A DNA stretch of 45,236 nt from a virus. Below the pieces are notes generated by a model that was not told the DNA's origin, ran no database searches, and was given only the letters and a program-made list of their open reading frames with translations. Made by a program: the position numbers and the translations under genes. How positions within the stretch are numbered: position 1 is the first letter of the stretch; each line of letters opens with the position of its first letter. Positions 1 to 45,236 of the stretch are shown piece after piece. Location: the IMG/VR virus record IMGVR_UViG_3300044814_000005, positions 1-45,236 of that record, one strand, 5' to 3'.

Positions 1-1
1 G

Positions 2-133
2 TGGGTGGAAGCACCTACGTATAAACAGTCCTTTGTTGATGGTGCTGGTCCTGAGGCTGAGGTGTCGTTCATTCAGGTTGATCGATCTGGCGGACGTTAC
101 GAGCGGATCAATCCCGCACGCGTAGTGGACTAA
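2..133 (+). CDS. C-terminal end of a gene, probably terminase large subunit (partial)
   Basis: An open frame enters from the left edge and ends at TAA 131-133, leaving 43 residues. The fragment ends with residues reading roughly RYERINPARVVD. No diagnostic nuclease or ATPase motif lies in this piece, so the product is inferred from position: it sits two genes upstream of the portal gene, where tailed phages usually keep the large terminase subunit. The identity is a guess from synteny, while the frame itself is clear because the next gene begins five bases later. Confidence 0.5.
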   Translation, partial: WVEAPTYKQSFVDGAGPEAEVSFIQVDRSGGRYERINPARVVD

Positions 134-138
134 TCCCC

Positions 139-405
139 ATGCCCGAGTTTCGGGATCGTAGGCCGGATGGGCATCTTCCTCACCCTGAGGACTATGACAC
201 ACCCCTGACGCACACCACTCTGATTGAAGCCAATAGAAGGTTTCGTCAGACTGGTGTGCCGTCTGTTGTAGGTAATGATCCTGAGGCGGCTGATAGACTT
301 GTCAGGAGAACGATAAAGACGCGCTTCAATGAGCGTAGGAAAGGCTTCGAGGATTTCCTTACGGTCGGCGCGTACCTGGAGTATTTGAACGGGCGTGACG
401 GCTAA
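139..405 (+). CDS. Hypothetical protein upstream of portal
   Basis: This 88-residue, charged, soluble protein has no membrane segment and no motif I recognise. The ATG at 139 follows the previous stop by five bases, and its own stop overlaps the portal start at 405 (TAATG), so it is probably translationally coupled to the portal. Its C-terminal half is arginine-rich and predicted helical by eye. Its place between the probable terminase and portal suggests a packaging or head-assembly role, but nothing in the sequence proves this. Confidence 0.6.
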   Translation: MPEFRDRRPDGHLPHPEDYDTPLTHTTLIEANRRFRQTGVPSVVGNDPEAADRLVRRTIKTRFNERRKGFEDFLTVGAYLEYLNGRDG

Positions 406-2141
406 TGGCAATGGACTTCCCGTCGCCGTCCTATCGCGCAGGTACTGGCGACCTCGCCATTTCTATCTCTCCCACAGGTCTTATTGAACTGTCGGACGAG
501 GAGTACGAGGTTCATGGCCAGAGAATGATCCGGTACGCCAACTCAGCGGCGATGTACTTCGGGCACCATTGGAGCTATCGGAAGCCTGCTGGTGAGCCCC
601 AGCTTGTCTTTAACTACATCAAGGCACTGTCCGACTTCCTGGTTAGCTTTACCTTCTCCAAGGGCCTTAACTTCAAGGTCCCTCGTGCGTATCAGCACAT
701 CATTCCCGCCCTGCTCGATCGTGTATTTACCGTGGACAATGACAAAGAGAAGTTCCTATGGGAGATCGGGCAGCTAGGTTCTATCTTCGGGGATGTGTTC
801 GTAAAGGTAGCCTATAAGGAAGCCTGGCAGGATGACATCGGCATGGTGCATCCTGGTCGCGTCCTGCTGCTGCCATTGAATCCTGCTACCTGCTTCCCCC
901 GCTGGCATGCCCATGAGCCGGGGCGACTAGAGGAATTCAAGCTCAAGTACAAGTTCTGGGATACGGCTCCAGATGGTACACGAATTATGAATACGTATGT
1001 CGAGATCATCACCGACCACGACATCAAAGAGTATATCAACGACCAGTTGATACGCGAGAATCCTAACCCGATTGGAGAGATACCGATTGTCCACATTGCC
1101 AATCAGATCTCCCCTGGCTCACCATGGGGAATGTCAGACATCGCTGAGATCATCCCAATCAATCGGGAGTACAACGAAAAGGCAACCGACATATCAGATA
1201 TCATTTCGTATCATGCTGCACCAATCACGGTGGTCACAGGGGGTACGCCGCCTGAGTTGGAAAAGGGACCATCAAAAATCTGGGGACTGAAGAACGACAA
1301 GTCTAAGGTCTATAATCTTGAGGGCGGTTTCGCAGGATTGCCGCATGCCATCGAGCATCTGCAGCGGCTTAAGACAAACATGCATGAGATGACCGGTGTA
1401 CCTGTTACCGCGCTGGGACAGGAGCAGCCGATCTCCAACACCTCTGGTGTGGCCCTTGCTATTCAGTACTTCCACACCATGATGAAATATGGCATCAAGC
1501 AGACTACGTACGGCCACGGTCTCAAGAGGATCACCCGTCTGGTGCTGCTGCATCTGTTCATCAAGGAGCCGGAAACTCTCGCCTACAACCCGAATACAGA
1601 TGGGATCAAGGAAGAGGGACAGTCTCTCATCCTTGATATGCAGGACCCAGATGTTTACCGGGTTGACCTGGAATGGCCGCCGCCACTGCCTGTGGACTCT
1701 CTCATTAAGCTGGGTGAGATCGAGAAGAAGATGATGCTGAATCTTGAGTCTCGTCGTGGCGCAATGCGTGACATGGGTGAGCAGTTCCCCGACGAGAAGT
1801 TGGAGGAATTGTTCCTTGAGACCAAGGAAGATCTCGTTCACGCTGCGGCTATAGACATTATCAAGAGCAAGATTCAGTCCTTTATTATGGAAGCATTCGG
1901 TGTTGTTCCCGAAGGAGGTGGGGAGCCGGTTCCCCCGGAGCCTGCCCCCGCTGGGAATGGTGCTGGTGGTGCGGCAGCGACCGCATCGAAACCAAAGCCC
2001 CCGCCAGGGCTAGGAAGTATTAGTGCCTTGGTACAGGGAATGGATTCAGGCTTGATTCAGGAGATTGTCACACAGGCGACTCTGCCCCGTGTTCCATCAC
2101 AGAGGAACATTGATAAGGGCTCGCAGGGGCAGGCTAACTGA
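405..2141 (+). CDS. Portal protein
   Basis: The portal forms the dodecameric ring at the head vertex through which DNA is packaged and to which the neck attaches. The 578-residue length is in the usual range for portals. The central region has a typical portal helix pattern (residues about 330-390, with a segment reading ISNTSGVALAIQY). The last 60 residues are proline, glycine and alanine rich and probably disordered. It is followed by a scaffold-like protein and the major capsid protein, the standard head order. ATG 405 overlaps the preceding stop; ATG 411 is a possible alternative start two codons later. Confidence 0.88.
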   Translation: MAMDFPSPSYRAGTGDLAISISPTGLIELSDEEYEVHGQRMIRYANSAAMYFGHHWSYRKPAGEPQLVFNYIKALSDFLVSFTFSKGLNFKVPRAYQHIIPALLDRVFTVDNDKEKFLWEIGQLGSIFGDVFVKVAYKEAWQDDIGMVHPGRVLLLPLNPATCFPRWHAHEPGRLEEFKLKYKFWDTAPDGTRIMNTYVEIITDHDIKEYINDQLIRENPNPIGEIPIVHIANQISPGSPWGMSDIAEIIPINREYNEKATDISDIISYHAAPITVVTGGTPPELEKGPSKIWGLKNDKSKVYNLEGGFAGLPHAIEHLQRLKTNMHEMTGVPVTALGQEQPISNTSGVALAIQYFHTMMKYGIKQTTYGHGLKRITRLVLLHLFIKEPETLAYNPNTDGIKEEGQSLILDMQDPDVYRVDLEWPPPLPVDSLIKLGEIEKKMMLNLESRRGAMRDMGEQFPDEKLEELFLETKEDLVHAAAIDIIKSKIQSFIMEAFGVVPEGGGEPVPPEPAPAGNGAGGAAATASKPKPPPGLGSISALVQGMDSGLIQEIVTQATLPRVPSQRNIDKGSQGQAN

Positions 2142-2202
2142 ATCAAGAGAGATAAATATCGCGGCTTATTCGGACAACTGGCAATAGAACAAGAAGGTTC
2201 AC

Positions 2203-3006
2203 ATGACAACTCCAATTACCACCGATCCTCCCGATCCTACACCGGTTGCGGCTCCTGTCCCCGGTGACGCTACCTTTACTAAGGTAGATGTTGAGGCCGC
2301 TATTGAGAAGGGTCGTAAAGAAGCACACGACCGTCTCTATGGTCAGCTTGATGCTGAGAAAGCTGCTGCAAAAGCGGCCCAGGAAGAGTTGGCTACTCTG
2401 AAGGCCGCTGATGAGGCTCGCAAGGCTGAGGATAAGCGCCGGTCGGATGAGGCTGCTGCTGCCGTGAAGGCGGGCAAAGAAAAAGATCTGGATGCCAAGA
2501 CCTTGCTTGAGGTTCGTACCCAGGAGTGGGAAGCTCAGCGTGCCAGGGACAAGGCAGACGTGGATGCTCGTCTTGCTAAACTGCAGCGAGAGAGTGAAGA
2601 GAAAGACCTACTTCTTCAGCATGAGCGTGCTGTTTCTGAGATGCGTCAGTACATTCAGACACGGGTTACTCAGGAAGCGGATAACATCATTCCTGACCTG
2701 GTTGATTTCATTACCGGGGATACCAAGGAAGCGGTCGAAGTATCTATTGCTAACGTTAAAGCAAGAAGTGCATCTATTCTGGAAGGTGTACGAAGTGTGC
2801 AGACCGCACAACGGGCAGCAACACCAGGAGCCTCTGTGACCGCAGGGAATATCGGCTTTGAAGATGCCAATGGTTCAACCGAAACATTGACCGCAGAGCA
2901 AATCCGTGACCTTCCCCTATCTGACCCGCGATGGGCTGCGCTTCGAGAGAAGTACATTCCCCGCTCAAGTCAGGGCCGGGGTCCGGGCCATGGGATGTTT
3001 ACCTGA
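2203..3006 (+). CDS. Head scaffolding-like protein
   Basis: The 267-residue protein has a proline-rich N-terminus (residues 1-25) and then a long alanine, lysine and glutamate-rich stretch (about 30-150) with heptad-like spacing, indicating an extended coiled coil. The C-terminus is less charged. Phage scaffolds are typically helical, highly charged and encoded directly upstream of the coat protein, as here. No protease motif is seen, so self-cleavage cannot be argued. The start is ATG 2203 behind an AAGG-type ribosome binding site. The assignment rests on composition and gene order. Confidence 0.75.
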   Translation: MTTPITTDPPDPTPVAAPVPGDATFTKVDVEAAIEKGRKEAHDRLYGQLDAEKAAAKAAQEELATLKAADEARKAEDKRRSDEAAAAVKAGKEKDLDAKTLLEVRTQEWEAQRARDKADVDARLAKLQRESEEKDLLLQHERAVSEMRQYIQTRVTQEADNIIPDLVDFITGDTKEAVEVSIANVKARSASILEGVRSVQTAQRAATPGASVTAGNIGFEDANGSTETLTAEQIRDLPLSDPRWAALREKYIPRSSQGRGPGHGMFT

Positions 3007-3066
3007 CCGGTACTGAATTAAATAGGCTGGGATTAAAGAACAGCCGCCACGAAAGGTGTATCAACA

Positions 3067-4068
3067 ATGGCAGGATCTCAGATCACTGGCACTAACTTTG
3101 TAGCTGCCGCGCCTACCGCCTATCCTGGCGGCGCGACCCAGCTTACTCCCGCTATTCAGACTCTCTGGAGCAAGGAGATTCTGTTCCAGGCGATGCCCAT
3201 TCTCCGAATGGAACAGTTCGCTATCAAGAAAACAGAGCTAGGTAACGCACCTGGGACTTCGGTCAACTTTATGCGTTACAACAACCTGTCTCCTGCGAAC
3301 CAGCTAGTTGAAGGTATTCGGATGGTTCCGCAGAGCATGACCGGCTCTCAGTTCTCCATTCAGGTGGCTGAGCATGGAAAGGCTGTGGCTACCACAGAGT
3401 TCCTGCTCAACGCGTCCTTTGACGACATCATGGCGACCGCTGCGCGGCTGCTTGGCCGTAATATGGCGTTGTATCTTGATGGGTCGGCCCGTGACACGAT
3501 GCTGCAGGCGTCGTCTATTCTGTTCGGATATAACAAGCCCGCACTGTCTGGTGCTCTCCGTACGCCACTGTCGCCTTATGACCATGGTGTTCCTGCTACG
3601 CAGAACACTGACCTGACCGCTGGTAACTACGCGTTCACCACAGCCCTGGTTAAGGATGCCACGCTGACGCTGGCTCAGAAGAACACTCCTCGACTTGGTG
3701 ACACCTATGTGTGCTTCATCAACCCTGGACAGTCCCGAGAGCTTCGTGACGACACCGAATTTATTGAGGTGTCCAAGTACGCTCAGCCTGGTTCGTTTAT
3801 GCTTGGAGAAGTCGGCCGGTACAACGACGCAGTCTTTATCGAGACAACGCAGGTCGAGAAGAAGTTCGTCTCTGGTTCTACTACTAAGACCTACATGGAC
3901 GCGATCATGATCGGGGATAATGCTTTCGGGCATGCCATTAGTCTCCCCGTGGAACTGCGTGACTCCGGTATTCTGGACTATGGCCGCGAGCACGGACTTG
4001 CATGGTATAGTATTTGGGGCTTTGGTCTCATTACTGACCAGAGTATTGTCGTGCTTGAGACGAACTAA
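3067..4068 (+). CDS. Major capsid protein, N4 gp56-like (HK97 fold)
   Basis: The 333-residue protein shows the pattern of the N4 gp56-type coat family: a strand reading SVNFMRYNNL near residue 60, then an EG-containing loop and the segment QVAEHGKAVATTEF near residue 100, followed by a helical spine. Length and position directly after the scaffold-like gene agree. Subunits would form the icosahedral shell. An AAAGG ribosome binding site precedes ATG 3067. The gene is followed by a strong hairpin at 4087-4114, consistent with a separately controlled, highly expressed coat gene. Confidence 0.9.
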   Translation: MAGSQITGTNFVAAAPTAYPGGATQLTPAIQTLWSKEILFQAMPILRMEQFAIKKTELGNAPGTSVNFMRYNNLSPANQLVEGIRMVPQSMTGSQFSIQVAEHGKAVATTEFLLNASFDDIMATAARLLGRNMALYLDGSARDTMLQASSILFGYNKPALSGALRTPLSPYDHGVPATQNTDLTAGNYAFTTALVKDATLTLAQKNTPRLGDTYVCFINPGQSRELRDDTEFIEVSKYAQPGSFMLGEVGRYNDAVFIETTQVEKKFVSGSTTKTYMDAIMIGDNAFGHAISLPVELRDSGILDYGREHGLAWYSIWGFGLITDQSIVVLETN

Positions 4069-4086
4069 TCAATGGACAATGCTGTG

Positions 4087-4114
4087 GGGGCCGTGGCTTA
4101 ATAGCCCCGGTCCC
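4087..4114 (+). terminator. Hairpin after the capsid gene (terminator or attenuator)
   Basis: Arms 4087-4097 and 4104-4114 pair at ten of eleven positions (one T x C mismatch, one G-T wobble) around a six-base TTAATA loop. The hairpin starts 18 bases after the capsid stop codon. Only a weak T-rich stretch follows, so it could be a partial terminator, an attenuator, or an element that stabilises the capsid mRNA 3' end. Confidence 0.6.
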
Positions 4115-4147
4115 TCACATTATTCGGATAACAACTAGGAGCACAAC

Positions 4148-4573
4148 ATGGCAACAGCAACAAGAGATAATCCAGCGGGACGTGGCAAGGTTGAGCCTCG
4201 CCCTGGTGACTCTACTGCACTGAAAAACCAGGCCCTTGAGGTTGAGCGCGACGAGCGCGCGGCCGAGGAGGCTCGGCTGGCTGCAGCTAAGGCAGCAGCC
4301 GAGGCCGAGGCAGCCAAGGATGTCATTGATCCATTCCGTCAGCTAGACGAGCCACTGCCTGAGCCTGAGCGAGACGAGGTTGAGGATGACAATCCTGAGG
4401 TGGTTGTGCTGATGAAGTACGATTGCCCACAGTTTGTTTACGGCCGGGAGTGGGACAAAGAGACGGGGGACCTTGGTGGTATCACGGAGCTTAATCTGCA
4501 GCAGGGACGGCGATACAAGCTGCCCCGCGCGATGGCTAAGCATCTAGATTCACGCGGCTTCATTTACCACTAA
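4148..4573 (+). CDS. Hypothetical head protein with acidic, helical N-terminal half
   Basis: The 141-residue protein has a charged, alanine/glutamate-rich first half (residues 25-60, probably helical) and an acidic linker (to about 80). It ends in a compact domain containing a strand reading VVVLMKYDCPQFVYG. ATG 4148 has a good AGGAG site. Small proteins directly after the coat gene are often decoration or head-completion proteins, but no recognisable family motif supports a specific role. Confidence 0.65.
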   Translation: MATATRDNPAGRGKVEPRPGDSTALKNQALEVERDERAAEEARLAAAKAAAEAEAAKDVIDPFRQLDEPLPEPERDEVEDDNPEVVVLMKYDCPQFVYGREWDKETGDLGGITELNLQQGRRYKLPRAMAKHLDSRGFIYH

Positions 4574-4582
4574 GGAGACACC

Positions 4583-5080
4583 GTGGGGATTGCTCAGGTA
4601 GGCGCACAGGCCAACCTTAATTACCTGGCTGGCCTGGTTGTTCCTGTTGTCGGCGGCTCTGCGCCCACCTGGATTCCCGGTCTTTATTGGATTGACTCTG
4701 GTGTGGCCAAGGCGTGGAATGGTTCAGCTTGGGTGGCCGACACAGGTGCTCGCTACGTCGCGCTGTTGTCGGTAGATCCTGGCGAGGCCACCACCATTGC
4801 CGCACTGACCGAGGTCACTACGCTGGGGTACGCTAGGTTCCTGATCACAATGGCACCAGCCACAGCAGCTAGCCCGTCAGTGACAGAGAGCCTTACCACC
4901 ATCACCTGGGGGCCAATGACTGCGGACATGGCTGTTGCGGCTGGCTGGGCTGCGTTGGTGACGGTTGCGTCTGGCACACTCGGTCATGTGTTGTTCACCT
5001 GGAAGATGCCAAAGCCGCAGAGGGTCGCCATCAGTCAGTCTGTTGTTGTGGCCACCAATGATCTGCAGTTGTCAGAATGA
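4583..5080 (+). CDS. Hypothetical structural protein, possible head decoration
   Basis: The 165-residue protein starts at GTG 4583 behind AAGGAGA. It is rich in Ala, Thr, Val and Gly with alternating hydrophobic residues, suggesting a beta-sandwich. The N-terminal part (residues 25-50) holds a W-rich stretch reading WIDSGVAKAWNGSAWV, a pattern often seen in tail or fibre proteins. Placement among head genes suggests a surface decoration protein. Its stop overlaps the next start (ATGA at 5077). The function is not established by sequence. Confidence 0.6.
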   Translation: MGIAQVGAQANLNYLAGLVVPVVGGSAPTWIPGLYWIDSGVAKAWNGSAWVADTGARYVALLSVDPGEATTIAALTEVTTLGYARFLITMAPATAASPSVTESLTTITWGPMTADMAVAAGWAALVTVASGTLGHVLFTWKMPKPQRVAISQSVVVATNDLQLSE

Positions 5081-5274
5081 CTGCCTTTCCAGATGGGATC
5101 GAGTCCTTTTTCCAGAAGGGCATCGTGACCCACACCTACCCAGGGGATACAATAGTAAGAGGTGTTACCGCTACGAGCGTGGCCACTGCCCTAAATGGCA
5201 AGGTTTCCACTCCAAATGCGAAGAGCGGAAACATCCAGAGTCTACCCCTGACTCGCTGGGACATTCTTACGTGA
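5077..5274 (+). CDS. Small hypothetical protein in head gene block
   Basis: This 65-residue protein has its ATG (5077) overlapping the preceding stop by four bases. It is rich in Thr, Ser, Val and Gly and looks beta-structured, with no cysteines or membrane segment. The tight coupling to the preceding gene suggests that both act in one structural step. I do not recognise a family. Confidence 0.55.
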   Translation: MTAFPDGIESFFQKGIVTHTYPGDTIVRGVTATSVATALNGKVSTPNAKSGNIQSLPLTRWDILT

Positions 5275-5281
5275 GGTAACC

Positions 5282-6094
5282 ATGCGCGTGCTGGACTTGA
5301 TAGACAGGGTGCGCAAGGAAATCGGTGATCCTCTGCAGCCCTTCCTGGCGAACAAGGACTGCGATGGAACCATCACCTGGTTTGATCTCCCTAAGAATCA
5401 CATTGAGCGGACGACCTTCAACTTGATTCTGTTGGTTGGTAATACTCAGCACCCTCAGACTCTGAACACTGACTACACCATTGACTATGACCTGGGTCAG
5501 GTCAAAATGGCTGTTGCGCCACCAGATGACACCACCCTGATTGCCACGGGGCACGCCTGGGCCATGATGGACAATGATGAGTTGTCTAAGGAACTTCGTG
5601 ATGCCGTCAACTGGCACACCTATAACCAGCGAATGACTGAGCGTTATAAGGATCGCCACGGGTTCATAACTTACAGGGACGCGGCTATTAACCTGGCCAA
5701 TCTGCCGTCTATTCAGGACCCATTGGTGATCATGCGTGGGACTATCAATGTGTTCTGGACCCTGGCTAATGACAGCGCATCGGACGTAGACATTCAGACC
5801 GGAGAGGGCACGGTAGTTTCTCGGTCCTCTCGGCACGAACAGCTTATGCGGCAGATTGCCGCTCTAGAAGATCGATACGTCAAGGATTGCCTGGTCCTGA
5901 ACGTTGGTCCATATCGCATGGAGGTCGGGGACCTGCGCCGGGTGTCTCAGACCACGGGTCGCCTGGTGCCATTGTACCGTGCTAGAGAATTTGATGATCA
6001 CAGGTACCCAACCAGGAAGCTCCCCCCCATAGACAGTCAGTACGAGGACGCTTCGGGTGTACCCGGTTCGTTTTGGTACGGAGGCGGCCTATGA
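5282..6094 (+). CDS. Probable head-tail connector or neck protein
   Basis: This 270-residue protein begins with residues reading MRVLDLIDRVRKEIGD, resembling the N-terminal helix of head-completion adaptor proteins, which open with a similar LIDRVR pattern. A mixed alpha/beta middle region follows. It lies between head and tail genes where adaptors are expected. The start ATG 5282 is preceded by GAGG. Its stop overlaps the next gene (ATGA at 6091). The connector call rests mainly on position and the N-terminal pattern. Confidence 0.6.
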   Translation: MRVLDLIDRVRKEIGDPLQPFLANKDCDGTITWFDLPKNHIERTTFNLILLVGNTQHPQTLNTDYTIDYDLGQVKMAVAPPDDTTLIATGHAWAMMDNDELSKELRDAVNWHTYNQRMTERYKDRHGFITYRDAAINLANLPSIQDPLVIMRGTINVFWTLANDSASDVDIQTGEGTVVSRSSRHEQLMRQIAALEDRYVKDCLVLNVGPYRMEVGDLRRVSQTTGRLVPLYRAREFDDHRYPTRKLPPIDSQYEDASGVPGSFWYGGGL

Positions 6095-7356
6095 GTACCG
6101 ACCATTTCAATGCCGGTGCCGGTGGGTCGTACGCACGTAACTTGCGCGAGGAGAACGCACAGCTAGGGAGCGGGCAGCAGCAGTTGACCGGTGGGCTGCT
6201 TCCTAAGATGTTCGACGCTGAGCGGGATGGGCCACAACAGTCAGAACGTCGGCCAGAAGAGCACAGTCTTGGCAGCAATCTTCGCCATGGTGACGGTGCT
6301 AGCGGGGGGGTTGGTAATGCCGATGGCCGGTACAATCCAACTGGTGCTAAGCGCGGCGGGGGTAACGTCGCCGCTTCGGTGTGGGCAGGAGATGGTGACC
6401 CTACCGAGTCAATGAATGAGGAACAGAAGTTCCCAATGATGAGCATGCGCCGGATTACTAAGCTGCCATACATTGAGTCTGGCGGGGAGGGAATGCTTCA
6501 TGGTGGTGGTTACGGTAATGAGTATGGTGGATACAAGTCTAAGCAGAAGGAGAAGGCGGCCAAGGTGTATGTCCCGCCAGAGGCAGGCTTCGGTGTTAGC
6601 CGTTCCCTGGGCAACAAGCAGAGTGACATAGAGAACCAGCCTACATACTACGGCGCGCTTAAAGAACACATGCGTGAGATGGGGCCAGAGAACGTGGCCC
6701 CCATTCATGTTCAGCCGAGAGGTAAGGTCCCGGCGTATGGTGGTGGTGGCCCTCTTGAGCATGCCAACCTTGGAAATGGTGGTCACCGTGTAGCCATAGC
6801 TATGGAGCTAGGTTGGACCCATATGCGTACTACATCTGAAAAGGGAGCCTCCGGTTACGCCGAGGAGGATGAGTATGGTAAGGGCGAAGGTGGTGAGGAT
6901 AGTGATGCTTACTACAATGAGCAGTCATCTGCTGACATAGATAGTAATCCTTATCCCGGCGTCGCCGGGAAGGAGGGTGAGTTCGGAGGGGCATATGTCC
7001 AGGGAGGAAGGGGTCGCAGGGCACAGCCAACCGGAGGAACAGGTGGACCACGAGAGTGGGCGCATCCTCCTAATTCGGCTCGGGACAACGTTAAGCAGAA
7101 GGCTTGGGGCACTGGTCCTATTCAGGAACAGAATGCCAGAATACAGGGCTATGGCGGGGGGCAGCGAAGTGATCGTCGGCCAGGCGATGGTCAGCAGGAA
7201 TTGAAGCTGCCAAGGCCGGTGCCTGATCCCTATGTGAGTGAGCAGCAGTTCGGTGCGGTTAAGCACAAGAGCTTGACCAGCGCTATTGCGGCCGGTGATC
7301 GCGCAGGAGAGTTGGCTAGGTATAAGCGGATTCATGCAGCGGATGAGCGGCCATGA
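6091..7356 (+). CDS. Glycine-rich protein with ParB/sulfiredoxin-like segment
   Basis: I choose ATG 6091 (421 residues) because it overlaps the previous stop as ATGA and has GGAGG just upstream; a TTG eighteen bases earlier is less likely. Most of the protein is Gly, Gln and Arg-rich and probably disordered. Around residues 185-250 there is an ordered segment containing NVAPIHVQP and then LGNGGHRVAIAMELGWTHM. This follows the ParB/sulfiredoxin-like fold pattern, in which a G-x-H-R motif precedes an alpha helix. ParB-like domains in head genes have been annotated as nucleases or ATPases, but no activity can be read here. It could be a packaged or neck-associated protein. Confidence 0.65.
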   Translation: MSTDHFNAGAGGSYARNLREENAQLGSGQQQLTGGLLPKMFDAERDGPQQSERRPEEHSLGSNLRHGDGASGGVGNADGRYNPTGAKRGGGNVAASVWAGDGDPTESMNEEQKFPMMSMRRITKLPYIESGGEGMLHGGGYGNEYGGYKSKQKEKAAKVYVPPEAGFGVSRSLGNKQSDIENQPTYYGALKEHMREMGPENVAPIHVQPRGKVPAYGGGGPLEHANLGNGGHRVAIAMELGWTHMRTTSEKGASGYAEEDEYGKGEGGEDSDAYYNEQSSADIDSNPYPGVAGKEGEFGGAYVQGGRGRRAQPTGGTGGPREWAHPPNSARDNVKQKAWGTGPIQEQNARIQGYGGGQRSDRRPGDGQQELKLPRPVPDPYVSEQQFGAVKHKSLTSAIAAGDRAGELARYKRIHAADERP

Positions 7357-7880
7357 GCAGGCTGGACGCTAAGAGCAAAGGCCGGTTCAACACTGACTAT
7401 GAGACCGGTAAGGTGCTGGATGTCCTTACCGATTATGGTGAGGGCCATGGGGATTGGCTGGACTACTATAGGCTGGACGAGGAGAACTCTGAATATGACG
7501 AAATATTTGATGAGCCGGTAGGCGCTGGACGAGTGTTCACTCTGACGCAGATGCCTGCCATTCACGTTCATCTCATCTATGGTGCCAATCAGTACGGCGA
7601 CTTCGGAATGTACTACAATGATGAGATCGCGGCCAGCATATCTTTCCGGATGTTCGAGCAGGCTGGAATGACTGAGGCCGACATCCGTGACGGTAAGTAC
7701 GAACGTGATCGGGTGGTGTACAAGAATAAGGTATTTCGCATCACCATCCTCGATATTCAGGGGCAGATTCAGCGCCGTGAGATAGTAGTCGGTCTGGAAG
7801 GAAGTCAACTTAAGCCTGATGAGTTGGTCGGGGATCAGCAGTTCGCTAGGTTCTCCCAACGCAACGATACCAGCGACTAA
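7353..7880 (+). CDS. Putative head-tail connector protein
   Basis: The 175-residue protein starts with an ATGA overlap at 7353. It is rich in Tyr, Asp and Glu with alternating hydrophobic strands (for example IHVHLIYGANQYGDFGMYY) and a final strand region, consistent with a small beta-rich neck protein. It lies between the ParB-like gene and a probable tail-terminator gene. No diagnostic motif is present, so connector is inferred from location. Confidence 0.55.
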   Translation: MSRLDAKSKGRFNTDYETGKVLDVLTDYGEGHGDWLDYYRLDEENSEYDEIFDEPVGAGRVFTLTQMPAIHVHLIYGANQYGDFGMYYNDEIAASISFRMFEQAGMTEADIRDGKYERDRVVYKNKVFRITILDIQGQIQRREIVVGLEGSQLKPDELVGDQQFARFSQRNDTSD

Positions 7881-7945
7881 CCCTGTTATCATTGGAATGT
7901 AGCCCCACGCGAGGACTACACTTACAACTGCTCATAGGATTTACA

Positions 7946-8149
7946 ATGGCTGGACAAGATTATTCAGGCATGGGGGACTTCATTGCCAACATGCGCGCTA
8001 AGCAGGCTAGCCAAGAGCAATTCCTAGAGGGGTTCAGGCAGCGTCAGGAAGAGACCAACAAGAGGGTCCTGACTTCTACTACAGCTATTGTCGCTGGTGT
8101 GATCGGCTGGAACGCCTACCGCAAGTACCGAAATGCGCCTCGCCCATGA
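7946..8149 (+). CDS. Small membrane-anchored or helical protein
   Basis: I prefer ATG 7946 (67 residues), preceded by AGGA, over a TTG 54 bases upstream. The protein has a polar N-terminal helix rich in Gln and Glu, then one hydrophobic segment (about residues 41-58, containing AIVAGVIGWNAY) and a basic tail, so it may be a single-pass membrane protein with cytoplasmic lysine/arginine residues. It overlaps the next gene by ATGA. It may be a small virion or host-membrane factor; the role is unknown. Confidence 0.55.
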   Translation: MAGQDYSGMGDFIANMRAKQASQEQFLEGFRQRQEETNKRVLTSTTAIVAGVIGWNAYRKYRNAPRP

Positions 8150-8850
8150 CGTGGCTATTGGCCGAGGACTTGGCCCTCAAGGGTAAGCTCCAGCATATGA
8201 CCGTAACCGACTCCAAATCCAAGGAGTTCCCCGGTGGTGTTCGTAACGTCCCGGTGCGATACCGCCAGGTGTCTAACGAGGCAGTGCAGCTTACCTATCC
8301 AATCGTGATTATTGAGTTCCTTGGGCCGATGTTTGCCTCCGAGAGGATGCAGCAGTCCGGGCCGATGTACATCCCTTATGCGCCCGATGGCATCGCTCCC
8401 TGGTGGGCAGATGACGCCACTACCTGGAACGCTGATAAGTACCGAGTGGACGAGTTCCCCATTCCTTACAACCTGGAGTACCGGGTCACTGTCTACTCCA
8501 GGGAGGCTCTGCATCAGTTCTCACTAATGGCGCAGATGGCGCAATACGATCGAGTTCCGCCTAGGATGGGCTGGCTGGATATTCCGCAGGACGGTACCTG
8601 GAGATGGATGCATCTAATGGGTGGTCCCGACCATGAGTATGCCCGTGACAAGGACAATAAACTAATCTTCCGGACGACATATCTTATCCGTGTCGAGTCG
8701 GAGTTGCTAGGTCCTATTACCGATATGACTCCAGGTGCAGGATATCCTAGAGTAGACGAAGTTGACATTGATGTGTCGTGCTACAGGGACCTGGCGGATC
8801 TGACATCGGATGAGCTAACAGAATCTGTGGGCTGGGTGTCCACTCCTTAA
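8146..8850 (+). CDS. Putative tail terminator / neck protein
   Basis: The 234-residue protein directly precedes the sheath gene, where contractile-tailed phages encode the neck or tail-terminator proteins that cap the tube and sheath. It contains an aromatic-rich middle section with strands such as YNLEYRVTVYSREALHQF, typical of the small alpha/beta fold of tail terminators. It overlaps the preceding gene by four bases and ends ten bases before the sheath gene, leaving space for AAGGAG. Family assignment is by context and fold impression. Confidence 0.55.
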   Translation: MTWLLAEDLALKGKLQHMTVTDSKSKEFPGGVRNVPVRYRQVSNEAVQLTYPIVIIEFLGPMFASERMQQSGPMYIPYAPDGIAPWWADDATTWNADKYRVDEFPIPYNLEYRVTVYSREALHQFSLMAQMAQYDRVPPRMGWLDIPQDGTWRWMHLMGGPDHEYARDKDNKLIFRTTYLIRVESELLGPITDMTPGAGYPRVDEVDIDVSCYRDLADLTSDELTESVGWVSTP

Positions 8851-8859
8851 GGAGAAGTA

Positions 8860-10386
8860 ATGGCTACAAGTGGTCGGGCTGGCGTTTACGTCTATGAGGA
8901 TCTGCCCCCTCTCTCCGCTGGCTCCGTTGGTATCCCCGGTGAGGCGGTCCCATGCTTTGTCTCGGCGTACAACAGCGGACCTCTGACTCCGGCTGTCGTT
9001 AACTCATGGCCACAGTTCCTGCAGCTATTCGGCGGATTTGGATCGGACCCGGTTAATCCGCTTCTGCCTTTCACTGTCTACGAGTTTTTCCAGAACGGTG
9101 GAGTTAGCTGTTTCGTTGTTCGTGTGCCAAACTCTGACGCGGTCGCAGCTTCACTAGCCATTGCTGCTATTGCTACTGAGACACCGACTGATGTTCTTAC
9201 GGTGCATGCTCTGACTCCGGGGGCACAGGGCAACGATCTGTATGTTGAGGTTTCTGCTACTAGTACTCCTGGCCGATTCAATTTCAACGTCTATGCGGCC
9301 GGTAACCTGAACACTCCGGTGGAGTCCTACCCGAGCGTGTCCGTTAATCCTGCGGACTCTCGAAGCCTGCAGTCAATGGTCACTGGTGTTTCGTCAAGGG
9401 TGTCCGTTGCTGTCACCCTTCCGACTACTGGGTACGCGGTGGGAGACACCGATCCACTTCCTACTGTGCCGACTCTGCTGGCTTCTGGATCAGACGGTAC
9501 TTCTGCTCCGACACTGGGAACGGCTGTTCCTGCGCTGCTGGATGAACTACCTAACCAGATCCTTTACGTCAACCTGCCGGGGGTGTCTGATGTAGCCGTT
9601 CTGACAGACGTTCTGAATTACGCCAACGCCCGTGGGGATGTTTTTGTGATTGTAGACGGCGCTAAGGCTACCGCTCCTATCACGGGGGCCAGTGTCACGG
9701 CCGAGTACACTGCCATGGTTACTGGCGACGGGTCTTTGCCTGCAGTGGCTTGTGCGGCCCTGTACGCCCCCTGGGTGCTCGTTCCTGATCCCTCCTCGTC
9801 CGTACCTGGGTCCTCTCGCTGGCTGCCTCCTGGTGGTCTTGTGGCTGGCCAGTATCAGGCTACTGATGTCTCACGTGGAACGTTTAAGACGCCTGCTGGT
9901 ATCACCAACCCAGTGAACATCATTCAGACTGAGGCCAATCTTTCCAACACTCAGATGGACACCCTCAATAACGATGCAGTCAACGTTATCAGACGCGTCC
10001 CTGGTTCCGGGTACTGCATTTTTGGTGGGCGCACCCTGCATCCTGGGTTCCCCGATCGCAGTATTGGCGTACGCCGGAAGCTGATCCAGACAGAGCACGA
10101 CCTGAATTGGCTCACTCTATTCGCGGCCTTCGAACCTAATGATTCGGAGTTGTGGGCCAACATCACAACCGTTCTTAACTCGTACCTGCTTCAGCAGTTT
10201 CAGGCTGGTACGTTGGGTGGGGACACAGCCGCTGGCTCGTACGCTGTTGTCTGTGATGAGTCCAACAACAACTCCAGCGCGGCTGCGGCTGGTATTGTTA
10301 CTGCGTCGGTAATGGTCAACCTAGTTGGTCACGCTGAGTGGATCAATATCACTATCTCGCAGCTTACCGCCTCGGCAAACTCCTAA
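8860..10386 (+). CDS. Tail sheath protein
   Basis: The 508-residue protein forms the contractile outer tail. Its N-terminus shows the family pattern: GVYVYEDLPP, then a segment on overlapping or interlocked subunits (FVSAYNSGPL), then FLQLFGGFG and FQNGGVSCFVVRV. The C-terminal third contains the helical region with the family-type phrase NVIRRVPGSGYCIFGGRTL and a closing strand that swaps with neighbouring subunits. The tail tube genes follow immediately. It has an AAGGAG site before ATG 8860. This assignment establishes the myovirus morphology. Confidence 0.95.
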   Translation: MATSGRAGVYVYEDLPPLSAGSVGIPGEAVPCFVSAYNSGPLTPAVVNSWPQFLQLFGGFGSDPVNPLLPFTVYEFFQNGGVSCFVVRVPNSDAVAASLAIAAIATETPTDVLTVHALTPGAQGNDLYVEVSATSTPGRFNFNVYAAGNLNTPVESYPSVSVNPADSRSLQSMVTGVSSRVSVAVTLPTTGYAVGDTDPLPTVPTLLASGSDGTSAPTLGTAVPALLDELPNQILYVNLPGVSDVAVLTDVLNYANARGDVFVIVDGAKATAPITGASVTAEYTAMVTGDGSLPAVACAALYAPWVLVPDPSSSVPGSSRWLPPGGLVAGQYQATDVSRGTFKTPAGITNPVNIIQTEANLSNTQMDTLNNDAVNVIRRVPGSGYCIFGGRTLHPGFPDRSIGVRRKLIQTEHDLNWLTLFAAFEPNDSELWANITTVLNSYLLQQFQAGTLGGDTAAGSYAVVCDESNNNSSAAAAGIVTASVMVNLVGHAEWINITISQLTASANS

Positions 10387-10396
10387 GGAGTAGAAC

Positions 10397-10969
10397 ATGA
10401 CCGTTCTTCAGAAGCCATCGCTTTCATCGCTGGCTACCGATCCACTGCGTAACTTCGTGTGGCAGCTTCTGTTTACTCCGGGCGCGAGGTCACCCAGTGG
10501 TGCTAAGTCATTCACGTCTGGCTTCATGACGGTAGGTGGACTAGGCATGACGATTGATGTTATTCCTTATCGTGAAGGTGACCATAACACGACCACTCAG
10601 AAGGTTCCTGGCCAGGCCGACTTCCAGCCAGTTGTGCTGTCCACGGGTGTCATTGTCGGACGGACCAAAGACTTGCAGTGGATCAAACAGCTATTCATCG
10701 TGATGCAGGGAACCGGTAACCAGACAGAGGACACTGACTTCCGCACCACTGTGGATGTCAAGGTGCTGGCGCATCCGGTTACTGCTAAGAGGCGAGCGGT
10801 AAAGGCGGCCTTCCGTGTTCATAACGCATGGCCGACATCCATTGCCTGGTCAGACCTGGACGCTGGTGCGAACCAGCTACTTATTGAGCAGATGTCTCTT
10901 GCCCATGAGGGCATTGAGACTGTGATCGCTCCGAGCGCAGGTGCCACGGAGGTACCTGCGTTTGCGTAA
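10397..10969 (+). CDS. Tail tube protein, first copy
   Basis: The 190-residue protein belongs to the gp19-type tail tube family, which stacks as hexameric rings inside the sheath. It shows a conserved FMTVGGLGMTIDVIPYREG loop region near residue 50 and a C-terminal strand containing NAWPTSIAWSDLDAGAN, matching the usual tube pattern. It directly follows the sheath gene. A second gene of the same length follows with a one-base stop/start overlap (10969), and both share a 42-base identical block. Confidence 0.92.
   Translation: MTVLQKPSLSSLATDPLRNFVWQLLFTPGARSPSGAKSFTSGFMTVGGLGMTIDVIPYREGDHNTTTQKVPGQADFQPVVLSTGVIVGRTKDLQWIKQLFIVMQGTGNQTEDTDFRTTVDVKVLAHPVTAKRRAVKAAFRVHNAWPTSIAWSDLDAGANQLLIEQMSLAHEGIETVIAPSAGATEVPAFA
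10853..10894 (+). repeat. 42-base identical block, copy 1 (tube paralogues)
   Basis: Positions 10853-10894 are identical base for base to 11419-11460 in the second tube gene, encoding the shared DLDAGANQLLIEQM stretch. The surrounding sequence is diverged, so this block stands out. Confidence 0.9.
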
Positions 10970-11541
10970 TGGCGGTTCTCCAGAAGCCATCGCTATCGAC
11001 GTTGGCAAAAGACCCGCTGCGCAGCTTTGTGTGGCGGGTACGATTCACTCCCATAGGTGGTATTCCTAAGTTCTGGTTTGGCGGCTTCATGACCGTCTCT
11101 GGTCTCGGTGCCACCATTGATCAGGTGTCCTATCGGCAGGGCGGGGACAATGTATCTACTCAGAACATGCCAGGTTCAGCCGAGTGGCAGCCCATTGTTA
11201 TGACCACGGGTGTCCTTGTCGGCCGACAGCAAGACCTTAACTGGTTCAAGCAGGTGTTCCAGGTCATGCAGGGTACGGGTAGCTTCTTCTCCGGAGCCAC
11301 CGACTTCCGTTGTACGGTGGACATCTCTGTGCTGGCTCACCCTGTGACTTCTAAGTACCGGGCTGAAAAGGCGAAGTTCCATGTGTACAACGCATGGCCG
11401 ATTGGCATATCGTACTCTGACCTGGACGCTGGTGCGAACCAGCTACTTATTGAGCAGATGACATTGACCCATGGAGGTATTGATCCACAGGTAGCTACGA
11501 GTGGAGGTGCCACGGAGGCCGCAGGCCCGGACACATTCTGA
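10969..11541 (+). CDS. Tail tube protein, second copy (tandem paralogue)
   Basis: The protein is also 190 residues and aligns along its full length with the preceding tube protein, sharing starts reading AVLQKPSLS versus TVLQKPSLS, the YRQG/YREG loop and the LDAGANQLLIEQM motif. The copies differ in the loop around residues 30-45 and in the tail, so they are diverged paralogues, not a recent duplicate error. Two tube proteins may build two different regions of the tube or the baseplate-proximal rings. Translation is probably coupled through the TAATG junction. Confidence 0.9.
   Translation: MAVLQKPSLSTLAKDPLRSFVWRVRFTPIGGIPKFWFGGFMTVSGLGATIDQVSYRQGGDNVSTQNMPGSAEWQPIVMTTGVLVGRQQDLNWFKQVFQVMQGTGSFFSGATDFRCTVDISVLAHPVTSKYRAEKAKFHVYNAWPIGISYSDLDAGANQLLIEQMTLTHGGIDPQVATSGGATEAAGPDTF
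11419..11460 (+). repeat. 42-base identical block, copy 2 (tube paralogues)
   Basis: The second copy of the identical block lies in the second tail tube gene, 566 bases downstream of the first and in the same codon frame. Confidence 0.9.
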
Positions 11542-11575
11542 TAGTATGGATGCAGCGCAACATTTGGAGAAATAC

Positions 11576-12439
11576 ATGGCTGAGAAATTGACTGAACCAC
11601 TTGTCGGAGCAGATGACCCGGAACAGTTGAACAAGTTCGTTGACGCTGCTCAGGAGATGGCTAAGAGTAAGTTCCCTGTTCCTGATGCCTTTGTCAGCGA
11701 CATTGTGACTCTTCCTGGTGGTCTTATTGTTAGTGACTCTGGTCAAGAGCGGGTCGTTACCACTGGTCAGGTACGAGAGTTGACTGGTGCTGACGAGGAG
11801 TCTCTTGGTCGGGCGCTTGCGGCTGATAACCCTTTCCATGTGATGAACACGCTGCTGGAGCGGGGCGTGGTTAAGCTGGGGGAGGAGAAGCCGGGAGACA
11901 CTAGGGAGCTACTGAAGGAACTACTGATTGGTGATAGAGACGCACTGATGCTTGGTATCCGGGCTATGACATATGGTCCTGAGATCGAGGTCATGGGCTG
12001 GGAGTGTCCTAACTGCGGAGAGAAGATCGACGCTACCTTTGATCTGACAGAGGACGTTGATACCAAGACTCTGAAGCATCCTAGTGAGGCAGAGTTTGAT
12101 GTCAAGCTGCGTAGGGGTAGCGTGGCTCATGTCAGGCTTCCCAATGGTGAGGACCAGTTCGTTGTGGGTGAGCTTACTAAGCGTCCTCTTGCTGAGCGGA
12201 ACACTCGCCTGCTGGAGCGGTGCGTGGAGACTGTCACCGAAGCCGATGGTCAGGTTCACGTTATACTTGCTGCACCGTACATGGTACGGGACATGGGTAT
12301 GGCTGACCGTAGGAAGATCTCTAATGAATTGGCTAATCGTCAGCCGGGGCCAGCCTACAACGCGGTCAAGTTCACTCATGAGACTTGTGGGAAGGAGGTC
12401 GCCCTGAGTTTCAATCTTGGCGATCTGTTTTTCGCATAA
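11576..12439 (+). CDS. Tail assembly chaperone, T4 gp26/gp51-like, with zinc ribbon
   Basis: I choose ATG 11576 because GGAGA lies six bases upstream; ATG 11546 and a GTG at 11501 have no good site. The 287-residue protein has a helical N-terminal region and a zinc-ribbon-like pair: CPNCGEK near residue 143 and HETCGKEV near residue 271. T4-like baseplate hub assembly proteins (the gp26/gp51 family) have the same layout and sit between tube and tape measure, where chaperones are usually found. The frame ends at TAA 12439 just after a run of five T's. A downstream frame continues the family's short C-terminal domain (see the next entries). Confidence 0.7.
   Translation: MAEKLTEPLVGADDPEQLNKFVDAAQEMAKSKFPVPDAFVSDIVTLPGGLIVSDSGQERVVTTGQVRELTGADEESLGRALAADNPFHVMNTLLERGVVKLGEEKPGDTRELLKELLIGDRDALMLGIRAMTYGPEIEVMGWECPNCGEKIDATFDLTEDVDTKTLKHPSEAEFDVKLRRGSVAHVRLPNGEDQFVVGELTKRPLAERNTRLLERCVETVTEADGQVHVILAAPYMVRDMGMADRRKISNELANRQPGPAYNAVKFTHETCGKEVALSFNLGDLFFA
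12428..12432 (+). other. Candidate +1 ribosomal frameshift site
   Basis: The zero-frame codons here are CTG TTT TTC GCA TAA. A tRNA reading TTT at 12428-12430 can shift forward one base onto TTT at 12429-12431 with perfect re-pairing, and a stop lies three codons further. After the shift the next codons are TCG CAT AAA in the frame of 12432-12584. Confidence 0.55.
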
Positions 12440-12584
12440 ACAACTCAACGTATTCGACATGTATGACGAGATCGGATTGATACTAATCGCTCTACCTGGC
12501 TGGACTCCTCAGGCAATCAAAGGGCTTTCTGTCCGAGAGCGGCGGTACTGGTCGGAGTGGGCACGCGCGAGGCTAGAGCAATGA
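12432..12584 (+). CDS. C-terminal extension of the chaperone, reached by frameshift
   Basis: From 12432 the +1 frame encodes 50 residues and stops at TGA 12582-12584. The segment includes MYDEIGLILIALPGWTPQ and then LSVRERRYWSEWARARLEQ. This matches the layout I recall for the short C-terminal domain of T4-like gp26/gp51 chaperones: an acidic helix, a loop, then an ERR-containing helix. The only internal ATG (12459) has no ribosome binding site, so independent expression is less likely than frameshifting. The alternative is a separate 41-residue protein from ATG 12459. Confidence 0.55.
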   Translation, partial: SHKQLNVFDMYDEIGLILIALPGWTPQAIKGLSVRERRYWSEWARARLEQ

Positions 12585-12757
12585 CGGCTCTGAGAAGCAT
12601 TCTCGGCTCCTCCTCTCCTGTGGTGTGCCTGCAACCTGCTAAACTGAGTACATAGGAACACCTTTCGTAAGCACGGCTCGCAGCACCTCTTGAATCTCTA
12701 AGCGTGGACTCCAGGTATGCCGCTAACTGACTGCTACCATAACGTAAGGAGTCGCAA
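12585..12757 (+). other. 173-base intergenic gap before the tape measure gene
   Basis: No convincing gene lies here. A 24-residue open frame (12581-12655) starts with ATG overlapping the chaperone-extension stop, but it has no supporting features. A five-base-pair hairpin (GAGAA/TTCTC) occurs at about 12591-12603. I see no promoter with both hexamers at proper spacing. The AAGGAG before the tape measure GTG is clear. Confidence 0.5.
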
Positions 12758-15637
12758 GTGCCCCCAAGTAATATGCCTGACCCAGCGTCTAGCATGGGCA
12801 CCTCTCCTTGGGTTAATCAGGTAGACCAGGATTTCGGTGGTCCCGCCAAGACTATGGGCAGCAATCATCTTCAGGACTCTATTGATAAGCTGACCAAAGC
12901 TGTCAACGACCTGAAGAAGGTCATGGGCGCAGGCACCAAGGGCAAATCCGGGAACTGGGGGGTTGGTGGAGGCTTTGCTGATCCTGCTACCCATGCCAAC
13001 GGCGGGTACGGTGCAGGTTTCGGGGGGATGATCAAGCAGTCCTTTGGTACTGCCTCTGGATCGACTCCCGCAAAGGTTGGGGGAGCCTTTGCCGTTGTCG
13101 CTGCGTTTGGCTCATACGGTAAGCAGCAGATGCCAGCCCAGCTTGGTATGTCTGGTCTTGTTCAGAGCCAGGGTCTTAACATGCCGTTTGGTGCTAGTGG
13201 TCAGGCCGCTGGTAATGCCATTCGTTCCCAGACATTTGGTGCTAACGGGAGAAACCTCAACGCGGGTGGACTTAGCACCACTGATCTCAACCAGGGTGCA
13301 GCCATTATTGGTAGCGTTGCTGGTACCCCTCTTCCTCAGGGCTCCTCATTCGGCAGGGCCGTGCAGGGTGCGACAAACCTTTATGGGTATGCTAACCAGG
13401 GGCAGGGCTATGCAGCTTCGGCTCAGATGGCAGCTACCCAGTACAACCCACAAACCTCTATGGCGATGATGCAGGCCGGAATGGCTCCTGCACTTAATCG
13501 TGGTGGTGGACAGCAGTCTGCTTCTCAGATTGCTCGTGGGTTCAATCAGCGACAGTTTGGCCGGAACGCCGTTGATCCTAAATCCCTCGCCTGGGCTATG
13601 CGTTCTGGCAGTGTGGGAGACATTAATTTCCAGGGCATATATGGTCAGCAGGCTCCTCAGTTTGAGGCAGCCTACGCTGCCACCAACCGGCTGATGTACG
13701 GAAACGGTAAGAACGCGCGCGGCATGAGTGCTACTGCAGCCGACAAGCTGATGAGCCAGGCAGAACGCGGCACATCTGCACAGATGAAGGCGGCTCAGTC
13801 TACCCTTAGCAGATATGGTGTTGGTACGTCTGACCAGCAGAAGTTCCAGAACCTGGGTGCCGTTACGTCTGGTCGCTCATCCGATGTTGCTAACTCGTTT
13901 AACGCTGGACTGTCTGCGGCTACTGATGGGTTGACTCGCTTCAATGACGTTCTTACCCATATTATCAATAGCGTCCCTGGAGCTAACCTAGCCGTTGGAG
14001 GCGGCGGCGGCCTGGCCGGTACCGTAAGCACGCTCTCTAATCCTAAGAACATGATGCAGGGTGCTGCGGGAGTTGCTGCAATGATGGGCGTAGGAGCCCT
14101 TACTGGCGGACGAGGTGGTCTAGCTGGAGGCGTAAAGGCTTCTTTGGCGAAAGCGTCTGGTGCTGTTCCTGTGTGGGTGATGAATCCAGGTCTGGGCAGT
14201 GGCCTTCCAACAAGTGGCCTTCCAGGTACGGGTAGTAAGTCTGCTACGGGTCTTAAGGTGGCTGGTGCTAAAGTCGGAAAGATGGCATTGAGCCTTGCTG
14301 GTGTCGAATCTGTGGCAGAGCTTGGTGCTCTCATAGCACCTGTTGCCGCTGTTGTCGCTACCGTAGGTGGGGTTGCCGCACTAGGTAATGCCGCTCGTAT
14401 AAGGGTGCATAATAGCGGCTGGAGTGGTCTGATTGGTTCTGATAATAATACTAGCGCAGCATATGTCGGCCGATTTGGTTCTACTAACTCAGCCGAAACG
14501 AGCGCTAGCGTTATTGCACAGACGCATCGCCTAGCCTCTGGGAAATCGGCAGGTGGTGTTATCCCTGGATTGGACACCGGACGGGATTCTGTGCATGCAA
14601 TGCTGCGTCCCCAAGAGGGGGTCCTGGTACCTGGTGCTACTCGTGCCCTAGGTGGAGCCCGTGGGATCGAGGCCATTAATCGCAGGTATGGTGGTGGAGG
14701 TAAGAATCTAGTTGGTCACTACGCACAGGGTGGTGTGGCACCTATAGCACCTGTCGGCTCGTCTAGTGATATAAGCGAAGCCAAAAATATCGCCGGTGCT
14801 CTTGGTGCCGGTGGCTCGATGTCTACTACTCCGGCTGCTGGTGGGACTTCTTCTAGCGGCGGCAAGTCATCTAGCGGTAGTGGCGGCTCTTCTTCAGGAG
14901 GTGGCTCTTCTTCTACGGGACCACTCACGACTGCCATGGGTGGCATGCCTGGTAATGCCTCCATTATTGGCAAGTATCTAATGTCTCATGGATTCAGTCG
15001 TATTGAGGCTGCAGGTGTCCTTGGTAACATCATGGGAGAAGATAGCTCTGGCAGTCCCGAGACTACCGAGGCAGGCGGTGGCGGTGGTCAGGGTCTTATT
15101 CAGTGGACCGGTCACGGCAACATGATCACGGGTAACTACCAGGCGGATATGGCTAACCAGCTAAAGGCGCTTCTGTCCTTTGGCGGTGGTGCGTCGTCAA
15201 TGAAGGGCGCTAAGTCTCCCGCTGAGGCTGCGTCAATGTACCTGACGAATGTGGAACGGCCAGCTAACCCATCGGCTTCTAGTGCTCTTCGTGAGGCCTC
15301 GGCTAATGCATCATACAAGGCTGGTTACGAAGGTGGGACCTCTGGTGCTGCACCAGGATGGGCTGCTGTAGGTGAGAACGGCGTTGAAATGGTCAACATG
15401 CGCGGTGGGGAGCAGGTTCTTAACCACGCTGTGACAATGGCTTCTCGTTATAGTGGTCGAGGATATGCCAGTGGCACTGGGACCATTACCTTTGGAGACA
15501 TTCATATCCATTATGGTGGGTCTCCGTCCGACGCGGGGGCAGCAGCCCATACTGCGAGAGAGACCGTTAGGGCCATTAGGGTAGAGTTGGCTAGAGAAGA
15601 TCTGGTTGATCAGATAGCGTCTGGGGTGACACACTAA
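12758..15637 (+). CDS. Tape measure protein with tail lysozyme domain
   Basis: The 959-residue protein starts at GTG 12758 behind AAGGAGT. It is Gly, Ala, Ser and Gln rich with hydrophobic helices (for example LIAPVAAVVATVGGVAAL near residue 525), typical of tape measures, which set tail length. Near residues 735-850 it carries a tail-lysozyme-type domain (AAGVLGNIMGEDS, then GQGLIQWTGHGNM), with the Glu near residue 760 as the probable catalytic residue. This would locally cut peptidoglycan during infection. Flanking repeats of the form DSVHAMLRPQEGVLVPG and VGENGVEMVNMRGGEQV are common in tape measure C-termini. Confidence 0.92.
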   Translation: MPPSNMPDPASSMGTSPWVNQVDQDFGGPAKTMGSNHLQDSIDKLTKAVNDLKKVMGAGTKGKSGNWGVGGGFADPATHANGGYGAGFGGMIKQSFGTASGSTPAKVGGAFAVVAAFGSYGKQQMPAQLGMSGLVQSQGLNMPFGASGQAAGNAIRSQTFGANGRNLNAGGLSTTDLNQGAAIIGSVAGTPLPQGSSFGRAVQGATNLYGYANQGQGYAASAQMAATQYNPQTSMAMMQAGMAPALNRGGGQQSASQIARGFNQRQFGRNAVDPKSLAWAMRSGSVGDINFQGIYGQQAPQFEAAYAATNRLMYGNGKNARGMSATAADKLMSQAERGTSAQMKAAQSTLSRYGVGTSDQQKFQNLGAVTSGRSSDVANSFNAGLSAATDGLTRFNDVLTHIINSVPGANLAVGGGGGLAGTVSTLSNPKNMMQGAAGVAAMMGVGALTGGRGGLAGGVKASLAKASGAVPVWVMNPGLGSGLPTSGLPGTGSKSATGLKVAGAKVGKMALSLAGVESVAELGALIAPVAAVVATVGGVAALGNAARIRVHNSGWSGLIGSDNNTSAAYVGRFGSTNSAETSASVIAQTHRLASGKSAGGVIPGLDTGRDSVHAMLRPQEGVLVPGATRALGGARGIEAINRRYGGGGKNLVGHYAQGGVAPIAPVGSSSDISEAKNIAGALGAGGSMSTTPAAGGTSSSGGKSSSGSGGSSSGGGSSSTGPLTTAMGGMPGNASIIGKYLMSHGFSRIEAAGVLGNIMGEDSSGSPETTEAGGGGGQGLIQWTGHGNMITGNYQADMANQLKALLSFGGGASSMKGAKSPAEAASMYLTNVERPANPSASSALREASANASYKAGYEGGTSGAAPGWAAVGENGVEMVNMRGGEQVLNHAVTMASRYSGRGYASGTGTITFGDIHIHYGGSPSDAGAAAHTARETVRAIRVELAREDLVDQIASGVTH

Positions 15638-16576
15638 ATGGCTGCTCCACCGATTCTTCCTCGTCCGCCATCAGGGGGTGTGCTGCCGACTCCTCTGGGG
15701 CTAAAGCCGAGACCTCTTCTTCCTCGTGTTGCTACGAAACCAGCAGCTACAAAGTCGGCGTCAAAGGTTGGCAACATTCCATTCCTGGTGCAGCAGCCAT
15801 TCAGTCCTAACATCCTGGGTATTGCTTCCCCCATGGGTAGTGGCGGAAACATTCAGATGCGTCGTGGTTTCATGGTATGGGATAAGCCGCAGCCTGGCTA
15901 TGGTAGTAATAGGGCTCGTGTTAATTTCTTGTACAATCCCACAACGGTGACAGCTAATTATGCTTTGAATCCTAGCTCTGCTTTGACGGCTGCCCTGTTG
16001 TTCTCACAGGGCGGCGCTGGATTGAAAGCTGCTCCTATGGCACCCATGTCCCAGAGCATTAGCTTCTCACTGCTGTTTGACCGTACGTTTGAGCTTTGGA
16101 ACCATTACACCACAAAGGGTGTTCCTAGTAACCCAAATGGTGTAATGGACCCTCACGCTCGTGGTGTTCTCACAGACGTTCTGGCTCTGCAACAGTACAC
16201 CGGACAGCTTGCCAACTCAACGTTTCAGGATCAGGGAGGTGGCAGCCAAGCCATAGGAGCGAATAACTCGCCTGCTATGACCAGCACTTTCCAGCTTCAG
16301 GGTATTCAGGAGATGACACTGGGTTGGGTTTATTTTGGTGGGGCTTACGGAGCTTTTTATTACGGGTATATTAGTGGATTTACTGTTACCTACACCCATT
16401 GGACTCAGTACATGGTTCCAATGCGTTGTGCTGTGGATGTAGGCTTCGTGCTGATGCCATTGCCTGTCAACACTCCAACCTATGGTGTTGGGCTCGACGG
16501 TCCTCTCATTAGTGTCGGCGGTGCAACTACTGCCCCGCCGACACTTCCCGCTTTCCCGACTAAGCCGAAGAAATGA
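15638..16576 (+). CDS. Baseplate hub / CIS-tube-like protein
   Basis: The 312-residue protein has a proline-rich N-terminus (residues 1-40). Near residue 100 a segment reading RVNFLYNPTTVTANYALNP resembles the opening of contractile-injection-system tube proteins. The rest is beta-rich and aromatic, including QGIQEMTLGWVYFGG. It overlaps the next gene, a gp53/LysM-like protein, by four bases, and precedes the gp27-like hub. This order is shared with extracellular contractile injection systems. It probably links the tail tube to the hub. Confidence 0.65.
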   Translation: MAAPPILPRPPSGGVLPTPLGLKPRPLLPRVATKPAATKSASKVGNIPFLVQQPFSPNILGIASPMGSGGNIQMRRGFMVWDKPQPGYGSNRARVNFLYNPTTVTANYALNPSSALTAALLFSQGGAGLKAAPMAPMSQSISFSLLFDRTFELWNHYTTKGVPSNPNGVMDPHARGVLTDVLALQQYTGQLANSTFQDQGGGSQAIGANNSPAMTSTFQLQGIQEMTLGWVYFGGAYGAFYYGYISGFTVTYTHWTQYMVPMRCAVDVGFVLMPLPVNTPTYGVGLDGPLISVGGATTAPPTLPAFPTKPKK

Positions 16577-16851
16577 TAGATCCCGGATCTAGGTACGCGA
16601 CTAGTACTGTAGTAGGTATTGACAAAGCTGATGGCACGTCAATTTCTACTATTGTTCCTAGCCCCCCTGTTGTCTACACGTTTACCTACTCACCTTACCA
16701 ATTCACTGGTGCTGACCGGATTGATAACTTGGCTAATACCTTCTATGGGAGTCCCCAGGCGTGGTGGAGCATAGCTGATGCTAACCCCGAGATTCTTGAC
16801 TGGTCTAACGTAGCACCTGGCACTATTATCAGAATCCCCGACCTGGTATGA
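16573..16851 (+). CDS. Baseplate protein, gp53/LysM-like
   Basis: The 92-residue protein has the core pattern RIDNLANTFYGSPQAWW, then IADANPEI and a closing segment reading GTIIRIPDLV. This is the LysM-like shape used in gp53-type baseplate and injection-system proteins for protein-protein contacts at the hub. It starts at ATG 16573 and overlaps both neighbours by four bases, so it is probably expressed in fixed ratio with them. Confidence 0.75.
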   Translation: MIDPGSRYATSTVVGIDKADGTSISTIVPSPPVVYTFTYSPYQFTGADRIDNLANTFYGSPQAWWSIADANPEILDWSNVAPGTIIRIPDLV

Positions 16852-18023
16852 CAGCGCTTCTTTCTCCTACTGTCTACACCATTAAGGTGCAGGATACTGT
16901 CGTGCGTGATCTAGTTGTAGATGTGGAATTCCGGACTGCCTGGGGGAAGCACGATCTATGGTTTGTGCGCTGCAATGCGACTAAGGCACAGGCCAAAAAG
17001 AATATCGCCACCTGGACGGATGGTGCTCCGGTAGAGATTTTCTGGGGCCGGGGTCCAGGCAACACACACACCTGGTACGGGTACGTCAATCACCATGTGT
17101 TCAGCAGCCAGGACGACCTGGCTATTGGTGTGCTGCAGGTAACGTACGTTCTGATTGGTACGTCTCGCGTGCTTAACACCGAGCACAGTAAGAACTGGGC
17201 CAGCATGTCCTACTCGTGGATGGCGCAGTCTATCGCTAAAGACAACGGCTTTCGTTGTGTATTCACACAGACTGCTCAGCTTGTGTCTGAATCTCAGGCG
17301 TCGGAGAGCGACTTCGCGTTCCTTAACCGCATGGCCGAGAAGATTGGTTTCCGGTTCTGGTGCAGTGGTGCCACTATGTATTTTATTGACCCTCAGGTGC
17401 TTTTTACAGCCTTTACTTACCTGTCCGTTCCTACCTATCGGATAGACATGAATGGAGTTGTGTTTGATACCGCTCGACTATTCGAGAAAACTCAGGGCGG
17501 TAACATCCCAGGATCTGTTGTTGGTCAGCGTCAGATTTCTGGCTTTGACGGTAAGACGGGAAGGGTGCTAACGCTAAAGACAGGCAGTGGATCTACTGCA
17601 ATGGCTTACACTGATCGTCATGTCCAGTCGTACAATGACGGACAGCAGTCCATTAATGCTAAGCAGTCTCGTGCTCAGTTCTGGGTTACTGCAACCGTTG
17701 AGGTTTATGGTGACACTTCTCTTTATCCTGGTAAGATGATGCAGCTTGTGGGTGCTGCTATGCCCCACGAGTCCGAAGGTGCATGGCTGGTCTCCGGTGC
17801 TACTCATATTATGGCACCGGGTGGAACCGGCCGCCCGGCGCATGATCGTTATGTAACTAAGCTCGCGCTCGTCAGGAATGTCCAGGCAACGCCTATCTTG
17901 AAAGACGTGCAGCGCATTCAGCCGGAGTTTGTACCTTGTGTCCTGTTCGATGGCCGATGGCGGTCAACTGTCCTTGGTTCGATACGGGACGGCGTTGTTA
18001 ATGGGTACGTGAGCGCACAATGA
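16848..18023 (+). CDS. Baseplate hub protein, gp27/late control D-like
   Basis: The 391-residue protein belongs to the gp27/VgrG-type hub family, which forms the trimeric ring at the tail tip. The middle holds the typical phrase QASESDFAFLNRMAEKIGF (about residues 150-168), where ES.ESDF..LN.LAE..G is the family's signature. The C-terminal part is beta-rich. It is followed by the OB-fold spike gene with a four-base overlap (18020), as in T4-like hubs. Confidence 0.85.
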   Translation: MTALLSPTVYTIKVQDTVVRDLVVDVEFRTAWGKHDLWFVRCNATKAQAKKNIATWTDGAPVEIFWGRGPGNTHTWYGYVNHHVFSSQDDLAIGVLQVTYVLIGTSRVLNTEHSKNWASMSYSWMAQSIAKDNGFRCVFTQTAQLVSESQASESDFAFLNRMAEKIGFRFWCSGATMYFIDPQVLFTAFTYLSVPTYRIDMNGVVFDTARLFEKTQGGNIPGSVVGQRQISGFDGKTGRVLTLKTGSGSTAMAYTDRHVQSYNDGQQSINAKQSRAQFWVTATVEVYGDTSLYPGKMMQLVGAAMPHESEGAWLVSGATHIMAPGGTGRPAHDRYVTKLALVRNVQATPILKDVQRIQPEFVPCVLFDGRWRSTVLGSIRDGVVNGYVSAQ

Positions 18024-19012
18024 AGGAATGGAACAGTGTCTACCTTGGTCGGGTGGCTCACACTCGGCACACTGACGCCTGGGTGCAGCTACAGGTTCCG
18101 CAGGTGCTTGGTACCGCACTCACTGCTTGGGCTATGCCCTCCGGACTAACAAATGTGACACCACCAGCGGTGGGCGCAATGGCTCTTGTGCAGTTCCTCG
18201 GGGGAGATCTGAATTATCCTGTGTACTCAATAACCAGCCTGGTGGGAGCTACCAGCACGGTTGCTGCAGGTCCAGCAGGTCCTACTGGTCCTACGGGGCC
18301 AACAGGTGCTACGGGGGCAACGGGGCCACCTGGAGGGGCGGGACCACCTCCTAATGTCAGTACGGTCACCTTTGTTCCTGACCTTTCCGGTCCATTGCCA
18401 GGGTTTGATTCTGGTGCAGTGGACATCAATGGTCATCCTATTGTTACCTTCACAACAGCAACAATGTCCGGCGATATTGTGACACTTACTGCTGATATAG
18501 TTTATGAAGTCTATATTTTTCCTTCTTACCTAGTTCCTCATTATGCTTATGCAGTGCTACCGATGCTTCCTGTGATCACAAACGCACCAGAGCCTGCAGC
18601 TTGGTCATTGGTGGGAGTAGCAGGTATTGACTGCGTGTATCCTCTCGCTGGAGTTTCTACGGTAACGGTTGAGAGTACTGACTCTGTCCCACCGGACGTT
18701 TTCTTGAGCATCGAACTGGGAGCAGGTCCGGGTGACTTTTCTAACATGCCAAAGCAGGAGGACACACCCTGGGTTTTTGCTGGTGCCGTTTCTGTAGGTC
18801 AGACTGCACCACAGGTTTGTGTTGCCCCGTTGCCGGGAGATATGTTTAATGACTTCCTTAACTACTCACTTGGAAGCGTTCCCATGTACTTGATACTGAA
18901 TATTGGACTCCTTGGTTATGATCCAATTCCACCTCCTCCTACTGTTAGCTTTCATGCTGAGGTCACCCTAGACCTATCGCTCTTCGCCTACCGGGTCGCC
19001 TGGACTGGCTGA
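18020..19012 (+). CDS. Spike protein: gp5-like OB fold with collagen-like stretch
   Basis: Residues 1-80 match the gp5/gpV-type OB domain: YLGRVAHTRHTDAWVQLQVP, then PAVGAMALVQFLGGD and a closing PVYS. Residues 84-110 are nine uninterrupted Gly-X-Y triplets (mainly GPT, GAT and GPP), a collagen-like triple-helix segment. Residues 111-330 form a separate, beta-rich domain I do not recognise. T4 gp5 carries lysozyme and a beta-helix after the OB fold; here a collagen-like stalk replaces the needle. The protein probably sits at the centre of the baseplate, with the last domain outward. Confidence 0.75.
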   Translation: MKEWNSVYLGRVAHTRHTDAWVQLQVPQVLGTALTAWAMPSGLTNVTPPAVGAMALVQFLGGDLNYPVYSITSLVGATSTVAAGPAGPTGPTGPTGATGATGPPGGAGPPPNVSTVTFVPDLSGPLPGFDSGAVDINGHPIVTFTTATMSGDIVTLTADIVYEVYIFPSYLVPHYAYAVLPMLPVITNAPEPAAWSLVGVAGIDCVYPLAGVSTVTVESTDSVPPDVFLSIELGAGPGDFSNMPKQEDTPWVFAGAVSVGQTAPQVCVAPLPGDMFNDFLNYSLGSVPMYLILNIGLLGYDPIPPPPTVSFHAEVTLDLSLFAYRVAWTG

Positions 19013-19027
19013 TAGGATAAATATGAT

Positions 19028-19420
19028 ATGAGTATCGAGATAGCGGTTCCTTTTATGTTGAACTTTGGTGGCAGTGTTGGTATCACCACGGACCCAGACA
19101 CTCAGGTCATGCAGCACGTTCGGTCTCTGGTAGAGACCACCCCCGGAGAGAGGGTAATGATGCCCGATTACGGCATCCCTATGGAGGGGTTTGTGTTTGA
19201 GTCTGAATCTGGACCCGATTCGATTGATGTCACTAACCAGGTACAGACCCAGATGGCTAAGTGGGAGCCTACTGTTAACGTGGTTGGTGTCGTGCCCGTG
19301 GGGGACGAGATGAACGGTGTGGTCAGCGTTGAAGTGAACTACACTCGTGGTCCTAATGCTCCGCTTGCTTCTCCTGTTGTGAGCACTGCCACCGTTCTTG
19401 TTGGAGGCGAGGTTGTGTGA
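19028..19420 (+). CDS. Baseplate wedge protein, gp25-like
   Basis: The 130-residue protein shows the gp25/gpW family layout: a first strand reading VPFMLNFGGSVGITTD, a helix reading QVMQHVRSLVETTPGER, and then MMPDYGIPMEGFVFE, where PDYG is characteristic. It is the usual neighbour of the baseplate J protein, which it overlaps through GTGA at 19417. In assembled particles it attaches the sheath to the wedge. Confidence 0.9.
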   Translation: MSIEIAVPFMLNFGGSVGITTDPDTQVMQHVRSLVETTPGERVMMPDYGIPMEGFVFESESGPDSIDVTNQVQTQMAKWEPTVNVVGVVPVGDEMNGVVSVEVNYTRGPNAPLASPVVSTATVLVGGEVV

Positions 19421-20913
19421 CGACTAACCCTCTGCTTGCTCACTTCGATACGTTGCAGATACCTACGTCTATTGACTACACCAGCAAGGACTTCTCTGGT
19501 TTTTCTGCCTCTATGCTGGCGTATGCTGCGCAGGCGTTTCCGGAATGGAACACTTCTTCTGAAGGTGACATGGGCGTGGTGCTCATGGAAATCTTTGCCT
19601 ATGGTCTCGACATCCTTTCCTACTACGGTGACCGTCTGACTAAAGAAGCCTACTTGTCAACGGCTACGCAGCTACTGAGCGTGTACAACATTGCTAACAC
19701 TCTGGGTTACGTGCCTACTAACGGCTCTCCGTCTAGTGGAACAGTCACCTTTATCACCGACAATCCGGGAGTAGAGGTTATCGTGCCAGCGGGTACTCAG
19801 GTTGTAGCTACTGGTGGCTCTGTTCCCGTATTCTTTGAGACTGTTGACTCGGTACTCGTTCCCGCCAACGGCGGGACGGTATCGGTAGATGTCATCCAGG
19901 GCATAACTGAGCATTTGATTCCTATTGGTGTATCGGATGGCACTCTTGGGCAAAGGTTTGTTCTGCCCCAGCTTGATGTCATTGACGGTACGGTTCAGGT
20001 GTGGGTGCAGACCTCTATCGGCTCCCAGGAGTGGGTGCAGGTACCTTATCTTATTGACTCCGGTGCCGACGATCAGGTGTACAGCCTGTCTACGGATCAG
20101 ACGGGGGCTACCACGGTTGCCTTTGGTGACAACGAGAACGGGACAGTGCCTGCCGTTGGGCTGCAGATATGGGCTACCTACCGGGTGGGCGCTGGTGCCT
20201 CTGGTAACCTTCTATCTGGTACGGTTTCCACCTTTGCTGTTCCTATTCCTGGTGTGAGCTTTGAACTACTGGCTGATGGTGTTACTTCTACAGCGACCGC
20301 AATGACTGGTGGCTCTGATCCTGAGACTATTGAGCAGATACGTGCCAACGCGCCTACTGTGTTTCAGGCTCAGTACCGGGCCGTCTCACCGCAGGACTTC
20401 GCTGCAATAGCGCTATCTGTTCCCGGTGTGCTTATGGCGAACGCTGTAGCGCAGCGTAGCTCTGCTGTTACCTTGTACATCATGGGGCCTAATTACACGG
20501 GGCCTGGTCCTGCTCTGGTTCAGTCTGTCCTTTCTTATTTTAAGGGAAGGACTGCTGCGGGCTGCACGGTCTCAATTGTGCCTCCCTACATCGTGCCTAT
20601 TGACGTGGGTACGTCTGGCAACCCAGTTACGCTAGTGGTCAAGGATACGTATCTGCAGGCCTCAGTGAAGGCCAACGTAACTACAGCAATACAGGCGTTG
20701 TTCACATCTCCAAATATATCCTTCGGGCAGCTTATCAACGTCTCTCAGATCTACGGAGCGGTCCTGGCCGTGCCTGGTGTGGCCTACGTCGTGATTCCCG
20801 TGTTCACGCGGGAGGATGCGGTACAGAGCGGTATAGCTCCCATCCAGCTAAATCCAGGTGAGGTAGCTAGCTCTGGGGTCCAGTACATCAGTGTGACAGG
20901 TGGAGTCCTATGA
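19417..20913 (+). CDS. Baseplate J-like protein (wedge)
   Basis: The 498-residue protein starts at GTG 19417. The N-terminus has the family pattern DYTSKDFSGFSASML and then EGDMGVVLMEIFAYGLDILSYYGDR. The central part carries the GAGASGNL motif, and near residue 310 the segment PETIEQIRANAPTVF leads into YRAVSPQDFAAIAL, both diagnostic for baseplate J (gp6-like) proteins. It forms the wedge ring that triggers sheath contraction. Confidence 0.93.
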   Translation: MTTNPLLAHFDTLQIPTSIDYTSKDFSGFSASMLAYAAQAFPEWNTSSEGDMGVVLMEIFAYGLDILSYYGDRLTKEAYLSTATQLLSVYNIANTLGYVPTNGSPSSGTVTFITDNPGVEVIVPAGTQVVATGGSVPVFFETVDSVLVPANGGTVSVDVIQGITEHLIPIGVSDGTLGQRFVLPQLDVIDGTVQVWVQTSIGSQEWVQVPYLIDSGADDQVYSLSTDQTGATTVAFGDNENGTVPAVGLQIWATYRVGAGASGNLLSGTVSTFAVPIPGVSFELLADGVTSTATAMTGGSDPETIEQIRANAPTVFQAQYRAVSPQDFAAIALSVPGVLMANAVAQRSSAVTLYIMGPNYTGPGPALVQSVLSYFKGRTAAGCTVSIVPPYIVPIDVGTSGNPVTLVVKDTYLQASVKANVTTAIQALFTSPNISFGQLINVSQIYGAVLAVPGVAYVVIPVFTREDAVQSGIAPIQLNPGEVASSGVQYISVTGGVL

Positions 20914-21602
20914 CCAACGCTATCTTCCCTCAGGCTATTTTCCCCTGGACCGACAAGCGGGACAACGTAGACGATGTCTTGGCCATTGATCCTAACTCTC
21001 TTGCGGCCGAGATCGAAGCGATTGAGAGCGTCATGGGCACGCTGACTTACACGGAGAAGTCACCCCCGAGCGGTCAGCCTGTCAAGTATCCCTCCTTGGA
21101 TGCCCGGCTTAGCGCGCTGGCAAACAATGCCAATTTGCCCGTGTGCGAGGTGTCGGCAGCCAGTACAACGGTATCTAACTGGCTTGGAGTTGGAACCGGC
21201 TTTGGTCAGTGGAATGTCTACTCACCATCGTACGACCCATTCAGTTTCTTCAACGGCAGTGATATCACCATTCCTGACAATGGATGGTATCGGGTGTCTG
21301 CCGGTCAGACGTGGCCTTGGTGGTCAATCGGTTACGATATGCTGTCTGTCTACAGTGGTACTACCTTGTTGCAGCAGGATAAGTGGGATTGGGAGTTTAC
21401 TGGGAACGTGCCAACCGGCCAGTGGCAGGCCGGTAATGGCACGCAGCGAGCGGGAGACACACACGTCTCCTGGGAGGGCAGGCTGTATGCTGGTAGCCGT
21501 ATTCGTGTGTTGTCGGAGAATGGTACCTCTAACCCGTTGCAGACGGCGACGAATCTCTGGCTGAAGGTGTCTTTCGTAGCGACTATTCCCTCGGCAGTGT
21601 AA
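20910..21602 (+). CDS. Tail fibre protein with C1q-like domain
   Basis: The 230-residue protein begins with a short anchoring region (residues 1-70) containing IEAIESVMG, a helical segment typical of trimeric fibres. From about residue 85 onward there is a jelly-roll-like domain with the pattern ITIPDNGWYRVSAGQTW and then YAGSRIRVLSENGT. This is the C1q/TNF-like fold often seen in actinophage minor tail proteins. It overlaps the J gene by four bases and probably contacts the host surface. Confidence 0.7.
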   Translation: MTNAIFPQAIFPWTDKRDNVDDVLAIDPNSLAAEIEAIESVMGTLTYTEKSPPSGQPVKYPSLDARLSALANNANLPVCEVSAASTTVSNWLGVGTGFGQWNVYSPSYDPFSFFNGSDITIPDNGWYRVSAGQTWPWWSIGYDMLSVYSGTTLLQQDKWDWEFTGNVPTGQWQAGNGTQRAGDTHVSWEGRLYAGSRIRVLSENGTSNPLQTATNLWLKVSFVATIPSAV

Positions 21603-21603
21603 C

Positions 21604-24600
21604 GTGGCTGTTTATGGTGTTTCTTCGGTATATGGATCGTCGTCCAAGTACGGATTGGACGCGCTTCCTGACTACCTCTGTGGTCGGATGTCTGCGCAGT
21701 CTACAAACTACGAGCAGGTAACTGTTACCTGGACTCAGCCACTGGGAGTCATCTATCGTTATCGTTTGCTGTCCAGCAGAACCGGGTACCCTATCAATGA
21801 GAATGACGGGGCTATTCTGATTGACCAGGCAGCTTACCCTGGTTCGGTGTATCTCGATCAGGATGTCATTCCAGGCACATACAAGTACTATGGTCTGTAT
21901 GTCCAGGTGAATGCCGAGTCGAACATTTGGCTGCGCAGTGGTGTAACTGCTTGCTTGGCCAATCAGGACCACGGCTCAGCCGCCTGGATAGAGGGACTTT
22001 TGCCTCAGTATTTCCGGGCTATGCCTGACGGGTCGGCACTCCCGGTGGACCCTGCTGGGATGTCTGATCTTGACAAGTTCTGCCTGGTAATGGGCTGGGG
22101 TCTCGACTACGCTAAGACCCAGTACGCTATGTTTGCTGACCATGTGAATGATCCGTCTGCCATTCCTCTTGGTGACTTGTGGAATCTGGCCGACGAGCTT
22201 GGCCTGAAGTTCAGTCCAGAGATCAATGCCGCCACGGTAAGGAAGGCAGTAGCTAATGCTTCTGTAGTGTTCAGGCAGCGTGGGACCATTGAGGGCCTGA
22301 AAGCTGAGATAGCCATGAAAACTGGCTGGGACTCGGATGTCCATATCGGCCAGAACATACTTCTGGAGGATGACCAGAGCCAATTCATGTCTCCTATCTT
22401 CCTGCCATACGACGAAAACAGGGCGTATAACGCAGGCGACGTGGTCTATGTGGTAGCTACAGGGCAGCCACCTAGCATGTTCTTTCCACCCGACCGGGCG
22501 TATTGGTACAACGCCGAATGGAGTGGTAATGGTTACTGGTATAAGTGCCTGACTACGGGGACGATAGGTGTTGATCCTCCTGCTGATGGTACAACCACCG
22601 GTACATGGGAGTGTATTCGTGACGCCGATGACTGGCTGCTGACCCTGTACAACGCTGTGACGGGTGGTATAAACACTTGGGAGCTTCTTACTCCTGCCAA
22701 TACTGATGGTGTGCCGACTGGACCGACCCCGTTCCTTCAGGGTCTAGGTGTCGCTGTCCCTGGTAGTGATGGCACGCAGAATGCACTTAATTCCCTGCGG
22801 CTGTACAACCAAGACGCTAGTGTATCCACATTGTGGGTTCGATCACTCGCCCGTACTAATGGTGTGGTTACGGGGGAGGATCTTCAGGTGGATAAGCTGC
22901 AGGTCATCAAGGATGCCGTTCCTGTTCCATGGGTCCTTGACGATCAGGAATATGACGCCACAACGGAGTATTACACTAACGACCTGGTGCTCTATCAGGG
23001 GCAGTCCTTCATCGCATTGCGTCAGTCTAAGGGCGCGATTCCTCCTACAAATAACTTGGCCACTTCAGAGTGGGCACCGCTCAGTTATGACCGTCGTATC
23101 CGGCTGATGATCAGCGCGCTTACATCACAGAACATGACTAATGTGGACAACCTTTCTGCTGCTGTCGTTCCCTTTGTCGAGTGGTATGATCAGTGGGGGA
23201 CCTTCATCACTAGAGTGTTTGCTAGGAACAATGGTACCGATCCTTCCCGTCCTAACGCTCTGACATTTGACAGTTTCACTACGCTCGCGTCTGACTACGT
23301 TGGAGAGTCAGCCATTTTTAACTGGGTGGCTAACTTCTACAACAATGTCACTAGGACTCCCCCCATTGTGCTCACTGAGGCAGTTGACGCTGTTGAATTC
23401 CAGTGGAACAGCCAGTCTCCGGGGCTAGGGGTGAATGCCGATAGTTGGTCTGTCAATTTCGAGGGTTCCTTTGTTGCGCCTGTGACGGGTATCTATACCT
23501 TCGGAGTGTCTAGCTCAGATGGTAGTGCTGTGTGGGTTAATGGTGTGCAGATTATCAACAACTGGTCTACGCATCCGTTTACACATGTAACGGGTACCGT
23601 GTCATTGACGGCTGGGGATACTACTGATGTCCTTGTGAGTTACTACAAGGACTCCGGTATTGCTGACGCTGTCAATTACGCATGGTCTAATGACCCTGCT
23701 TCCACCACAGTGTTCGATGGATGGACCGGGTCTCTCGGTGACAGCTTGATCGTCAGTCCCGTTAAGCCGGTGCTGCCTGGTTCTCCAGTGCATGCTACTA
23801 TCGTGGCGGCTTGGAGTGGCCAGGGGTTCGCTACTCTGCACTGGTCTGACACTAATGGTGTCCCTCTTAAGACAACTATTGGCGATGTTGTCGTAGGCAA
23901 CGGTGTCAATGCTGACTCCGGCGTCGAGCTAGTTGTCTCTGATGTGGCTCCTGTGGGAGCCGCCTGGGTGTCACTGGGCGCAACCCTCGGTGTCTATACT
24001 GCGCCAGAAGCTATTCAGACCTCTTCTACTGAGACCTCTTATGGTATGATCACCTTCCTCAATCAGTGGGGGTATCAGGTAACGGAAGGCAGTAGCAACA
24101 CCGCGCAATATCAGACGGCGTCATATAAAGCAGGTCTGGCCAAATCAAAGAAGGCCGCCGCGCACAGTGTGACGGTGCTGACTCCTCAGGCTACGCGGAC
24201 TGTGGTTAGTATCACCTATATCGACGCACCTACTCCGTACATGTTCTCCGCGTCCATGAGCGTGCAGGACGCTACTCCCTCTGGTATTGCCCTGGACCCG
24301 ATTACCTGGGTGTCCACCGTTGGTGGACCTAACCTTAATGGTCGGACAACGGATGACCAGCAGAGTGAGTGGGCGGTTCCTGTTGGTGCATTTCAGCAAG
24401 GAGGCTATGAGGGTGGGTCTGCTTGGCCGGTGACCCCCGGTGTCCGTTCGATGGCTCTCGTCTCTGGTGCTGCTGATGGACAGGCTGGGGTGACCTTCCG
24501 TAGTCCGCCATTGATTGGTTCTCACACTCAGGGTCTGGTGTTCCGGTATTCTAATGACAGTAACTATTGGGTTGCGACTAGGACTCAACTTAAGAAGAAG

Positions 24601-24783
24601 GTCGCCGGGAGTTGGCTAGTGCTGGTGACGTATGCAGTACCATTTGCAGATAACGACAGGATCGTAGTGAGCATGGACGGTAGTGTTATCAACGTTTTCC
24701 GCAATGCCGGAATCGTTGCTGTAGCTACCGTGACTGACATCTTTAATGACACTGCTATTCTTCATGGGATTGAAGCTACATGA
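21604..24783 (+). CDS. Baseplate gpI-like protein fused to PA14 and lectin-like domains
   Basis: The 1059-residue protein starts at GTG 21604. Order: a fibronectin-like N-terminal domain (about 30-105), then a tail protein I-type segment (about 130-240, with LPQYFRAMPDG, LWNLADELGLKF and FRQRGTIEGLK). Two aromatic carbohydrate-binding-like pieces follow (around 269-320 and 450-490, the latter with YTNDLVLYQGQSFIALRQSK). A clear PA14 domain comes next (about 597-692, containing FGVSSSDGSAVWVNGVQ), and finally a LamG-like C-terminal domain (about 925-1059). gpI normally joins wedge to fibres; here receptor-binding domains are fused directly to it. Confidence 0.8.
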   Translation: MAVYGVSSVYGSSSKYGLDALPDYLCGRMSAQSTNYEQVTVTWTQPLGVIYRYRLLSSRTGYPINENDGAILIDQAAYPGSVYLDQDVIPGTYKYYGLYVQVNAESNIWLRSGVTACLANQDHGSAAWIEGLLPQYFRAMPDGSALPVDPAGMSDLDKFCLVMGWGLDYAKTQYAMFADHVNDPSAIPLGDLWNLADELGLKFSPEINAATVRKAVANASVVFRQRGTIEGLKAEIAMKTGWDSDVHIGQNILLEDDQSQFMSPIFLPYDENRAYNAGDVVYVVATGQPPSMFFPPDRAYWYNAEWSGNGYWYKCLTTGTIGVDPPADGTTTGTWECIRDADDWLLTLYNAVTGGINTWELLTPANTDGVPTGPTPFLQGLGVAVPGSDGTQNALNSLRLYNQDASVSTLWVRSLARTNGVVTGEDLQVDKLQVIKDAVPVPWVLDDQEYDATTEYYTNDLVLYQGQSFIALRQSKGAIPPTNNLATSEWAPLSYDRRIRLMISALTSQNMTNVDNLSAAVVPFVEWYDQWGTFITRVFARNNGTDPSRPNALTFDSFTTLASDYVGESAIFNWVANFYNNVTRTPPIVLTEAVDAVEFQWNSQSPGLGVNADSWSVNFEGSFVAPVTGIYTFGVSSSDGSAVWVNGVQIINNWSTHPFTHVTGTVSLTAGDTTDVLVSYYKDSGIADAVNYAWSNDPASTTVFDGWTGSLGDSLIVSPVKPVLPGSPVHATIVAAWSGQGFATLHWSDTNGVPLKTTIGDVVVGNGVNADSGVELVVSDVAPVGAAWVSLGATLGVYTAPEAIQTSSTETSYGMITFLNQWGYQVTEGSSNTAQYQTASYKAGLAKSKKAAAHSVTVLTPQATRTVVSITYIDAPTPYMFSASMSVQDATPSGIALDPITWVSTVGGPNLNGRTTDDQQSEWAVPVGAFQQGGYEGGSAWPVTPGVRSMALVSGAADGQAGVTFRSPPLIGSHTQGLVFRYSNDSNYWVATRTQLKKKVAGSWLVLVTYAVPFADNDRIVVSMDGSVINVFRNAGIVAVATVTDIFNDTAILHGIEAT

Positions 24784-27700
24784 CGGACGTAACGGTTGCT
24801 GGTGTACCTGCTGAATCCGATGGGTCTGCTCTACCAGGAATAGTAGCCATTTCCATTGTCGTGGTCGGTCCTATTGCTACTGCCACTGGTGCTGCACTTG
24901 CTGGTATCAGTAAGATTTCTGCCGATGGTGTGCCTGCTGAGGTGGTGTCTGCTGCCCCTCCTGGTGTCATTGATGTCGTCAATATATATGCTATTGATGC
25001 GGCTGTTGCTGGGGCAGTCTCTAATGCGTCAGGTGCCGCTCTCTCTGGTGGCATTTATGCGGGACCATTCATTGGCAACCTTTGCACCAACCCAAGCTTT
25101 GAGGTGAGCCTGGCCGGGTACACGGAATTGACCGGCACGGTTATCACGCAGACGGGGACTAACGCTGCCTATGGCAATAGGTCAATGCAGGTAACGACTG
25201 ACGGTCTGAGCGTGGGAGAGGGTGTGACTGGTCCTCTTGTTACATATTTTACGGAGTCCGTAGAAGGAAGCGTGGGAGTAGACCTGTCTGGTGAGACTGG
25301 TACCGTAGTGGTGTCTGCCTACTCCAGTCCTGGTCCGGTGCTGCTTGGCAGTAGGACAGTGACGCTTACCCCCGCATGGCAGCGTGTCATCCTTAACGAC
25401 CTTACAATCTATGGCGGGGATGAGGTACGTCTTGTCATTCAGACGCCGACTGCCCAGAGGCTTACGTTCCTGGTCGATGCGGTACAGTATGAGGCGAACA
25501 CTCCGGCCGCAATGTACATTGATGGAGATCAGCCCGGCTGTGAATGGCTTGGCACTCCTGGCTTGTCTGCTTCTGTCATGCCATCAGAGATATTCACCGT
25601 GCTTCATGGTGGGATAGATGTTGAGGGTTCTATCTCCATAGTCGTTCCTGGTGAGGACTTCGAGATTGATCTGGATGGGTTCCTAGAGATCAATGGAACG
25701 GTTACTACTGAAGTCACTAATCCTGTTGGTGCTTTTGATGACTTTGCATTGTTCGAGCTTACCGATCCGGACCCGGCGCAGACATATGTGTCGTGGAACA
25801 ACGCTGGCCAATTCTCGGGGGAATCTGATTACACTCAGCCCTATGGTCTGTTCCATCCTCCGCTGGACTACCCGGTCTCTGACGGGACGAACGCATGGAA
25901 CCGTGCCCAGTACATGGCGGCGGGGTTTGAGTTCGTTGACGTGCCTCCTGGGGCCGCACAGAACCTAACTAGGGTGTCTGTAGAGTCTCTGCCACTGGAC
26001 GGTGCTACTGATACCAATCCTGTTCCTCGCGCGTACGACCCTCCTCGGTCACTACATACTGTCATTCATCCATCCCGGCTGAACTACTGTCCCAATCCAA
26101 GCTTCGAAATAGACCTCACCGGGTGGAGTGCTGTCGGCACTGGTGCGCTGTCTCGGGTAGCAACGGGATTGAACATCGCTGGCCTGGGTACGTTGGTACC
26201 TACTCCGGGGGTGAACACTATTGTCTCTGTACCTGCTGCGGCTATCTCACCAGGGCAGCGGGTGTCCGCTACCATCTACGCCAATGCGCCCAGTGTGCTT
26301 TCTCAGAGTCTGATTTTGCAGGTAGCCTGGCTGGACTCGTTCAGTAGGCCATTGCTTGGTGCTAGCGCTTTGTCCGCTGGGACGCCGGTAGCACCTGCTG
26401 CTGCTACCTGGACTAAACTGTCTGTCACGGGAATCGCTCCACTCAATGCCGTGTACTACGTGCTGCAGGTAACCTATGCTTCTGTGCCGTTGTCTACTGA
26501 CCTCGTGTGGTTGGGTAACCTGATCACCTGTGTCAGCACGCCTCCCATTCCTCCTTCCTATTCTTCTTACGCACGCGTACCCATTGCTGGCTGGTCCTGT
26601 AACACTGGCGGTGGTACCGCGACATTGGACAGTACCCATGTTCCTCTCCCAGGGTACAGCGGCCACTACCGTGCGGCACCTTCGGTTCAGAATTTTGCTA
26701 CGCCCGATACGACGTTCAGTGTCACTGCGGCTGCAGGCATTGAGACCGGCGATGTCATTCTGCTGTGGTGCTCTTTCTTCTCCGCTGCTGCGTGGAGTTG
26801 CCCCGGATTCACCGTGCTTGCTTCTGATGCTGACTCTGCGCTATTGGTCCGTACTGCAGACGGTACAGAGGGCAGCACATTCACTGTAACAGGCAGTGGT
26901 TCTCCGGCCATTACGCAGGCAGTGGTAGCAGGTCCTGCAGCCATTGATGTGGTGTCGTCGGTTGACTCCGGTGTGTCTGGAGTCTACCCGAATAACAGCG
27001 GGCTAACGGTAGCCGCTGCCAATGAACTGCTTATCTGGTGGGGTGTTGCCAATTCTGGTGGGATCGGGTCTGGTATAGGCACAGCACCGGCAGGATTTAC
27101 CAGCCGCGCTGTTGGTGTCTCTACTGCTAGTGACATGCCTGATGTGCTGTTGTCTGATTCCCTGGCAATAGCTGGCAGTACTGGAGTCGTAGGTCCCGGT
27201 ACTTCATCCAACGACTTCTCTTGGGCCACTAATATGGTGGCTGTCGTGGTTCCGGCCTTTCCTGATAGCGTTGTCACTGACGGCGGCACCGGGTTCGCTG
27301 TGCGAGTCACTCCCTCTGGTGTTCCCTTCGTCTCTCCCCCTGGTACAGTACACAGCATGGAGGTCGTGTCTACTGCTATCGGTGATGGTGCAGGGATCTC
27401 CATTCCTTACCTGGTAGTAGGAAACGCGTACACTGCTAGCTGCTATGTTCAGCCCGACACGGGAGTAAACGTTGTCCTTTCTTGCCCGGACGCAACTGCT
27501 ACCGTTCTGGACAAGGGGACTTTGACCGATGCGTGGACTACTAATGGCTGGGTTAGGGTGTGGGTCACCTTCAAGGCCAACGCATCCACAGTGGCACTTA
27601 CTGTCACCTCTGATGTGGGTACGTCCAATGTGGACGATGTGCTGGTCGAGATCGGCTCTCTGATCGGCACCTACTTTGATGGTGGAGATCCATCCTCCGA

Positions 27701-28160
27701 TTATGGGTGGGAGGCAGGTGGAACGGCTGGCTTGACCAGGTCGTATTTCTATGAGAACCTGCTAGTAAGCCAGCAGACCATTCAAGACATCCTTACTAAG
27801 CACACTCCTATGGGGGTGATCGTCTTGACGCCTCTATACTTTGTACCCCCGGAGAGTCATCCATCGGCCTCGCCATTCGTCTCCATGAACCAGTTTCAGG
27901 TATTCTCCCCGCCTGTGCCTGTGCTGATTCCTCCCCCGGCTGTGGCACCTCCGTCAACGCCCGGCAGATCTGCTCCCGCGCAGGTCCCTGGGTATCAGAC
28001 GTACGCGCCAGGAAAAATGACGCTGACACAGTTGGCTGCTAAGGCTGGGGTCACGGTGGCTAAGCTGAAAACAATCGACCCTGGAGTAGTGGCCAAATTC
28101 GGGAAGTCTAAGGTGCTGCCTGCTGGCACCGGGTACTGGGTGCCACGACACCCCAAGTAA
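24780..28160 (+). CDS. Large tail fibre with carbohydrate-binding-like modules and C-terminal LysM-like segment
   Basis: The 1126-residue protein overlaps the previous gene by four bases. Residues 1-95 are Ala/Val/Gly repeats of the form VAGVPAESDGSALPG, PAEVVSAAPPG. Three modules begin with a CxNPSFE motif or end in DGG/DGD loops (about 99-266, 434-560 and 840-995), resembling carbohydrate-binding modules of the CBM4/9 type. Residues 1030-1075 are proline-rich, and residues about 1079-1126 form a LysM-like segment (TLTQLAAKAGVTVAKLKTID, then LPAGTGYWVPR). It probably binds host cell wall glycan. Confidence 0.75.
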   Translation: MTDVTVAGVPAESDGSALPGIVAISIVVVGPIATATGAALAGISKISADGVPAEVVSAAPPGVIDVVNIYAIDAAVAGAVSNASGAALSGGIYAGPFIGNLCTNPSFEVSLAGYTELTGTVITQTGTNAAYGNRSMQVTTDGLSVGEGVTGPLVTYFTESVEGSVGVDLSGETGTVVVSAYSSPGPVLLGSRTVTLTPAWQRVILNDLTIYGGDEVRLVIQTPTAQRLTFLVDAVQYEANTPAAMYIDGDQPGCEWLGTPGLSASVMPSEIFTVLHGGIDVEGSISIVVPGEDFEIDLDGFLEINGTVTTEVTNPVGAFDDFALFELTDPDPAQTYVSWNNAGQFSGESDYTQPYGLFHPPLDYPVSDGTNAWNRAQYMAAGFEFVDVPPGAAQNLTRVSVESLPLDGATDTNPVPRAYDPPRSLHTVIHPSRLNYCPNPSFEIDLTGWSAVGTGALSRVATGLNIAGLGTLVPTPGVNTIVSVPAAAISPGQRVSATIYANAPSVLSQSLILQVAWLDSFSRPLLGASALSAGTPVAPAAATWTKLSVTGIAPLNAVYYVLQVTYASVPLSTDLVWLGNLITCVSTPPIPPSYSSYARVPIAGWSCNTGGGTATLDSTHVPLPGYSGHYRAAPSVQNFATPDTTFSVTAAAGIETGDVILLWCSFFSAAAWSCPGFTVLASDADSALLVRTADGTEGSTFTVTGSGSPAITQAVVAGPAAIDVVSSVDSGVSGVYPNNSGLTVAAANELLIWWGVANSGGIGSGIGTAPAGFTSRAVGVSTASDMPDVLLSDSLAIAGSTGVVGPGTSSNDFSWATNMVAVVVPAFPDSVVTDGGTGFAVRVTPSGVPFVSPPGTVHSMEVVSTAIGDGAGISIPYLVVGNAYTASCYVQPDTGVNVVLSCPDATATVLDKGTLTDAWTTNGWVRVWVTFKANASTVALTVTSDVGTSNVDDVLVEIGSLIGTYFDGGDPSSDYGWEAGGTAGLTRSYFYENLLVSQQTIQDILTKHTPMGVIVLTPLYFVPPESHPSASPFVSMNQFQVFSPPVPVLIPPPAVAPPSTPGRSAPAQVPGYQTYAPGKMTLTQLAAKAGVTVAKLKTIDPGVVAKFGKSKVLPAGTGYWVPRHPK

Positions 28161-28188
28161 CTATAAGATACTAATTCGGAGCAATTTT

Positions 28189-28542
28189 ATGACGTTGATC
28201 CTACTTGCACTCGCATCCTTCATGGTGTGGATGACAGTCCAGCCCCTTCTTCCATTCATTGTTCCTGATAGGCTCGCGCCGTTCCTGGTCGGTGGCATCG
28301 CTACAGGTCTCTGGTATGAGCCACGGCATTGGATGCTCATCATACTGGCTGCATCGGGTGGGGTGTTGCTGCTGCATAGGGCAGTGGCCATGACTGGCAT
28401 AGTGATGCCTTCGCCCTGGAGCATAAAGGATATTCCCCGGCCTCATCTTCCCCACCGTGACCAGGTGGTGGTCCTGGGCGAGAAGAGCTTCACGCCGGGC
28501 AAGGGACCATCAAAAGTCGGGGCAAGGATACCAAAGCTCTGA
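28189..28542 (+). CDS. Membrane protein, candidate holin
   Basis: The 117-residue protein has three hydrophobic segments (about 2-22, 28-46 and 48-65) followed by a proline-rich, basic cytoplasmic-type tail (about 75-117). It has a GGAG site before ATG 28189. Position just after the tail fibres and the small multi-spanning topology fit a holin, but the last segment is amphipathic and no endolysin gene lies next to it. It may instead be another membrane protein. Confidence 0.5.
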   Translation: MTLILLALASFMVWMTVQPLLPFIVPDRLAPFLVGGIATGLWYEPRHWMLIILAASGGVLLLHRAVAMTGIVMPSPWSIKDIPRPHLPHRDQVVVLGEKSFTPGKGPSKVGARIPKL

Positions 28543-28543
28543 C

Positions 28544-28584
28544 TGGACTGTCTCACCATTCTCATGTATGCTGACATAGCATAC
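28544..28584 (+). promoter_or_regulatory. Candidate promoter with a palindromic operator on its -10 box
   Basis: TGGACT (28544-28549) and TATGCT (28567-28572) are separated by exactly 17 bases, a sigma70-type arrangement with a good -10 (TAnnnT). An inverted repeat GTATGCT-N5-AGCATAC spans 28566-28584 and covers the -10 box, as expected for a repressor operator. It is also a possible RNA hairpin in the leader. The gene at 28610 follows with AAGGAG at 28598. Confidence 0.5.
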
Positions 28585-28609
28585 GCACGCCAATATTAAG
28601 GAGACCTGG

Positions 28610-29605
28610 ATGGCACCAAGAGATCAAGAACCGGAGAACCTGTGGACTGTCGCGTTTGACGGCCCCGGTGACATCACCGAAGAGAACGCCGCTGCCCTGT
28701 TGGACCGGGAACTGCCTCAAGACATTGAGGCGATCTATATCCCTGAGCGAATCTCCCGCAAGCAGCGTGGCCTCAGGGTGGTGTCCAATTGGCTGACTGA
28801 TATCTTCGGTGAGTCCGGCGTCCAAAAGACGGACAACATCCTCGCCTCCCTGTCTAAGGGTGATACTCCTGTCCTGATCTGGCTTCGTGGTGAGGAGGAT
28901 ACTAAGGAGGACCGTGCTGCATTGTCTGCTGCATTGGATGACGATGTGCATGTCCTCGACCTGTCTCAGGGCCTGGACGACATTGACTTTGATCCTGAGG
29001 ACTGGAAGGAAACGGAAGAGCCTGTAGCCGAGCCTGAGCAGCCCGCTCCCGCACGAACACGAAAGCCCCGTGCCCCTCGTACCACCACGTCTGCTGGTCC
29101 GGCTCCGGTCACTACAACGCCGCGTGGTAGGACGCGCGCAACTCGGCCAACCCCTCACCCGGCGTCACAGTCAACGGGGCCGAACGGTGAGGATGAGCTA
29201 GCTCCACGACGCCGTGGGATGCCTCGCAACGTCGTGGCTGATGAGTTGGCTAAGGATGCTGCTAAGGTCCTTGCCACTCAGGATATGCGTGCTGTCATTG
29301 GTGAGGATGTTGTGCCTGTTGTGCCTGTTGGTCATGCCATTTATGATCAGATACTGGAGGAGTATATTGACTCCCGTATTCGGCACGCGTTCCATGTGGC
29401 TGAGCTAGCACAGCATCCTAAGCAGCAGGTTGGTCGCCCCAAAGCAGACGGCAGCAAACCTACGCCCTACTTGGATCAGGAACTGACCTTCGTTGTTAAG
29501 AATGGCGTGGCGTCACTCCGTGGTCGCGGTAAGCCTTCTCCCGGCCAAGAGGAGTTCACTATGACTAGGCGTCAGGCTATTGAAGAGGGACTGATAGATA
29601 GTTGA
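28610..29605 (+). CDS. Protein of unknown function with disordered basic linker
   Basis: The 331-residue protein has an alpha/beta N-terminal domain (about 1-130: strands such as VLIWLRGEED and VHVLDLSQGL), then a long Pro, Arg, Thr-rich linker (about 140-210). A C-terminal domain (about 215-331) follows with helices reading IYDQILEEYIDSRIRHAF and a final strand pair. It is expressed from its own candidate promoter and is the last gene before a structured RNA. The basic linker suggests nucleic-acid or capsid contact. I do not recognise the family. Confidence 0.65.
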   Translation: MAPRDQEPENLWTVAFDGPGDITEENAAALLDRELPQDIEAIYIPERISRKQRGLRVVSNWLTDIFGESGVQKTDNILASLSKGDTPVLIWLRGEEDTKEDRAALSAALDDDVHVLDLSQGLDDIDFDPEDWKETEEPVAEPEQPAPARTRKPRAPRTTTSAGPAPVTTTPRGRTRATRPTPHPASQSTGPNGEDELAPRRRGMPRNVVADELAKDAAKVLATQDMRAVIGEDVVPVVPVGHAIYDQILEEYIDSRIRHAFHVAELAQHPKQQVGRPKADGSKPTPYLDQELTFVVKNGVASLRGRGKPSPGQEEFTMTRRQAIEEGLIDS

Positions 29606-29608
29606 TAT

Positions 29609-29705
29609 GCAGGTGGCCCGGTGGGAAGCGTCTCAGCTTCGACCAGTCCGGGCCACTGTGCGTGATCTGGGGAGAGAGGAGGGGAGGTCCCCCAGCCACG
29701 CCTGC
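29609..29705 (+). ncRNA. Predicted three-way-junction RNA (or complex terminator)
   Basis: The 97-base segment folds almost completely. A closing helix pairs 29609-29612 with 29702-29705. Helix 1 pairs 29613-29621 with 29648-29656 (nine perfect pairs), extended by 29622-29624/29643-29645 and a top stem 29625-29629/29636-29640 with a six-base loop. Helix 2 pairs 29660-29664 with 29697-29701 and 29667-29672 with 29690-29695. It starts three bases after the stop of the preceding gene and lies in a 170-base gap at the late/replication boundary. No U-tract follows, so it may be a functional RNA, not only a terminator. Confidence 0.6.
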
Positions 29706-29778
29706 AACTCCTATCGTAACATAAGGGCAGTGAACCATTAAAGGCAACGACCTAGCCAATACACCACAAGTAAGGATC

Positions 29779-30180
29779 TTGCTGGTATTTGAGGGCTGCC
29801 TGGGATTCCTTAAGGCAGGTGCTGAGAAGGAGTGGGACAGGTTGTCTGCCCAGGGCAGATGGTCCCGAGCCATTGATCTCTGGTACATCAACCCACTCAT
29901 GGAGAGAATCATATGGGATCGGTCGATAAAGGACGACATAAACATTGAGGTGATCACTTACGCTGGCCCAGATGAGTGGGCCTCGTGTGTATCTGATCTG
30001 ATTGGTGAGTCACAACTACCTATCCGCCGAGTGTGGGCCATCAGGCCTGAGGTACTGGCTCATAAGATTATGTCTATGCCTAACGTTATCAGGATCTATG
30101 ATCCATTCAAAGAGCATGAGCTATACTTCGGGCAGAGGGGACGATGGATACAGGATGCCAATCAATTCGCGCGAGACTGA
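29779..30180 (+). CDS. Hypothetical alpha/beta protein (possibly HAD-like)
   Basis: The frame is clear but the start is not: TTG 29779 is only two bases from the AAGGA site, whereas an ATT at 29737 has AAGGG nine bases upstream and adds residues that complete the first strand. The protein (133 residues from TTG) alternates strands (ILLVFEG, INIEVITYAG, RRVWAIRP, VIRIYDP) with helices, like a Rossmann-type fold. A threonine at the end of strand two and an acidic residue at the end of strand one weakly recall haloacid dehalogenases, but the usual DxD is absent. It overlaps the primase gene. Confidence 0.55.
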   Translation: MLVFEGCLGFLKAGAEKEWDRLSAQGRWSRAIDLWYINPLMERIIWDRSIKDDINIEVITYAGPDEWASCVSDLIGESQLPIRRVWAIRPEVLAHKIMSMPNVIRIYDPFKEHELYFGQRGRWIQDANQFARD

Positions 30181-31018
30181 TCCTTGGCGGCCACGCATCA
30201 AGGGGCATCCATGGCTTGGAGATGTTACTGGTCTTACCGACAGGGGCTGGTTTGTGTTCCCTGTCATGTCAGAAGGTAAGACACCCATTCCAGGATTCAA
30301 GTGGTCTGAGTTGGCTACCAACGACGCTGGCGTCCTAATGGACTATTGGGTAGATGGAGACAACATTGGCGTAGCCTGTAAGCAGTCGGGTCTGCTGGTG
30401 CTTGACTTCGACATCAGACACAACGCCGACTGTATTGATGCCATGCTAGATCTGCTTGATACCGATGACCCGCAAACCTATCGGGTAGAGACTGCCTCGG
30501 GTGGACAGCATTGGTACTACCGCAACCATGGTGACCTGGGCAACAGTCCCGGCAGCCTGCCCTATGGCATTGACGTTCGTGGCGGCCGAGGAGATGGTGG
30601 GTATGTTCTGGGAGTTGGGTCCTATGTCATTACTGATTCGTACTCGGGACCATATACTGCTATTGACGACGACGATGCCAATGAGTTGCCAGAGGAGATC
30701 CGTAAGCTGCTAAGGGAGCCGCGCAGGCTCAAGACACCAGCCGAGCAGCGTCGTGGGATGCGGCTGATGAGCCCTGGTCACCTGCGTCAGTACAAGGCCA
30801 ACCTGCTGAACGCCATCGTTACTGCCGAGGACGGGACACAGAATTCTCAACTCAACACCAGTGCATTTCTGGCTGGTATGCTGGTTAGCGAAGGCATGTG
30901 GGAACTGGAGGACGCGGAGGAGCAGCTAGCATTGGCTGCAGACGAAGGTAATCACCCCAGGTGGAGGGCGGCGAGCACCATTCGTTCTGGATTGTGGAGT
31001 GGACTTGGTAGTAAGTGA
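30155..31018 (+). CDS. Bifunctional primase/polymerase (prim-pol, AEP superfamily)
   Basis: I choose ATG 30155 (287 residues) because the longer open frame upstream overlaps the previous gene with shadow-like sequence. The catalytic signature of archaeo-eukaryotic primases is visible: LLVLDFDIRH (metal-binding DxD near residue 83), ASGGQHWYYRN (the histidine motif near residue 115) and GIDVRGGRGDGGYVLGVG (near residue 135). It would synthesise primers, perhaps also extend DNA, for the phage replisome. It directly precedes the RepA-like helicase gene, which it overlaps by 20 bases. Confidence 0.85.
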   Translation: MPINSRETDPWRPRIKGHPWLGDVTGLTDRGWFVFPVMSEGKTPIPGFKWSELATNDAGVLMDYWVDGDNIGVACKQSGLLVLDFDIRHNADCIDAMLDLLDTDDPQTYRVETASGGQHWYYRNHGDLGNSPGSLPYGIDVRGGRGDGGYVLGVGSYVITDSYSGPYTAIDDDDANELPEEIRKLLREPRRLKTPAEQRRGMRLMSPGHLRQYKANLLNAIVTAEDGTQNSQLNTSAFLAGMLVSEGMWELEDAEEQLALAADEGNHPRWRAASTIRSGLWSGLGSK

Positions 31019-31994
31019 CGATCCCCTAGCTGATCCTAGGGGAGAAGATGTAGCTATACAGGATGCCATTGAGGCCGCCGTTGATGACCTATACATCAGA
31101 GACGAAGCTAAGCGCATACATGGCGCGAACAAGACGCCGGAGTTTCGGCAGGTAGATCTGGCTGGGCTTATGTCATTGCCAGAGCCTGATCCAATGATTG
31201 AAGGTATTCTTGACTGGGGCACAGTGACATTGCTGTCTGGCCCAAGCGGTAAGGGTAAGTCATTCATCGCCCTGGACTGGGCACTGAGTGTGGCCACTGA
31301 CTGCACCTGGATGGAGCACGACATTGTCCCTGGCCGGGTCCTGTACGTGGCTGCCGAGGGCGGGCACGGTCAGAGCAAGAGAGTCAGCGCATGGATGGAT
31401 AAGCATAAGCTCGACCTGGATCAGCCGACCATTACGCTCATCATTGATCCCATTAATTTGTCGGTCTCTGGCCAGGTGGACATCCTTGTTCAGAAGGTAC
31501 ACGACGAGGAGTATGACCTGGTGGTCATTGACACCCTGGCTAAATGTACCGCTGGTGTGGAAGAGAATTCCGCCAGCGAGATGGGCGTTGTTATTGCTGC
31601 CTTGTACAGAATCAGGGACGCCATTGAGGAGAACGGTACGACCGTACTGGTAGTTCACCACACGGGATATGATACCAAGCGTGCTCGTGGTAGCTCAGCC
31701 ATCGTGGCCGGTGTAGACAATGTCTACGACATCTTTGCGGAGGACCCACACGACATGATCTCCATCAGATGCTCCAAGCGAAAGGACGGCGAGCCAGCCA
31801 TGCCTATGCTGGTGCGGCTGCGTCAGGTGGCGTTGGACATTGGCACGAGTTGTGTGGTTACGGATGATCTGGACCTTGATGGAGAAGGGACACCAATAGA
31901 ACCACCGCCATTGAGGACGGACTCGCAGGACACAGAGTACGAGCATAAGATGCACTTCGGGCACCTCGCCCGCAACGTGAGGAGCAGAGCATGA
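30999..31994 (+). CDS. RepA/AAA_25-like helicase (RecA fold)
   Basis: The protein (331 residues from GTG 30999) has Walker A GPSGKGKS at 81-88, Walker B YDLVVIDTLAKC near residue 173 and the HHTG...RGSSA motif near residue 220, typical of the RepA-type hexameric helicase group that partners prim-pol in plasmids and phages. TTG 31005 is a better-placed alternative start because GGAG lies five bases upstream. It would unwind DNA at the fork. The C-terminus (after about 290) is acidic. Confidence 0.8.
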   Translation: MDLVVSDDPLADPRGEDVAIQDAIEAAVDDLYIRDEAKRIHGANKTPEFRQVDLAGLMSLPEPDPMIEGILDWGTVTLLSGPSGKGKSFIALDWALSVATDCTWMEHDIVPGRVLYVAAEGGHGQSKRVSAWMDKHKLDLDQPTITLIIDPINLSVSGQVDILVQKVHDEEYDLVVIDTLAKCTAGVEENSASEMGVVIAALYRIRDAIEENGTTVLVVHHTGYDTKRARGSSAIVAGVDNVYDIFAEDPHDMISIRCSKRKDGEPAMPMLVRLRQVALDIGTSCVVTDDLDLDGEGTPIEPPPLRTDSQDTEYEHKMHFGHLARNVRSRA

Positions 31995-32242
31995 ATGACT
32001 ACGTAAACCCAACTAAGCCTAATGGACCCTACGTGCCGGACCATATCTACGATTGGCTGGTACGCGACCTTGGTTTCCCGTGGGACACCAGCACGCAGAG
32101 AAAGCCAGGATGGATGGATCTTAATCGTTTGGCTCAGGCACAGATTAGGTTTGATAAGAAGAATGACACCTGGTTTCCTGATAATACGGAGGAGGATTAC
32201 GTGGGGTTTATTTGTCAGGAGACAGGGTGGCCTGAGCCCTGA
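31991..32242 (+). CDS. Small hypothetical protein between helicase genes
   Basis: The 83-residue protein overlaps the helicase stop by four bases and ends just before the SNF2-like gene. It is rich in Trp, Asp, Tyr and Pro and contains one long segment reading DLNRLAQAQIRFDKKNDTW. No motif identifies it. Its conserved-looking coupling between two helicases suggests a small replication accessory protein. Confidence 0.6.
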   Translation: MNDYVNPTKPNGPYVPDHIYDWLVRDLGFPWDTSTQRKPGWMDLNRLAQAQIRFDKKNDTWFPDNTEEDYVGFICQETGWPEP

Positions 32243-32243
32243 C

Positions 32244-33923
32244 GTGCTAACCACTGACCTATACCCTTATCAGGAGCCTCCCGTGGACATGTTCCTAGAG
32301 CGGGGTAGTTTGCTGTTGGCTATGGAGCAGGGGGTTGGTAAGACGATGGTCGCTATTGCTGCGGCCGAGGAGTTGCTAGGCTGTGGGGACATTAACCTCA
32401 ACCTGGTGGTGGTTCCTGCATCTTTGAAGTACCAGTGGGGTGAACGTATTGCCACTCACACGGACATTCCCACTGTGCGGATTAAGATCAAGGGTGAATG
32501 GTTCACCATACCTGCACCACCTTATGGGATCGTGATTGATGGCAAGCCATTCCAGAAAGACGGTGTTAAATACACGGCTGAGGATGACAGGGCTCGTCAG
32601 TACGCAGCCATTACAGATGAGACAGACTATGTCATCCTGGCCTATGACAACATCCTTGACGATGTGCAGCAGATCAAAAGGATCAAGCGCCACTCGCCAT
32701 TGATGGTGACATTGGATGAGGTGTCTGCTATCAAGGGGCTGGAGTCGCGTCGATCCAAGCGGGTTAAGCGCATGCTGGCTGCCGATTACCGCATGGGCTT
32801 GACCGGCACACCAATAGAGAACCGACCGGATGAGGCATTTTCTATCATGCAGTGGGTGGATAAGACAGTGCTGCGTGATTGGCCAGAGTTTGAGAAGTCA
32901 TTCATTAAGCGCAACAGCAACGGCAGCGTGCGTAGGTACAATAACCTGCCGTTGTTCCACGAGATAATGTCACAGGCCATGTACGTAAAGCTGCGTAGTG
33001 ACCCGGATGTGTCACCTTATATGCCAGACGAAGAGTTCGACACCTGGACTGTGGACCTGGATGAGAGCACCTTGTCTGTCTACTATGACATTGGCCGGGA
33101 CCTATTGGCCGAGCTTCGAGCCATGCGTCACAGCGGTGACTTTAATCTAGCCAACTACTACGCCGGTCGTGGAGGCTATGATGAGGGTACTCAGGCCGGT
33201 AAGGCGATGGCTAAGTACACGGCCATGGAGATGCTGCTTGACCACCCTGACCTGATCGTGGCATCGGCAATGGACTACCAGGCTTCAAAGGATAAGCGTG
33301 ACGCGGGGGAGGAGAAGGCTAGCTGGCCTGGGTCCAAGTACTGTTATCAGATCTGGCAGGCCGGAATGGTCGATGGGCTATTCCATTCGCCAAAGCTGGA
33401 GGAACTTAAGTGGAGGCTGGCTGTGCTGTTTGAGTTCAATCCGGACGCCAAGGTGCTGATCTACACCCAGTGGATCGAGATGCTGGGCATCATGGAATGG
33501 GAGCTTCCTTATCCGTCTGTTCTTTATCACGGTGGATTGAATGCCAGCAGTAAGGCAGCGGTCATTTCTAAATTCACTAATGATCCAACTATTCGACTGT
33601 TTATATCTAGTCATGCTGGTGCGTATGGGTGTGACATGTTTATGGCTTCGGATCTTATTAATTATGATCGCCCCTGGTCGGCTGGAAAAGGTGATCAGAT
33701 TAACGGTCGAATTGTTCGTGCCTCTTCGGAATTTAACAAGGTAATGATCCACACAATGGAGTGTACTGGAACGATCGAGACCAGGAAGCGCCAGGTGGTG
33801 GAACATAAGCGCCGCATAGCTTCGGCTATTATCCGTGGTGTTGGTGCGGATCACATGGGCAGGATCGAGAACGACGTGCAGACCCTGACGGCTTGGCTTG
33901 ACACCACTATCCCGGTCGAGTAA
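32244..33923 (+). CDS. SNF2-like DNA helicase/translocase
   Basis: I place the start at GTG 32244 (559 residues), because upstream in this frame the sequence is a shadow of the preceding gene. Visible motifs: Walker A QGVGKT near residues 29-34, the DEAD-type motif II LDEVSAI near residue 157 (serine replaces the usual histidine or aspartate), motif III LTGTPIENR and motifs V-VI LFISSHAGAYGCDMF then INGRIVRASS. This is the SNF2/DEAD superfamily 2 core, with an N-terminal and a C-terminal RecA-like lobe. It would act in fork processing or replication initiation. Confidence 0.85.
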   Translation: MLTTDLYPYQEPPVDMFLERGSLLLAMEQGVGKTMVAIAAAEELLGCGDINLNLVVVPASLKYQWGERIATHTDIPTVRIKIKGEWFTIPAPPYGIVIDGKPFQKDGVKYTAEDDRARQYAAITDETDYVILAYDNILDDVQQIKRIKRHSPLMVTLDEVSAIKGLESRRSKRVKRMLAADYRMGLTGTPIENRPDEAFSIMQWVDKTVLRDWPEFEKSFIKRNSNGSVRRYNNLPLFHEIMSQAMYVKLRSDPDVSPYMPDEEFDTWTVDLDESTLSVYYDIGRDLLAELRAMRHSGDFNLANYYAGRGGYDEGTQAGKAMAKYTAMEMLLDHPDLIVASAMDYQASKDKRDAGEEKASWPGSKYCYQIWQAGMVDGLFHSPKLEELKWRLAVLFEFNPDAKVLIYTQWIEMLGIMEWELPYPSVLYHGGLNASSKAAVISKFTNDPTIRLFISSHAGAYGCDMFMASDLINYDRPWSAGKGDQINGRIVRASSEFNKVMIHTMECTGTIETRKRQVVEHKRRIASAIIRGVGADHMGRIENDVQTLTAWLDTTIPVE

Positions 33924-33955
33924 CGTAGGTAATGACATCGAAAGGATGATGCTCT

Positions 33956-34495
33956 ATGTCAGTTCAAAGGAAGCGCCCAAGCAATGCCCTGAAGGCAGTC
34001 GAGATGTACTTGTTCCAGCGGTGGGAGGAGACCAAGGCCAAGCGGGCGAAGGAGAAGCTGTACATACCCAGCAAGTCCGACCAGTCCCTGATCCCTTCGT
34101 GGGTGATGGCTGGTGGACTGCAGGACGACAAGGGCAGCTATCTCCGGTACTTTGTTGAGCCGTTCCAGGTCGGTGACAAGAAGATCACCGGTATGAAGTG
34201 GCAGGCCAACCAGGGTGAGCCCGACATTGATCCCGATAAGGCTGAAGCCTTTGCCAAGCGTAAAGGCCTGGAGGGTGAGGTCACCAACACCACCATCGAT
34301 CTGAGTCAGTGCAGCCCGGAGCAGGTCAGGACTATCGTTAATGGTCTGCAGGGTATGCCGATCCTGGTTGATAAGGAGTGGCTGTGGGATGAGTTCTACA
34401 CCCTGTACCAGAGGAAGCTGATCACCAAGGCAGAGCTTGCCAGCCTGATCACCACCCCTGAGACCCGCTACTCATTGGTTAGTCTGGAGGACTAA
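33956..34495 (+). CDS. Hypothetical protein in the replication block
   Basis: The 179-residue protein has a lysine-rich N-terminal helix (residues 1-35), a central mixed region, and a C-terminal helical part reading KEWLWDEFYTLYQRKLITKA. It has AAAGGA upstream. No enzymatic motif or cysteine cluster is seen. It is followed without a gap by a chain of tiny genes and may be a replication accessory protein; this is inference from position. Confidence 0.6.
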   Translation: MSVQRKRPSNALKAVEMYLFQRWEETKAKRAKEKLYIPSKSDQSLIPSWVMAGGLQDDKGSYLRYFVEPFQVGDKKITGMKWQANQGEPDIDPDKAEAFAKRKGLEGEVTNTTIDLSQCSPEQVRTIVNGLQGMPILVDKEWLWDEFYTLYQRKLITKAELASLITTPETRYSLVSLED

Positions 34496-34663
34496 TTGCC
34501 ATTGGTTGTTCGCCCCAAGGTGGGACCGGAGTTCTTCGAGGCAGAGATGTCAGACGCAGAGCTTCGGTCCCGTCTTGAGATTCCGGATGGGTACACCATA
34601 ATTAGGTGGACTACAGATTGGTCTACTAAGAAGATCACCTTCACGTTGACAAAGGAAAACTAA
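34496..34663 (+). CDS. Small protein, TTG start
   Basis: This 55-residue frame starts at TTG 34496, immediately after the previous stop and with CTGGAGG five bases upstream, and its stop overlaps the next ATG (TAATG at 34661-34665). It reads LPLVVRPKVGPEFFEA at its start and ends in a strand reading KITFTLTKEN. It is short but has the tight packing of real genes in this region. Confidence 0.55.
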   Translation: MPLVVRPKVGPEFFEAEMSDAELRSRLEIPDGYTIIRWTTDWSTKKITFTLTKEN

Positions 34664-34812
34664 TGCCTGGTGATATCAGATTCTGCAAGTGTCATGAGAT
34701 ACCTATGCCGAGACGAATCACAAAGGAGTATCTTAGTAAGCTGTGTGAGGACCATCGGATGCTGTATGACAATTTGTCGTGGCAGCGAGAGGTGAAGGTA
34801 CTCGGTAACTGA
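34663..34812 (+). CDS. Small zinc-binding-like protein
   Basis: The 49-residue protein (ATG 34663) contains a C-x-C-H cluster at residues 8-11 and C-x-x-H at about 28-31, a spacing suggestive of a small zinc ribbon. It overlaps the preceding stop by one base and the next ATG by one base (TGATG). It may be a DNA-binding or protein-interaction factor. Confidence 0.5.
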   Translation: MPGDIRFCKCHEIPMPRRITKEYLSKLCEDHRMLYDNLSWQREVKVLGN

Positions 34813-34991
34813 TGAAATGGTATAAGCTGACTCTGACTCTAGGTAGTGTAGACTCATTGTCAGATGAGGACAAGGCAGCCATTGCTGAGTGGCTAAAGAC
34901 CATGCCCATCAATGGCTACCTTAGTTCTCAGTTTCTGGAGGGGATAGACTTGAGTGATATAAAGGTGCAGGGGAGATGGGATCACGTCTGA
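34812..34991 (+). CDS. Small hypothetical protein
   Basis: The 59-residue protein starts at ATG 34812, overlapping the previous stop. It begins MKWYKLTLTLGSVDSLSDED and then forms a helix reading DKAAIAEWLKTM, followed by a hydrophobic strand region. There are no cysteines and no membrane segment. It belongs to a run of tiny, coupled genes. Confidence 0.5.
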   Translation: MKWYKLTLTLGSVDSLSDEDKAAIAEWLKTMPINGYLSSQFLEGIDLSDIKVQGRWDHV

Positions 34992-35010
34992 GGATTACAC
35001 CTCCCAGAAT

Positions 35011-35406
35011 ATGTTCTATCCAGGGAGCAATGAACGCCTGTCAGACGGGTCTGAGGGCGCTGCTAAGACAGGCTCAGACCCGTTGGCAGGTATTGGCCCG
35101 CCCTTGATTCTCAGCATGGGTGGGGTAAGGACCGAGTTCTTCACTATCTCCCAACTTGGATTGGCATTGAATCGTAAGGCTGGTACCATTAGGAAGCTGG
35201 AAGATGAGGGCAACATCCCTCGGGCGGTATGGCGTCGGCCAGCATTGGATTCAAGGATGCGGCGTCGATTGTACACGCGGCACCAGATCGAGGAGTTGGT
35301 ACGAATAGCTAATGAGGAAGGTATCCTGATCAACAAGCAGAAAGCTATTAGTAGTACACAGTTCCCTGCAAGGGCGAGAGCACTATTTGATGAGGACCGT
35401 AAGTGA
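35011..35406 (+). CDS. MerR-like helix-turn-helix DNA-binding protein
   Basis: The 131-residue protein carries a helix-turn-helix signature near residues 44-60 (FFTISQLGLALNRKAG, then TIRKLEDEGNIPRA). It continues with a wing-like segment containing RMRRRLYTRHQIEELVRIAN, the MerR/excisionase layout in which Tyr-Thr-x-x-Gln marks the following helix. The first 35 residues are acidic and disordered-looking. ATG 35011 has no strong ribosome binding site, so an internal ATG at 35116 remains possible. It is probably a transcription factor of the phage. Confidence 0.6.
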   Translation: MFYPGSNERLSDGSEGAAKTGSDPLAGIGPPLILSMGGVRTEFFTISQLGLALNRKAGTIRKLEDEGNIPRAVWRRPALDSRMRRRLYTRHQIEELVRIANEEGILINKQKAISSTQFPARARALFDEDRK

Positions 35407-35651
35407 TCATCACCAGAGGGATCGAACACAAGATCAATATGCAGCCGGGTAGCTATGAAGGTGTGGTGCTGCATGGCTCGGTAACCATTGACAGCAGTGA
35501 CCTTCAGTTCGCAGCACTGGATGTTGACGAGCTACTGCAGAGGGCACAGGATTTGCTGGATCAGGTTATGGCAGATGACATAGTAGAGGCAGCGCGGTGT
35601 GTCTCCCCGGATGGTGACTCGTACATTACGAGTTGGAAGGACGGAAATTAA
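35403..35651 (+). CDS. Small hypothetical protein
   Basis: The 82-residue protein starts at GTG 35403, overlapping the previous stop by four bases. It has a beta-rich first half (GVVLHGSVTIDSSDLQF) and a helix reading DELLQRAQDLLDQVMADDI, with one cysteine. Its stop overlaps the next ATG (TAATG, 35651). I recognise no family. Confidence 0.55.
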   Translation: MIITRGIEHKINMQPGSYEGVVLHGSVTIDSSDLQFAALDVDELLQRAQDLLDQVMADDIVEAARCVSPDGDSYITSWKDGN

Positions 35652-36457
35652 TGGCTAGACAACTTTCTCGACGCAGGGGTCGCCCGGTAGAGGTGGACAC
35701 AGACACTGACGGTTATGATGACGAGCCTAATGACGAGGCCGAGCAGGGTGGTGGCCGACGCGGGCAGCGTAGCTCTCGCACATCACGCCGCAGCCCTGAG
35801 AGGACTTCTAAGCGTGAGTCTGCCCGTTCGGGTAGAGCAGGACGGGATCGGTCCAGTAGCGCCGTAGGGCGAGGCTGGGCCGCGTCCAGGGCCAATAGGG
35901 CGAAGTCTGGGAGCTTCAACAACCTCGACCAGCTAACTATCCCCATCGCGCCCAAGAGTGTGACCGTAGCCTTTCTTGAGGAGGAGCCGTTCGCCACCTA
36001 CAACCAGCACTGGGTAGATGAGGTCACCAGCGGCCGGAAGAGCTTCGTATGCCTTGGTGAGGACGATGACTGCCCACTGTGCCTCATCGGCCTGGGTACC
36101 AGAAACATGGACCTGTACAATGTCGTGGACATGAGTGGTGATGATCCCGTTGTCCGGTATATAGAGGCCGGGCCTGACCTTGGTGACCGGATCTATGAGC
36201 GGTCGCAGGAGGAATTGACTAAGCCGCTCAACCAGCCGGGCCAGTACTTCGTCATCAAGAAGGCCAAGAAGAACCGGGCCTATGCTCACACCGTTGATGC
36301 GGTCAATGAGGACAGGCTGGAGCGGGTGTCTGATCTGGACCCCCTGTCTGACGACGACTTCGACGCTTATCTAAAGGAATTGTTCGATGACTCTGTGGTC
36401 AAGCGCAGCACCCGCCGCGAGCTTCAGGACGTGGCCGATGAGGTAGACGACGGATGA
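35651..36457 (+). CDS. Single-stranded DNA-binding protein, gp32-like
   Basis: ATG 35651 gives 268 residues; TTG 35633 is less likely. Residues 30-85 are Arg, Ser and Gly rich, probably flexible. The core contains a cluster with His120, Cys134, Cys141 and Cys144, matching the His-Cys-Cys-Cys zinc arrangement of T4 gp32 (H-x12-C-x9-C-x2-C) with slightly different spacing. The last residues are acidic (DVADEVDDG), as in proteins that bind ssDNA and recruit partners. It sits with primase, helicase and polymerase genes. The Arg/Ser-rich head is unusual. Confidence 0.65.
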   Translation: MARQLSRRRGRPVEVDTDTDGYDDEPNDEAEQGGGRRGQRSSRTSRRSPERTSKRESARSGRAGRDRSSSAVGRGWAASRANRAKSGSFNNLDQLTIPIAPKSVTVAFLEEEPFATYNQHWVDEVTSGRKSFVCLGEDDDCPLCLIGLGTRNMDLYNVVDMSGDDPVVRYIEAGPDLGDRIYERSQEELTKPLNQPGQYFVIKKAKKNRAYAHTVDAVNEDRLERVSDLDPLSDDDFDAYLKELFDDSVVKRSTRRELQDVADEVDDG

Positions 36458-36588
36458 CAAAGGAGATGGCCAGGTTCCTTCTGAACTGTATTCAATGTGC
36501 CAGAGATTGCAGTCCTACGTATGATCCAGTACTTGGGTACGATGCGGTACGAATACTGGCACCAATAGCAAACGGAGTAAACACATGA
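36454..36588 (+). CDS. Small cysteine-containing protein
   Basis: The 44-residue protein starts at ATG 36454, overlapping the previous stop (ATGA). It contains CIQCARDC near residues 12-19, which could bind a metal ion. Its stop overlaps the next gene (ATGA at 36585). The role is unknown. Confidence 0.5.
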   Translation: MTKEMARFLLNCIQCARDCSPTYDPVLGYDAVRILAPIANGVNT

Positions 36589-36743
36589 CAACTCAAACTG
36601 ATCGTGGAGTAGATGTCAAAGAGATTTTGGTGGTGCTGATCTGCGTGGATGGCACTACTGAGACTATTCCAGCAACGTCAGTTACCTGGAAAGATAAGTA
36701 CGCTTACGACTATCCGATGTATACGGTGAGTGCCAATGCCTGA
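36585..36743 (+). CDS. Small hypothetical protein
   Basis: The 52-residue protein begins at ATG 36585 with a four-base overlap. It is beta-rich (KEILVVLICVDGTTETIPAT), ending in an aromatic segment. It is part of the run of tiny coupled genes before the polymerase. Confidence 0.5.
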   Translation: MTTQTDRGVDVKEILVVLICVDGTTETIPATSVTWKDKYAYDYPMYTVSANA

Positions 36744-36936
36744 TAAGGTAAGCCCTAACCGGCTGGATGGGTCATTTGTAAAGGCTCTTCATGCTGTTCT
36801 TGATGGTCCATTGTCTGAGCTACTTGAGTTCGGGGCGCACGTCGTTGGTGTCTTGGTTTTTCATGATGATCTGGACAGGGAGCATGCGGTTAATGTCCGT
36901 TATGATAAGGACATGGGGCCGTACATCGTTCTGTGA
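36736..36936 (+). CDS. Small hypothetical protein before the polymerase
   Basis: I prefer ATG 36736 (66 residues) because GGTGAG lies five bases upstream; GTG 36730 is an alternative. The protein has a helix (FVKALHAVLDGPLSELLEF) followed by strands reading HVVGVLVFHDD and EHAVNVRYD. It overlaps the polymerase start through GTGATAA at 36933. Confidence 0.55.
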   Translation: MPDKVSPNRLDGSFVKALHAVLDGPLSELLEFGAHVVGVLVFHDDLDREHAVNVRYDKDMGPYIVL

Positions 36937-38894
36937 TAAGTAGCAAGGTCGTTCTAACAGAGGCGCGTCTACTGGAGGTTAGGGACGCGCTTCTGCAGGA
37001 TGATGCTTTTGTCTGGGACGTAGAAACGGTCGGAGATAGGAGAGGTGTCCCTAAATTTAATCCGGTCACTTGGATGTCGATTGTCTCCGAGCATGTGGGC
37101 GTGGTTATCCCCTGTGGTCATCTGATTGGCACCAAGATTATCGGTCACCATAAAGAGCCTTCCGTGTTTAAGACTGGCCGCGAATACAATCGCACAGTGA
37201 CTGACTATGAGGACCCCCCACCGCAGATGACACCAGAGACAGTGTTCGGCATCCTTGAGCCGGTATTCATGAGCGAGACCATTACTAAGGTCGCGCAAGA
37301 GATAACTTTCGACCTTCCCACAGTGGCCAAGTACTATGGAGAAATCCCTTGCGGTCCCTATGATGACCCCAAGGTTGTTCGCTGGCTATTGGATGAGAAT
37401 GAGCGCCAGTATGGCCTGAAGGAGCGGGTCAAGCAGACCTACGGTGTCACCTATGACAAGGAGAACACCGGCCGGTGCGTAGAGATACATCCATTCGGAA
37501 TGGTAGCGCACTACTGTTACATGGACTCTCTATACGCTTGGCTCCTATGGCAGCGTGACCTCCCTGACATTGCGGCTGAGGGACTGACTAAGGTTCATGC
37601 CATTGAAAAGGAACTAATGGGTGTCCTATCCAGCATGCGCCTAGCTGGTACACCGGTTGATGTCCCTCGCATTACGACTATGCGTACCGAGCTACGAGAA
37701 CGGCTAGTGATTGAGAAGGCTGCTGTGTACAAGGCAGCCAAGGGGGAGTTCAACCTCAACTCTCCGGCGCAGAAGCAAGTAATTCTCTATGGTCTTAAGC
37801 CCGAAGGCCAGGGGCTCAAGCCGTGGAAGCTGACTGATGGTGGAAAAGCTAAGCAGAAGCGTGGATTGGACCCGGATGTCACCTGGTACAGCACTGATTC
37901 CGATGCCCTTGAGTCATATCCAACCAATCCTGTGGCCAAGACCCTGCTTACTTACTCGAACACACACAAGTTGCTCACTGGATTCGTGGAGGCCTGGTTG
38001 GGCAATGAGGAAGAGGGAAAAGAGTCCAAGATCTATGACGGTTCTCTCTATACTCACTTCAAGCAATATGGCACGGTGTCTGGCCGACTCAGTTCGGCGG
38101 CTCCCAATGTGCAGAACATTCCGAGGGCTGATACCCCAGACGGCAAGCTGGTTCGTGGGGCAGTAGTCGCGCCAGAGGGCTGGCTGCTGGCAGTGGCTGA
38201 CTGGGGACAGATTGAGCTAGTGATTCTCGCCCATTTTATAGGAAAGGGCAAACTGTACCAAGGGTTTCTGAAGGGCATTGACCCACATGTTATGCAGGCC
38301 GCAGGTGCGTTGGGTAAAGTACCAGAGAATGTCACCCCCAAGGAGCGGCAGGACTTTGGTAAGACCCTTGGCTTTGCCATTAGCTATGGTGCTGGTATTG
38401 GTAAGATAGCGTCCATGATGGGTGTCTCGGAGCGTCGGGCCAGGGTTGTTCTAGCCAAGCACGAGACAGAGTTCCCTGAGATTTATGCGTACAAGGATCA
38501 CGTCATTGAGTTGGCAGCTAGGCGTAAGCCCCCGCACATTGTTACGCTGCTTGGGCGTAAGCGTCGGGTGTCAATGCTCAACTCACACAATAAGGGTCAG
38601 CGACGGGCTGCCGAGCGACAGCTATTCAACTCACTGATCCAGGGTAGTGCTGCGGACCTGATGAAGCTCGCGCTGATCTATGCGGACGACATGCTGGCCC
38701 GTGAACTGCCCGACGCCTACTTGACGATGACTGTGCATGACGAGATAGTGGCCCTAGCGCCCGCTCAGCAGGCCGATGACGCCCTGGCAATCATCACTGA
38801 GGCAATGACTGGCCCCCATATCCAGAAGCTGCTTAGGGTTCCGCTCAGCGTGTCTGGTGCTGTGTGTGCCAGGTGGAGCGATGCTAAGGGCTAG
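36933..38894 (+). CDS. DNA polymerase, family A with proofreading exonuclease
   Basis: The 653-residue protein starts at GTG 36933. The 3'-5' exonuclease signature is complete: DVET at residues 29-32, an aspartate in EITFDLPTV near residue 125 and a YxxxD triad near residue 190. Polymerase motif A reads VADWGQIELV (Asp423; W replaces the usual Tyr and V the usual Arg), motif B contains KTLGFAISYGAG and motif C contains VHDEIV (Asp603). It is the likely replicative polymerase. Confidence 0.92.
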   Translation: MISSKVVLTEARLLEVRDALLQDDAFVWDVETVGDRRGVPKFNPVTWMSIVSEHVGVVIPCGHLIGTKIIGHHKEPSVFKTGREYNRTVTDYEDPPPQMTPETVFGILEPVFMSETITKVAQEITFDLPTVAKYYGEIPCGPYDDPKVVRWLLDENERQYGLKERVKQTYGVTYDKENTGRCVEIHPFGMVAHYCYMDSLYAWLLWQRDLPDIAAEGLTKVHAIEKELMGVLSSMRLAGTPVDVPRITTMRTELRERLVIEKAAVYKAAKGEFNLNSPAQKQVILYGLKPEGQGLKPWKLTDGGKAKQKRGLDPDVTWYSTDSDALESYPTNPVAKTLLTYSNTHKLLTGFVEAWLGNEEEGKESKIYDGSLYTHFKQYGTVSGRLSSAAPNVQNIPRADTPDGKLVRGAVVAPEGWLLAVADWGQIELVILAHFIGKGKLYQGFLKGIDPHVMQAAGALGKVPENVTPKERQDFGKTLGFAISYGAGIGKIASMMGVSERRARVVLAKHETEFPEIYAYKDHVIELAARRKPPHIVTLLGRKRRVSMLNSHNKGQRRAAERQLFNSLIQGSAADLMKLALIYADDMLARELPDAYLTMTVHDEIVALAPAQQADDALAIITEAMTGPHIQKLLRVPLSVSGAVCARWSDAKG

Positions 38895-38913
38895 AGGAGG
38901 TAGGATAGTAAAC

Positions 38914-39345
38914 ATGGAGATGCCAGATGATTTTGTTGACCACGGGCCGCTGACGAGGCGCGAACTGGCCTTTGATCTGCTGCCCCATGACGAGGTGCAG
39001 GAGATAATGCCACGGCTTGGTCTTGACAATGCCGACCCAGAGATGTTTAACCTGGAGCACATGGACAGCCATGCCAGGCTGCATAAGGTTGACCCAATCA
39101 TGCCATTGATCCAGGTGTTCTCTGGTCTTATAGCGCAGACATTCAACCAGGCCTATCTTACCCAGGCAGAAGAGAGTGGGGACATCACCAAAGGACATCG
39201 GGAGGCATTCAATAGGCAGAATCTGGCTATCATTCAATCGTCAACGATCGCTATGCTGGCTCAGCTACTGCAGATAGGTGTCATCACCATTGATCCCACC
39301 ATAATGGTCGTGGGAGGGGAGCTACCCAATGTCTTACTGGGATAG
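38914..39345 (+). CDS. Hypothetical helical protein
   Basis: I choose ATG 38914 (143 residues); GGAGG lies fourteen bases upstream, so the start is plausible but not ideal. The protein is largely alpha-helical (FNRQNLAIIQSSTIAMLAQL) with an acidic N-terminus and no cysteine. It follows the polymerase by twenty bases and overlaps the next gene by 17 bases. Confidence 0.6.
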   Translation: MEMPDDFVDHGPLTRRELAFDLLPHDEVQEIMPRLGLDNADPEMFNLEHMDSHARLHKVDPIMPLIQVFSGLIAQTFNQAYLTQAEESGDITKGHREAFNRQNLAIIQSSTIAMLAQLLQIGVITIDPTIMVVGGELPNVLLG

Positions 39346-39889
39346 GGTCCTTGGCAGGCCTGAGGCACCACAGCAGCCCGCACCACAGCAGGCACCTCCC
39401 CCTGGTCAAGCATGGTGGAGGCCGTCTCCTCAGCCCGAGCCGGTACCACAGCAGCAGATGGCCTATGATGACCCTGCTTTGTATGCCAACCCTCACGGGT
39501 ACGCGGTCAACCCCACCAATGTAGGAAAGGATGCACAGCTTATCGGTCGCATTCTGGAAGAGGGGTTCATAAGGAAGCCACCGAAGTGGGTGCAGTATCA
39601 GCCGACCGATAGGTGCCCAGAGTGTGACGGGCCTAACTACGTACAGATGAGCGGCTACGGTAAGGACGGTGTGTATGGTGGGACCGTCAATACTGAGCGT
39701 GGTCCCATGGTGTTCAAGCGCTGCTGGAATTGTGGCTACACCACCACGGGGGCAAGAACAGAGGCCATTGAGGGTGCTCGCGTATCGAATGGCAGTGCGC
39801 CAATTGGTGGTGCCGCGAGGCAGACCCAGGAGGGTGGCATGAGGCTACAGAATTTCGGGGAGACGGACTTCACATCTGTCCTGCGCTGA
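39329..39889 (+). CDS. Protein with Pro/Gln-rich head and zinc ribbon
   Basis: The 186-residue protein starts at ATG 39329, preceded by GGAGGGGAG. Residues 10-45 are rich in Pro and Gln, likely disordered. Two CxxC pairs, CPECDG near residue 95 and CWNCGYT near residue 131, form a zinc ribbon typical of nucleic-acid or ribosome-interacting proteins. No other motif identifies it. Confidence 0.6.
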   Translation: MSYWDRVLGRPEAPQQPAPQQAPPPGQAWWRPSPQPEPVPQQQMAYDDPALYANPHGYAVNPTNVGKDAQLIGRILEEGFIRKPPKWVQYQPTDRCPECDGPNYVQMSGYGKDGVYGGTVNTERGPMVFKRCWNCGYTTTGARTEAIEGARVSNGSAPIGGAARQTQEGGMRLQNFGETDFTSVLR

Positions 39890-39891
39890 GC

Positions 39892-39920
39892 TTGACCATT
39901 GTCTCCATTGGGTATAAGGT
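39892..39920 (+). promoter_or_regulatory. Sigma70-type promoter for the recombination genes
   Basis: A TTGACC box (39892-39897) is separated by exactly 17 bases from TAAGGT (39915-39920), matching consensus -35 and TAnnnT -10 elements. A leader of about twenty bases then reaches AAGGAG and the ATG of the RecA-like gene at 39943. This is the best promoter I see in the window. Confidence 0.65.
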
Positions 39921-39942
39921 AGTCCTTTGAAGGAGATTACTT

Positions 39943-41070
39943 ATGGTTAATGCAGATGTGGAAGCGTTTATACGAGGGGCCAACAAGACACTGAAGTCTG
40001 AGGTTCTGGTCCGTGCGTCGGACATGCTGGTGCCTGACCCATTCACTACCGGCTCACTTGCCTTTGATATATCCCTCGGAGGTGGCTGGCCGGGCAACAA
40101 GTGGGTGCAGGTCATCGGTCACTGGACTGCTGGTAAGACAGCTATCACTCTTAAGACCATTGCTGCCAACCAGCATAAGAATCCAGATCTGAATACGTTC
40201 TGGCTGGCGGCTGAACACTATGACACGCTGCAAGCACGGGCACTGGGAGTGGACAATAGCAGGGTAACAGTAGCACCAATGCAGGAGATGGAACTGGGCC
40301 TAGACCTGCTGCTAGCTGCTACTGAGTCACAGGTGTATGACATCCTAGTGCTGGACTCTTACCCGGCCATGCTTCCACACGCCGAGGATGAAAAGTCAAT
40401 GGCTGAGTTTGGACAAGCCGATGGTGCTCGCCGGTTCAATCAGTTTTGGCGTAAGGTAGGTAAGGCTAGTAGACGTAATTCGAACGGCCTTGAACGTCCA
40501 TTCCTCGGCATCATCATTAACCAGTACCGGGACAAGATTGGTGGTATTCCGCAGAAGTTTGGTGTACCCCAGACCAGCCCCGGTGGGCATGGGCAGGACT
40601 ATGCCTATTACACGCGAGTGGAGGTGGCCAGAAAAGAGTGGATCAAGGAGACGTGGCCTGATGTGTCTGATCCGGTAGCTGTTGGGCAGACGCTGAAGCT
40701 CAAGACCATTAAGAACAAGGCTGCTGCACCACAGCGGACAGCCGAGGTGGATTTCTATTTCAATGATGCACCAGTACATGGTTTTAAGCGCGGGGACTAT
40801 GACCTGGGCAAGGAGTCTGTCACTATGGGTATCCTGTTCCATGTTATTAAGCATGAGAATGGTAGCTGGCTGTCGTTCGAGGGAGAGAAGTTCAATGGTA
40901 AGCCAGCCCTTCAGCACCGGGTACTGGAGGATCTGGATTTCCGTGCGGCATTGTCGTCTCAGGTTCTGGCTGTCGCTCGTGATCCGAAGCGTGTAGACTC
41001 GATCGTACAGGAAAATATGCAGGCGGTGGCCAGCGCTGGTCCTCGCACTGTGAAGAAACGGAGGGCATAA
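39943..41070 (+). CDS. RecA-like recombinase
   Basis: The 375-residue protein has Walker A GHWTAGKT at 59-66 and Walker B ILVLDSY near residue 138. The later segment TSPGGHGQDYAYYTRVEVA resembles the region of RecA/UvsX beyond the mobile loops. The usual E. coli-type GPESSGKT is changed but keeps GxxxxGKT. It would form filaments on ssDNA for strand exchange and recombination-dependent replication. It starts the operon behind the promoter at 39892, and its TAATG junction couples it to the next gene. Confidence 0.88.
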   Translation: MVNADVEAFIRGANKTLKSEVLVRASDMLVPDPFTTGSLAFDISLGGGWPGNKWVQVIGHWTAGKTAITLKTIAANQHKNPDLNTFWLAAEHYDTLQARALGVDNSRVTVAPMQEMELGLDLLLAATESQVYDILVLDSYPAMLPHAEDEKSMAEFGQADGARRFNQFWRKVGKASRRNSNGLERPFLGIIINQYRDKIGGIPQKFGVPQTSPGGHGQDYAYYTRVEVARKEWIKETWPDVSDPVAVGQTLKLKTIKNKAAAPQRTAEVDFYFNDAPVHGFKRGDYDLGKESVTMGILFHVIKHENGSWLSFEGEKFNGKPALQHRVLEDLDFRAALSSQVLAVARDPKRVDSIVQENMQAVASAGPRTVKKRRA

Positions 41071-41342
41071 TGGCTAAGGAAGAAGAGCTTGTTGACCTTG
41101 CAAAAGATGGTATCAAGGCGGCGGCTGAAGCACTGCGGGCAAGCACCATGCATCTTATGGTGGTCAACTGTGTGTCCACTAGTCTGGTGACGAGTCTTAT
41201 GGGTGAGGTTATTCCTCATGAGATGGATATTGTCCAGATCAGTATGGTGTCAGTGTTCGCTCATGTTTTTAGCGAGGACCCAGATAGGGTGCTTGAGGAA
41301 CTTAATGAGCGTATCGCACAAGAAACTCCGTTGCAGGTCTAA
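41070..41342 (+). CDS. Small helical protein
   Basis: The 90-residue protein starts at ATG 41070, overlapping the recA-like stop. It is mainly helical (residues 5-25 acidic/basic, residues 27-60 with a hydrophobic run reading MHLMVVNCVSTSLVTSLMG) and may be membrane-associated. Its stop (41340-41342) lies directly before and in the same frame as the next gene. Confidence 0.55.
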   Translation: MAKEEELVDLAKDGIKAAAEALRASTMHLMVVNCVSTSLVTSLMGEVIPHEMDIVQISMVSVFAHVFSEDPDRVLEELNERIAQETPLQV

Positions 41343-41933
41343 TTGACTGCCATTGCCGGGCTGACCAACAATGGCATCGTGTATCTAGGAGGAGATCACG
41401 GTGCCACTGATAATCGCGGAGTGAGTGAGCTACGTAATGACGCCAAGGTATGGCGTAAAGGCCAGTATGTTTTTGGTGTTAGTAATTCTTTTCGTCTGGC
41501 CGATGTCATGCGGTATGTGTTCGAGCCACCGACATGGAATGTCGCTCTGAATGGTGATGCTATGCCATTCATGGTCAAGACCTTTGTTCCTGCCTTGAGA
41601 GACTGCGTGGACGAGTCAGGCCTGGAAGCACCTGCCGAGGAAAAGAACGAGAGTCCTCTACCTGGTCAAGTTCTGGTCGGGCTAGGCTCTCACTTGTTTG
41701 AGATAGAGGCAGACTATCAAGTCGGCCGGTCAATGGATAAGTTCAGAGCCATTGGTTCCGGTGACCTTATCTGCCTGGGCGTGCTGCAGGTGCTGGTGCA
41801 TCAGCATGATCCAATGTCTCCCGAGGATATGCTGTACACCGCACTGGGAACGGCTGAGCATTTTGTTACCACTGTCCGCGCACCATTCACCATTGTGGAC
41901 AATGCTTACAGTAGTAAGAGCAGGACCAAGTAA
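41343..41933 (+). CDS. Proteasome beta/HslV-like Ntn hydrolase
   Basis: The 196-residue protein starts at TTG 41343; an in-frame TAA lies directly upstream, so the start cannot be earlier. Residue 2 is Thr, so methionine removal would expose an N-terminal threonine nucleophile. Counted from that Thr, Asp17 (GIVYLGGDHGAT) and a Lys at 34 (DAKVWR; Lys33 in HslV) match the proteasome-fold catalytic set. The GSG motif (FRAIGSGDLICLGVLQVL) matches HslV AIGSGG, and PFTIVDN follows at the end. A phage peptidase might degrade host proteins or act on a defence system. Confidence 0.75.
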   Translation: MTAIAGLTNNGIVYLGGDHGATDNRGVSELRNDAKVWRKGQYVFGVSNSFRLADVMRYVFEPPTWNVALNGDAMPFMVKTFVPALRDCVDESGLEAPAEEKNESPLPGQVLVGLGSHLFEIEADYQVGRSMDKFRAIGSGDLICLGVLQVLVHQHDPMSPEDMLYTALGTAEHFVTTVRAPFTIVDNAYSSKSRTK

Positions 41934-42358
41934 TGGACAGAAGGATAGCTGAGTCCCGTAAGCAGGAGCATGACTGGGCTGACCGCTGGGGTGGCCGGGT
42001 CACACCAGGCAGTGGTAATGGTGACAAGTTTAAGGCCGATGTGCGTACTGCTATTCACTTGATTGAGTTGAAGTACACTCACGCGGCCAGCTTCACACTC
42101 AAGCTTGGTGACCTTAAAAAGATAGAACAGCAGGCGTTGCTTGATGGCCGAGACCCTGTGTTTGGTATTGAATTTGCTGCCTCAGCCGGGGACAATAGGT
42201 ATGTGGTGCTACCGGAGTGGGACTACCTGGCTAAGCTGGAAAGATTGGCCGAGCAGGACGCACTTATTGCAGAGCGGGAAGCCATTATTCGTGCCTCTTT
42301 GCCTGTTGTTGTGCCGGGACCAGATGGGTTGATACATGGTTCTCCACCTCAGACTTAA
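41933..42358 (+). CDS. Holliday junction resolvase-like nuclease (PD-(D/E)XK)
   Basis: The 141-residue protein starts at ATG 41933 with a one-base overlap. Residues 1-60 show the nuclease signature: an early acidic residue (Glu12), GSGNGDKFKADV with Asp36, then LIELKYT with Glu45 and Lys47, matching the catalytic D/E-x-K motif of Hjc-type resolvases. The C-terminus (after about 110) is helical and basic. With RecA and Cas4-like exonuclease it would form a recombination module. Confidence 0.7.
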   Translation: MDRRIAESRKQEHDWADRWGGRVTPGSGNGDKFKADVRTAIHLIELKYTHAASFTLKLGDLKKIEQQALLDGRDPVFGIEFAASAGDNRYVVLPEWDYLAKLERLAEQDALIAEREAIIRASLPVVVPGPDGLIHGSPPQT

Positions 42359-42716
42359 TGCGCCAGAGAACTGGGAAGGCGCTAAATGTGAAATAGTCAA
42401 GGTCGAGCGAGGCTACGATCCTTTCTTCGATGACGAAGAAGCAGCCATTGAGTTCTGTAATGGTGACGCTGATGGTGTGGTGTGCCCACTCCGTGACCAG
42501 TGCTTGCTCTTTGCTCTTACGAATAACTGCGCCTGGGGTGTGTATGGTGGCATGTCAGAGGATGACAGGCGTGCTCTTCGCAAGAAGTGGCCACTTCGAT
42601 CCGGCAAGGAGCCTCGGCCAGAGTGGATCTGGATGCCCCCAGGCGAGTCCAGAGCGCTGCTGACAGTGGCTGAGCAGGCGACCCTACACGATGAGTCGGC
42701 ATGGTCCGACGACTAG
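42336..42716 (+). CDS. WhiB-like transcription regulator
   Basis: The 126-residue protein starts at ATG 42336. Four cysteines (18, 41, 50, 56) are placed as in WhiB proteins, which bind a 4Fe-4S cluster; Cys41-Cys50 are eight apart instead of the usual two. The turn WGVYGG (67-72) and a following basic helix (SEDDRRALRKK) agree. WhiB proteins regulate actinobacterial transcription through sigma factors. It supports an actinobacterial host. Confidence 0.85.
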   Translation: MVLHLRLNAPENWEGAKCEIVKVERGYDPFFDDEEAAIEFCNGDADGVVCPLRDQCLLFALTNNCAWGVYGGMSEDDRRALRKKWPLRSGKEPRPEWIWMPPGESRALLTVAEQATLHDESAWSDD

Positions 42717-43843
42717 CCACAGGCAAGCTGAGAGAGTTCGCCAAAATTCAGGGTGAGCACGGTGTGTTGCTGCCCCTGCTGAAGGAGAACATGCTGGAGG
42801 CATTCGGCCCGGACCTTGATAGGCGAGCCGATCTTATGCACCCTTCCGACATGGCTCATGCCGACTGGTGTCCTCGCGCGGAGTATTACAAGCTGACTGG
42901 TGTGCCAATGCCAGAGGAGCGATTCAATCTGGTACGGGAGAACATCTTTGATGAGGGCTATGAGATTCAGTTCAAATGGCAGCGGAGAATGCGCGCCACA
43001 CATAGGCTGTACGGGCAGTGGCTTTGTGAGTTGTGTGGTGAGAATGTAACTGGCTTGGAGCCTGACTTCATTGGTTGCCGTAATTCACATGGGCATATGT
43101 GGAAATACAATGAGGTTCCATTGCTGTCTCATACTCTCATGGTTGGTGGCTCTGCTGACGGGGCTATTGATGACTACCTGGTGGAGATCAAGAGTGTCGG
43201 CCTGGGTACGATGCGCATAGAGGCACCCAAGCTGCTGGCCAAGCACTACGTACACACTACCGAAGGCAACAATCTCTACGACCTGGACTCTGTATGGCGT
43301 GAGCTTAAGCGGCCATTCACTAGTCACGTCATTCAGGGGCAGTGGTACCTGTGGCTGGCACGAGAGCTTGGGCTGCCATTTACTAGCATGCGGTATCTTT
43401 ACGAGTACAAGCCTAATCAGCAGGTAAAGGAGTTCGTGATACCTCAGTCTGATACTGCGATCCGGTCTCAGCTAGACAGGGTAGAACTGATGCTATACGC
43501 TCTAGAGACGAGGCAAATACCACCAGACCGTGAGGGGTGTAAGATCTGCCCTGCAATTGAGAGGGATCTGAATGGGTCGAACCGTACGTCAAAGCTCCGA
43601 TCTGCAAATGGGCAGAGGAAGTACGACAGCAGTGATACGTTTGAATGGTCAGGGAATATTGCTGTCGCGGTGGGCCGAGAAACCCTTCGAGGACCCTCCC
43701 AGCCTGCCAAAGGACGTAACGTCCGTGTCCGACAAGGAACTGATGGGGCTGCTTCAGAAGCTGACAGCGTGGCGCAAGTACCTGGGCATGCAGGTGGCAT
43801 TGGCCATCGTGGACGAACGGTACGCCGACAGAACAATGACTAG
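42701..43843 (+). CDS. Cas4/RecB-like exonuclease, reading frame probably broken near its end
   Basis: The protein starts at ATG 42701. The nuclease core shows Asp153 (GGSADG), Glu162-x-Lys164 (VEIKSV), Gln212/Gln214 (VIQGQWY) and Lys237. Cys57 (DWCPRAEYY) plus Cys280/Cys283 (GCKICPA) look like three of four 4Fe-4S ligands. A CELC...C zinc finger (109-126) is inserted. After residue about 288 the frame continues with cysteine-free, shadow-like sequence over the next gene. In the other frame (43561-43635) a segment with PICKWAEEV supplies the fourth cysteine and ends TGA 43633-43635, overlapping a GTG. The uninterrupted frame runs to 43843. Confidence 0.75.
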   Translation: MVRRLATGKLREFAKIQGEHGVLLPLLKENMLEAFGPDLDRRADLMHPSDMAHADWCPRAEYYKLTGVPMPEERFNLVRENIFDEGYEIQFKWQRRMRATHRLYGQWLCELCGENVTGLEPDFIGCRNSHGHMWKYNEVPLLSHTLMVGGSADGAIDDYLVEIKSVGLGTMRIEAPKLLAKHYVHTTEGNNLYDLDSVWRELKRPFTSHVIQGQWYLWLARELGLPFTSMRYLYEYKPNQQVKEFVIPQSDTAIRSQLDRVELMLYALETRQIPPDREGCKICPAIERDLNGSNRTSKLRSANGQRKYDSSDTFEWSGNIAVAVGRETLRGPSQPAKGRNVRVRQGTDGAASEADSVAQVPGHAGGIGHRGRTVRRQNND

Positions 43844-44072
43844 TGTCACGGCATTGAAGGGTTATGACTTCCGAAAGGTGGATTCAAAGGAGCGGGCCTG
43901 GAATGACGCTGATTACACTGGCGCGGAGAAGGACCAAGCCGATGCCTATTCATACCGTAAGCTGATTGAGGCGTTGTACGAGAACGTGGATAACGATGGG
44001 TTCATTGTGTCAAGAGAGATCACCCGAAGGGGGAATGTGAATGCCAACAGAAGAAGCGATCGTTATAGCTGA
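43632..44072 (+). CDS. Hypothetical helical protein
   Basis: The real frame is visible from about RWAEKPFEDPPSLP onward: it is helical with an SDKELMGLLQKLTAWRKYL segment and a C-terminal part reading AYSYRKLIEALYENV. GTG 43632 overlaps the TGA of the exonuclease's alternative frame in the GTGA manner used throughout this phage, giving 146 residues. ATG 43572 (with GAGAGG upstream) and TTG 43659 are other possible starts. I do not recognise the family. Confidence 0.6.
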   Translation: MIRLNGQGILLSRWAEKPFEDPPSLPKDVTSVSDKELMGLLQKLTAWRKYLGMQVALAIVDERYADRTMTSVTALKGYDFRKVDSKERAWNDADYTGAEKDQADAYSYRKLIEALYENVDNDGFIVSREITRRGNVNANRRSDRYS

Positions 44073-44493
44073 CATCACTGAATGCTTGTGGGGTGACGAC
44101 CCTGGCATATTCAATGAGCTTTACGCTGAGTGTGTTGGTCAGTACCTTCGCTGGGGTGACCAGCAACACATTATCAGTTACTACTACAGTACCGGCTACT
44201 ATGGCAGGCGTGCTGAGGACTCCAAGAAGCAGAATGCTCATCTGAATAAGCTTGGAACCATTAGTTGGGAGGACATTCTTCTTGAGGAAATATACGAGGC
44301 ATTCGCAGAGCGTGACTGGACTAAGCAGCGTGCTGAATTGGTGCAGAGCGCGGCTGTCATTGCGTCAATGATAAGGGACGGTGACCGTGCGCACCGTAAG
44401 ACAGAGGACGCAGCAAAGTCTGAGCTTGAGCACACAGCAGTCGGCACTCCGGTACATCAACCTGATCAAACGGCAGAGAGACGAGATCAATGA
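44041..44493 (+). CDS. MazG-like NTP pyrophosphohydrolase (putative)
   Basis: The 150-residue protein starts at ATG 44041, overlapping the previous gene by 32 bases. Residues about 75-115 hold the all-alpha NTP pyrophosphatase pattern: SWEDILLEEIYEAFAERDW (E-E-x-x-E-A type motif) and then RAELVQSAAVIASMI, similar to the MazG-like family common in Streptomyces. Such enzymes hydrolyse (d)NTPs. Its stop overlaps the next gene (ATGA at 44490), also a putative pyrophosphatase. Confidence 0.55.
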   Translation: MPTEEAIVIADITECLWGDDPGIFNELYAECVGQYLRWGDQQHIISYYYSTGYYGRRAEDSKKQNAHLNKLGTISWEDILLEEIYEAFAERDWTKQRAELVQSAAVIASMIRDGDRAHRKTEDAAKSELEHTAVGTPVHQPDQTAERRDQ

Positions 44494-45125
44494 GCGAGAG
44501 GCAAATGTTCAGCGATCTTCATGGTCTAATAGACCCAGGAACGGGGAGACCAGTAAACATGAGCAGAGTAGAAGATCTTCCAATACACACAGTAGAGAGC
44601 GCAATGGCATCGGAGAACGCCCGGAGGAGGGTAAGAGACGCCGACACGTCTATGTGGGAGGAGACAGGGCTTCATCAGAGACCAACCGGCGTAGGACACG
44701 AGCACTGGGTGACCAAAGACAGCGGGGCACGAGAACAGTACGACAGCGGAATGGTCCGTGATATAGACAAGGATAAGCCCGACTACACACTGATAGACGG
44801 GCCTTTCCTTTATCGGTGGGCCATGCTAATGGTGCGTGGTGCGGAGAAATACGGCCGGGACAATTGGCGTAAGGCAGACAGCGAGAAGGAGTTGCATAGA
44901 TTCCAGGCCTCGGCGCTACGACACATGCATCAGTGGCTGGACGATGACCCGTCAGATAATGAGGACCATGCTGCTGCGGTGGCTTTTAACTTGGCAGCCG
45001 CAGAGATGGTCAAGGGTAAGCTAGCTGAGCACACCATAGTGCCTGCAAAGATAGTAGACCCGTGGCATAGGGTGGCAGATGTTCCTATCCAGCGCAGACC
45101 TATCAAAGACAATCCACAAGCCTGA
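44490..45125 (+). CDS. dATP/dGTP diphosphohydrolase-like protein (MazZ-type domain)
   Basis: The 211-residue protein starts at ATG 44490. From about residue 90 the phage dATP/dGTP diphosphohydrolase pattern is clear: DIDKDKPDYTLIDGP, then RGAEKYGRDNWRK, RFQASALRHMHQW and DHAAAVAFNLAAAEM. MazZ-type proteins convert dGTP to dGMP in phages that replace adenine with 2-aminoadenine, but the domain also occurs in ordinary phages. The first 80 residues are polar and variable. It overlaps the MazG-like gene and ends eleven bases before a ligase-like gene. Confidence 0.75.
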   Translation: MSERQMFSDLHGLIDPGTGRPVNMSRVEDLPIHTVESAMASENARRRVRDADTSMWEETGLHQRPTGVGHEHWVTKDSGAREQYDSGMVRDIDKDKPDYTLIDGPFLYRWAMLMVRGAEKYGRDNWRKADSEKELHRFQASALRHMHQWLDDDPSDNEDHAAAVAFNLAAAEMVKGKLAEHTIVPAKIVDPWHRVADVPIQRRPIKDNPQA

Positions 45126-45135
45126 GGAGGACACA

Positions 45136-45236
45136 GTGGAAGTTGCATTCAAAGCATTTGGTAAGATCCCTAGACTGTTCAGGGATATCACCATCACGGA
45201 GAAGATCGACGGGACCAACGGAGCCATTGGTATCGA
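45136..45236 (+). CDS. RNA/DNA ligase-like protein, N-terminal fragment (partial)
   Basis: The gene starts at GTG 45136, five bases after AGGAGG, and runs off the right edge. Residues 21-28 read TEKIDGTN, the nucleotidyltransferase motif I (K-x-D-G) with the catalytic lysine, in the form used by phage RNA ligases (EKIDGTN). It may repair cleaved tRNAs or nicked DNA. Ligase versus RNA ligase cannot be decided from the fragment. Confidence 0.65.
   Translation, partial: MEVAFKAFGKIPRLFRDITITEKIDGTNGAIGI

Follow-up and report, generated by a model that had tools for sequence, protein, structure and literature searches.

The gene at positions 41343-41933 encodes a proteasome-like Ntn hydrolase, which we assign to the AAH subfamily of proteasome homologues. 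It is carried by a phage of Actinobacteria and fills a gap in the known distribution of AAH, since the survey of 2021 reported AAH in no Actinobacteria-specific phage (PMC8665760). The window, i.e., the whole stretch of DNA that was analysed (45,236 bases), is the complete IMG/VR record. The reading frame, its homology, the predicted fold, the conservation of key residues and the position of the gene in a cargo slot were established computationally. The gene is thus a real member of a family known since 2021 and common in phages. The first-pass annotation had presented it as unusual; the gene itself stands, but it is not new in kind, as such genes have been described and are common in viral contigs.

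Reading Frame and Homology of the Peptidase Gene

The frame is free of stops and gives a product of 196 aa (Table 1). The first-pass annotation had correctly placed the gene, the residues Thr1, Asp17 and Lys34 of the mature protein and the GSG motif, with the correction that the gene starts with TTG instead of ATG. This TTG abuts the TAA of the preceding ORF, and because the two codons touch, an N-terminal extension or propeptide is impossible, as had been claimed from the in-frame stop. An upstream in-frame start is likewise impossible in 144 of 209 distinct homologues. The contact of stop and start in the sequence suggests translational coupling. Promoter and terminator scans gave no signal above shuffled sequences.

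Table 1. Features of the peptidase gene and its surroundings in the window.
Feature	Position	Strand	Evidence
RecA/UvsX-like recombinase, bordering the slot on the left	39943..41070	+	Pfam RecA, 5.8e-33; UvsX-like PHROG
90-aa ORF, second gene of the slot	41070..41342	+	no homologue (Pfam, PHROG, phage collection)
Variable cargo slot between the recA-like and Holliday-junction resolvase genes	41071..41932	+	comparison with L246, GiJojo and BRock
TAA of the upstream ORF and adjoining TTG start	41340..41345	+	sequence; rules out a propeptide
Proteasome-like (AAH-type) Ntn hydrolase gene	41343..41933	+	frame, PHROG, AlphaFold2, fold and profile matches
Thr2 codon, N-terminal nucleophile (Thr1 after Met removal)	41346..41348	+	conservation in homologues, superposition
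Asp18 codon (mature Asp17, a catalytic-triad residue)	41394..41396	+	invariant, 134 homologues
Lys35 codon (mature Lys34; equivalent of Lys33)	41445..41447	+	invariant, 134 homologues
Gly138-Ser139-Gly140, counterpart of the HslV GSG	41754..41762	+	conservation of family columns
Holliday-junction resolvase, right flank of the slot	41933..42358	+	PHROG 2002, 2.9e-21
WhiB-family regulator, pointing to an actinobacterial host	42336..42716	+	Pfam Whib, 1.4e-09

Judged from sequence comparison, the homology of the gene is far beyond chance. Among the PHROGs, phrog_1040, annotated as peptidase HslV family, matches the peptidase with an E-value of 2.4e-10. When the window was left out of the family profile, the profile still retrieved the peptidase frame among the six-frame ORFs of the window, with an E-value of 4.7e-53. 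Single-sequence scans of the peptidase against Pfam and NCBIfam gave no match, and a search of the PDB sequences returned nothing useful; its kinship is visible only via PHROGs, tblastn, profiles and folds. Using tblastn, 25 GenBank phage records were matched, the top one being Moorella phage MTATph1 (36%, 2e-31). It should be noted that in MTATph1 (L002:5001-5558) the deposited CDS begins at 5043 (Met15), whereby the catalytic Thr is lost. The homologous start is the TTG at 5001, which is followed by Thr2.

Phage, Host and Relatives

The window comes from a myovirus: it has genes for the portal, major head and tail-sheath proteins as well as for DNA polymerase A, RecA and WhiB. Its nearest relatives in GenBank are the Streptomyces phages pSt2308, GiJojo and BRock (62-63% for the major capsid protein and 43-46% for RecA). 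The WhiB gene and the kinship with BRock and GiJojo bear out the actinobacterial host suggested earlier. Given that the genomes of the GenBank relatives are about 113 kb versus 45 kb for the window, the window is probably a fragment, and a partner ATPase may therefore sit outside it. The WhiB protein of the window has a widened Cys spacing (FCNGDADGVVC) in place of C-x2-C, a trait common to the BRock/GiJojo group.

Homologues are present in other actinophages too. In Actinomycetia phage DSL-LC01, the family gene lies 25 bp upstream of a WhiB gene, and 13 IMG/VR loci have the family gene with a WhiB gene nearby; those sampled form one tight clade. In the tree, the window peptidase sits on a long branch. 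One grouping of the window with actinobacterial chromosomal copies was rejected by the AU test (p 0.004), for a set that fails to form a clade even when the window is left out, whereas with a fairer actinobacterial set the grouping was not rejected (p 0.096). Nor was the grouping of the window with freshwater WhiB phages (p 0.31).

Predicted Fold and Active Site

The AlphaFold2 model of the peptidase, based on an alignment of 100 sequences comprising the window's own and viral ones, has a pLDDT of 92.8 and a pTM of 0.88. The predicted fold is that of proteasome beta subunits and HslV, with two central sheets, all of the helices H1-H4 and no insertion. Helix H2 comprises residues 73-92; there is no C-terminal S12/H5, and the chain ends in a strand followed by a short tail of low confidence. 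The best matches among solved folds were BPH (Z 21.3 over 175 residues), HslV (Z about 19.9) and mycobacterial PrcB (Z 18.9). Residue 2 (Thr) of the model superposes on residue 1 of mature BPH, HslV and PrcB. Together with the PHROG match, the fold confirms the first-pass reading of a proteasome/HslV-like Ntn hydrolase with Thr1.

The start codon is followed by Thr or Ser in all 152 homologues whose match begins at residue 1 (151 Thr, 1 Ser), i.e., Thr2 is not lost. GTG or TTG starts occur in 25 of these 152, and with about 15% of such starts in the family, automatic annotation may often remove the nucleophile. Asp18, Lys35 and Gly138 are present in 100% of 134 distinct homologue sequences and Gly140 in 99%. 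Cys occupies position 139 in 69% of them and Ser in 28%, so that Ser139 of the window GSG is the minority state. The mature Lys34 corresponds to Lys33 of HslV with an offset of one local residue. Gly45 is also conserved; the loop after it (the region of the oxyanion Gly47, beside the active site) reads GVSNS in the window versus GFAGG in HslV, in an uncertain alignment register. Most family members have GFTSS or GFTTS, without the 'AGG' of HslV, and keep Ser49 (98%) and Arg51 (99%). Thus read, the oxyanion hole of the peptidase may be different from that of HslV. Retention of the free Thr at the N-terminus and of the Asp/Lys pair points to strong constraint, which favours activity and disfavours a dead decoy. 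On the strength of these residues, the peptidase is probably a catalytically active family member.

Placement among Proteasome Homologues

Fuchs, Alva and Lupas described 22 new proteasome homologues in 2021 and found AAH in alpha-proteobacteria, Actinobacteria and many phages (PMC8665760). At least 559 IMG/VR contig stretches encode relatives of the peptidase. A scan of bacterial genomes found 185 more, from Rhizobiales, Azospirillum, Bradyrhizobium, Streptomyces, Frankia, Actinomadura, Plantactinospora and some Bacillota. As the bacterial distribution is that of AAH, we assigned the peptidase to this subfamily, a placement that is based on distribution and anatomy and sets the protein beside AAH by description. 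It shares with AAH the fold, the active-site residues and the absent propeptide, and likewise is a compact subunit with H2 and without an insertion or S12/H5; its relatives in viral contigs are up to 42% identical. It differs from AAH in being a long-branch member outside the dense chromosomal cluster and in its actinobacterial phage origin. No report of an assayed AAH protein was found in the literature.

The other candidates fit less well. PPH (Proteasome homologue of Phages and their Hosts) is also phage-borne and belongs to the same group I of proteasome homologues, but it has about 140 residues and no helix H2 (PMC8665760); with 196 residues and H2 in place, the window protein is not a PPH. 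BPH (beta-proteobacterial proteasome homologue, 5ovs/5ovt) is the best fold match and, like the window protein, has a longer acidic pore loop, yet the two are only about 20% identical and BPH is a separate family. HslV (ClpQ) has a similar fold, Thr1-Asp17-Lys33 and the GSG motif, but its identity to the window protein is about 21% and no HslU was found in the window, which is probably only a fragment of the genome. Moreover, the curated models TIGR03692 and PRK05456 went unmatched in the NCBIfam scan, so the earlier label 'HslV-like' does not hold in the sense of HslV proper. PrcB, the actinobacterial 20S beta subunit, resembles the peptidase in fold and catalytic triad but is about 17% identical and matches less well than BPH and HslV. 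It carries a propeptide and has alpha subunits as partners; in the window, an in-frame stop directly precedes the start codon, and PrcB was rejected. Anbu was rejected as well, because its C-terminal helix H5 is absent from the model.

Cargo Slot in the Recombination Operon

The common gene order in this group of phages is recA-(slot)-Holliday-junction resolvase-whiB-exonuclease. In the window, the slot is occupied by the 90-aa ORF and the peptidase gene, and the ATG of the resolvase gene shares one base with the TAA of the latter. It is possible that the 90-aa ORF encodes a partner or a substrate of the peptidase. The slots of GiJojo and BRock hold at least nine other genes, an RNA ligase gene among them, and a search of both whole records with the AAH profile gave no match. 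In L246, the locus with the best RecA match in IMG/VR, the slot is empty: recA leads directly into the resolvase gene, which shares 51% identity with its counterpart in the window, and the WhiB and exonuclease genes come next. The AAH profile also gave no match near recA in 80 RecA-related viral loci plus BRock and GiJojo, of which 82 loci 61 hold more than 2.5 kb after recA; the same profile finds the window frame as a positive control. Since the slot is empty or otherwise filled in relatives, the peptidase gene is accessory in the lineage of the window.

Two further observations were made by eye. The ribonucleotide reductase gene near recA in L246 (L246:2214-4304) has an apparent intein-like insertion. 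In many (pro)phage relatives, among them L191 and L093, HNH, terminase, portal or prohead-protease genes are found close to the family gene, unlike in the window. No conserved chromosomal neighbour of the family gene was found in Actinobacteria with crude ORF calling.

Proposed Function and Alternatives

We suggest that the gene encodes a catalytically competent AAH-type threonine peptidase that is oligomeric, has no dedicated unfoldase and is accessory to the phage, a reading to which we give about an even chance. The host methionine aminopeptidase would strip Met1 and expose Thr1. Judging from the fold and the invariant residues, Thr1 would then serve as the N-terminal nucleophile with Asp17 and Lys34. 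All four flanking helices are kept and there is no insertion, which fits the homo-oligomeric ring of HslV/BPH type that the subunits would form. The pore-loop stretch has 16 residues and a net charge of -3 in the window, compared with family means of 12.9 and -1.5 and with 7 and +1 in E. coli HslV. In the 45-kb window, neither an AAA_2 match of HslU/ClpX type nor an above-cut-off AAA match was found; the two weak AAA matches fall in helicase genes. Given the longer and more acidic pore loop and the lack of an unfoldase gene in the window, the peptidase most likely works like BPH or an uncapped 20S core. It would cleave peptides and unstructured proteins during infection independently of ATP, although a borrowed host unfoldase may be accommodated within the same proposal. 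As the gene occupies an accessory slot, its benefit probably depends on the host or on conditions. We infer peptidase activity, ring assembly, unfoldase independence and substrates from these features. A consideration against the proposal is connectase, where a proteasome-like fold can also be a ligase or a monomer; the altered loop beside the active site and the chance of a partner ATPase outside the fragment also weigh against it. As for published families, the pore loop of BPH is long and acidic and its unfoldase, if any, is not known, and the survey of 2021 found no co-occurring AAA+ partner for these proteasome homologue families (PMC8665760).

The peptidase might instead supply the proteolytic component of an ATP-dependent protease, with the unfoldase (Mpa/ARC or a Clp ATPase) borrowed from the host and host degradation redirected to chosen targets. 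The HslV/BPH fold is suited to capping, the window itself has yielded no unfoldase, and HslV-like genes without HslU were reported in jumbo phages (PMC7823757), which we count in favour of borrowing. We nevertheless regard it as unlikely, because no host-docking element was identified, the unfoldases of AAH hosts vary widely and the long acidic pore loop resembles that of BPH, which acts independently of an unfoldase. Equally unlikely in our estimate is an enzyme with connectase-like chemistry, be it a specific processing enzyme, a ligase or an amidase, whose target is a single protein of the phage or the host, for instance in counter-defence. Such an enzyme would agree with the existence of a ligase, connectase, within the proteasome-like family (PMC8665760), with the departure of the active-site loop from HslV and with the location of the gene as cargo in a variable slot, a common setting for counter-defence genes. 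However, the two-helix insertion of connectase is absent from the model, PADLOC gave no match, and no conserved neighbour fits as a substrate. That the phage protein is a threonine hydrolase for processing or counter-defence in Actinobacteria, working without an unfoldase and possibly by ligase-like or amidase chemistry, appears doubtful to us.

Both remaining alternatives are highly improbable. A role in virion morphogenesis, similar to that of a prohead protease, is hinted at by several (pro)phage relatives (clusters 2, 3, 20 and 21; by eye) in which the family gene adjoins terminase, portal or prohead-protease genes. The window gene, however, sits in the recombination operon, about 37 kb away from the genes for the head, and it is missing from related phages whose capsids are similar. 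Entry into the 20S proteasome of the host as a decoy or inhibitor, which would poison or retarget the particle, would suit actinobacterial hosts, which have a Pup-proteasome, and the fold match to PrcB. Against this, the catalytic residues are invariant, profile and fold both place HslV and BPH ahead of PrcB, and the family abounds in hosts without a known Pup-proteasome (such as Vibrio, Bacillota and Rhizobiales). The decoy subunit and the anti-defence tool put forward by the first-pass annotation are possible roles that gained no positive support: the former is opposed by the retained catalytic residues and the closer kinship to BPH/HslV than to PrcB, and for the latter PADLOC gave no match.

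Significance

AAH is a widespread and, to our knowledge, functionally uncharacterised proteasome homologue that is spread by phages. The copy in an actinobacterial phage, together with sister phages whose slot is empty or otherwise filled, constitutes a natural presence/absence pair for the use of a viral proteasome homologue, and this pair falls in hosts that own a proteasome themselves.
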